A DNA stretch of 38,958 nt from Nitrospirota bacterium (GCA_011620345.1 WOZJ01000037.1:1-38958); one strand, 5' to 3'. Counted from the first letter of the stretch, positions 1 to 38,958 are shown. Notes: generated by a model not told the origin, from the sequence alone. Numbers and translations are program-made.

Positions 1-52
1 TCATCCACTTGAGCCAGGGAGATTCGGGGGGTGCAGACGGAGCGCTGGCCAT
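1..52 (-). CDS. emrB: EmrB-type MFS drug transporter, N-terminal fragment
   Basis: Only the first 17 codons lie in the window (MASAPSAPPESPWLKWM), read leftwards from an ATG at 52-50, four bases after the stop of the EmrA-like gene. A short proline-rich leader followed by a W-L-K-W-type entry to a first membrane helix is typical of DHA2-family EmrB proteins. The order tolC - emrA - emrB is a standard operon for a tripartite multidrug pump. The assignment rests mainly on context because no transmembrane segment is visible yet. The ribosome binding site is weak, so translation may be coupled to emrA. Confidence 0.55.
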   Translation of the reverse strand, partial: MASAPSAPPESPWLKWM

Positions 53-55
53 GGT

Positions 56-1198
56 CTAGTAGTGAAACTCTTCGGCCAAACGGGTTCCTTCGGGAGCCCG
101 GTCCGGAATATGCTCCAGCCTTTCAGAGGTATCAGCAGTTGCCTTAACGCTTAGCCCTACCCGCAAAAGATGGTCTGGGTCGGTCTCGTCTAGCACAAAA
201 ATCCTTACAGGAAGCCTTTGTACAACTTTGACCCAGTTACCCGTGGCGTTTTCAGGAGGAAGGAGCGAGAGCGCAGCGCCCGTCCCCGACTGCAGGCTTT
301 GGACGACCCCGTGGAAAACCTTGCCAGGGTAGGCGCCCACCTCTACCTCTACGGGGTTGCCGACACGTATGTTCTTAAGCTGGGTTTCTTTGTAGTTGGC
401 CTCGATCCATATTTCTTCATTACGGATCGGAAGAATGGCCATTAAGGGCTGCCCGTAGTTTACCTTGTTGCCTACCTCGACATTCTTGCTCGTGATGTAC
501 CCGTCCGTCGGGGCATAAATATTCGTATAGGCAAGGTTTAGGGTAGCCTGACTTTGCTGCTGCCTTGCCTCACGCACGATCGAACGCTCTTCGGGCGAGG
601 TCGTCAGATCTCCGCCCAAGTCCGCGATCGCTTGGTTGAGCATTTCCTCCGCGTTCTTGACGCGGGCATCCGCGACTTCGAGGTTAGTCTTGGCGTTATC
701 GTACTGCTGTTCGGGGATAACCTCGGTTTCGAAAAGGTATTTATAGCGCTCATAGTCTTTCTTGGCCATGTCGTACTGGGCCTTGGCAAGGTTTAAACCC
801 GCCTTTGCCGCATCCACGGATGCGTATTTTTGCTGAACGATTTCAATCTGGCGCCTGTGGGTGGCCATGGCCCGTTTGAGTGCCACCTCGTAATCGGTCG
901 GGTCTAGGCGGACGAGGAGCTGCCCTTTTTTAACGAGGTCGTTGTCGTCAACGTACACCCCGACGACAGTGCCCGAAACCCTTGGCGCAATTTGATGGAT
1001 GTGGGTGTGGACATAGGCGTCATCAGTCGAGACGTGCGTCCTCGACCAAATATACCACTGGGTGACGTATAACCCCGCGGCGATCAATACGGCCCCAATA
1101 ATTACCCATTTCAGGATCCGCTTAAATCGCGATGCGGGTCTTTTGGGGGCTTCTTCGGGTTCTTGTTCGCTTCCTTGATTTTGAGGCCTTTCTTCCAT
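56..1198 (-). CDS. emrA: EmrA/HlyD-family periplasmic adaptor of a multidrug efflux pump
   Basis: A 380-residue membrane fusion protein that would bridge an inner-membrane EmrB transporter and the TolC-like channel. There is a short charged N terminus, one membrane anchor at about residues 28-50 (WVIIGAVLIAAGLYV), then a biotinyl/lipoyl-like half (APRVSGTVVGVYVDDNDLVKKGQ), a long alpha-hairpin coiled coil at about 95-215, the second lipoyl half (VEVGNKVNYGQPLMAILP) and a beta-barrel with the EmrA-typical SLLPPENATGNWVKVVQRLP stretch. I chose the ATG at 1198 because an AGAGGA site lies about eight bases upstream. A start 30 bases further out would sit inside tolC. Only one base separates it from the tolC stop, so the two are cotranscribed. 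Confidence 0.9.
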   Translation of the reverse strand: MEERPQNQGSEQEPEEAPKRPASRFKRILKWVIIGAVLIAAGLYVTQWYIWSRTHVSTDDAYVHTHIHQIAPRVSGTVVGVYVDDNDLVKKGQLLVRLDPTDYEVALKRAMATHRRQIEIVQQKYASVDAAKAGLNLAKAQYDMAKKDYERYKYLFETEVIPEQQYDNAKTNLEVADARVKNAEEMLNQAIADLGGDLTTSPEERSIVREARQQQSQATLNLAYTNIYAPTDGYITSKNVEVGNKVNYGQPLMAILPIRNEEIWIEANYKETQLKNIRVGNPVEVEVGAYPGKVFHGVVQSLQSGTGAALSLLPPENATGNWVKVVQRLPVRIFVLDETDPDHLLRVGLSVKATADTSERLEHIPDRAPEGTRLAEEFHY

Positions 1199-1199
1199 G

Positions 1200-2636
1200 C
1201 TAGCGATCCTCTCGTTCGATGCCTTCAAGGGCTTTGGTATGGGTTAGCGTTTTCACGTCGTTCGGGTAGCGTTTGGCGAATTGGGCTTCAAACATACCAA
1301 TTGCCCGTTGCAAGTTGAGCAACGACACTTCGTAATCGTACGTCTGGACGACGAGCCGGTTTCGTGCGGCAATCAGCTGCGTCAAGGTTTGCTGGACATC
1401 AAGGCTTGAGGCGACGCCCGCCCTGTATTGTTTGGATGTCAAGTCGTGGTTTTCCCTGGCAAGCTCGACTTCTCTGTTTAGCGTCCGCAGGTTTTGCCGC
1501 AGTGTATCGATGTTGAGCTGCGCGTTGACAATCTCCACCTCGATATCTTTCTTGGTCCTTTCGTAATCGAGCCTAGCTTGAATCATTTCCCTGGCTGTGC
1601 TCTGAAGGTCAAAAAACCGTGTCCCTGCATCGAGGATGGGGATGATGACGCGGAACATGACGGCGTAGCTGTCGGTTAGCTCTGTTGGGTTTTCAGGGTC
1701 GATGCCAAGATAGCTGACATCGACCGCGAGTATCGGATGGAACCTGCCCCAGACTTGCCTGCGGGACCACTTGGATACTTCGAGCGCAGAAAGCCTGGCC
1801 TTTAAATCGTCCCGGTTAACCAAGGCGGCCCGGTAAAGCGCCTCGATTGGCTGCTGGGACTTAGAAGGCCTGGGCGAAAGCGCCGCCTGGGGCAAAACCT
1901 CGAGGTTTTGATAGTCTTGAATGCCAGCCATGCGGCCTAGGAGCTTTTTGGCGGCCAACAGGTTGTTTCTGGAGGAAACGAGCGATTGCTCGACCTCGGA
2001 CTTTTGGACTTCGGCCCTGAGGACATCCGTTTTGGTGACCGTTCCCGCCCGGTAACGCTCGCGTGCGTCCGCGAGCGTTTGGACGGCGAGCCTTAAATTA
2101 TCCATAGCAACCTCGACGAGTGCCTTCGCCTTGAGGACCTCGTAGTAGTCCCTTGCCACGGAAAACAGCAGCTCTTTGACGAGGAACGCATAATTTTCCC
2201 GCGCAAGGCGCATGCCCTCTTTGCCTTGTCGTAAAGCCGGGTAGAACTCGCCCCGGTACATCGGCTGCGTAAGCGTAACGCGCCTTCGCCAGGTCTCATC
2301 GGGGACGAAGGACAACGTTTCGGTTTCTGGCAAGGCGAGGCTTATTTCCGGGTGGATGTAGGTGAAGCTCTGCTCGTAAGCGAGGGTCGGCAAGAGGAAG
2401 GAAAACGCACGGTTTTTGTCGATCCTGGCTCGTTCAATGTTTTCGTACGAGATCTTGGGGTCTTCATGGGTTTTGAATGCGAGCCCTATCGCCTCTTCGA
2501 GCGTAAGGGTTTTCGCAAACGAAGTACCCCCAAAAAACCCTAAAGGCAGCGCGGCAAAAAAGCAGACGAGCAAACCTTTTCGAAGCTCAAAAAGAGGACG
2601 CCAAATTTGCAGCAAATCCCATACAGCGTGATCCAT
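1200..2636 (-). CDS. tolC: TolC-family outer membrane efflux protein
   Basis: A 478-residue outer membrane channel. The start at 2636 (MDHAVWDLL) is preceded by a GGAAGG site. Longer upstream in-frame starts would overlap the divergent ABC permease gene and are rejected. The N terminus has a positively charged stretch (LRKG) and a hydrophobic segment ending in GTSFA, a plausible signal peptidase cut before KTLTLEEAIGLAF. Two OEP repeats follow, each with long helices and typical motifs such as YYEVLKAKALVEVAMDNL and ENHDLTSKQYRAGVASSLDV. It opens the tolC - emrA - emrB operon. The exported drug or compound cannot be told from the sequence. Confidence 0.9.
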   Translation of the reverse strand: MDHAVWDLLQIWRPLFELRKGLLVCFFAALPLGFFGGTSFAKTLTLEEAIGLAFKTHEDPKISYENIERARIDKNRAFSFLLPTLAYEQSFTYIHPEISLALPETETLSFVPDETWRRRVTLTQPMYRGEFYPALRQGKEGMRLARENYAFLVKELLFSVARDYYEVLKAKALVEVAMDNLRLAVQTLADARERYRAGTVTKTDVLRAEVQKSEVEQSLVSSRNNLLAAKKLLGRMAGIQDYQNLEVLPQAALSPRPSKSQQPIEALYRAALVNRDDLKARLSALEVSKWSRRQVWGRFHPILAVDVSYLGIDPENPTELTDSYAVMFRVIIPILDAGTRFFDLQSTAREMIQARLDYERTKKDIEVEIVNAQLNIDTLRQNLRTLNREVELARENHDLTSKQYRAGVASSLDVQQTLTQLIAARNRLVVQTYDYEVSLLNLQRAIGMFEAQFAKRYPNDVKTLTHTKALEGIEREDR

Positions 2637-2698
2637 GCTTGCCTTCCGTGATAGACTAGGTTCGGCTGGCTTGAACAAAAACATCCAAGGAACCAGCG

Positions 2699-4537
2699 GT
2701 GCGAAATGTAAAGAGTTCTGCCTCTCCAAGAATGAATCTCTTCGAGCAAGCGATAGTCTTGTACCGAGAGAAGCGAACCAAGGCCCTCTTTGTTGGTCTT
2801 TTTCTAGCGCTGATGGTATCGTTGCCCTTTTTGGCCAGGACGCTCCCTTTTTTTCGTTTTTCTTCTGTTCCCATCGCGGACCTCCGATCCCTCCCGTCGT
2901 TCGCATTCTTTTCTTTGCTCAGGCTATTGCTTGCGCTTGCCCTATCCTTTCTCTTTTCTTTGATCTACGGAACGCTGGCAGCCAAAAACCGTGCATTAGA
3001 AAAGATTTTAATCCCAACCCTGGACATTCTGCAATCCGTACCGGTTTTAGGGTTTTTTCCTGCGGCAATATATTTTTTCGTGAAAATCGGCGGGGAGTCA
3101 CGCCTTGGCGTCGAAATGGCCTGCATTTTCTTGATTTTCACTTCGCAGGCCTGGAACATGACGTTTGGCGTGTACGAGTCGATCAGAGGAATTCCAAAAG
3201 AAATCGATGAAGCCTCGAGGCTGTTGGGTATCCGAGGGTTCAGCTATTTCCGAAGGGTGTTGTTCCCGGCTTGCGTCGTAAAGCTGGTGTACAACGCCAT
3301 GCTTTCCTGGGCGGCAGGATGGTATTTTTTGATCGCGTGCGAAATTTTGGCCATTGGCCCGGTTTCTTTCAGGCTGCCTGGTCTAGGAAGTTTTATCAGC
3401 GAAGCGACACAGCAGGGGCGGCTGGACTTGTTGGCCGCAGGAATCTCCGTGCTGGTCATGCTGGTCGTTATCATGGATGTTTTGTGCTTTCGGCCTCTTG
3501 TCGTGATCTCCGAGAAGTACAAGCTCGAGTCGCAAAGTTCGAGCGAGGAATCGGAAGAATCTTACGCCTTGGATTTTTTCAGACGACTTAAGAATGCTGT
3601 CAAAGACAAGGCCTCCGCTCTAACAAAAGGGCTTCAAGATCGCCACTGGCTCAAAGCGGGACATCGCTGGAGCAAGGCAAGCCTTCGGATCCTCAGGGGA
3701 GGGCTGGGACGAATGCGGGCCAAAGAATTGCCCAAAGCTTATTTACCCCTCGAGATGTTGAAAAAAGGAAGGATTGGCCTCGAAATCGCCGCTTTCTCCT
3801 TGTTAGGCGGTGGCGTTCTATTTGGCCTGGGATACGGCATTTACCGGTGGATTCTTATGCTTGCAACGCAACCATGGCCCAAAGAGGTTCTAAGCCTACC
3901 GTTAGGGCTCCTACTCTCTTTTTGCAGGCTGCTCGTCGCCTTTGCCTTTTGTCTTGGGTGGACCCTCCCTGTGGCCTTCTTGGCGTCTCGCTCAAAACGC
4001 GTCCTCCGGTTTTCAGCTCGGGCATGCCAGATTCTAGCGGCTATTCCTGCTACGGCTTTCTTCCCGTTGTTTGTGGCCCTTGCCGTCAAGACGGGCGTTG
4101 GGATGGAGCTGGCAAGCATCCTGCTGTTGGCCACCGGAATGCAGTGGTACCTTTTGTTTAACTTGCTTGCAGGAGTTCGGGCTATCCCTCAAGACCTAAG
4201 GGAGGTCGCCCAAGTGTACGGAATTCGCGGGACTGGCTGGCTGCGGTTTTTTATTTTGCCATGCCTTTACCCCTCGTTCGTGACGGGGGCGATCACGGCC
4301 TTTGGAGGGGGGTGGAACGCGCTCATCATCTCAGAGTACGTCGTGTATAGGAGGGAAACTTACGTGCTCAAAGGGGTCGGTGCTCTTTTGGACCGGGGTA
4401 TTTACGATCTAGGAGACCCTGTTTTAATCAGCGTGAGCCTAGCCGCCATGATTACGTTCATTGTGCTGATGAACCGACTATTCTGGGCCCCGTTGTCTGA
4501 AAAAATTTCATCGCGCTATAGGCTTGAAGGGGGCTGA
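2699..4537 (+). CDS. Two-domain ABC transporter permease, NitT/TauT type
   Basis: A 612-residue inner-membrane protein holding two tandem binding-protein-dependent permease domains, so a single chain would form the whole transmembrane pore. Each half carries an EAA loop that docks the ATPase: DEASRLLGIRGFSYFRRVLF at about residues 170-190 and EVAQVYGIRGTGWLRFFILP near 500. The halves are joined by a charged cytoplasmic linker around residues 280-350 (SSSEESEES, then a basic stretch). The GTG start at 2699 follows an AAGGAA site. An ATG at 2732 is an alternative without a good site. The last base overlaps the next ATG. The family imports nitrate, sulfonates, bicarbonate or other small anions, but the substrate here is unknown and no binding protein is encoded nearby. 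Confidence 0.85.
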   Translation: MRNVKSSASPRMNLFEQAIVLYREKRTKALFVGLFLALMVSLPFLARTLPFFRFSSVPIADLRSLPSFAFFSLLRLLLALALSFLFSLIYGTLAAKNRALEKILIPTLDILQSVPVLGFFPAAIYFFVKIGGESRLGVEMACIFLIFTSQAWNMTFGVYESIRGIPKEIDEASRLLGIRGFSYFRRVLFPACVVKLVYNAMLSWAAGWYFLIACEILAIGPVSFRLPGLGSFISEATQQGRLDLLAAGISVLVMLVVIMDVLCFRPLVVISEKYKLESQSSSEESEESYALDFFRRLKNAVKDKASALTKGLQDRHWLKAGHRWSKASLRILRGGLGRMRAKELPKAYLPLEMLKKGRIGLEIAAFSLLGGGVLFGLGYGIYRWILMLATQPWPKEVLSLPLGLLLSFCRLLVAFAFCLGWTLPVAFLASRSKRVLRFSARACQILAAIPATAFFPLFVALAVKTGVGMELASILLLATGMQWYLLFNLLAGVRAIPQDLREVAQVYGIRGTGWLRFFILPCLYPSFVTGAITAFGGGWNALIISEYVVYRRETYVLKGVGALLDRGIYDLGDPVLISVSLAAMITFIVLMNRLFWAPLSEKISSRYRLEGG

Positions 4538-5298
4538 TGATGGGTCAGATCATCGTCTTTGAGAACGTGAAGAAAAGTTATACGTTCGACCACTCCAAGC
4601 GAACCGCCCTCCGGGATATCAATTTGAGCATCCAGGAGGGAGAAATTTTTGGAATCGTCGGGCCTTCTGGTTGTGGGAAAAGCACGATGCTGCGGCTGAT
4701 GTGTGGGCTGATCCAGCCTAACAAGGGGAGGGTATTGTTCAAGGGAATCCCGCTTGATGGGGTAAACCCTGCATGTTCCATGGTGTTTCAGTCCTTCGGA
4801 TTATTTCCCTGGCTGGATGTCCAGGAGAATATCGCCATTGCGCTCAAAGCAAAAGGCCTCCCCAAGGAACAAATCCGCAAGCGCGTGGAGTATTACATCG
4901 AGAAGGTAGACCTTAGCGGGTTTGAAGAGACCTACCCAAAAGAGCTTTCTGGCGGGATGAAACAAAGGGTTGGGCTTGCCAGGGCGCTCGCGGTCGAGCC
5001 GGAAGTGCTCTTGATGGACGAGCCTTTTTCGACGCTCGATATGCTCACGGCTGCGGCCTTGAGGGAGGAGCTCTTGGACATCCAGGCCAACGGCCAGCTT
5101 CAAACAAAAACCATAGTACTCGTGACCAACCAGATTGAGGAGGCGATCGAGTTGTGCGATAGGATCGTCATGCTCTATTCAAGGCCGGGCAGAATCTTGG
5201 GCGAATTCCATGTGGATCTAAAAAGACCTAGGGATCGCAAGAATCCGGCCTTTCAGGCCGTTGTAGATGAGGTATTCAACCGAATTGTAGTGGTCTAG
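4537..5298 (+). CDS. ABC transporter ATP-binding protein, NitT/TauT type
   Basis: The 253-residue ATPase that would power the preceding permease. Walker A is GPSGCGKST at 42-50, the Q-loop Gln is 85 (MVFQSFGLFPW), the signature LSGGMKQR is 137-144 and Walker B LLMDEPFSTLD is 158-168. The normally invariant H-loop histidine is absent: the motif that usually reads V-T-H-D-x-E-E-A reads VTNQIEEA, giving Asn198. Many relatives carry a fused AAA-associated C-terminal domain. Here the protein stops after the ATPase core and that domain is encoded by the next gene. The ATG overlaps the permease stop by one base and follows GAAGGGGG; a second ATG directly follows. Confidence 0.9.
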   Translation: MMGQIIVFENVKKSYTFDHSKRTALRDINLSIQEGEIFGIVGPSGCGKSTMLRLMCGLIQPNKGRVLFKGIPLDGVNPACSMVFQSFGLFPWLDVQENIAIALKAKGLPKEQIRKRVEYYIEKVDLSGFEETYPKELSGGMKQRVGLARALAVEPEVLLMDEPFSTLDMLTAAALREELLDIQANGQLQTKTIVLVTNQIEEAIELCDRIVMLYSRPGRILGEFHVDLKRPRDRKNPAFQAVVDEVFNRIVVV

Positions 5299-5305
5299 CA
5301 CGGCC

Positions 5306-5333
5306 TTGTCGAGGATTGGTATCCATCTATAAT
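5306..5333 (+). promoter_or_regulatory. Sigma70-type promoter for the AAA-associated domain gene
   Basis: TTGTCG (5306-5311), a 16-base spacer and a perfect TATAAT (5328-5333) lie in the 88-base gap between the ATPase stop and the next start. This would let the following gene be expressed separately from the transporter genes upstream. Confidence 0.6.
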
Positions 5334-5386
5334 GAGAGTTGATGCACGTTCGTCTCAAGAGAAATGTAGAAAGGAGAAGGGAGGAT

Positions 5387-5905
5387 ATGGACGACCCACC
5401 ACCATTTAGCCCGCTTCCCGTTGCTGGCATTACGCAGGTGCTCGGGCTTTTGGAAATTTTGGATGATCGAGGGGGCGGGGCGGACATCCACAGGCTGGCA
5501 AGAGATCTACACCACGAGCCGGGAGAGTTCTTGGATGTTGTCAGGGCGTCAGAAATACTCGGCCTGACGGAAACGCCGAAAAACCATGTCGTGCTGACGG
5601 AAGCGGGCAGGAACGTTTTGGAGGCGTCGATTTCCGAAAGGAGGCGTATACTGAAAGAGCGCATTCTCGCATTACCATTGGTGCAGTATTTTGTAGGGTA
5701 TTTGGAGCATAAAGGGGACCATTGCGCCGAAAAGGAAGACGTGCTGGAGGTGCTTGCCACGTTGTTCCCAGACCATAATCCCGAAGAGCAATTCCAAGTG
5801 CTCGTCGGGTGGGGCAGGTACGGGGAGATCTTTTGTTACGACATCGACACAGAAGAGTTCTCGCTGGACGAAGGGGATCCGCCATCGGAAATGCAGCCAG
5901 CGTGA
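5387..5905 (+). CDS. Stand-alone AAA-associated C-terminal domain protein (PF09821-like)
   Basis: A 172-residue soluble protein resembling the AAA-associated domain usually fused to the C terminus of NitT/TauT ATPases. It opens with LPVAGITQVLGLLEILDDRGG and has a winged-helix-like first half (LARDLHHEPGEFLDVVRASEILGL, then VVLTEAGRNVLEAS) and an acidic tail with WGRYGEIFCYD. The start at 5387 is chosen because GGAGAAGGGAGG lies immediately upstream; an in-frame ATG 48 bases earlier has no site. The role of this domain is poorly known; regulation of the transporter is a guess from its usual fusion partner. It has its own promoter and is followed 35 bases later by the amidase gene. Confidence 0.7.
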   Translation: MDDPPPFSPLPVAGITQVLGLLEILDDRGGGADIHRLARDLHHEPGEFLDVVRASEILGLTETPKNHVVLTEAGRNVLEASISERRRILKERILALPLVQYFVGYLEHKGDHCAEKEDVLEVLATLFPDHNPEEQFQVLVGWGRYGEIFCYDIDTEEFSLDEGDPPSEMQPA

Positions 5906-5940
5906 ACGTTCCCTCCGGTGTTTCTTTTAGAGGATAACCG

Positions 5941-7044
5941 ATGCGACGCTTTTGCCGGGTGTTGCCGCTTTTTTTCGTCCTCTTCGCGTTTTCGTGCAGA
6001 GAGGTCGGGCAAGGATTCCTAGCGGGCCAAGATGCCGGAGGCGTTCGGGTGGTCTCGGATGGGCCTAAGAAAGCGTGGGCCATTCTTCCCGAGGATGTTG
6101 AGCGTGGCTTTCGGGCCGCCTATCTGAAGGACGGGAGGACAGGGGGGCAAGGAAGGGTCGTGGTGCTCCTAGACGAAAAAAGAGGGCGGACTATTGGCTC
6201 AGTTTCCGCTATCAAGGAAAACAATTTTTTTCGGAGTATAGGGGTTTATCCGGTAGATTCTGGAAGAGTGGGGATATTTTTTGAGCCCGCGCGCCCTTTC
6301 GGCTTCCGTGTGCTGAGTGATCGGCTGTTCTTCTATACATGGTACGCGGATGCCTCGAGGCTTATTCGAGCCAAGCGTATTCTTATAGACCCTGGACATG
6401 GCGGCAAAGACCCAGGTGCCGTTGGGCCTGGGGGAACGCTCGAGAAAGACTTGACGTTAGCGGTTGGCATGGTTCTGGCACAAAAGCTCAAAAAGGCCGG
6501 CTTCGTCGTTGGCTTCACGCGAAACCAAGACATGTACGTACCCTTGGAAGAAAGGGCGAGGATGGCTCAAGCCTTCGAAGCGGACCTCTTCGTGTCAATC
6601 CATACAAACGCAAGCACGGATCCACAACAGAGCGGCATAGAGGCCTACATCGTAGGGGAACCTACCGACAAGAGTGCCTCTTGGGTGGCTATCCGTGAAA
6701 ACGATGGATCTAAGCCAAAGCCAAAGGAGCTGAGGGCCATTGTCGAGGGTTTAAGGGCGGGCGTGACTCAGGCCCTCTCCCGTCGGCTAGCTTTCTTGGC
6801 CATAGGCCAGATTGCGGGCGAACTTCTTAAAGAAGGCCCTAGGCCGATTGGGGTCAAGCAGGCGCCGTTTGTCGTCCTTCATGGACTTGACGTCCCGGCT
6901 TTTTTGCTTGAGGTCGGGTTTCTTACCAACCCGCAGGAGGAATCCAGGCTTTGCTCTAAAGCATTTCAAGAACGGACGGCAAGAGCCTTAGTGAAGGCGA
7001 TAGAGGTGCTAAAAGACGACGATGCTTGGCTTAGAAAGCTTTGA
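5941..7044 (+). CDS. N-acetylmuramoyl-L-alanine amidase (Amidase_3)
   Basis: A 367-residue zinc amidase that cuts the bond between muramic acid and the peptide stem, usually for daughter-cell separation. The N terminus is an export signal (MRRFCRVLPLFFVLFAFSC); the cysteine after AFS could be a lipid attachment site, though the lipobox is imperfect. Residues about 35-140 form a beta-rich AMIN-like region. The catalytic domain begins at about 142: RILIDPGHGGKDPGA with the first zinc His, TLEKD with the Glu ligand, FVSIHTNAS with the second His, and the catalytic Glu in FLLEVGFLTNP. The start follows AGAGGAT. The gene overlaps glnD by 23 bases. Confidence 0.9.
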   Translation: MRRFCRVLPLFFVLFAFSCREVGQGFLAGQDAGGVRVVSDGPKKAWAILPEDVERGFRAAYLKDGRTGGQGRVVVLLDEKRGRTIGSVSAIKENNFFRSIGVYPVDSGRVGIFFEPARPFGFRVLSDRLFFYTWYADASRLIRAKRILIDPGHGGKDPGAVGPGGTLEKDLTLAVGMVLAQKLKKAGFVVGFTRNQDMYVPLEERARMAQAFEADLFVSIHTNASTDPQQSGIEAYIVGEPTDKSASWVAIRENDGSKPKPKELRAIVEGLRAGVTQALSRRLAFLAIGQIAGELLKEGPRPIGVKQAPFVVLHGLDVPAFLLEVGFLTNPQEESRLCSKAFQERTARALVKAIEVLKDDDAWLRKL

Positions 7045-9778
7045 CACCCTTAAAATTGTATCCAAAGATTATCCTGTCCCTTCCTTGGATTATGATAGGG
7101 TAAAGAAGGGCCTGTATAATGCTTTTTTTGAAAACGGTGAGATTCAGGGGCTCGAGAAGAGCCGTACGGAGTTCCTCGCGTTTCTAGGGCGCGCAGTCCA
7201 CAAATTGACCGGATTGAACGCTGCAGCCCTTACTTCTGCCTACTTCGAAGCCCTTATCCAAGGTCTTGCCCTCAAAGCTGAACTTGAATGGAAGCGCCTC
7301 TATGCATGCTCGGAAGAAGGCTTTTGCCTTGTTGGCCTTGGCGGGGTTGCAAGGAGAGATTTGTGTCCCAATTCTGACCTTGACCTCTTGTTCTTGTACA
7401 ACTACAAGATATCCCCCTTCCATGAATTCCTCATAGAGCGCGTTCTTTATACGCTTTGGGATCTTAAGCTGGATGTAGGATACAGCGTTCGCTCCATGGC
7501 GGAGCTGGAGCAGGACTACGATAAAGACGTGACGTTTGCGCTTTCTTTGATCGACCACAAGTATTTGCACGGCTCGAGCATCCTATACCAAGCCTTTCTT
7601 AAAAATATAGAAGAACTCCTCCGTTACAGGGCCCAACGAGGCCTTGTTTGGGAGATCGTACAAATCGTGCGCTCCCGCCACCAAAGAAACCTTGGCACTA
7701 TGCACCTATTAGAGCCTCACATCAAGGAAGGGAAGGGTGGCCTGCGGGATTTTCACAGTGCATGGTGGGCCACTCGGGCGCTCTTTGGCGCACGGAGTGT
7801 GCACAGCTGGGTACGCCTCGGGCTGATAAGCGCCAGGGAAGAACGAGCGCTTCTTCGTGGGTTGAACGCAATCTTGACCATTCGGACGCAACTGCACCTC
7901 ATGACGGGAAAGCGCACGGATAAGATGGACCTGGCCCTTCAGGAGTGTCTTTCGAGAGCATTCTCTGCAAACGACGCCCACGGTCAATCCTCGGTGGAAT
8001 GGTTTATGCGCAGGTACTATACCCATGCGCGCCAGATCGAAGAGGTCTCCTTGAAGGTGCTCTCTTCGCTTGCTTGCGTATCCTTATCGGCGCTCAAGGT
8101 GCACAGGCGGGAGGCAAAACCAATCGAAGGCCCCTTCTTGGCCTTTGGGTACGGCATCTGGCTTAAGGATGCCTCTCTTTTTGACCGCGACCCCGCTTGG
8201 CTGCTGAAGGTTTTTTTTCTAGCCAAAGAAACCGGCCTGCCTCTCTCCTACGCGCTTAGCCGTCTTATTCGCAGGAAACGCATGAGGGTGAGGAAGGGGC
8301 TGAGGGAGGATGCCCGGGCCGTCTCTTTTCTCATGCAGCTTTTCAAGGACTTTAGGCGTATTGGGTATGTTTTGAGGGGGCTTGATGAGACAGGGGTTCT
8401 TAGCAGAGCAATTCCAGAATGGGATCGGGTGAAGAACTTGGCCCAGCACGACATCTACCATGCCTACACTGCAGACAAGCATCTGATTCGGACAATCGAG
8501 GCATTAGAGAGGCTTGCGATCGGCCAAGTGGACTCCTGGCTTCAGGGGCTGCAACCTCTCCTCGAAGAAGAGCGCCAGCCTGCAGTCCTTATTCTTGCCG
8601 CCTTACTCCATGATATTGGCAAAGGGTGGGGCAGGGGGCACTCCAGCACAGGGGCGCGTATTGCAGGCAGGATCTTGGGACGGCTTGGCCTTGAGGACAC
8701 GATGGTCGAGGAAGTAGTTTTTCTTGTTCGTTATCACCTCTTAATGATGGATTACGCGTTCAAGCGCGACCTAGAAGACCCTGCTCTCATCGAGCGATTT
8801 TTGAATACCGTAAGAACGAGAGATAGGCTTAGGCGTCTTTATCTGCTTAGCGTTTGTGATTTGCTGGCCGTGTCCCCCGTAGCGATGACCCCTTGGAAGA
8901 TGGGACTTCTAGAAGATCTCTTCAGGCATTCCATCGCCTCTTTCGAGCGCAGGCAGGAGGGTAAGGTGCCGTTAAGCATTCCAGAGTATGCCAAAGAGGC
9001 AAGAGTTGCACTTGAGCCCCATCTGATGGGGTTGTCGGCAGGAGATGCGTTTCTTAAGGTTGTCCCCAACCCATACCTCCTTAGCGCTTCGCCAAAGCTT
9101 AGTCAGGCCCATGTAAGGCTTTACGAGGGGGCAAGGGCCGATGGGATTGCGATCGGGATCGATGGCGATTCCTCAAAAATGCTCGCAAACTTGGATATTG
9201 TGGCAAGGGACAAGCCGGGACTGTTCAGCTTGCTAGTCGGAGGCCTGAGCTATTTTGGCTTCAACATTCTATGGTCGAGAATCTACACGACTTCGGACGG
9301 CTATGCCCTCGACATGTTCAAGGTAGAACACCCGTCGCTTGAAGACCTCTTTCGTGACCCGGCTTACTTGGAGCGTTTCAAGTCGGTCTTGAAAGATGTC
9401 GTTGCGCTAGGCCAGGATACGCTAGAGGGGTTGATCGCCCGCAAACGTCCGGCAGTTCGCCTTGTAAAGGCCCCGCCAAAGACTAGGCCTAACGAGGTAA
9501 CGATCGACAACGCCATCTCAACGGATTACACGGTGATCGATGTCAAAACCTACGACAGGCCTTTCCTTTTGTACGAGATTTCCTGCGTGTTCGTAGCGAA
9601 CGGAATTAACATCTCCAAGGCCAATATCGCGACGATTGCGGACCAGGTAGTGGACACCTTTTATGTCACGACGCCTGAAGGCAAGAAGGTAGGCGAACGC
9701 TTGGCCAAGAGGCTGGCCCCGGAGCTTTTGACCGCGATCGAAAAGGGCGGAAGGGATGAGGCTGGAAATAGCGCTTGA
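7022..9778 (+). CDS. glnD: [Protein-PII] uridylyltransferase / uridylyl-removing enzyme GlnD
   Basis: A 918-residue cytoplasmic nitrogen sensor that adds UMP to PII at low glutamine and removes it at high glutamine. In order: a nucleotidyltransferase domain with GLGGVARRDLCPNSDLDLLF near residue 105 (the usual GGYGRGEL is replaced by GGVARRDL, but the D-x-D is kept), a GlnD/PII helical region (EPHIKEGKGGLRDFHSAWW), an HD domain with HAYTADKHLIRTIEAL and LAALLHDIGKGWGRGHS, and two C-terminal ACT domains (near ARDKPGLFSLLVGGLSYF and YDRPFLLYEISCVFVANGI). No PII gene is in view. It overlaps both neighbours, so expression is coupled to the amidase and xerD. Confidence 0.93.
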   Translation: MLGLESFDTLKIVSKDYPVPSLDYDRVKKGLYNAFFENGEIQGLEKSRTEFLAFLGRAVHKLTGLNAAALTSAYFEALIQGLALKAELEWKRLYACSEEGFCLVGLGGVARRDLCPNSDLDLLFLYNYKISPFHEFLIERVLYTLWDLKLDVGYSVRSMAELEQDYDKDVTFALSLIDHKYLHGSSILYQAFLKNIEELLRYRAQRGLVWEIVQIVRSRHQRNLGTMHLLEPHIKEGKGGLRDFHSAWWATRALFGARSVHSWVRLGLISAREERALLRGLNAILTIRTQLHLMTGKRTDKMDLALQECLSRAFSANDAHGQSSVEWFMRRYYTHARQIEEVSLKVLSSLACVSLSALKVHRREAKPIEGPFLAFGYGIWLKDASLFDRDPAWLLKVFFLAKETGLPLSYALSRLIRRKRMRVRKGLREDARAVSFLMQLFKDFRRIGYVLRGLDETGVLSRAIPEWDRVKNLAQHDIYHAYTADKHLIRTIEALERLAIGQVDSWLQGLQPLLEEERQPAVLILAALLHDIGKGWGRGHSSTGARIAGRILGRLGLEDTMVEEVVFLVRYHLLMMDYAFKRDLEDPALIERFLNTVRTRDRLRRLYLLSVCDLLAVSPVAMTPWKMGLLEDLFRHSIASFERRQEGKVPLSIPEYAKEARVALEPHLMGLSAGDAFLKVVPNPYLLSASPKLSQAHVRLYEGARADGIAIGIDGDSSKMLANLDIVARDKPGLFSLLVGGLSYFGFNILWSRIYTTSDGYALDMFKVEHPSLEDLFRDPAYLERFKSVLKDVVALGQDTLEGLIARKRPAVRLVKAPPKTRPNEVTIDNAISTDYTVIDVKTYDRPFLLYEISCVFVANGINISKANIATIADQVVDTFYVTTPEGKKVGERLAKRLAPELLTAIEKGGRDEAGNSA

Positions 9779-10664
9779 GGCGTTTTTGGGCAAGCTCTCG
9801 ATTGAGAGGGGCTACAGTAACCATACGATTGCCTCATACCAGTATGACCTGCAGGCATTCCTTGCGTTTTTGCGGGCTTACAGCCCCGACGAAAACCCGG
9901 TGGAAGCGCTAAAAACCCCGGAGGCGTTTGAAGCGTACTTTGCCGAGTTGACTAGCCAAGGCGCCGCTCCAAGCACGATGCTCCGTAGAAAAAGCTCTCT
10001 AAAGCGCTTTGTAGGTTTTCTCATCGAACAGGGCCTTGCAGCGGAAAACCCGCTTGAAGGTATCCGGGTGGCAAGACTCAAGCGGGCCTTGCCCCTCTTG
10101 CCCTCTAGGGAGCAGCTCGAAGCATTCTTTAAGAGGCTTCCCCCTCCTTGTGGACCCCTGGAAGTGAGGAACCGTTCTATCGCCGAGTTTTTCTATGCCG
10201 CAGGGCTCAGGGTAAGCGAGCTGACCGCGCTAAGGGTAGGCGACGTCCAAGATGATCCGCCGCACCTTAAGGTTTTTGGCAAGGGAAACAAAGAACGCGT
10301 CGTACCCCTTGGAGAAGTCGCACGGAAGAGCCTGGCGGCTTACCTGCAGCTACGCCCGTCATTCCTCAAGGGCCGCTCCGACACGCTCTTTTTGGGGGCG
10401 AGAGGGAAAGCCATGAGTCGGCAGGCGGTTTGGAAGGTGATCAAGCGGTTCGCTTTCTTTTGGCCGGAAGATGATGCGCTTTACCCTCATCTCCTTCGGC
10501 ACGCCTTTGCAAGTCACCTTTTGGAGGGAGGGGCCGACCTCCGAACGGTTCAAACGCTTCTGGGGCACAAAGACATCCAAACGACCGAAATCTACACGCA
10601 CATCGGCTTAGAGCACCTAAGGAAAGAGCTTGTCAAGGCGCACCCAAGGAAGCCATGCGGATAG
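9756..10664 (+). CDS. xerD: Tyrosine recombinase XerD/XerC
   Basis: A 302-residue site-specific recombinase expected to resolve chromosome dimers at dif during division. Residues 1-90 form the SAM-like core-binding domain (FLGKLSIERGYSNHTIASYQ). The catalytic domain carries the full set: Arg in AAGLRVSELTALRV, Lys in GKGNKERVVPLG, H-x-x-R in PHLLRHAFASHLLEGGAD, the His of LLGHKDIQTT and the nucleophile Tyr in EIYTHI. Nothing suggests an integrase of a mobile element: there are no attachment sites or phage genes and the neighbours are housekeeping. The GGAAGGG ribosome site sits very close to the ATG, so coupling to glnD (23-base overlap) is likely. Confidence 0.9.
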   Translation: MRLEIALEAFLGKLSIERGYSNHTIASYQYDLQAFLAFLRAYSPDENPVEALKTPEAFEAYFAELTSQGAAPSTMLRRKSSLKRFVGFLIEQGLAAENPLEGIRVARLKRALPLLPSREQLEAFFKRLPPPCGPLEVRNRSIAEFFYAAGLRVSELTALRVGDVQDDPPHLKVFGKGNKERVVPLGEVARKSLAAYLQLRPSFLKGRSDTLFLGARGKAMSRQAVWKVIKRFAFFWPEDDALYPHLLRHAFASHLLEGGADLRTVQTLLGHKDIQTTEIYTHIGLEHLRKELVKAHPRKPCG

Positions 10665-13306
10665 TAACCACCCACGTTTACGCCGATTTTGACGCGCTAG
10701 CCAGCGCTACGGCTGCAGTCGCCCTCTATGCTGAAGCATGCCTGTTTATCCCAAAACCCAAGGCCAGGAATGTCGAGGCATTCCTTAAAGAGCATCCAGA
10801 GTTTGCCCCAAAAGAGGTGCTCTTCGACCAGATCGATCCGAACGCTATCGAAGGCGTTGTCGTTGTCGATACTTCCGACGTTTCACGCCTCGGCGAGCTT
10901 GGCCCGTGGATCGAGCAAGCAGGGCCACCTCTTGTGTTCATCGACCATCATCCCCATCCCAAGGGCTTACCCCCTTCCCTTAAAACAGACATACGCGCCC
11001 CTGTTGGGGCTTGCAGCAGTCTTGTCGTCCGCCTTTTAAAAGAAAAAGGCCTATTGATCGGCCAAACCTTGGCGAACCTCCTTTTGCTCGGGGTTTACGA
11101 AGACACGGGCGGGTTGATGAATGTCTCGACTACGCAGGAAGATTTTGAGGCCTGCGCTTGGCTTCTTGGGCAAGGCGCAAGGGTAGGGTTTGTCCGTTCG
11201 ATCTTGGCAAGAAGCCTTACGCTCTCCGAGCTCGAAATCTTGCACCGCCTTAAGTCCGCAGCGCGGTTTATCCAGCTAAACGGAAGCCGGCTTTTGCTTT
11301 CTCACGCCGAAGTCGTTGGGCATGAAGGGGAGCTGAGCCACCTTGTCCAGGAAATACTAGATATTAGCCATGCCAGTGCCGCCATTGCGATCTTTGAGTG
11401 TGAGGGCCGGATGCTCGTCGTAGGTAGGAGCGTAAGCGATACCGTCCGGCTAGACGGGCTTTTTGTCGAGCTTGGCGGCGGGGGCCATCCTACAGCGGCA
11501 AGCGCCTCTTTGCCTGGGCAGACGCTGGTGGATTCCAGGGTTCGGATCGAGGCGCTTGTCCAAAAGCACCTTGTCAAGGCCATGCGGGCCGAGGAGGTTA
11601 TGTCCGCCCCCCCGATCTCCGTCCTTTCCGGGCAGCAGATCGAGGAAGCCCTCTTGACTATGAACCGCTACGCCGTAAACGGGCTCGTCGTCTTAGATCC
11701 CACCGGCCGTCTTGTCGGTCTATTTACGCGAATGATTGCGGAAAGGGCGCTCTATCACGGCCTCCACGGAGCCCATGTTGCAGATTTCATGATCACCGAA
11801 TTCGAAACCATCTCACCCTATGCGCCGCTCGACGAGGTAGGAGAGCTATTGGTACGTACAAGACAAAGGCTACTCCCTGTATTGCGGGATGGCCAGGTTA
11901 TCGGTGTTGTCACCCGAAAGGATTACCTAAGAGAAATGCTCAAACGGACGCGTGAACGGCCCGTAGACGCCCAAACACAAGAAGTGACGAAGCAGGTCAA
12001 GTCTCAGGCCGGAAAGCATCTGCCAGAAATCGTACGGGCAGTGTTCCTCGAGGCGGGACGGCTTGGCTTTGAGCTTGCCATGCCGGCCTACGCCGTAGGA
12101 GGTTTTGTGAGGGATTTGTTGCTCGGAACGCCCACTCTGGATTTCGACATCGTCGTGGTTGGGGACGGGCTTCGGTTTGCAAGTAAGCTCGCGGAACGTC
12201 TGGGGTGTAAAATGCGTCTTCACGAGGCTTTTGGAACGGCTTCACTCTACGTACGTCCGGACGTCAAGCTCGATATCGCGACTGCCAGGATAGAATCCTA
12301 CGAATATCCAGGTGCCTGGCCGAAGGTTGTTCGAAGCACGCTCAAACAGGATTTAGCAAGGCGCGATTTTACGGTGAACACGCTGGCGCTGGATTTGAGG
12401 CCCGAACGCTTCCTGGAGCTTGTGGACTTCTATGGGGGGCTTACGGACTTAAAGCATCGGCTTATTCGGGTATTGCATAACTTAAGCTTGGTCGAAGACC
12501 CAACCCGCGTGTTCCGGGCTTACAGGTTTGCGCTCCGGCTGGGGTTTAAGCTGAGCAAGGAAACAGAAAGGCTCATCAAGAAAGCGCTCGAACTAGGGTT
12601 CGTCGGCAAACTCGAGGGCGGGAGGGTTCTTAAAGAGCTGGGCCTCATCGCCTACGAGCCTAAGGCGATCGAGATCGTCGAGAAGCTAGGCTCGGAGGGG
12701 GTGTTGAGGGTCGTTGCGCCCGAACTGGATATTACACCCGAAAAAAAGCGCACGCTTCAAGGTTTAGGAAATGCCATCGTATGGTTTAGCTACAGCTTTC
12801 CAGATCAACATGTAGATACGTTGGCCCTTATCCTAGCCGCCCTTTTATGGGGAGAGAGGCCTGAGGCAAGGGGGGCTGCTTTACGGAGGCTTCAATCCCC
12901 CCCCCAGTTGCAATGCCTTGTCCAAAAGGTGTTTGAGCATGCAAGCGGGGCGCTGACAAGGCTTGAGTCGGCCAAAGGGGATGCCGTAGAAATTGACAAA
13001 GCACTTCGTGGGGTTCCCAAGGAGACGAGCTTGTTCATTATGGCGCTTACAAAGAACGAAGACGTTCGCGAGCACGTTGTCCATTATCTTCTCGTCCTCT
13101 CAAAGGTTTTTCCGGAGGTTCGAGGGAAGGATCTCGTTGCGCTCGGGTTCTCCCCATCCCCAAAAATCGGGAAAATCCTTGAAACCTTAAGGGCGCAAAA
13201 ATTACGAGGCAGGCTTTTGACCAAGCAAGAAGAGCTTTCTTGGGTCCTAAAACATTTCTGCCACGAGCTTCCTGACCTAACATGCGAAAAAAATATGCTA
13301 GGATAA
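10655..13306 (+). CDS. DHH - CBS - tRNA nucleotidyltransferase fusion (A-adding type)
   Basis: An 883-residue three-part protein. Residues 1-310 are a DHH/DHHA1 phosphoesterase (HVYADFDALAS, VVVDTSD, VFIDHHPHP, GGGGHPTAAS). Residues 310-430 are a CBS pair (MSAPPISVLSGQQIEEALL, then MITEFETISPYAPLDEVGEL). Residues about 465-883 are a class II nucleotidyltransferase of the CCA/poly(A) family (AVGGFVRDLLLGTPTLDFDI with both metal Asp residues, RRDFTVNTLAL, EDPTRVFRAYRFALRLGF). Such fusions are known in Deltaproteobacteria and relatives, and are associated with A addition to tRNA ends. No separate CC-adding enzyme is in the window. An AAGGA site precedes the ATG, which overlaps xerD by 10 bases. 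Confidence 0.88.
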   Translation: MRIVTTHVYADFDALASATAAVALYAEACLFIPKPKARNVEAFLKEHPEFAPKEVLFDQIDPNAIEGVVVVDTSDVSRLGELGPWIEQAGPPLVFIDHHPHPKGLPPSLKTDIRAPVGACSSLVVRLLKEKGLLIGQTLANLLLLGVYEDTGGLMNVSTTQEDFEACAWLLGQGARVGFVRSILARSLTLSELEILHRLKSAARFIQLNGSRLLLSHAEVVGHEGELSHLVQEILDISHASAAIAIFECEGRMLVVGRSVSDTVRLDGLFVELGGGGHPTAASASLPGQTLVDSRVRIEALVQKHLVKAMRAEEVMSAPPISVLSGQQIEEALLTMNRYAVNGLVVLDPTGRLVGLFTRMIAERALYHGLHGAHVADFMITEFETISPYAPLDEVGELLVRTRQRLLPVLRDGQVIGVVTRKDYLREMLKRTRERPVDAQTQEVTKQVKSQAGKHLPEIVRAVFLEAGRLGFELAMPAYAVGGFVRDLLLGTPTLDFDIVVVGDGLRFASKLAERLGCKMRLHEAFGTASLYVRPDVKLDIATARIESYEYPGAWPKVVRSTLKQDLARRDFTVNTLALDLRPERFLELVDFYGGLTDLKHRLIRVLHNLSLVEDPTRVFRAYRFALRLGFKLSKETERLIKKALELGFVGKLEGGRVLKELGLIAYEPKAIEIVEKLGSEGVLRVVAPELDITPEKKRTLQGLGNAIVWFSYSFPDQHVDTLALILAALLWGERPEARGAALRRLQSPPQLQCLVQKVFEHASGALTRLESAKGDAVEIDKALRGVPKETSLFIMALTKNEDVREHVVHYLLVLSKVFPEVRGKDLVALGFSPSPKIGKILETLRAQKLRGRLLTKQEELSWVLKHFCHELPDLTCEKNMLG

Positions 13307-13338
13307 CTGTCATCAGCATTTGGCCTGGAGGGGTGGGC

Positions 13339-14049
13339 ATGAAGAGACGATTTTGGGCGGCATTCTTTGTGGCATGGGCTATGTTCGGCGCTCAGGCAGG
13401 GCTTGCAAGAAACCAGGGTGGGGAATCGTTTCGGATTACAGGCTTTTATACGACAGGGGAGGAAGGAGTTACCGGCATGATCACGGGGCCCTTGTCGCAG
13501 ACGCTCACCATTCCCTCGACGCTGACAACGCAAGCACCCGAATTCGTTCCGCTGCCCGGAGGGGGAGGGGTAGGAGTAGGGGTTCCCGTCGGTAGCAACT
13601 TGGTCATTCCTCCAGAAACACTGGAGCAATTACGGGTGACGAGGCCGGAGGTCAGCGTCGGGCTCGAGAACAACATGATTAATCAAGGGATTACACTCGA
13701 GCGTTTTCATATGCGCTACGATATAGTTACAGAGGATGGCGAGCTCTTTTCGGGGTTTGTCCCGGATTGGGACTACTACGCGACGGTCTATCTTCCCCCT
13801 GCTCAGCCTACGCAGCCCGGCCAAGAATCTGGCATTCGCACGCAGTTGGGGGGGCAAGAGCAGAACCGTTCGCTGACGACTGTCCTGTTGGTCGGCCCCC
13901 AGACCGTGCGCTTCCTGCTCGATCACCTAAGCGATCTACCCGGGTTTCCGTTTGAGATGATCGTCCGCGTCAAGTCTTTCGGGCGGGGGGACAACGGCAA
14001 GACGTACGAGACGCCGGAAGCGGTCATGACAATCCTCTGGATTGCTTAA
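13339..14049 (+). CDS. Secreted protein of unknown function
   Basis: I do not recognise this family. It is a 236-residue protein with a clean signal peptide (MKRRFWAAFFVAWAMFGAQA, likely cut before GLARNQ). A Thr/Ser-rich stretch leads into a glycine/valine loop (PGGGGVGVGVPVG) near residue 80. The rest looks beta-rich, with MRYDIVTEDGELFSGFVPDW and a proline/glutamine stretch near 160 (PPAQPTQPGQES). No catalytic motif or membrane anchor is seen. The ATG at 13339 is chosen over an earlier in-frame one because GGAGGGG sits six bases upstream. It is 11 bases from the next secreted-protein gene, so the two probably work together outside the cytoplasm. Confidence 0.7.
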   Translation: MKRRFWAAFFVAWAMFGAQAGLARNQGGESFRITGFYTTGEEGVTGMITGPLSQTLTIPSTLTTQAPEFVPLPGGGGVGVGVPVGSNLVIPPETLEQLRVTRPEVSVGLENNMINQGITLERFHMRYDIVTEDGELFSGFVPDWDYYATVYLPPAQPTQPGQESGIRTQLGGQEQNRSLTTVLLVGPQTVRFLLDHLSDLPGFPFEMIVRVKSFGRGDNGKTYETPEAVMTILWIA

Positions 14050-14060
14050 AGGGGGATAGG

Positions 14061-14903
14061 ATGATGCGATTAAAAGGGTGGCTTTTAGTCATGTTGGCTT
14101 TGGGCGTGGTTTTTGGTGGGTCATCGCGGGCGGTAGCCGCTCCTAGGGCTACCCTAACCCTCGAGGCTAGGACGAGCTGTGAGGGCGAAGTTAGGGAGTT
14201 TTGCTACGATTTGGAAGATTGGTTCTTTGGTAGGCCAAACCCATACTGGATTGATTATGTCGCAACGCTCCGCTCTCCTGAGGGCGTACCGCTTAGTGGT
14301 GTTCCTATCATCTTTCTTGTCGATGATGAAGTGAAAGCCCAAAAGAGCACAGATTCAAACGGGCAAGCTAAATATAGCTTTGAAACAGAAGACGAAGATG
14401 AATTCAAAGCTCAGGCAATCGTTGGTTCGTATTATGAAGACGAGGAAGGGGTAGTTCGGTTTAACCGTGATGTTCAAGTTTGGAATGTGACGAGCAACAG
14501 GGTTACTGTAGAAATCGAGATTCCAGAGCTTGCCCCCGACCTTCCAAGGCCGCCGGTTTCAACGGGAGACATTGGCGTCGACAACAGCGAGTTGGAATTC
14601 AAGAACGCCTCGCTTTCCGGCGGCGACTGGAAATATATCCGCGTAGTTTCCGGGACTCCGCCTTTTCAATGGGACAACGTTTACAAAGAGTACGGAGAGA
14701 TTGCCCCAAGAGGGCTTTGGGGGGAGATGGGCATTTATACCGTCCAGCCGAGGACATTGGGCCTTCTGAACGCAGACCTTTTGATTGATGCCAAACCCGT
14801 AACGGATACGGTAATAGTTACGGATGCAAGTGGAAACCGGACCGAGGTACAGGTTACGATAGATTATTTGACCTTCGATGACGTTTCTGGTCAGCTTCCG
14901 TAA
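14061..14903 (+). CDS. Secreted Ig-like protein of unknown function
   Basis: A 280-residue exported protein with the signal peptide MMRLKGWLLVMLALGVVFGG..RAVA, cut before APRATL. Residues about 70-140 look like a bacterial Ig-like (Big_1) domain: GVPLSGVPIIFLVDDEV, STDSNGQAKYSFET, DEFKAQAIVG. A second beta domain at about 190-275 ends in DTVIVTDASGNRTEVQVTID, a pattern common in cell-surface adhesive or structural modules. Two cysteines (TSCEGEVREFCYD) near the mature N terminus may form a disulfide. No enzyme motif is visible. It sits directly after the other secreted protein and its TAA is immediately followed by the pseudouridine synthase ATG. Confidence 0.7.
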   Translation: MMRLKGWLLVMLALGVVFGGSSRAVAAPRATLTLEARTSCEGEVREFCYDLEDWFFGRPNPYWIDYVATLRSPEGVPLSGVPIIFLVDDEVKAQKSTDSNGQAKYSFETEDEDEFKAQAIVGSYYEDEEGVVRFNRDVQVWNVTSNRVTVEIEIPELAPDLPRPPVSTGDIGVDNSELEFKNASLSGGDWKYIRVVSGTPPFQWDNVYKEYGEIAPRGLWGEMGIYTVQPRTLGLLNADLLIDAKPVTDTVIVTDASGNRTEVQVTIDYLTFDDVSGQLP

Positions 14904-15737
14904 ATGCAAGGCGACCAAGGCATGCCCGAGAACGAAGGCGGCATTCGTGTCCAAAAGGTCTTGGCCATACGGGGCGGAATATCCCGTCGTAAGGCCGATG
15001 CGTTGGTTCAGGCCGGGAAAGTCCGGCTTCCGGACGGGAGGCTCCTTAAGACAGGGGACAAAATAGACCCAAAGTCCATCCTTTGGGTCGAGGGTCGTCC
15101 GCTTGAAAGGCTTGGAATTGAAAAATTCTACTTTGCCTTCTATAAACCCAAGGGAGTCGTCAGTACGTTCGAGCCCTCGAAGGACCACGCAACGCTTGCA
15201 AAAAGCTTTCCTATCAAGGCCCCCCATCTTTTTTCCGTAGGAAGGCTGGATGCGATAGCGGAAGGGCTCCTATTGGTGACCAACGACGGAGAGTTCGCCA
15301 ACCGCGTATCCCATCCGCGTTACGGCATACCCAAGGAATACCTTGTCAAGGTTCAAGGTAAGCTCGGTCCAGGGGCCTTGCAGGCGGTTCTACAGGGCGT
15401 CTGGGATGCCGGCGAGTTGCTAAAGCCGTCATCAGTCTCGATCGTTTCGGAAGTCAGGAAAAACCAATGGCTTAGTGTCGTGATGCGCGAGGGGAAATAC
15501 CACGAGGTTCGAAGGCTTTTTGGCCATCAAGGATATTTCGTCCTAAAAATCAAACGGGTACGGGTTGGCCCTGTCATGCTTGGAGCGCTTCAGCCTGGAC
15601 AAGCCCGCCCCCTTTCTACCAAAGAGGTTCGTGGGCTTCTAAGCCCAAGCTTGGCCGAATCGGGGGCAATCCCTAGCCCAAAAGAGCGCTCTTGGCGCAG
15701 ACATCAAAAAGTCTCTCCCCTCAAAGCCTTATCCTAG
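14904..15737 (+). CDS. rluB: RluB/RsuA-family rRNA pseudouridine synthase
   Basis: A 277-residue enzyme that isomerises a uridine in rRNA to pseudouridine. An S4 RNA-binding domain spans about residues 9-65 (IRVQKVLAIRGGISRRKADA). The catalytic domain has the nucleophile Asp in SVGRLDAIAEGLLLVTNDGE, where the usual Asp-x-Thr after it is Ala-Ile-Ala, followed by VSHPRYGIPKEYLVKVQG and REGKYHEVRRLFGHQGYFV. The match is closest to RluB (23S rRNA), but RluE/RluF/RsuA cannot be excluded by eye. Start choice is uncertain: the ATG at 14904 directly abuts the upstream stop, and an ATG at 14922 is also possible. A basic tail ends the protein. Confidence 0.88.
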   Translation: MQGDQGMPENEGGIRVQKVLAIRGGISRRKADALVQAGKVRLPDGRLLKTGDKIDPKSILWVEGRPLERLGIEKFYFAFYKPKGVVSTFEPSKDHATLAKSFPIKAPHLFSVGRLDAIAEGLLLVTNDGEFANRVSHPRYGIPKEYLVKVQGKLGPGALQAVLQGVWDAGELLKPSSVSIVSEVRKNQWLSVVMREGKYHEVRRLFGHQGYFVLKIKRVRVGPVMLGALQPGQARPLSTKEVRGLLSPSLAESGAIPSPKERSWRRHQKVSPLKALS

Positions 15738-15738
15738 C

Positions 15739-15766
15739 TTGACAGAATTGCCTATCTGGGTATAAT
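15739..15766 (+). promoter_or_regulatory. Consensus sigma70 promoter of the dksA-like gene
   Basis: A perfect TTGACA (15739-15744), a 16-base spacer and a perfect TATAAT (15761-15766) lie just after the pseudouridine synthase stop and about 50 bases before the zinc-finger gene. It is the best promoter match in the window. Confidence 0.8.
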
Positions 15767-15815
15767 CAATCCTTCTTGTGCTCGCTTAGACTGAAAAAAA
15801 GAGGGGTATATGCCA

Positions 15816-16253
15816 ATGCTCGAGAAAGAAAAACTTGCGTATTTCGAGAAGCTCCTTCAGTCTATGCGCAAGGAACTTCTGAGGGAATCGCTTAAGAAGC
15901 GGCTCGATGAGGTGGACGACGAATCCGAGGTGGCGAAGGACCCGGTCGATATCGCATCCGACGAGCGGGGGAAGGACCTTTCGTTGATCTTGTCCGATAG
16001 GGACCAAGAGAAGCTCGAGGCGATCGATGAGGCCCTTGAACGAATACGCCACAAAGCTTACGGGATCTGTTCGGAATGCGGCAAAGACATCCCTGAAGGG
16101 CGCCTCAAGATTATGCCTACCGCATCCTTGTGCGTTGAATGCAAAGAAGAGATCGAGCGCGAAGAGCAATTAAGGCCGTTCTTGGGAAGCGGAGAAAAGT
16201 ATCTAAGGCCTTTCGACGTCCAAGGGCAACCGCACGAGGAAGAGGAGGCTTAA
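15816..16253 (+). CDS. DksA/TraR-type zinc-finger regulator
   Basis: A 145-residue protein of the DksA/TraR family, whose members bind the RNA polymerase secondary channel and alter promoter activity, often with ppGpp. The N-terminal half is a charged coiled coil (KEKLAYFEKLLQSMRKELLR, then SLILSDRDQEKLEAIDEALE), with acidic residues (DEVDDESEV) near the tip. The four-cysteine zinc finger is CSECGKDI...CVECKEE. Length and layout match DksA homologs; activity as true DksA is inferred. The ATG at 15816 is preceded by GAGGGG; another ATG lies six bases upstream. It has its own strong promoter and overlaps convergent mltG by four bases. Confidence 0.87.
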   Translation: MLEKEKLAYFEKLLQSMRKELLRESLKKRLDEVDDESEVAKDPVDIASDERGKDLSLILSDRDQEKLEAIDEALERIRHKAYGICSECGKDIPEGRLKIMPTASLCVECKEEIEREEQLRPFLGSGEKYLRPFDVQGQPHEEEEA

Positions 16254-17254
16254 GGGATCGAGGTCTTCCTCAGGGTGCGAATGTGGGCCAGGTGTTCGGC
16301 GTAACTTTTGGCAAAACTGTGGTATCCGTCTTTTTTGGCCACAAAATAAAGGTAGGGAGTGTTTGCCGGATTGGCTGCCGCATGGAGCGCCGCCTTCGAA
16401 GGGTTGCAGATGGGCCCCTTAGGCAACCCAACAATCCTGTAGGTGTTGTATGGGCTCGGGCGTTTGAGGTGCTCGGGTAAGACAGGACCTTTATATCTTG
16501 GAGAAAGGTCATAAACGGCCGTAGGGTCCGCTTGTAAGGGCATGCCGAGTCTGAGGCGGTTGTGAAACACGCTCGCGATGAGCGGCATTTCCTCGGGATG
16601 AGGGGTTTCGCGCTCGATGATCGACCCAAGCGTTACGAGGTTTTTGAGGTTAAGCCCGTGTAAGCCCGCCTTGGCAAGGAGGGTCGTGTCGACTTGCTTG
16701 AAGAACTCCTGCACCATGGGACGTACGATCTGGGCGAGCCCTTGGCGCCTTTCGATGCGGTAGGTTTCGGGATAAAGAAAACCCTCGAGCGAGTCGAGCT
16801 CGGAAGGGATCATGCTGTGGAGCGACCGGATGAACGCCTTATCCCTTAGTTGGTCGCATGTTTTTTGGGCAGGGAAAAAGCCGAGAGCCTCTAGGCTTGA
16901 GGCAAGGTCATAGAGAGTTTCCCCTTCTTTGAGCGTTAAGAGGTATGTTTTGACCTCTCCTCTGTAGAGTTTGGTAACTACTTGGTGCAATCCTACGGGC
17001 TCTAGGAAGGCATACTCCCCCCATTGGAGCTTCCCCTTCTTCCCTGTTGCTATTACGTATACGAGAAAGGCAAGCTTGCTCCGGATGATTGAGGCTTTCT
17101 CGAGGATCTCTGCGATCTTGGTGCTCGAGGATCCTTTGGGGATAAAAACCTGCCTCCCCGCGGCTTTTTTGTAGGGGACGAAGGCGGTATAGGCAGCAAG
17201 GATCCCCGAAAAGATCAGAAAAAGGGCAAAAACAGTAAGGGCAACCCGTTTCAT
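16250..17254 (-). CDS. mltG: Endolytic murein transglycosylase MltG (YceG-like)
   Basis: A 334-residue inner-membrane enzyme that cleaves nascent glycan strands and is thought to end peptidoglycan polymerisation. A single N-terminal membrane helix (MKRVALTVFALFLIFSGILA) leads to a LysM-like region (FIPKGSSSTKIAEILEKASI, GETLYDLASSLEALG). The YceG catalytic domain has LEGFLYPETYRIERRQG and GSIIERETPHPEEMPLIASV, where the Glu of IIERET is the catalytic residue. FHNRLRLGMPLQADPTAVYD completes the family signature. The ATG at 17254 overlaps the TGA of gph as ATGA, so translation is coupled. Longer in-frame starts within gph are rejected because they hide the membrane signal. Confidence 0.92.
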   Translation of the reverse strand: MKRVALTVFALFLIFSGILAAYTAFVPYKKAAGRQVFIPKGSSSTKIAEILEKASIIRSKLAFLVYVIATGKKGKLQWGEYAFLEPVGLHQVVTKLYRGEVKTYLLTLKEGETLYDLASSLEALGFFPAQKTCDQLRDKAFIRSLHSMIPSELDSLEGFLYPETYRIERRQGLAQIVRPMVQEFFKQVDTTLLAKAGLHGLNLKNLVTLGSIIERETPHPEEMPLIASVFHNRLRLGMPLQADPTAVYDLSPRYKGPVLPEHLKRPSPYNTYRIVGLPKGPICNPSKAALHAAANPANTPYLYFVAKKDGYHSFAKSYAEHLAHIRTLRKTSIP

Positions 17255-17916
17255 CGGGGCATGCTGAGCAGCTTTGCCAAGTCGTTGGGGCTTCGCACGA
17301 TGATGTCCGGGTTTGCCCGCTCGATTTCCTCTGGGGTTCCGAAACCCCAAAGTACGGCTACCGTCTGCAAGCCTGCCCGCCTGCCCGCCTCTATGTCGTA
17401 CCGTGAATCTCCGACGATTACGGCACGTTCAGGAGGAAGGCCAAGCAAGTGAAGGGCGTACAAAAGAGGCTCGGGGTTGGGTTTTTTCTGCCCGGTATCT
17501 TCCGGGGTAACGATCGCTCCAAAACGGCCCGAAATGCCAAGGCCTTCGAGCAACGGAAGCGTGAACATGCGGGCCTTGTTCGTGACGATGCCTGCTTGGT
17601 TTCGTTGTAAGGTTTTGATAATTGGCTCAAGGCCTTCAAAAATATGGGTATGATCCAAGAGGTGCTTTCTATAGTAGGAGATAAAGGACTCCTTCGCCTG
17701 CCTGAACAAGTCTGGGTCTTCGGTTCCCAGGATGCTTCGGATTAAGCTGTCCACTCCAAGCCCTACATGAGCTTGAACGGCCTCATTGGAAAGCGAGGGC
17801 AGGCCAATGGAAGCCCGAGCGGCGTTTGCAGCCGAGGCCAAATCCCGTTTCGAGTCGACGAGCGTGCCGTCTAGGTCGAACAACAGCGCTTTTTCTCTTA
17901 ATCGAAAGGTCACCAT
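17251..17916 (-). CDS. gph: HAD-family phosphoglycolate phosphatase-like hydrolase
   Basis: A 221-residue haloacid-dehalogenase phosphatase. Motif I is LLFDLDGTLVDS near residue 10 (nucleophile Asp and general acid Asp), the cap region follows (LGVDSLIRSILG), motif II contains AGIVTNKARM, motif III is the Lys in TGQKKPNPEPLLYAL and motif IV is VIVGDSRYDIEAGRRAG. The set fits Gph, which clears 2-phosphoglycolate, but HAD substrates are hard to predict. The ATG at 17916 (MVTFRLREKALLFD) starts the protein at the usual distance before motif I. The site upstream is poor, and a longer in-frame start adds 29 unconserved residues. It is translationally coupled to mltG. Confidence 0.85.
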   Translation of the reverse strand: MVTFRLREKALLFDLDGTLVDSKRDLASAANAARASIGLPSLSNEAVQAHVGLGVDSLIRSILGTEDPDLFRQAKESFISYYRKHLLDHTHIFEGLEPIIKTLQRNQAGIVTNKARMFTLPLLEGLGISGRFGAIVTPEDTGQKKPNPEPLLYALHLLGLPPERAVIVGDSRYDIEAGRRAGLQTVAVLWGFGTPEEIERANPDIIVRSPNDLAKLLSMPR

Positions 17917-17970
17917 TCTTTTGCTAGCGTAGCTGGCGATGCTCCCCTTTGCAACCTTTCCGGCGTTTTG

Positions 17971-18019
17971 TTGATCAATTTTCCTTTGTGTTATTATAAA
18001 CACACAATTTGTTTTTCAA
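17971..18019. promoter_or_regulatory. Overlapping divergent promoters between gph and the 18030 gene
   Basis: On the plus strand TTGATC (17971-17976) is followed 18 bases later by TATAAA (17995-18000), firing towards the secreted protein at 18030. On the minus strand TTGAAA (18019-18014) and TATAAT (17998-17993) are 15 bases apart and fire towards gph - mltG. The two -10 boxes share the same bases, so the two promoters would compete for polymerase. The minus spacer is shorter than ideal. Confidence 0.5.
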
Positions 18020-18029
18020 GGGGGTGAGC

Positions 18030-18761
18030 ATGAGGGCGCTCGGTGTTGTTACCCTGACGGTATTTTTGTTGACCTTCCAGTTTGAGAGCGCGCCCGCCAT
18101 CGAGCTGGATCGCGCAAGGCTTCCTTACTACGGAAGTTTTCCGTTCGAGCGTATCGGAAAAACGGGGGATTCTTACGGAGAAAAGCAATTGCTTTCCTTG
18201 GGCGACGAGCTCATGCTCACCCTCGAAGCGGGAAAGACCCTCAAGCAAGGCCTTCCTTACCTTGTTGCCAAGACCCAAGCCCCATGGAAAGCTTCGTTTT
18301 ACGAGCCTATAGCCGTTGTCCGGCCTCTGTTCAAGGATGGAAGGTCGGCTTACGTCGGAGAGGTTGTAGAAATCTTCGGCCTGCTCGATGCAAGTCAAAC
18401 TTATGGCCTCTACGACATCGGCTCAAGACCTAGGCGTATGCAAGTACAGTCTACTGTTTCAAGCCATACTGCCGAAGGGAAGGTGGAAGTCGTGTACGGC
18501 TCGTCAAGGACAGCCTCGGTCGGCCAGTATGTGGGTGCCACGCTAAGTGAGATTCCAAGGCCTTCTCTCGATCCAGGAACGAAGGTATATTTTTATTCCA
18601 AGCCGTCTTGGTGGAAAGAAGCGTTCAGACGCTCCAAGCCACCTAAGGTGTACGCAGAAGGGCTTGTGGTTTTCATGGTAGAAAAAAAGGCTACGATCCT
18701 CCTGACCCATGGCGAGAATGTAGTCAAGCCTGGGGCCAGGGTTACGACGGTTTTATACTAG
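18030..18761 (+). CDS. Exported protein of unknown function upstream of dprA
   Basis: A 243-residue protein with a signal peptide (MRALGVVTLTVFLLTFQFESAPA, cut before IELDRAR). I do not recognise a named domain. The part from about residue 80 on (EPIAVVRPLFKDGRSAYVGE, then VGQYVGATLSEIPRP) recalls the non-LysM region of the LysM proteins often found before dprA in Deltaproteobacteria, but no LysM motif is visible here. The resemblance is from memory and weak. The ATG at 18030 is firmly supported by AAGGGGGTG just upstream, better than the in-frame TTG 21 bases earlier. The stop is 12 bases before dprA. Confidence 0.75.
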   Translation: MRALGVVTLTVFLLTFQFESAPAIELDRARLPYYGSFPFERIGKTGDSYGEKQLLSLGDELMLTLEAGKTLKQGLPYLVAKTQAPWKASFYEPIAVVRPLFKDGRSAYVGEVVEIFGLLDASQTYGLYDIGSRPRRMQVQSTVSSHTAEGKVEVVYGSSRTASVGQYVGATLSEIPRPSLDPGTKVYFYSKPSWWKEAFRRSKPPKVYAEGLVVFMVEKKATILLTHGENVVKPGARVTTVLY

Positions 18762-18773
18762 GCATTCCCTTAG

Positions 18774-19871
18774 ATGAAACTTGACCGTGAGCAGTTCTTT
18801 TCTTACTTGGCCGTAAGAATTCTTGGGCCTAGGCTTGCTAGAAGAATCTTTGAATCGAGCCTTCCTAGGGAAAGACTGCCTGAGATTGGGCGTGAGGAGC
18901 TCTCCGGGATCGTTGGAGCCCTGCCGGGCGCGCTTTGCTGGCCTCCGCCTTTGGAGCAGGTCCAAGGCCTACAAAGAGAGCTTGCCAAGACAATCGAGCA
19001 TGGCGTATCTCCCGTGTTTTTTTTGGGAGAGGGTTATCCAGAACGTCTCAACGCGCTTCCAGACCCTCCGGCATGCTTGTTCATAAAAGGGCATTTCCTT
19101 TCTAGCATGCCATGCGTAGCTATCGTAGGAGCACGGCGCCCCACGGTATATGGCTTGGAGGTTGCGAACCGTTTGGCCAAAGATCTTGCTTTGGCCGGCG
19201 TTGCCGTTGTAAGCGGGCTGGCACGCGGTGTCGACGGAGCGGCCCATGTAGGGGCGCTGGATGCCGAAGGAAAAACCTGGGCGGTTCTTGGCTCCGGGCT
19301 CGATTGCGTCTACCCAAAGGAGCACGAACGGCTTGCCGAAAGGATTCTTAAGGGATGCGGGGCGTTGATCTCGGAGTATCCGCTAGGGTTTTCTCCAAAA
19401 AAGGAGCATTTCCCAAAAAGGAACAGGATTATCGCTGCCCTTGCCGACGGTCTTGTCGTGGTCGAAGCGGGGGAGAAAAGCGGGACGTTGATCACGGTCG
19501 GTTTCGCGCTCGATTTAGGCCGGGAAGTAATGGCCGTGCCGGGGAGCGTGTTTTCAGAACGATCCAAGGGGACCCATACGCTCATTCGTCAAGGGGCACA
19601 GCTCGTCCAGAACGCGACAGAGGTTCTTGAGGTCCTAGGATTTCGGCAGGTTTTACCGAAGATTCCGGCGGATAAGAAGCAGAGCCTTGCAAAGGGTCTC
19701 TTGAGCGATCAAGCTGGCCTGCTCGACCTTCTAGGGCCCTACCCAGAGCACATTGATGCCCTTAAGGCACGCAGCGGCCTCCCGATCGAAGAGCTCTCCG
19801 TTGCGCTTGCCGAATTGGAAGTTCAAGGGCTTGCTCGAAGCTTACCCGGGAAGTATTACCAAAAAAATTAA
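18774..19871 (+). CDS. dprA: DNA-processing protein DprA
   Basis: A 365-residue protein that binds incoming single-stranded DNA and loads RecA during natural transformation; it is also widely conserved in non-competent bacteria. A helix-rich N-terminal part precedes the Rossmann-like DprA core: CVAIVGARRPTVYGLEVANR, VVSGLARGVDGAAHVGALDA, AVLGSGLDCVYPKEH, SEYPLGFSPKKEHFPKRNRI and VVEAGEKSGTLITVGFALD. A C-terminal winged-helix (DprA_WH) covers about 305-360 (LLDLLGPYPEHIDALKARSG). The length is normal and all core motifs are intact. No obvious ribosome site precedes the ATG. No other competence gene is in the window. Confidence 0.93.
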   Translation: MKLDREQFFSYLAVRILGPRLARRIFESSLPRERLPEIGREELSGIVGALPGALCWPPPLEQVQGLQRELAKTIEHGVSPVFFLGEGYPERLNALPDPPACLFIKGHFLSSMPCVAIVGARRPTVYGLEVANRLAKDLALAGVAVVSGLARGVDGAAHVGALDAEGKTWAVLGSGLDCVYPKEHERLAERILKGCGALISEYPLGFSPKKEHFPKRNRIIAALADGLVVVEAGEKSGTLITVGFALDLGREVMAVPGSVFSERSKGTHTLIRQGAQLVQNATEVLEVLGFRQVLPKIPADKKQSLAKGLLSDQAGLLDLLGPYPEHIDALKARSGLPIEELSVALAELEVQGLARSLPGKYYQKN

Positions 19872-19883
19872 GGGGCTTTGGAA

Positions 19884-20546
19884 ATGCGTATTTTCTTGGA
19901 TACTGCCAACCTTGAGGAAATTTCCAGGGCCGTTGCTCTCGGGTTGATTGACGGGGTAACGACCAACCCTACCTTGTTGGCCAAGGCCGGGCTTTCTTTT
20001 CCCGATGGAGTCCTAGAAGTTTGCCGGGCCGTCCAGGGTCCGGTGAGCCTTGAGGTTACGAAAGAAGACGCGGCCGGCATGGTCGAGGAGGGCAGGAGAA
20101 TAGCAGGCCTTGCCCCGAACCTGGTCGTGAAGGTGCCCGTAACGCTAGAAGGGATTCAGGCTATAAGGATGCTTGCAAAAGACGGGATTCCGGTCAACGC
20201 CACGCTTGTATTTCAGCCACTTCAGGCGCTTCTTGCCGCAAGGGCCGGTGCAAAGTACGCAAGCGTATTCCTAGGGAGGTTAGACGACGTCGGCCACGAT
20301 GCCATTTCTATCCTCAGGGAATGCCTTGAGATCTTGGAGGTTTACGGCATGGCCACGGAGCTGATCGCAGCGAGCGTTAGGCACCCTTTGCATGTCCTAA
20401 GGGCGGCTTTGCTCGGGACACCGATTGTTACGCTTCCTTTTGGGGTTCTCCTTGGTCTTGTGGAGCACCCGCTTACCAAGTCTGGGCTTGAACGCTTTTT
20501 GCAGGATGCTCGGTCGGTAGCTTCAAGTATGCATTCTCCAAAATAA
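19884..20546 (+). CDS. tal: Transaldolase / fructose-6-phosphate aldolase-like (TalC/FSA type)
   Basis: A 220-residue short transaldolase of the TalC/FSA group in the nonoxidative pentose phosphate pathway. The N terminus MRIFLDTANLEEISRAVALG and DGVTTNPTLLAKAG are signature elements. The Schiff-base Lys is in LVVKVPVTLEGIQAIRML. VFQPLQALLAARAGAKYASV and FLGRLDDVGHDAISILREC follow the family pattern. Whether it acts as transaldolase or aldolase cannot be decided by reading. The ATG at 19884 is preferred over the TTG two codons earlier because AAGGGG lies at suitable spacing. It follows dprA by 12 bases, probably in the same transcript. Confidence 0.9.
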   Translation: MRIFLDTANLEEISRAVALGLIDGVTTNPTLLAKAGLSFPDGVLEVCRAVQGPVSLEVTKEDAAGMVEEGRRIAGLAPNLVVKVPVTLEGIQAIRMLAKDGIPVNATLVFQPLQALLAARAGAKYASVFLGRLDDVGHDAISILRECLEILEVYGMATELIAASVRHPLHVLRAALLGTPIVTLPFGVLLGLVEHPLTKSGLERFLQDARSVASSMHSPK

Positions 20547-20577
20547 AAGATGTTGATCACGTATGGGTATTGACGTA

Positions 20578-20607
20578 TAAAACGTTTTACGCTAGCATGA
20601 ATATAAT
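20578..20607 (+). promoter_or_regulatory. Palindromic operator and -10 box of the IclR gene
   Basis: TAAAACGTTTTA (20578-20589) is a perfect 12-base palindrome. Twelve bases downstream is TATAAT (20602-20607). No good -35 box exists at the right distance: the palindrome occupies that place, as expected for a regulator-bound promoter. Control by the adjacent IclR protein is inferred from position. Confidence 0.5.
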
Positions 20608-20636
20608 TTTTTTGAACTACGAGAAGGGCAATAAAG

Positions 20637-21428
20637 ATGATCATTCACAGAGAAAAAATTAACTATTTGATCCAGTCTGTTTCGCATGCTATCGATGTCC
20701 TGGAAGAGTTCAAGGGGAACCAAGAAGAGCTTGGTGTAACCGACTTATCGAAAAAGCTAAAATTACATAAGAATAACATTTTTCGTATCCTTGCCACCCT
20801 CGAAGCGAGGGGGTATATAGAACAGAATAAGTCCACAGAGAACTATCGGCTCGGAATCAAATGTTTAGAGTTGGGACAGGCCTACATTAAACAAATGGGG
20901 CTCGTAAGGCAGGCGAAGCCCATCTTGGAGCGTGTCTCGAAAGAAACGGGCGAAACTGCCTACATCTCGTTCATGCGGGGTAGCGGTGTCGTGTACTTAG
21001 ACAGCGTCGAGTCTTCAAAGACGGTCCGGGTCATCTCCAGGGTCGGGTTGACGCTTCCGCCCTACTGCACGGCCTCGGGCAAGGTACACCTCGCTTACTT
21101 GACAGAAGAAGAGAGGGAGAGGGTGCTCCCGGAGGAGTTGCGGCCGTTCACAAAACACACGATTACCGAAAGAGAGCGACTTGTCCAAGACCTAGAGCAG
21201 ATCAAGGAGAAAGGCTGGGCCATCGACAACGAGGAATACGAAGATGAAGTCCGGTGTGCTGCTGCTCCCGTATTCGACTATACGGGCAAGCTTGTAGGTG
21301 CGCTTAGCATCTCCGGCCCGAGCTTTCGTCTAGGCGAAGAAGAGGTCCCGTTGGTTATCGTCCCCGCTGTCAAGCGGGGCGCGGAAGAAGTCTCCCAAAA
21401 GCTTGGGTACACGAAATCGAGCTCCTAA
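20637..21428 (+). CDS. IclR-family transcriptional regulator
   Basis: A 263-residue regulator. The N-terminal winged helix is at about residues 10-75 (IQSVSHAIDVLEEFKGN, VTDLSKKLKLHKNNIFRILA, LEARGYIEQNKSTENYRLG). The C-terminal effector domain follows, with GETAYISFMRGSGVVYLDSV, LPPYCTASGKVHLAYL, GWAIDNEEYEDEVRCAAAPV and GALSISGPSFRL. IclR proteins sense small carbon compounds, often aromatic or short-chain acids; the ligand is unknown. GAGAAGGG precedes the ATG. The first part of the gene is noticeably more A/T-rich than its surroundings. It is monocistronic, bounded by its own promoter and a terminator on its stop codon. Confidence 0.9.
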   Translation: MIIHREKINYLIQSVSHAIDVLEEFKGNQEELGVTDLSKKLKLHKNNIFRILATLEARGYIEQNKSTENYRLGIKCLELGQAYIKQMGLVRQAKPILERVSKETGETAYISFMRGSGVVYLDSVESSKTVRVISRVGLTLPPYCTASGKVHLAYLTEEERERVLPEELRPFTKHTITERERLVQDLEQIKEKGWAIDNEEYEDEVRCAAAPVFDYTGKLVGALSISGPSFRLGEEEVPLVIVPAVKRGAEEVSQKLGYTKSSS

Positions 21429-21444
21429 GGGAGTTCGATTTTTT
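21415..21444 (+). terminator. Rho-independent terminator of the IclR gene
   Basis: An 11-base stem (21415-21425 with 21430-21440, one G-T wobble) with loop TAAG is followed by a T run to 21444. The loop contains the TAA stop codon of the IclR gene (21426-21428), so the last codons form the left arm. Confidence 0.8.
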
Positions 21445-21471
21445 ATAAGCGATGTAGGCAAGGCATAAAAA

Positions 21472-21501
21472 ATTGAATGAAGCATCAATCGGAACTTATT
21501 T
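21472..21501 (+). promoter_or_regulatory. Possible FadR-type operator and promoter of the tetR-etf operon
   Basis: An imperfect inverted repeat, ATTGAATG-aag-CATCAAT (21472-21489), overlaps a weak promoter (TTGAAT at 21473-21478, 17 bases, TTATTT at 21496-21501). It contains TGAATGA, which matches a half-site of the Bacillus subtilis FadR operator as I recall it. Autoregulation of the downstream TetR gene is inferred. Confidence 0.35.
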
Positions 21502-21531
21502 TGGATCACGAAAAAACCCTGGCCTAGACGC

Positions 21532-22182
21532 ATGAAAAAAGAACGCGAAAAGTTTTTTCGCATCCTGGACGCGGCCGTACGAGTATTTGCGCAAAAGGGC
21601 TTTTTTAAGGCACGCATCAGCGACATCGCCAAAGGGGCCGGAGTAGCCGACGGCACGGTTTATCTTTACTTTAAGAACAAAGACGACATCCTTATCCAGG
21701 TGTTCGAGGTAAACCTCGATCGGATCCTAAAAGAGCTCCACCTGGAGCTTTCCGTTCTTCCGGGCCCTCTAGAAAAGCTTGAGCGCTGGTTTCGGTACCA
21801 GGTAGAGCTTTTCCAAAGTAGCAAAGAGTTGATCGAGGTGTTGATAGTGGAGATCCGCCAGAGCCACAGATTCATGAAAGAGTACACCCCCAATTTGTAT
21901 TTCGCTTACCTCGATATCCTTGGCTCGGTCTTGGAAGAGGGGAAAGAGAAGGGAGTTTTCGTTGAAACCTTGGATGCAAGTATTTTAAAATACGCAATTT
22001 ATGGGGCGATCGAAGAGGTCGCCCTAAGATGGGTCCTCAAGGGCGGCGCATTCGACATTTCCAGGGCGATTGACGGGCTATTCCTTGTCTGGCTTGAGGG
22101 CATAGCCTATAAAAAGGGGGCAGCTTTCCTGCCCGAGGCGCGTAATATTCCATTGCATACCCAAAAGGGAGGGTTGGCATGA
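21532..22182 (+). CDS. FadR-like TetR-family regulator of the etf operon
   Basis: A 216-residue TetR-family repressor. The helix-turn-helix is at about residues 8-55 (FFRILDAAVRVFAQKGFFKA, ISDIAKGAGVADGTVYLYFK, NKDDILIQVFE). This N terminus strongly resembles Bacillus FadR (YsiA), which represses beta-oxidation and etf genes until acyl-CoA binds. The C-terminal domain is all-helical and would hold the ligand pocket. Its TGA overlaps the etfB ATG (ATGA), so it is the first gene of the electron-transfer operon and likely controls it. The inferred effector is a long-chain acyl-CoA. The ribosome site before the ATG is weak. Confidence 0.87.
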   Translation: MKKEREKFFRILDAAVRVFAQKGFFKARISDIAKGAGVADGTVYLYFKNKDDILIQVFEVNLDRILKELHLELSVLPGPLEKLERWFRYQVELFQSSKELIEVLIVEIRQSHRFMKEYTPNLYFAYLDILGSVLEEGKEKGVFVETLDASILKYAIYGAIEEVALRWVLKGGAFDISRAIDGLFLVWLEGIAYKKGAAFLPEARNIPLHTQKGGLA

Positions 22183-22934
22183 AGCTATTGGTTGCAGTAA
22201 AAAGGGTGCCGGATCCTGAGGCCAAGATTCGAGTGAAGCCTGACGGGAACAGTATTGTTACGGAGCAGCTCAAGTTCGTCATCAACCCGTTTGACGAAAT
22301 TGCCGTCGAGGAGGCGCTTAGGATCAAAGAGAAGCTTGGCGGAGAGGTTGTCGTCCTATCGATCGGCCCTTCGGAAGCCGCCGAGCAAGTAAGGACCGCG
22401 TTGGCGATGGGAGCCGATCGGGGTGTGCTGGTCAAGACCGATGGGGCATACGCAGACCCGGGGATTATCGCTCGTGCGCTCGCCGAGGTTGCCAAACAAG
22501 AAGGGTTTGACGTGCTTTTGATGGGGAAACAGGCCGTAGATACAGATTATGGCCAGACTTGTGGGATGCTCGCCCAGATCCTTGGCGTTCCCTGCGCCTC
22601 GTTTGCCTACAAGGTGGAAGTTGAAGGGGAGAGCAAACGCCTTGTGGTCGTGCGCGAGGTGGACGGCGGGCTGGAGACCAAACTAATTGGCATGCCATGC
22701 ATCGTGACAGCGGATCTGCGGCTCAATGAGCCCCGATATGCCTCTCTTCCAGGGATTATGAAGGCGAAGAAAAAAGAAATTCGCCAAATATCTCTTGAAG
22801 AGTTGGGGGTTGAGGTGACCCCAAAGCTTCGCGTGGAAAGCCTCGAAGAGCCCCCAAAGAGGCAGGGAGGCCGGAAGGTGGGCTCCGTAGAAGAGCTCGT
22901 CCGTGCGCTGCACGATGAGGCAAAGGTAATCTAA
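22179..22934 (+). CDS. etfB: Electron transfer flavoprotein beta subunit
   Basis: A 251-residue EtfB that with EtfA accepts electrons from acyl-CoA dehydrogenases. Family hallmarks are MKLLVAVKRVPDPEAKIRVK, FVINPFDEIAVEEALRIKE, LAMGADRGVLVKTDG and the nucleotide-binding VDTDYGQTCGMLAQILGVP, plus the recognition-loop region LNEPRYASLPGIMKAKKK. GGGAGG lies before the ATG, which overlaps tetR by four bases. The pairing with a DUF224-type membrane oxidoreductase points to a non-bifurcating Etf of fatty or aromatic acid oxidation; this is inferred from context. Confidence 0.95.
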   Translation: MKLLVAVKRVPDPEAKIRVKPDGNSIVTEQLKFVINPFDEIAVEEALRIKEKLGGEVVVLSIGPSEAAEQVRTALAMGADRGVLVKTDGAYADPGIIARALAEVAKQEGFDVLLMGKQAVDTDYGQTCGMLAQILGVPCASFAYKVEVEGESKRLVVVREVDGGLETKLIGMPCIVTADLRLNEPRYASLPGIMKAKKKEIRQISLEELGVEVTPKLRVESLEEPPKRQGGRKVGSVEELVRALHDEAKVI

Positions 22935-22963
22935 AACTCAAGATTGACGAAGGAGTGAAAAAA

Positions 22964-23941
22964 ATGGCCGGTATACTCGTTGTCGCAGAGAACTACGAAG
23001 GAAGGTTGCGCTCGGCTACGTTCCATGCTGTTCAGGCCGCGCTTAGCTATGCCAAGGTGAAGGGCGAACCGGACGTCTTTGCGCTAGTCCTTGGTACCGA
23101 CGCTAGCAAGCTTGCAAGCGAGCTTGCCCTTTACCCTCTTGCCGAAGTCTTTAGTTTAGAGCAACCGGAGGTTGCCCACTATACGGCCGAGGTGTATTCA
23201 GAGGCCATCTCCCAGTTTTTGGAGGCCCGGCCGTTTGATACTCTCATCGGGGCTTCCTCGACGTTCGCTAAAGACTTGTTCCCACGGCTTGCCGAACGCC
23301 TTCGGGGGGGGATGGTCAACGAAGTCCTAGAGATTCTTGCGCCCGATCGCTTCAAGCGGCCGATGTTTGCTGGCAGTGTAATCGCAACGGTTAGGCTAGA
23401 GGGTGACCTCAAGCTGATTACCATTCGGCCAACGGCCTTCGATACCCCTCCTAAGGCGCAAAAAGAGGCTAAAATCACTCCTGTGGGGCCGTTTGCAATA
23501 TCCTTGCCGTTTACGGCTGAGTTTGTGCAGTTCGAAGAAGTCAAGTCAGAAAGGCCAAAACTTACGGAGGCCAAACGGGTGATATCTGGGGGCAGGGGGC
23601 TCAAATCGGCTGAAAACTTCCATTCTATCATCGAGCCTTTAGCCGATACCCTTGGTGCCGCCATCGGCGCCTCGAGGGCTGCAGTTGACAGCGGGTTTTG
23701 TCCAAACGACTATCAAGTAGGCCAGACGGGGAAAGTCGTCGCGCCAGACCTCTATGTCGCGGTTGGAATTTCCGGTGCGATCCAGCACATGGCCGGCATG
23801 AAGGATTCAAAAGTGATCGTGGCCGTGAACAAAGACGAAGAGGCCCCGATCTTCGAGATAGCCGACTATGGACTCGTAGCAGACCTTTTTAAAGCCGTGC
23901 CAGAGATGATCGGGGAGCTGAAGAAGGTCAAAAGTGCCTGA
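22964..23941 (+). CDS. etfA: Electron transfer flavoprotein alpha subunit
   Basis: A 325-residue EtfA. The N-terminal domain ([20 protein letters not shown]) packs on EtfB. The C-terminal FAD-binding domain is complete: [80 protein letters not shown] and [16 protein letters not shown]. The ATG at 22964 is chosen because AAGGAG lies eight bases upstream; the in-frame GTG at 22955 overlaps that site. It is 29 bases after etfB and 39 bases before the FeS oxidoreductase. Confidence 0.95.
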
Positions 23942-23980
23942 TCGTATTCGTCTTTAAAAACCGAAAGGATATAGGCGGTC

Positions 23981-25978
23981 ATGGAGCCCATAGAGAGCGT
24001 AACCAGGGAGGTGTTCCTCCGGTTTTCCTTAGCCGAAAGAATCGTTTTCTACGTGCTAAGCCTGCTGACGATCAGCGTCTTTGTGTACGGGTTCTATGCC
24101 CAAGCGAGACGATGGATGCAAGGCAGGGATGCGCTGTTTGCATGGAACCGCATTCCCGAAAGACTCTTGAGGGTTTTTAGTCAAGTCCTTGGACAGGCAA
24201 AGCTGCTCAGAGAATCCTACAGGGGGTTTGCGCACCTTCTGGTCTTTTGGGGGTTCGTGGTGTTGTTCATCGGGACGGTGATCCTGACCATCGATGAGGA
24301 CACACCGCTTCGCTTCTTCTACGGGGACTTCTATCTTGCATACTCTTGGACCTTAGATCTTTTCGGCCTTTTCCTGCTTGGCGGGCTTGTGCTGTTCGGG
24401 GTTCGGCGTTACGGACTCCACCCTAAGGGATTAAGCTACAAATGGGACGATCACTTCTTGTTCTGGATGCTCCTGCTTTTGGGCATTACAGGGTTTTCAA
24501 CGGAGATCCTAAGGATCGCAGGAGGTGGCGTGGCGTTTCAGGCCTACCCCGAGTTCGAGCGTGTGTCCTTCGTCGGGTTTAGTGCGGCCAAGATGCTTCG
24601 AGGGGCAGACCCCGCCCTTCTCCACGGCCTTCATAAGGCCTCATGGTGGGTTCACGGCCTCCTTTCGCTCGGGTTCATCGCAGTCCTTCCTTACACAAAG
24701 GCCTTTCATTTCTTCAGCTCGCTCTTGAACGTCTTTCTTGCCCCGTTTGAAACCAAACAATACGGGATGCCGAGCTATATCGACTTGGAGAACGCCGAGT
24801 CTATCGGATACAACACCCTAAGCGATTTTACTAAACAAGAGCTCTTAAGCCTGGACGCCTGTACGCGGTGCGGCCGCTGCCAAGAGGTCTGCCCTGCCTA
24901 CGCTACCCAAAAGCCGCTTTCCCCTAAGGGCGTTGTTCTCGATCTAAAGGGCGCGATGCTTGAAGGTGATGGCGAGGATAAGCCCTTGGCGGGCGGTGTC
25001 ATTACGGATGACGTGCTTTGGTCGTGCACGACTTGTAAGGCCTGCGTCGAGGCATGCCCTGTAGAAATCAATCAGATGGGCCTTATCCTTGAGCTTAGAC
25101 GCTCGCTCGTGTTCGAGATGCAAACCCCATCTACGCTCGGTCAAAGCCTCAAGAGAACCACCAACAGCGCCAACCCCTGGGGGCTTCCGAACGAGGATCG
25201 CCTAGCTTGGGCCAAGGGGCTTTCCGTCCCCCTTGCCGCGGAAACGGAGGGGGGCTTCGAATGGCTATACTGGGTCGGTTGCAGTGCTTCTTTCGACCCG
25301 AGGAACCAAAAGATTGCACGCTCGATGGTCAAGCTTTTGGAAGCATCGGGCGTAAACTACGCCGTCTTGGGGCCGGAAGAAAAATGTACGGCGGAATGGG
25401 CAAGAAGGGCCGGAGAAGAGGGCCTATTCCAAATGAACACGCTAGAGAACATCGAGACGTTCAAGCGCTACAATGTCTCGAAGATCTTGACCCATTGTCC
25501 TCACTGTTTAAACACGCTTAAGAATGACTATCCGCAGTTCGGGTTTCAAGCCCAGGTGGTTCACCACAGCACGCTCTTAAGGGACCTGCTAAAGCAAGGC
25601 CGGCTCAAGCTTGGGAAGAAAACTCCTGAATCGCTCGTTTTTCACGACTCGTGCTACCTTGGCAGGTACAACGGAGTGTACGACGCTCCGCGCGAGTTGC
25701 TTCACACCGTGGCCAAGTCGCCCATAAGGGAAATGGAGAGGCGTAGGGAAAAGTCGTTCTGCTGCGGCGGCGGAGGCGGGCTTTCATGGATGGAGTTCGA
25801 CATCGGCAAAAAGATTAATCACGAGCGGATCGAAGAGGCGGCTGCTACGGGAGGAAAGACTCTTGCCGCAGCATGCCCGTTTTGTGTGTTCATGTTCGAC
25901 GACGCCATCAAGGTCAAGAACCTCGAGGAGGAGATAAAGGTCAAGGACCTATCCGAGATCCTCGTCGAATGCCTCTAG
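23981..25978 (+). CDS. Membrane FeS oxidoreductase, EtfBA:quinone oxidoreductase type (DUF224/EMO)
   Basis: A 665-residue enzyme expected to take electrons from reduced EtfBA and reduce (methyl)menaquinone. The N-terminal ~265 residues are NarI-like with about five or six membrane helices (FYVLSLLTISVFVYGFYA, LLVFWGFVVLFIGTVIL, WMLLLLGITGFSTEIL) and histidines suited to haem b. Two [4Fe-4S] motifs follow near residues 294 and 349: CTRCGRCQEVCPAY and CTTCKACVEACPVEI. The HdrB-like CCG region contains CPHCLNTLKNDYP, FHDSCYLGRYNGVYDAPREL, KSFCCGGGGG and ACPFCVFMFDDA. The architecture matches enzymes described for syntrophic and beta-oxidising bacteria. Its 3' end overlaps convergent acuB by 30 bases. 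Confidence 0.9.
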   Translation: MEPIESVTREVFLRFSLAERIVFYVLSLLTISVFVYGFYAQARRWMQGRDALFAWNRIPERLLRVFSQVLGQAKLLRESYRGFAHLLVFWGFVVLFIGTVILTIDEDTPLRFFYGDFYLAYSWTLDLFGLFLLGGLVLFGVRRYGLHPKGLSYKWDDHFLFWMLLLLGITGFSTEILRIAGGGVAFQAYPEFERVSFVGFSAAKMLRGADPALLHGLHKASWWVHGLLSLGFIAVLPYTKAFHFFSSLLNVFLAPFETKQYGMPSYIDLENAESIGYNTLSDFTKQELLSLDACTRCGRCQEVCPAYATQKPLSPKGVVLDLKGAMLEGDGEDKPLAGGVITDDVLWSCTTCKACVEACPVEINQMGLILELRRSLVFEMQTPSTLGQSLKRTTNSANPWGLPNEDRLAWAKGLSVPLAAETEGGFEWLYWVGCSASFDPRNQKIARSMVKLLEASGVNYAVLGPEEKCTAEWARRAGEEGLFQMNTLENIETFKRYNVSKILTHCPHCLNTLKNDYPQFGFQAQVVHHSTLLRDLLKQGRLKLGKKTPESLVFHDSCYLGRYNGVYDAPRELLHTVAKSPIREMERRREKSFCCGGGGGLSWMEFDIGKKINHERIEEAAATGGKTLAAACPFCVFMFDDAIKVKNLEEEIKVKDLSEILVECL

Positions 25979-26638
25979 TTCGAGCCAATACTTGCGAATA
26001 TCCAAAATTTCGAAGCCTTGGGCCTCCAGTGCTTCCCGAACAGGCAGGGGGTTGATTGTGGCAAGACGAAGGAGAAGGACAAGCTGAGGAGATTCCTTTT
26101 TAACCATTTCGAACAGTAGGCTAACGACCTCGACGCCCAAGCGCCTTGCCGCTTCAAGAACGCGAATCGTATCAGAGGTTTTATCCGCAACGAGTACTTC
26201 GATCCTAGAGGTATTTTTGTTGACCCCAAGAACGCATTCAAACGCCCTTAAGAGGTCTGTCTTGGTAAGGATCCCTAAAGGCCGGGCATCTTCGTCGACG
26301 ACGGGCAGCCCGTTGAACCTGTGGGTGTTGAAGATACTCAGCGCATCCTCAAGCGTATCGGTTGGGTAGAGCGTGACAGGGTCTTTTGTCATAAACGAAA
26401 CGACGGGCGCGGCCTCCATCAAATCCTTAAGCGTTTTGCCCTGAAAGCTAGACATGTAGACCAAGGAAGTCTTGGCATCGCGTAGGTCCCTATCGGAAAA
26501 GATGCCTACTAGCTTACCCGCCTCCTGAACCATGATTTGGTTTACTTGATGGGTTTTCATTAGCTCTTCGGCCTTCAGCAAGGCGTCTTGCGTGTTGATA
26601 CATACGGGGGTAGAAGTCATCCAGTTGAAAACAAACAT
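25949..26638 (-). CDS. acuB: AcuB-like CBS-pair protein with C-terminal ACT-like region
   Basis: A 229-residue cytoplasmic protein. Two CBS motifs occupy residues 1-135 (NWMTSTPVCINTQDALLKAE, GKLVGIFSDRDLRD, FMTKDPVTLYPTDTLEDALS, PLGILTKTDLLRAFE); such pairs bind adenine nucleotides. Residues about 145-220 look like an ACT-type domain (RIEVLVADKTSDTIRVLEAA, LRLATINPLPVREALEAQGF). This layout and the neighbouring AcuC fit AcuB of the Bacillus acuABC operon, whose biochemical role is unclear. GAAGAGGAGC lies six bases before the ATG. It is the last gene of the minus-strand cluster, 48 bases after acuC. Confidence 0.82.
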   Translation of the reverse strand: MFVFNWMTSTPVCINTQDALLKAEELMKTHQVNQIMVQEAGKLVGIFSDRDLRDAKTSLVYMSSFQGKTLKDLMEAAPVVSFMTKDPVTLYPTDTLEDALSIFNTHRFNGLPVVDEDARPLGILTKTDLLRAFECVLGVNKNTSRIEVLVADKTSDTIRVLEAARRLGVEVVSLLFEMVKKESPQLVLLLRLATINPLPVREALEAQGFEILDIRKYWLELEAFDEDLG

Positions 26639-26686
26639 TGCTCGCTCCTCTTCTCGTCTTGCATCTTCTCTGCATTTTGTTGTTTG

Positions 26687-27646
26687 CTAAAGAGCATCCA
26701 CAAGCCCTTCGACGTAGGCCATGCAAAGGTTTCCGAGTTCTGGAAGGAAATAACCGCCCTCGAGTACGGAAAGCACTCTGCCCTTGGAGAATGCCCTGGC
26801 GTATACCCCTATCCGCCTGCCAAAATGCTCATAGGCTTTTTCGGTGAAGTTCAGATGAGCCAAGGGGTCGTGCTCGTAGGCATCGAACCCTGCGCTTACG
26901 AGGACGAAATCCGCTTTGAAAACCTCCGTTATCTGCTCGAGGGCATAGTCGAACGCCGGCAGCGCTCGGTCATCGCCCGTAGATGGGGGCATGGGGACGT
27001 TGAGCGTAAAACCCTTTCCGGTTCCGATGCCAACCTCACTCCGCCTCCCTGTCCCTGGAAACAGGAAGCTCGGATGTTCGTGGATGCTGAAGTAGAAGAC
27101 GCTCGGGTCTTCCTCGAAAATATGCTGGGTGCCATTCCCGTGGTGGACGTCAAAGTCGACAACGAGAACCTTCTCTATACCGTAGCGGCTTTTGAGGTAT
27201 CTTGCTGCGATCGCGATGTTGTTGAAGTAGCAAAACCCCATTGCCTTGGTCCGCTCGGCATGGTGTCCTGGGGGGCGGATTGCACAAAACCCGCTATCAA
27301 TCTCTTCGGCCATGACTGCTTCAATGTGCTTTAAGATCCCTCCGACGGCTTGAGAAGAGGCTTCGAAGCTTCTTTCCGAAATGCAGTTGTCGTAAGAATG
27401 AAAGTAGCTCAGCCCACTTTGGCAGGCGCTCCGGAATTCCTCGATGTATTCCTTGGAGTGTACGAGTTGGATTGCGTCCATGTCTGCCGAGTCAGCGTGA
27501 AACCGTTTAAGCATCGGGCCGAACCGGTGGGAATCAAGACCGGCTTGAATCGCTCGAATCCTTTGAGCGCACTCAGGGTGCCCTTCCTCGGTTTCATGGG
27601 CCTCATAGATTGGATCGATCAAAAATCCAAACCGCTTTGGATCCAA
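26687..27646 (-). CDS. acuC: AcuC-type histone-deacetylase-family protein lysine deacetylase
   Basis: A 319-residue zinc deacetylase of the class I HDAC/AcuC superfamily. All catalytic parts are present: PPGHHA with the His pair at 128-129, zinc ligands Asp166 and His168 in VDFDVHHGNGTQ, Asp255 in SAGFDAYEHDPL, and the transition-state Tyr299 in VLEGGYF. HPECAQRI near residue 23 is the usual N-terminal signature. In Bacillus, AcuC deacetylates and reactivates acetyl-CoA synthetase; acetoin utilisation itself is not implied here, and polyamine or other substrates are possible. The TTG start at 27646 is supported by AAGGAGAT five bases upstream. It begins 14 bases after the upstream gene ends. 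Confidence 0.9.
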   Translation of the reverse strand: MDPKRFGFLIDPIYEAHETEEGHPECAQRIRAIQAGLDSHRFGPMLKRFHADSADMDAIQLVHSKEYIEEFRSACQSGLSYFHSYDNCISERSFEASSQAVGGILKHIEAVMAEEIDSGFCAIRPPGHHAERTKAMGFCYFNNIAIAARYLKSRYGIEKVLVVDFDVHHGNGTQHIFEEDPSVFYFSIHEHPSFLFPGTGRRSEVGIGTGKGFTLNVPMPPSTGDDRALPAFDYALEQITEVFKADFVLVSAGFDAYEHDPLAHLNFTEKAYEHFGRRIGVYARAFSKGRVLSVLEGGYFLPELGNLCMAYVEGLVDAL

Positions 27647-27660
27647 CGCGATCTCCTTAA

Positions 27661-28431
27661 TTAAGGGGTAAATGTGCAGATGTGAAAATCTTTCCCCACG
27701 ACCTTGACCATTTTGACATCCCGAAAGGGTTCTCCAAGAATGCCGTCGTAGATAGCCCAGCTACGGCCTACGGGTGTTGCTTCCATTCCTTTACGACGAA
27801 AGGGGGTGGATCCGTCAAGCTGCTCATAAAGGTCTCCCCCCGCATGGAATCGTGCGTTGATCTCTTCCATCCACGCCTTTCGTGTAACGTATCCAAACCC
27901 GTGACGTTCGTAATGGATGGCGTTGTGGTAGCCCAGAGGATAGGTAAAGATCATTTGGTAGCTTAGTTGTTTTGCAAATGTCTCCAGATGCAGCTTGAAC
28001 ACCTTGAAAAGTCCTAACCCTCTTCGAATTTGGAAAGGGGCAAGCCCGGCCTCCATAGCCTTAATCTCTTCTTTAATGTTGCGCCTTACGGTTCCAAAAA
28101 TTGTTTTTTTACCTAACTCATCAATGTCAAGAAAAAAACGTTCGCTATCCGGGTCGTTGATCATGATGAAGGAAAGTTCCAGTTGGTGGGTTGGGGTATG
28201 CTCAAGGTCCAACTCAAGAATACAGTCCTTATCGCTTAATCTTCTCTTTACCCGGATTGAAACCCAGTAATGAGATTCGGGGTAGTAGAAATGGACAGCC
28301 CTCTCTCCATGCTCGTTGAGTAATGTTTTTTTAGAAATATTATATCTTTCAAATATTTTGTCGGGAATAAGGAGCTTCAGGAGATCTTCACGTTCTTCGA
28401 CCTCAAGACGAGAGAGCTCTAAGATAGACAC
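27661..28431 (-). CDS. Uncharacterised protein with GNAT-like C-terminal half, first gene of the acu-like cluster
   Basis: I do not recognise a named family. The protein has 256 residues, no signal peptide and no membrane segment. The N-terminal ~120 residues are charged and beta-rich (HYWVSIRVKRRLSDKDCILE). Residues about 125-185 resemble acetyl-CoA-binding motifs of GNAT acetyltransferases: an R-R-G-L-G turn (QIRRGLGLFKVFKLHLETFA), a strand (YQMIFTYPLG) and the terminal motif NAIHYERHGFGY, which parallels the frequent A-x-x-x-Y-E-x-x-G-F. A distinctive tail follows (LDGSTPFRRKGMEATPVGRS). The GTG start at 28431 follows AAAGGAAG. The gene sits where acuA, a GNAT acetyltransferase, lies in acuABC, 14 bases before acuC. 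The GNAT relationship is an inference. Confidence 0.7.
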   Translation of the reverse strand: MSILELSRLEVEEREDLLKLLIPDKIFERYNISKKTLLNEHGERAVHFYYPESHYWVSIRVKRRLSDKDCILELDLEHTPTHQLELSFIMINDPDSERFFLDIDELGKKTIFGTVRRNIKEEIKAMEAGLAPFQIRRGLGLFKVFKLHLETFAKQLSYQMIFTYPLGYHNAIHYERHGFGYVTRKAWMEEINARFHAGGDLYEQLDGSTPFRRKGMEATPVGRSWAIYDGILGEPFRDVKMVKVVGKDFHICTFTP

Positions 28432-28522
28432 GGATGATCTTCCTTTGGCTCGACTATTTGATAATATTGTTTCATAGAATTCATAAAAAAACTACAATGA
28501 TTTCTTCGAATTTTTCGATGAA

Positions 28523-28551
28523 TTGACATGTTTTGTCCAACAACATATAGT
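28523..28551 (+). promoter_or_regulatory. Strong sigma70 promoter of prs
   Basis: TTGACA (28523-28528), a 17-base spacer and TATAGT (28546-28551). Transcription would start near 28558, leaving a leader of about 150 bases before prs. Confidence 0.7.
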
Positions 28552-28706
28552 AATACAGATTGAGGTGCTTGCTGCCAGTCTGAATACCCCCCTGAAGGCC
28601 GACCACATTGCGTTCAATGGTGGTTCGGGTCCGGGTATATGCTTACAAATTAGGTGCTGTACGGGTTTTTGTGTAAATGATTTCCTAAGAAGGGGCAAGT
28701 CTTGGG
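28552..28706 (+). other. Structured 5' leader of prs
   Basis: This non-coding stretch follows the promoter. It holds a hairpin at 28602-28624: ACCACATTG pairs with CAATGGTGGT around a CGTT loop with one bulged G, and there are C-rich (CCCCCC, 28587-28592) and G-rich flanks that could pair differently. No convincing ORF, tRNA or known riboswitch was recognised. Together with 28432-28522, which is A/T-rich and would hold the promoter of the opposite acu-like cluster, it forms the largest gene-free gap in the window (275 bases). Confidence 0.4.
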
Positions 28707-29648
28707 ATGGAGCGGCTTAAGGTTTTTTCTGGGAACGCAAACAGACAGCTTGCTGAGGCCATTTGTAGGCACATCGGGGTGGCCGTTGGGGACGCAACGG
28801 TGGGAACGTTCAACGATGGGGAGATTTTTGTCGAGATCAGAGAAAATGTCCGCGGAATGGATGTTTTTGTGCTTCAGTCGCTTGTTGATTCCGTCAACAG
28901 CTCTTTTATGGAGCTTCTCATCCTGATCGATGCCCTCAAGCGAGCGTCCGCCAAGAGAATCACGGCGGTCATCCCTTACTACGCTTACGCGCGCCAAGAC
29001 CGAAAGGTGGCACCGAGGGTGCCGATTACGGCCAAGCTCATCGCCGACCTCATCGTCACGGCGGGGGCTCAAAGGGTGCTGACACTCGAGTTGCACGCAG
29101 GCCAAATTCAAGGGTTTTTTAACATTCCGGTGGACCATCTGTACGCCAGGCCTATACTTCTTGCCTATTTTAGGGAGAACTACAAAGAAGTCCCTATTAC
29201 AATCGTTTCCCCAGATGCCGGCGGCGTGGAGCGGGCAAGGGCGTTTGCCAAGAGGCTCGAGTGTCCGATTGCCATCCTCGACAAGCGCCGTCCAAGGGCA
29301 AACGAGATTGACGAAATGCGTATTATTGGAGACGTGCAGGGTAGAGTGGCTATTATCATAGACGACATTGTAGACACCGCAAAGACCGTTTGTATGGCCG
29401 CCGATGCGTTGCTCGACCATGGTGCACGCTCGGTAAGCGCGTTTCTGGTTCATCCTGTCCTTTCGGCAGGCTCAGTAGAACGGTTGGCGGCGAGCTCTTT
29501 TGAAGAAATTGTCGTAACCGACACGATCCCACTTAAAGACCAAGCCAAAAGGGTCGAAAAAATCCATGTTGTGTCCGTTGCAAAGCTTTTAGGGGATGCG
29601 ATCCTGCGCATCCATAAGGAAGCTTCGGTCAGTTCACTGTTCGATTAG
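28707..29648 (+). CDS. prs: Ribose-phosphate pyrophosphokinase
   Basis: A 313-residue PRPP synthase that transfers pyrophosphate from ATP to ribose 5-phosphate, feeding purine, pyrimidine, histidine and NAD synthesis. Conserved segments are VFSGNANRQLAEAICRHIG, FNDGEIFVEI, YYAYARQDRKVAPRVPITAK, LELHAGQIQGFFNIPVDHL and the PRPP loop IIIDDIVDTAKTVCMAADAL. The catalytic flexible-loop Lys/Arg region is ILDKRRPRANE. The length is standard. AAGGGG lies about nine to ten bases before the ATG. It heads the run prs - rplY - pth - hppA - ychF. Confidence 0.96.
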   Translation: MERLKVFSGNANRQLAEAICRHIGVAVGDATVGTFNDGEIFVEIRENVRGMDVFVLQSLVDSVNSSFMELLILIDALKRASAKRITAVIPYYAYARQDRKVAPRVPITAKLIADLIVTAGAQRVLTLELHAGQIQGFFNIPVDHLYARPILLAYFRENYKEVPITIVSPDAGGVERARAFAKRLECPIAILDKRRPRANEIDEMRIIGDVQGRVAIIIDDIVDTAKTVCMAADALLDHGARSVSAFLVHPVLSAGSVERLAASSFEEIVVTDTIPLKDQAKRVEKIHVVSVAKLLGDAILRIHKEASVSSLFD

Positions 29649-29681
29649 AGCGTCAAAGAACCGTTTGGAGGAATGGGTAGA

Positions 29682-30311
29682 ATGGAAACAGAGGTATTGG
29701 AAGTCGAGCCAAGGGCCATTGCGACGAAAGGGGCACTAAATGCCTTGAGGCGACAAGGGCTTGTTCCTGGCGTATGCTACGGAAGAGGGTTTGTTCCTAA
29801 GCCCGTGCAGATTTCGAAAAAGTCCATCGAGGAAGTCCTAAAAAAGAGAAAAGGGGAGGGTAGCACTCTTCTTAAGTGCTCCTCCGAGATGGACTCCGCA
29901 CTTAAAGGGCTACGTGTTTTGCTCAAGCAGCTTGAATGGGATGCGTTGGGGAGGCACCTTCTCCATGTGGACCTTCACGTTGTGCGGATGGACGAGATGA
30001 TAGAAACCAGGGTGCCCATTCGAACCGCTGGAGAGCCGATAGGCGTCAAAGAAGGCGATGGCGTCCTAGAAGTGATGAAGCATGCCCTAACAATCGAGTG
30101 TCTGCCGGGAGACATTCCTGAGGCGATTGAAGTAGACGTTTCGGGCCTGCGGATCGGGGATGTTCTACACGTCGCTGACTTGCCCGTGGCACAAAACCTT
30201 CGCATCAAAGAGGACCCTGCGGAAGCCGTCATTGCCTTGGCCTCGCCGACGCGTGAAGAAGCCGAAAAGACCCCCGAAGAGGAGGTTTCCGAGGAAACAA
30301 AAACGGAATAG
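29682..30311 (+). CDS. rplY: 50S ribosomal protein L25, general stress protein Ctc form
   Basis: A 209-residue L25 with the 5S-rRNA-binding N-terminal domain (METEVLEVEPRAIATKGALN, RRQGLVPGVCYGRGFVPKPV) and the longer Ctc-type C-terminal domain (VPIRTAGEPIGVKEGDGVLE, IEVDVSGLRIGDVLHVADLP), ending in an acidic tail (EEEVSEETKTE). I chose the ATG at 29682 because GGAGGA is well spaced for it but directly abuts the earlier ATG at 29673. The order prs - rplY - pth is widely conserved. Confidence 0.93.
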   Translation: METEVLEVEPRAIATKGALNALRRQGLVPGVCYGRGFVPKPVQISKKSIEEVLKKRKGEGSTLLKCSSEMDSALKGLRVLLKQLEWDALGRHLLHVDLHVVRMDEMIETRVPIRTAGEPIGVKEGDGVLEVMKHALTIECLPGDIPEAIEVDVSGLRIGDVLHVADLPVAQNLRIKEDPAEAVIALASPTREEAEKTPEEEVSEETKTE

Positions 30312-30314
30312 CCT

Positions 30315-30890
30315 ATGCGTTGGACGCTGGCAGGGCTTGGGAATCCGGGCCCTGAATATGCCTTGACGCGGCATAATGTAGGGTTTCAAGTGGTCGAGGG
30401 GATGGCCAAGGATCTCAGGATGGCATGGAGAAAGGCCAAAAACGTTTCCTACTCCGGCCCTTTTTTGTTGGCGGACGATGAGGTTTGGCTTCTTAAGCCG
30501 CTCACGTTCATGAACTTGTCGGGCCAGGGGGTCAAGCCGTTCCTAATGGAGCGGGAATTGTCAATCGAGGGGCTTATCGTCGTGCACGATGATATGGACC
30601 TTCCATATGGGGAAGTACGATTTCGTTTTGGCGGCGGTACGGCAGGCCACAAAGGGTTGAATTCAATCATGCAGGCATTGAAAACGAAGGATTTTTACAG
30701 GGTTCGGGTAGGGATCGGAAGACCGAGCGAAAAAGGCCTTGTCGTACCCTACGTACTGGAGCCTTTCTCGAGGCAGGAGCTTGCAAGGCTCCCCGATCTT
30801 ATCGGGCAGGTTCAAATCGGAGTTCGTGTTCTGATTGACGAGGGGCTGGCGAAGGCTCAAGAGACTTTCCACAGAAAAATACTTGCTTAA
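30315..30890 (+). CDS. pth: Peptidyl-tRNA hydrolase
   Basis: A 191-residue enzyme that recycles peptidyl-tRNAs released from stalled ribosomes. It has LAGLGNPGPEYALTRHNVGF with the catalytic His, LLKPLTFMNLSGQGVKPF with the conserved Asn, VVHDDMDLPYGEVRFRFGGG with the conserved Asp, and GTAGHKGLNSIMQAL. The length is as usual for the family. The ATG lies three bases after the rplY stop; no strong ribosome site is visible in the gap, so re-initiation is likely. Confidence 0.95.
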   Translation: MRWTLAGLGNPGPEYALTRHNVGFQVVEGMAKDLRMAWRKAKNVSYSGPFLLADDEVWLLKPLTFMNLSGQGVKPFLMERELSIEGLIVVHDDMDLPYGEVRFRFGGGTAGHKGLNSIMQALKTKDFYRVRVGIGRPSEKGLVVPYVLEPFSRQELARLPDLIGQVQIGVRVLIDEGLAKAQETFHRKILA

Positions 30891-30923
30891 CCTTATTTGA
30901 TTGATGTAAATCGGAGTACTGGC

Positions 30924-32945
30924 ATGCTCGAGGCGTTTTCGATATTGCCCCTTGCCGTTGCGCTTGTTGGGATCATTCTTGCGCTTACACTCTTAACGAG
31001 CATTCGGCGGCTCCCTGCGGGATCGGCCGCGATGATCTCCATAGCTTCTGAAATCCGAACGGGGGCAATGGTGTTCTTGAGGCGGGAGTATTCTGTACTT
31101 GCCTGGTTCGTCCTGGCCGTGTTCGCCCTTTTGACGGTTTTCATCGACCTGTATACGGCGGTTGCTTTTCTTGCAGGGGCGCTCTTTTCGATCCTTGCCG
31201 GATTTACGGGAATGTACTCGGCTACGGAAGCCAACGTTCGAACGGCGGCGGCGGCCAAAGATGTGGGCCAAGCGAAGGCGCTCGAGGTTGCCTTTTTGGG
31301 GGGGTCGGTCATGGGCCTTGCTGTAGCGAGCCTAGGACTTTTAGGAGTCGCGCTGTTCTTCATCTTCTATGGGCAGGACATCTCCACACAGCCCGCCATT
31401 AGTGGGTTTGCAATGGGGGCGAGCTCGATCGCTTTGTTTGCCAGGGTAGGCGGCGGGATTTATACCAAAACGGCCGATGTAGGTGCTGACCTTGTTGGAA
31501 AGGTCGAGGCCGGGATTCCAGAGGACGACCCAAGGAACCCCGGAGTGATCGCAGACAACGTAGGGGACAACGTAGGGGATGTGGCCGGCATGGGGGCCGA
31601 CCTGTTTGAATCGTACGTCGGCGCGATCGTCGCATCGATCGCGATCGGGGCCACCGCCATCCCGGGTTCCAAGACGGCCGCGCTCGGCTCGAAGCCTCAT
31701 TTGATGCTCTTGCCGATTTTGCTCGCTGCGGCCGGGCTTATTGCTTCTATCCTTGCAATCCTGAGCATGCGTTTTGTAAGGAGGATAGACCCTCAGAAGG
31801 CGCTCCGTTATATTACTTTTTTTGGGGCCGCGGTATTCTTTGTGCTGGCATACGTTGTGGTAGACCAAGTTGACGTGTCCAATCGCGTGTTCCTGGCTAC
31901 GCTAGCCGGGACGTTTGCCGGAATGCTGATTGGCGTGATGACGGAGCACTACACCTCCGGCGGGCCGGTTGTAAAGATTGCAAAGGCGTGCCAGACGGGG
32001 CCCGCAACGGACATCATCATGGGCTTCGCTGTCGGGCTTGAAAGTGTAGTGCTTCCAGTATTAGGGATCTGCGGGGCCATCTACGTTGCCCATGCCGTTG
32101 CCGGTCTATACGGGATCGGTATTGCCGGAGTCGGTATGTTGGCCACGATCGGCGTCACGATGAGCGTCGATGCTTACGGTCCGATCGCGGACAACGCGGG
32201 CGGTATCTCCGAAATGGCGGGGCTCGGGCCGGAGGTGCGCAAGATTACGGATGGCCTGGACGCGCTAGGCAATACGACGGCCGCAATAGGGAAAGGCTTT
32301 GCCATCGGCTCTGCCGCGCTCACAGCACTGGCATTGTTCTCGGCGTACGCTCAAAGCGTTTCGGCAAGGCAAGGAGCCCCGCTGAACGTACAGATTACAG
32401 ACCCGGAGGTCATCATCGGGCTCTTTTTAGGGGGGACGATCCCATTCTTGATCGGGGCACTTACGATGACATCCGTAGGGCGTGCTGCGTTCCGCATGGT
32501 CGAAGAGATCCGAAGGCAGTTCCGCGAAATCCCAGGGCTGCTCGAGGGTAGGCCGGGAGTCAAGCCGGACACAGCCAGGTGTATCGACATTTCCACCCGG
32601 GCGGCACTCCTCGAAATGGTTCTGCCTGGCTTGATCGCCGTATCGGCTCCGATCGTCGTCGGGTTTGGGATAGGCCCTAAGGCACTGGCGGGAACGCTCG
32701 TCGGCGCTACCCTGGCAGGAGTGTTGCTTGCGCTTTTGATGGCAAACGCGGGCGGTGCCTGGGACAACGCCAAGAAGCTGATTGAGCAAGGGTTTCTTGG
32801 CGGCAAAGGCTCGGATGCCCATAAGGCCGCCGTGGTTGGAGATACGGTGGGAGACCCGTTCAAGGATACCGCCGGCCCGTCAATGAACATCTTGATCAAG
32901 GTGATGAGCATCGTTTCGCTTGTTTTGGCGCCGCTTCTGGCTTAA
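30924..32945 (+). CDS. hppA: Membrane-bound ion-translocating pyrophosphatase, K+-dependent type
   Basis: A 673-residue integral membrane pump with about 15-16 helices that couples PPi hydrolysis to H+ and/or Na+ export. The catalytic loops are complete: [59 protein letters not shown], and the C-terminal [15 protein letters not shown]. The stretch [20 protein letters not shown] has Ala and Gly at the two positions that separate K+-dependent (A/G) from K+-independent (K/T) enzymes, so this is the K+-dependent class. Whether it moves Na+ or H+ is not decided. CGGAG precedes the ATG at 30924; a TTG nine codons upstream is less likely. Confidence 0.94.
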
Positions 32946-32955
32946 GGAGAATTGA

Positions 32956-34053
32956 GTGGGTTTTCGTGTAGGCCTTGTTGGGCTTCCCAACGTGGGCAAG
33001 TCGACCATCTTCAACGCGCTTACGACAGCAGGGGCCCTCGTTGGCAACTACCCTTTCTGTACGATCGACCCGAACGTGGGAGTTGTTTCTGTTCCGGACC
33101 CTCTCCTAGATAGACTTGCCGCCCTGTACGAGCCCGAACGCGTCATACCGACAACGCTCGAAGTCGTCGATATTGCGGGGCTGGTAAAGGGCGCCTCGAA
33201 AGGGGAGGGGTTGGGGAACCAGTTTTTGGGGCATATCCGTAACGTGGATTTGATCGCCTATATTCTGCGTACGTTCGAAGACCCGAGCGTGGTCGCCCTA
33301 AGCGGTGCGATCGACCCAAAAGCAGACCTCGAAGTTCTCGAAACGGAGCTCTTGCTGGCCGACTTGGAGGTATTGGGGAGGCGGATCGAGAAAATTGAAA
33401 GGCTTGCCAGGGTGGGGGCGGAAGGGGCTCTGGAAGAAAAAACGCACCTGTCTATCCTTTACGAAGCGCTTGCAGAGGGTAAGAGCCGGAGCGAGGTTCG
33501 GGGGCTGCCTGCGGAAGTACTCACCCAAGCGGATGCGTTCAACGTGTTGAGTGTCAAACCTTCGCTCGTTTTGCTCAACTGTTCGGAGCGTGACCTGCCA
33601 GAGCCTGGACAGAGGACACGCGAACAAATCGACGGGCTTTCGGCAGCAGGCTTTCACGTTCTCATTCTCTGCGGGAAACTTGAGGCAGAGCTTGCTGGTA
33701 TGGACGAGGAGGAGCGTAAGCAGTGGCTTCGAGATTATGGGCTTCAAGAACCCGGCCTTTCTAGGTTTATCCGAATGGCTTACGACCTTCTCGGTCTCGT
33801 CACATTTTATACGGCTGGACCTAAAGAAGTCCGCGCCTGGACGGTCCCCAGGGGCACGACGGCTAGGCAGGCCGCGGGAGAGATTCACTCTGATTTTGAA
33901 CGTGGGTTCATTCGAGCCGAGGTCATGGCGGCCGAAGCCCTTCTTGAGCTTGGCTCCGAGCACATTTTGAAAGAACGAGGGCTAGTCCGCAGCGAGGGGA
34001 AGGATTACATCGTCAAGCCAGGCGATGTCATTACGTTTCGTTTTAACGTCTAA
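32956..34053 (+). CDS. ychF: Redox-regulated ATPase YchF (Obg-like)
   Basis: A 365-residue ribosome-associated NTPase of the Obg superfamily that prefers ATP. P-loop GLPNVGKSTIFNALTTAGA, switch NYPFCTIDPNVGVV, and DIAGLVKGASKGEGLGNQFL are characteristic. The base-specificity motif appears as LLNCSERD in place of the G-protein NKxD, as expected for ATP binding. A coiled coil is at about residues 130-200. The C-terminal TGS domain has FYTAGPKEVRAWTVPRGTTA, IHSDFERGFIRAEV and KDYIVKPGDVITFRFNV. The GTG start is well supported by AAGGAGA six bases upstream. Confidence 0.95.
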   Translation: MGFRVGLVGLPNVGKSTIFNALTTAGALVGNYPFCTIDPNVGVVSVPDPLLDRLAALYEPERVIPTTLEVVDIAGLVKGASKGEGLGNQFLGHIRNVDLIAYILRTFEDPSVVALSGAIDPKADLEVLETELLLADLEVLGRRIEKIERLARVGAEGALEEKTHLSILYEALAEGKSRSEVRGLPAEVLTQADAFNVLSVKPSLVLLNCSERDLPEPGQRTREQIDGLSAAGFHVLILCGKLEAELAGMDEEERKQWLRDYGLQEPGLSRFIRMAYDLLGLVTFYTAGPKEVRAWTVPRGTTARQAAGEIHSDFERGFIRAEVMAAEALLELGSEHILKERGLVRSEGKDYIVKPGDVITFRFNV

Positions 34054-34076
34054 CAACCCATACTAAGGAGCGTTTG

Positions 34077-34469
34077 ATGCGCGAGTACGAACTGTTCTTG
34101 GTGGTCAACCCTGAGCTCGGTAAGCAGGAGTTGGCCGATTTTGAAAAGCGGCTCGTAGATCTGATCTCTAAGAACGGCGGCGTTTTGTTTGACCTAGAAG
34201 GGCCGGACAAGGTGAGGCTGGTTTACGAGGTTCGGAGTCAGACAAGAGGACATCGCTACATAGGCAGGGCATACTTGCCGCCGGAATCGGTAAGCGAGTT
34301 GCTGCGTAATTTTCGAATCACGGAGCAACTCCTACGTTTCTTCGTGATGCTCAAAGGCGAAGCCGAAATCAGCGCTGAGCAGCTTGAAGAGCTAAGGGCT
34401 AAACCCTTAAGGCAGCTTGCGGGGGTCGGAGAATCCGATGCCGATCAAGAACCTAACGAAGCGAGTTAA
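34077..34469 (+). CDS. rpsF: 30S ribosomal protein S6
   Basis: A 130-residue S6: [40 protein letters not shown] and [20 protein letters not shown], followed by [14 protein letters not shown] and an acidic extension ending [11 protein letters not shown]6 pairs with S18 on the small-subunit platform, and rpsR follows here with no ssb gene between them, as in Deltaproteobacteria. The ATG at 34077 follows AAGGAG at good spacing; the TTG one codon earlier is not favoured. Confidence 0.95.
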
Positions 34470-34486
34470 GAACGAAGGAGGTTAAG

Positions 34487-34732
34487 ATGGCCCATCCTAT
34501 TTTTTCCAGAAGGCGCTTCCTAAAGCGGAAAGTTTGCATATTTTGCAAGGAGAGTACGCTTAGTGCCGACTACAAAGATCAAGAGCAGCTAAGGCAGTTC
34601 ATTACAGACAGGGGAAAAATTCTCCCTAGACGGATTACGGGCACCTGCGCCAAACACCAAAGAAAGCTAACCACCGCTATCAAGCGTGCAAGGGTGTTGT
34701 CTATTCTGCCGTTTACCCAGTCTATGCCCTAA
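34487..34732 (+). CDS. rpsR: 30S ribosomal protein S18
   Basis: An 81-residue S18 with [37 protein letters not shown] and [25 protein letters not shown] pair plus a further Cys suggests the zinc-binding form. AAGGAGG precedes the ATG. It binds 16S rRNA with S6, encoded 17 bases upstream. Confidence 0.95.
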
Positions 34733-34741
34733 ATTTCGCCA

Positions 34742-35647
34742 ATGCGCTTTTTGCGAGAAGCGGCGCTGTATGCCGGGTTGGGCGCTGTCCCTGCGCTTGC
34801 CATGCATTATGCTCCTCTTGGTGGCCTTTTGTTGAGCCCTGTTCTCGTCGCCTCCCAAGCGGCCGCTTTTTTGAGAGGCGGATTGACGATGGGTACGGCG
34901 GTGGCGTTGGTTCTCGGAGGCATGCTTTTGGCGCTTCTAGGGGCAACGCAGGTTTTTGTGAGCAGCGTGGCCTTGATTCTTTTGGGAGGATGCATGGCCT
35001 TCGGTGTAGGAAAGTGGGGGGTAGGGTTCGCTTCGCTTTGCCTTGCCTGCTCGATGATGACATTGCTTATGTTCGCCGCGCTGTGGGTGTATGCTCTCCA
35101 GGTTGGTTATCAGAGCCCGTTTGCGTTCCTCACGGAAAGCATGGTTCGAGCCGGGGCTGGCGTAAACGAGGCGTCCCTGCCCGAGCAAAACCTAAAGGCT
35201 TTTGCTACGTGGTTTGGGCTTTCGTTCCCGGCACTTCTTTGTTGCACGTTTTCTTGGGAAGGGTTTGCGGCGTTAGCGCTTCTTGTGCATCTCGGCAATG
35301 CAAAGATGCCCCAAGAAGGCCTACTTGGCATCCATTTTTCCGATGCATGGGTTTGGCCTCTTCTTGGGGGAGGGTTCGGGCTTTTCCTGATCCAGTACGA
35401 GCCCATGAAGGCGTTTGCGTTGAACTGCCTGCTTATTGGGGTGGGTGTGTTTTTTTTCCGAGGGCTTTGTCTGGTGCTTGGGGTTCTCGAGCGTCTTGGA
35501 TTGCCGTTTGCGTTGAAGGTGGCGGTTGGGCTGATGCATGCTCTCGTTGTTCCTTTGACGGCAATCTCCGTGTTTATCGGCCTTTTGGATGTATGGCTCG
35601 ATATACAAGGCAGGGCGAAGGCGCTTCGTTTTGGTACCGAAGGCTGA
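34742..35647 (+). CDS. DUF2232 (YybS-like) multi-pass membrane protein
   Basis: A 301-residue integral membrane protein with about eight hydrophobic segments (LYAGLGAVPALAMHY, AVALVLGGMLLALLGATQVF, MMTLLMFAALWVYALQV, VWPLLGGGFGLFLIQYE). The location between rpsR and rplI is the usual place of DUF2232/YybS family proteins in Deltaproteobacteria and Firmicutes. The function is unknown; the fold resembles small-molecule transport components, which is only a suggestion. There is no strong ribosome site before the ATG, nine bases after the rpsR stop. Confidence 0.82.
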   Translation: MRFLREAALYAGLGAVPALAMHYAPLGGLLLSPVLVASQAAAFLRGGLTMGTAVALVLGGMLLALLGATQVFVSSVALILLGGCMAFGVGKWGVGFASLCLACSMMTLLMFAALWVYALQVGYQSPFAFLTESMVRAGAGVNEASLPEQNLKAFATWFGLSFPALLCCTFSWEGFAALALLVHLGNAKMPQEGLLGIHFSDAWVWPLLGGGFGLFLIQYEPMKAFALNCLLIGVGVFFFRGLCLVLGVLERLGLPFALKVAVGLMHALVVPLTAISVFIGLLDVWLDIQGRAKALRFGTEG

Positions 35648-35677
35648 AGTAGAGCGTTCTATAAAAGGAGGAAGACA

Positions 35678-36130
35678 ATGGCAACCATGAGAATCATTCT
35701 CCGTGAGGACATCGAGAAGTTGGGCAAAGTTGGCCAAGTTTTCGATGTGCGCTGCGGATACTTTCGAAATTTCCTTTTTCCCAAAGGACTGGCCTGGAAA
35801 GCGACGCCGGACAAGATTCAGGAAATTGAGAAAAAGCTCCAAGCCCGGCTTCGTAGGGTCGAAAAAGAGCGGGCGAGGGCTACCGAGCTTGCAGGTAGAA
35901 TTCAAGGCCTTGAGCTCGCGTTTCGAGAAAAGGCTGGCGATGAAGGCAAGCTCTTCGGCTCGGTAACGCCCCAAGATATTCAGCAGGCCCTTCTGGCCAA
36001 GGGGTTTGAGTTAGACAGAAGGCAGGTCCTGCTTGAGGAGCCAATCAAAACGATAGGGGCTCACGAGGCGACGGTTCGTATTTTCCAAGATATCACGGCG
36101 ACGGTTCGTATCATGGTTGAGCCTGAGTAG
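35678..36130 (+). CDS. rplI: 50S ribosomal protein L9
   Basis: A 150-residue L9. The N-terminal 23S-binding domain reads MRIILREDIEKLGKVGQVFD and RCGYFRNFLFPKGLAWKATP, joined by a long charged helix (EIEKKLQARLRRVEKERARA) to the C-terminal domain (EKAGDEGKLFGSVTPQDIQQ, IKTIGAHEATVRIF). AGGAGG lies six bases before the ATG. The last 25 codons contain an exact 15-base direct repeat (36067-36081 and 36097-36111) that encodes A-T-V-R-I twice. Confidence 0.95.
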   Translation: MATMRIILREDIEKLGKVGQVFDVRCGYFRNFLFPKGLAWKATPDKIQEIEKKLQARLRRVEKERARATELAGRIQGLELAFREKAGDEGKLFGSVTPQDIQQALLAKGFELDRRQVLLEEPIKTIGAHEATVRIFQDITATVRIMVEPE

Positions 36131-36155
36131 GGGTACAGCTTAAGGGGCTGAAGGT

Positions 36156-37502
36156 ATGGCTCAAAAGGAGCTTCCGTATAGTATCGATGCCGAACAATCG
36201 GCATTGGGGTGCGTTTTGATCGAGGACGGGGCTCTGTACGCGCTGATCGAAAGCCTCAAGGAAGAGGATTTCTATAAAGAAGCCCATAGGAGGATCTATG
36301 CCGCGATGCTGAGGCTCTTCCAAATGAGCCAGCCGATTGACCTCGTAACCCTCACCAACCATTTGCTGGAAGCGAAGGAACTTGAGGCCGTCGGAGGGGC
36401 GGGGTATATCGCAAGCCTTGCGGAGGCGGTCCCAACCTACCAAAATGCGGAAGCTTACGTCCGCATTGTGAAAGAAAAAGCACTCATCCGAAGGACGATC
36501 CTTGCGAGCATGGAGATCGCCGAAAGGGGGTTTCGCTACCAAGGAGCAGCGGACGAGTTCTTAGACGAAGCGGAAGATACGCTCTTTGGCGCCTCTTCCG
36601 CTCGAATCCGGCCTTCTTTTCGGAGCGTGGGCGAAGTTCTCGAAGGGACGATCGGCACAATCGAGGCCGCCCTGACGAACAAGAACCTCTTTGTCGGCAT
36701 ACCTTCAGGATTCATCGACCTCGACAGGCTTACGGGCGGGTTGCAAAAGCAAGACCTCATCATTATTGCGGCTAGGCCCTCCATGGGCAAAACGGCCTTT
36801 TGTCTAAACGTCGCACGGTATGCCGCCATGATGTGCAACCTCCCCGTGGCGCTCTTTTCGTTGGAAATGAGCGCCGACCAGCTGGCGTTAAGGTTGCTCT
36901 GTTCGGAGGCGAGGGTTGAGAGTGGGGCGCTGCGTCAGGGCTATGTCGCCAAAGAAGAGATGGGGAGGATCATCAAGGCCGCCCAAAGGCTCTCCAAGAT
37001 TCCCATGTTTATCGACGATTCGGCAAGCTTGAGTGTCTTGGAGGTCCGCGCCAAAGCCAGGCGGATGATGGCGGAACACAAGCTTGGGATCATTATTGTG
37101 GATTACCTTCAGCTCCTAAAAGGCGTTGGGCACCCAGAGAACCGGGAAAAGGAGATTTCTGGTATTTCGCGTTCGCTGAAAGCGCTCGCCAAGGAGCTTG
37201 ATTTGCCGGTGATCGCGCTTTCTCAGTTAAACCGCGCAGTTGAGGGGCGCACGGAAAAAAGGCCAATGCTGGCCGATTTGCGTGAATCCGGCGCGATCGA
37301 GCAGGACGCCGACCTGATCGCGTTCATTTACAGGGACGAGCTGTACAACAAAAACACCCAAGAGAAGAACATCGCCGAGATCATCGTAAGCAAGCACCGG
37401 AACGGGCCTACGGGCACGGTTAAGCTAAGGTTTACCGCAGACTATACGCTGTTCGAGCCGCTAGATTCCGTGCACATTCCCCCCGAGAGTTCCGCATACT
37501 GA
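36156..37502 (+). CDS. dnaB: Replicative DNA helicase DnaB
   Basis: A 448-residue hexameric replication-fork helicase. The N-terminal DnaB domain (YSIDAEQSALGCVLIEDGAL, EEDFYKEAHRRIYAAMLRLF) is joined by a linker helix to the RecA-like domain with IPSGFIDLDRLTGGLQKQDL, Walker A ARPSMGKTAFCLNVA, FSLEMSADQLALRLL, Walker B IIIVDYLQLLKG and VIALSQLNRAVEGRTEKRPM, ending with ESGAIEQDADLIAFIYR. No intein is present. It ends the conserved rpsF - rpsR - DUF2232 - rplI - dnaB run. The stop lies 37 bases before the inferred left end of the TnpB element. Confidence 0.96.
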   Translation: MAQKELPYSIDAEQSALGCVLIEDGALYALIESLKEEDFYKEAHRRIYAAMLRLFQMSQPIDLVTLTNHLLEAKELEAVGGAGYIASLAEAVPTYQNAEAYVRIVKEKALIRRTILASMEIAERGFRYQGAADEFLDEAEDTLFGASSARIRPSFRSVGEVLEGTIGTIEAALTNKNLFVGIPSGFIDLDRLTGGLQKQDLIIIAARPSMGKTAFCLNVARYAAMMCNLPVALFSLEMSADQLALRLLCSEARVESGALRQGYVAKEEMGRIIKAAQRLSKIPMFIDDSASLSVLEVRAKARRMMAEHKLGIIIVDYLQLLKGVGHPENREKEISGISRSLKALAKELDLPVIALSQLNRAVEGRTEKRPMLADLRESGAIEQDADLIAFIYRDELYNKNTQEKNIAEIIVSKHRNGPTGTVKLRFTADYTLFEPLDSVHIPPESSAY

Positions 37503-37539
37503 ACGCAGGCGGGCTCATTCGGTTAAAACAAGTCCTTAC

Positions 37540-38846
37540 GTAGCTTTCCCTAAAGTGGCTGGATCGCGCCGAAGCAATCCGCCCTTACCAAAAATTGCCG
37601 TAAGGCGTTATCCTTCCCTGCATTATCCCGCAAGAAATGATGATATTTAATTATGGCAACACTAACCAAAACACTGAAACTTCCGTTTCTGAGGCTAAAC
37701 CGAGTCAAGGCCGATGCGTTTCTGCGTCTGGAACGGTTGAATACCGAGGTTGCCAACACCATCCTGTCGATGCCGAAAGCAGATCAACGTAAACTGACCA
37801 GTAAATCGTTCGCGTCCGTAGAAATAGGGTCGGCATGGATAAACCAAACTATCCGCAATGCCACCGCTAAAACTAAGGTAAAGCGCTTTCGACGCCTTCC
37901 GCTCGAAACCAACAACCAGAACTGGACGCTACACAGCGTCGGCGACACGTTCAGCATCTCGTTCGGGTTGCTGCGGAACATCAGAAAACGGATTCCCCTG
38001 GAAGTACACAGCGCGTCCCATCGGGACATACTGATCAAATTGCAAGATGGTTCCGCCAAGGCGGGAAGTATTAAGCTCTTACGATCGAGCCGTGGAATCT
38101 GGTATGCCCTGATCTCAGCGTCGATGGACGTTCCCGACGCACGAGATTCAGGCCGCTGGATTGGTGTCGATCGGGGGCAGAACATCCCTGTCGCGGCCGC
38201 GACCCCGGACGGTCCGGTAGTTTTCTGGAAAGCGGCGAGAATCCGGCATGTCCGCCGGGTATTCGCCGAACGCCGAAAGAAACTCCAGTCTATGGGGAAG
38301 CACAACGCAATCAAAAAACTCAATCACCGCGAGCAGCGCATTGTCACGCACCTCAACCACTGCATCAGCAAGGATTTGGTTGCACTAGCCAAGCGTCTGA
38401 ACGCCGGAATTCGTTTAGAAGACCTTTCCGGTATCCGAAATTCCGCTAAACAACGGAAATCAACCAAGGCGGATGCCGGAAAGAATCGAGACTACTGGCC
38501 GTTTTATCAACTGGAAACGTTTGTACGCTACAAGGCCCTGGCAGCGGGCGTGGCGGTGGATGAGGTTTGTCCTCGCTACACCAGCCAGTCGTGCGCCCGC
38601 TGCGGTGCCGTTAACAAACGCCATAAACACGCCTACGTCTGCACACGTTGCGGATACAAGGCGCACGCCGATGCCAATGCCGCGATGAACATCCGGGACT
38701 GGTATGGGATGTGCTGCCCGTTGGTTCTTGATGCTCCAACGGGCGGGCCGCATGAACCGGCCCTGAACCCAGTACGCCAAGCTGCCGGGCAACCGGCAGC
38801 GTAACAAGAATGGGAATCCCCCGGCTTTAGCCGTGGGGAGGTTCAA
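37540..38846 (+). mobile_element. TnpB-only IS200/IS605-type element (IS1341-like)
   Basis: The element carries tnpB and no tnpA, so it is probably mobilised in trans. The right end is recognised by the hairpin in ATCCCCCGGCTTTAGCCGTG and the GGTTCAA end at 38840-38846. The left end is inferred to start at 37540, just after TTAC (37536-37539), which is a known target tetranucleotide in this superfamily. A small subterminal stem (CTTT-CCCT-AAAG) and a GCC-GTAA-GGC stem lie in the left-end region. There is no target duplication, as expected. The boundaries are inferred to within a few bases. Confidence 0.7.
37653..38804 (+). CDS. tnpB: TnpB RNA-guided endonuclease
   Basis: A 383-residue TnpB, the ancestor-like relative of Cas12. 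The N-terminal half is basic and would bind the omega RNA (KTKVKRFRRLP). The RuvC active site is intact: Asp173 in IGVDRGQNIPVA, Glu256 in GIRLEDLSGIR and Asp340 in AHADANAAMNI. A four-cysteine zinc finger uses Cys314, Cys317, Cys330 and Cys333 (TSQSCARCG, YVCTRCGYKA). The length is normal, with no frameshift, so it could be active. Codon use differs from the neighbours: Arg is mostly CGN, whereas host genes often use AGG, consistent with transfer. The ribosome site before the ATG is weak. Confidence 0.92.
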   Translation: MATLTKTLKLPFLRLNRVKADAFLRLERLNTEVANTILSMPKADQRKLTSKSFASVEIGSAWINQTIRNATAKTKVKRFRRLPLETNNQNWTLHSVGDTFSISFGLLRNIRKRIPLEVHSASHRDILIKLQDGSAKAGSIKLLRSSRGIWYALISASMDVPDARDSGRWIGVDRGQNIPVAAATPDGPVVFWKAARIRHVRRVFAERRKKLQSMGKHNAIKKLNHREQRIVTHLNHCISKDLVALAKRLNAGIRLEDLSGIRNSAKQRKSTKADAGKNRDYWPFYQLETFVRYKALAAGVAVDEVCPRYTSQSCARCGAVNKRHKHAYVCTRCGYKAHADANAAMNIRDWYGMCCPLVLDAPTGGPHEPALNPVRQAAGQPAA

Positions 38847-38862
38847 AAGACTCGTTCCACGG
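38720..38862 (+). ncRNA. Predicted omega (right-end) RNA of TnpB with its natural guide
   Basis: TnpB proteins use an RNA made from the 3' part of tnpB and the element's right end, with the guide read from flanking DNA. Here the scaffold would end in the hairpin at about 38816-38838 (CCCC...GGGG around GGCTTTAGCC) and GGTTCAA. The guide would begin at 38847 (AAGACTCGTTCCACGG). The 5' end is approximate. Confidence 0.5.
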
Positions 38863-38958
38863 GCATGAGTCCCCTTAGCGCGTTGAGAAGGTAAACAGCA
38901 TCTGCCTTCAAGAGGTCGGAGGCGGGGAAATGTCCCTCGAGTACCGGAATGCCCTGGG
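38843..38958 (-). CDS. pabC: PabC-like aminodeoxychorismate lyase, C-terminal fragment
   Basis: The reading frame enters from the right edge and ends at 38843 after 37 residues (QGIPVLEGHFPASDLLKADA, then VYLLNALRGLMPVERVF). The last part matches the end of class IV aminotransferase-fold proteins such as PabC or a PabB-PabC fusion, where A-D-x-V-x-L-x-N-x-L-R-G-L is conserved. PabC makes 4-aminobenzoate for folate. It converges on dnaB. Its present TGA stop comes from the right end of the TnpB element. Too little is visible to separate PabC from a branched-chain aminotransferase. Confidence 0.6.
   Translation of the reverse strand, partial: QGIPVLEGHFPASDLLKADAVYLLNALRGLMPVERVF

Follow-up and report, generated by a model that had tools for sequence, protein, structure and literature searches.

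A GNAT-like protein family encoded beside deacetylases and acyl-CoA-forming enzymes: candidate protein acyltransferases outside the acuABC and Pat systems

The stretch of DNA analysed here (the window, 38,958 nt from a Nitrospirota bacterium) encodes a protein, termed X, that is likely to belong to a GNAT-like family, so far undescribed, of protein acyltransferases that modify acyl-CoA-forming enzymes; in the window, X is paired with a deacetylase and a homologue of AcuB. Specifically, X probably writes the acetylation that is erased by the neighbouring deacetylase. Gene neighbourhoods are the strongest evidence on X. Taken with the predicted fold, the case for a lysine acetyltransferase function in the X family appears strong but circumstantial; that X binds acetyl-CoA, transfers acetyl groups to lysine and acts on an acyl-CoA synthetase is inferred, as are the functions given to the deacetylase and the AcuB homologue.

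As a single contig, the window belongs to a 1.8-Mb genome that is 97% complete. The genes for X, the deacetylase and the CBS protein (Table 1) are co-directional and, as read from the ORFs, separated by gaps of 14 bp and then 48 bp; the CBS protein gene, the last of the operon, overlaps the EMO gene convergently. The same three-gene order and spacing are present in the sister species Nitrospirae bacterium UBA2233, whose proteins are 90-97% identical to those of the window. The ORFs are real, and the tight three-gene operon reported in the original prediction is kept in both species. Of that prediction as a whole, the operon, the absence of a family name for X and the AcuB label have stood, whereas the P-loop argument for X and the AcuC label have not.

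Table 1. Features of the X operon, in window coordinates.
Feature	Position	Strand	Description
X	27661..28431	minus	256 aa, GTG start; first gene of operon; proposed lysine acetyltransferase
Insertion of ~43 residues in X (residues 93-135)	28027..28155	minus	between strand beta4 and P-loop region; N118, E122, G129 and P132 conserved
QIRRGLGL in X (residues 134-141)	28009..28032	minus	loop before helix alpha3 (GNAT site for CoA pyrophosphate); G138 invariant
YHNAIHYERHGF in X (residues 168-179)	27895..27930	minus	motif-B-like helix alpha4; Y168, E175 and G178 invariant in 59 members
Zn-dependent deacetylase (Hist_deacetyl)	26687..27646	minus	319 aa, TTG start; class II/HDAC6-like; Pfam E 1e-93
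AcuB homologue (CBS protein)	25949..26638	minus	229 aa; Bateman (two CBS) domain and C-terminal ACT-like region

The catalytic set of a Zn-dependent deacetylase is present in the second gene product, where we read the motifs RPPGHHA, DFDVHHGN, SAGFDAYEHDP and GGY. Its closest PDB relatives are HDAC6 and other class II enzymes, whereas AcuC is a class I deacetylase, of sub-cluster 2c (PMC8556138). The earlier AcuC label was thus inexact, since the protein is not a class I AcuC orthologue. For the CBS protein, the three best PDB matches are the AcuB entries 9qs7, 9s4v and 9s4w, aligned over residues 76-211 (the second CBS domain and the C-terminal ACT part), and the AcuB-like label is borne out by these matches to AcuB itself. 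In Bacillus, adenine nucleotides are ligands of AcuB, which inhibits AcuC when AMP is present (PMC13121692).

This gene content resembles that of Bacillus subtilis acuABC, which likewise comprises three genes, for a GNAT-like protein, an AcuB homologue and a Zn-dependent deacetylase; the acu operon has been described in Firmicutes (PMC13121692). The window differs from acuABC in its order (X, deacetylase, AcuB) and the class of its deacetylase, and acsA is not adjacent. X is also not recognisable as AcuA by profile search of the PDB: no GNAT chain there was matched by the profile of X at E values up to 10, although a structure of AcuA has been reported (PMC11255334).

In the most likely model, X would acetylate an acyl-CoA-forming enzyme on a lysine at times of plentiful acetyl-CoA, turning the enzyme off, and the class II Zn-dependent deacetylase of the window, the proposed eraser, would remove the mark. 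By analogy with Bacillus, the AcuB homologue would act as an adenine-nucleotide sensor that restrains the deacetylase at high AMP, tying reversal to energy charge. The window operon holds no acyl-CoA synthetase. Substrates are available elsewhere, because there are genes for 13 clear AMP-forming synthetases in the window genome, several of them ending in a typical GK motif and one with PKTRSGKILRR.

When profile libraries were searched with window X, no Pfam or NCBIfam match above threshold was recovered, in keeping with the original description of the protein as unrecognised. The same is true of all 59 members of the alignment by which we define the family: none has a significant match in Pfam or NCBIfam, the best Pfam match being to Acetyltransf_7 in 1/59 members (E 0.16, not significant). 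A single-sequence search of genome contigs with X returned the sister species only, and the family became visible once diverged members had been aligned into a profile. Profile searches place it in 11 genomes of a domain-wide sample of 386, in 47 of 297 sampled from one big phylum and in 115 of the 141 genomes of one order, where it is near-core; it also occurs in small phylum-level groups around four genomes, that of the window among them. It was absent from the plasmid and phage collections searched, neither X nor its profile drew more than chance matches from the sequences of the PDB, and literature searches yielded no description of it.

Identity to window X is 97% in the sister species and ranges from 31 to 51% across members. 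Thirteen positions are invariant (P23, N118, E122, G129, P132, G138, Y168, E175, G178, F195, F211, R223 and W225), and an extra conserved C-terminal segment reads LDGSxPFR...GRSWAIHDGIL. By sequence, X is a member of a large family that has no name in Pfam or NCBIfam. Two loci contain open frames of 654 and 1266 aa that might be taken for X fusions. These were rejected as chance open frames in high-GC DNA; the synthetase gene is a separate match 21 bp upstream. A long frame of 1067 aa at a third locus (L105) was presumed to have the same origin.

The fold of X was examined by AlphaFold2 modelling of the window protein, with the family alignment as input (pLDDT 94.8, pTM 0.90), and of a second member linked to an acetyl-CoA synthetase (L076; pLDDT 94.3). 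Nearly all of the best 50 Foldseek matches of the window model in the PDB are acetyltransferases, including GCN5, nourseothricin acetyltransferase, ArgA, SpeG, NatD and p300/CBP. The best 50 matches of the second model are again almost all acetyltransferases, headed by human and Tetrahymena GCN5 (probability 0.98-0.99). For both models the best E values are 0.003-0.006 and none reaches 0.001, TM scores are 0.5 or lower and superposition errors are large. The order of elements in the X model, alpha1-alpha2-beta2-beta3-beta4-[insert]-alpha3-beta5-alpha4, agrees with the GNAT topology plan (PMC8556138), relative to which residues 93-135 are termed an insertion, and the C-terminal part is family-specific. 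An hhalign comparison of X with a GNAT profile was not significant, the profile of three or four domains being too thin to decide. The modelling leans towards a diverged GNAT fold for X, with a signal that is consistent but modest. The acetyltransferase fold that had been proposed for X thus agrees with the models, both of which retrieved almost nothing but GNAT acetyltransferases.

Motif A of the GNAT P-loop, R/Q-x-x-G-x-G/A, is frequent but not universal in GNATs. Two motifs in X had been put forward as GNAT-like, and both lie where they were claimed. The second, YHNAIHYERHGF, is strongly conserved. The reading of RRGLG (residues 136-140) as a GNAT P-loop fails, in that the canonical motif occurs in 0/59 members, and Arg occupies position 140, where RRGLG has its second glycine, in 38/59, against Gly in 15/59. 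Because of this, the GNAT assignment rests on fold and not on motif.

The missing canonical P-loop in 59/59 members and the large family-specific insertion are what would be expected if X had a GNAT-like fold but had lost catalysis, serving instead as a regulatory subunit that senses acyl-CoA and binds to the synthetase or deacetylase encoded next to it; non-catalytic roles would also be expected to produce the same gene linkages. We regard such a role as quite unlikely. The invariant polar and aromatic residues E122, Y168, E175, R223 and W225 are more typical of an active site, and GNATs vary in their catalytic residues, some having no catalytic glutamate (PMC8556138), which also counts against loss of catalysis.

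Candidate substrates for a protein acyltransferase are encoded next to many X genes. In ~60 X loci we looked for genes of four kinds, encoding deacetylases, acyl-CoA synthetases, Pta-N-like proteins or CBS proteins. Control by lysine acetylation is best known from AMP-forming synthetases. A long-chain acyl-CoA synthetase gene lies 21-46 bp ahead of X in eight loci and 445 bp ahead in another (L071), and an acetyl-CoA synthetase gene (ACAS_N, AMP-binding and AMP-binding_C domains) lies 55-270 bp ahead in six. At two loci X stands behind a CoA-binding/succinyl-CoA-ligase-like subunit of ADP-forming acetyl-CoA synthetases, and at ten a Pta-N-like gene (AAA_26 and DRTGG) precedes it. On the X tree, the acetyl-CoA synthetase-linked and long-chain synthetase-linked groups each make up one side of a branch.

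The acetyl-CoA synthetase of L076 carries PKTRSGKIMRR near its C-terminus. In Bacillus AcsA, the lysine of RSGKIMR is acetylated by AcuA and deacetylated by AcuC (PMC11255334, PMC11532494). Some X homologues are found directly behind acetyl-CoA synthetase, the target of AcuA and AcuC, a further likeness to acuABC and one that fits the substrate class originally suggested, acetyl-CoA synthetase.

Some features of the family also suit a different substrate, in which X would be a GNAT-fold N-acyltransferase of a small molecule (an amine, polyamine, amino acid or aryl acid) and the deacetylase would deacylate that molecule. SpeG, ArgA and nourseothricin acetyltransferase are among the Foldseek matches, HDAC10-type polyamine deacetylases are also among the PDB relatives of the window deacetylase, and a beta-ketoacyl synthase and an alpha/beta hydrolase adjoin X in some clades. 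Small-molecule acylation nonetheless seems unlikely to us, as it leaves unexplained both the AcuB homologue in the window and the repeated placement of X directly behind acyl-CoA synthetases of the AMP- and ADP-forming kinds, which lysine acetyltransferases classically target.

The reading of X as a protein acyltransferase draws further on its linkage to deacetylase genes. The order X, deacetylase, AcuB homologue is seen in the window and its sister species. X is followed within ~15 bp by a deacetylase at two loci of another phylum-level group, the order is reversed (deacetylase, then X) at five loci, and at L095 the two genes diverge over ~450-520 bp. In the order of genome G509, a deacetylase is directly upstream of X in 40 of 50 loci, mostly 5 bp away (39 under a 300-bp limit; the spacing in L139 is 358 bp), and a TPR gene usually lies downstream. 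The X-linked deacetylases of this order and of L021, one of the two loci with X first, are class I-like. Looser linkage is seen in five genomes from two further families, in which a deacetylase lies 5-10 kb from X, and at L072, where a class II-like deacetylase and CBS pair lies ~5 kb away. Many X loci have neither a deacetylase nor an acyl-CoA synthetase nearby.

Immediate deacetylase linkage requires five changes on the X tree (69 members), at least three of which are forced by starred branches. With about 2-5 deacetylase genes per genome, we put the probability that adjacency arose by chance in 3-4 of some 25-30 families at ~1e-4 to 1e-7, a rough Poisson figure that treats families as independent. 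Co-occurrence at the level of whole genomes was rejected as evidence. All 47 genomes with X in the big phylum have a deacetylase, but so do 235 of the 250 others, and a feature of 282/297 genomes is uninformative. An association of X homologues with deacetylases, anticipated if X writes the mark, is thus observed as recurrent adjacency in several lineages and in different gene orders. Both checks named with the original prediction, on the fold and on the association with deacetylases, therefore came out on its side. For the proposal that X is the writer paired with AcuC, the fold, this adjacency and the substrate class are favourable, and the P-loop argument and the identity of the deacetylase as AcuC are not supported.

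A few model bacteria have provided a good picture of how acyl-CoA synthetases are reversibly acetylated on lysine; to our knowledge, the writers in most other lineages have not been identified. It is about as likely as not that the X family constitutes a modular write/erase system outside acuABC and Pat, spread over at least five phylum-level groups and near-core in a single large order, in which X has come to be paired with deacetylases of both classes on repeated, independent occasions, while separate clades are dedicated to the individual acyl-CoA-forming enzymes next door. X would be a candidate writer in many lineages, with its eraser or probable substrate encoded beside it, so that the pairing is directly testable with two or three purified proteins. 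Furthermore, the 59-row alignment provides a family definition for a widespread protein left unnamed by Pfam and NCBIfam.

Like the Type IV single-domain acetyltransferases (AcuA, RpPat, MsPat and RimI), X stands alone and its proposed substrates are acyl-CoA synthetases; it differs from them in having no Pfam GNAT match and no canonical P-loop, and in carrying the ~43-residue insertion after beta4 and the extra conserved C-terminal segment. Type I/II Pat/PatZ proteins, fusions of an NDP-forming acyl-CoA synthetase with a GNAT domain, regulate AMP-forming acyl-CoA synthetases, as is proposed for X. In contrast to them, X is a stand-alone protein with no similarity to the Pat GNAT domain detectable by hhalign with a thin GNAT profile. 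One canonical protein of this type is encoded at G000:C58, in the same genome as window X, and could be a competing candidate writer there. If it were the writer for the window deacetylase, X would have an unrelated role and its adjacency would be incidental. This we consider very unlikely, given that the adjacency recurs in several lineages, in varied gene orders and involving two deacetylase classes. A further link between X and Pat-type proteins is seen at the two loci where X adjoins a subunit of the NDP-forming synthetases in stand-alone form (L102 and L109).

The genome from which the window derives encodes, at G000:C58 (locus L127), a Pat/PatZ-type protein in which an NDP-forming acyl-CoA synthetase is fused to a C-terminal GNAT domain. 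This protein is possibly a second acetyl writer for that genome, beside the GNAT-like protein X. In one genome (L078 and L044), the acs-X gene pair is flanked by an ORF of the Pat-type synthetase-GNAT kind, which is read from the other strand, and therefore a single acetyl-CoA synthetase gene is adjoined by two candidate writers.

A profile search with X also matched a 290-aa protein at L024 with an E value of 1e-4. The match is confined to the P-loop/motif-B region, and the protein has no Pfam match. It possibly represents a distant sister family of X.

Location of the possible distant relative of X
Locus	Coordinates	Strand	Product
L024	5973-6845	-	290-aa protein

Two X paralogues occur in the genomes of one bacterial family, one placed after a Pta-N-like (AAA_26+DRTGG) gene and the second situated between alpha/beta hydrolase and beta-ketoacyl synthase genes (L062, L064, L067, L068 and L070). 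In the small phylum-level group that includes genome G040, a serine hydroxymethyltransferase-like gene resides directly downstream of X on the same strand (L004, L006, L007 and L026), and L006 and L026 carry a corrinoid-type protein gene upstream. Finally, a conserved TPR protein gene follows the deacetylase-X pair by 3-50 bp at L040, at L130-L134 and at most loci of the order to which genome G509 belongs.
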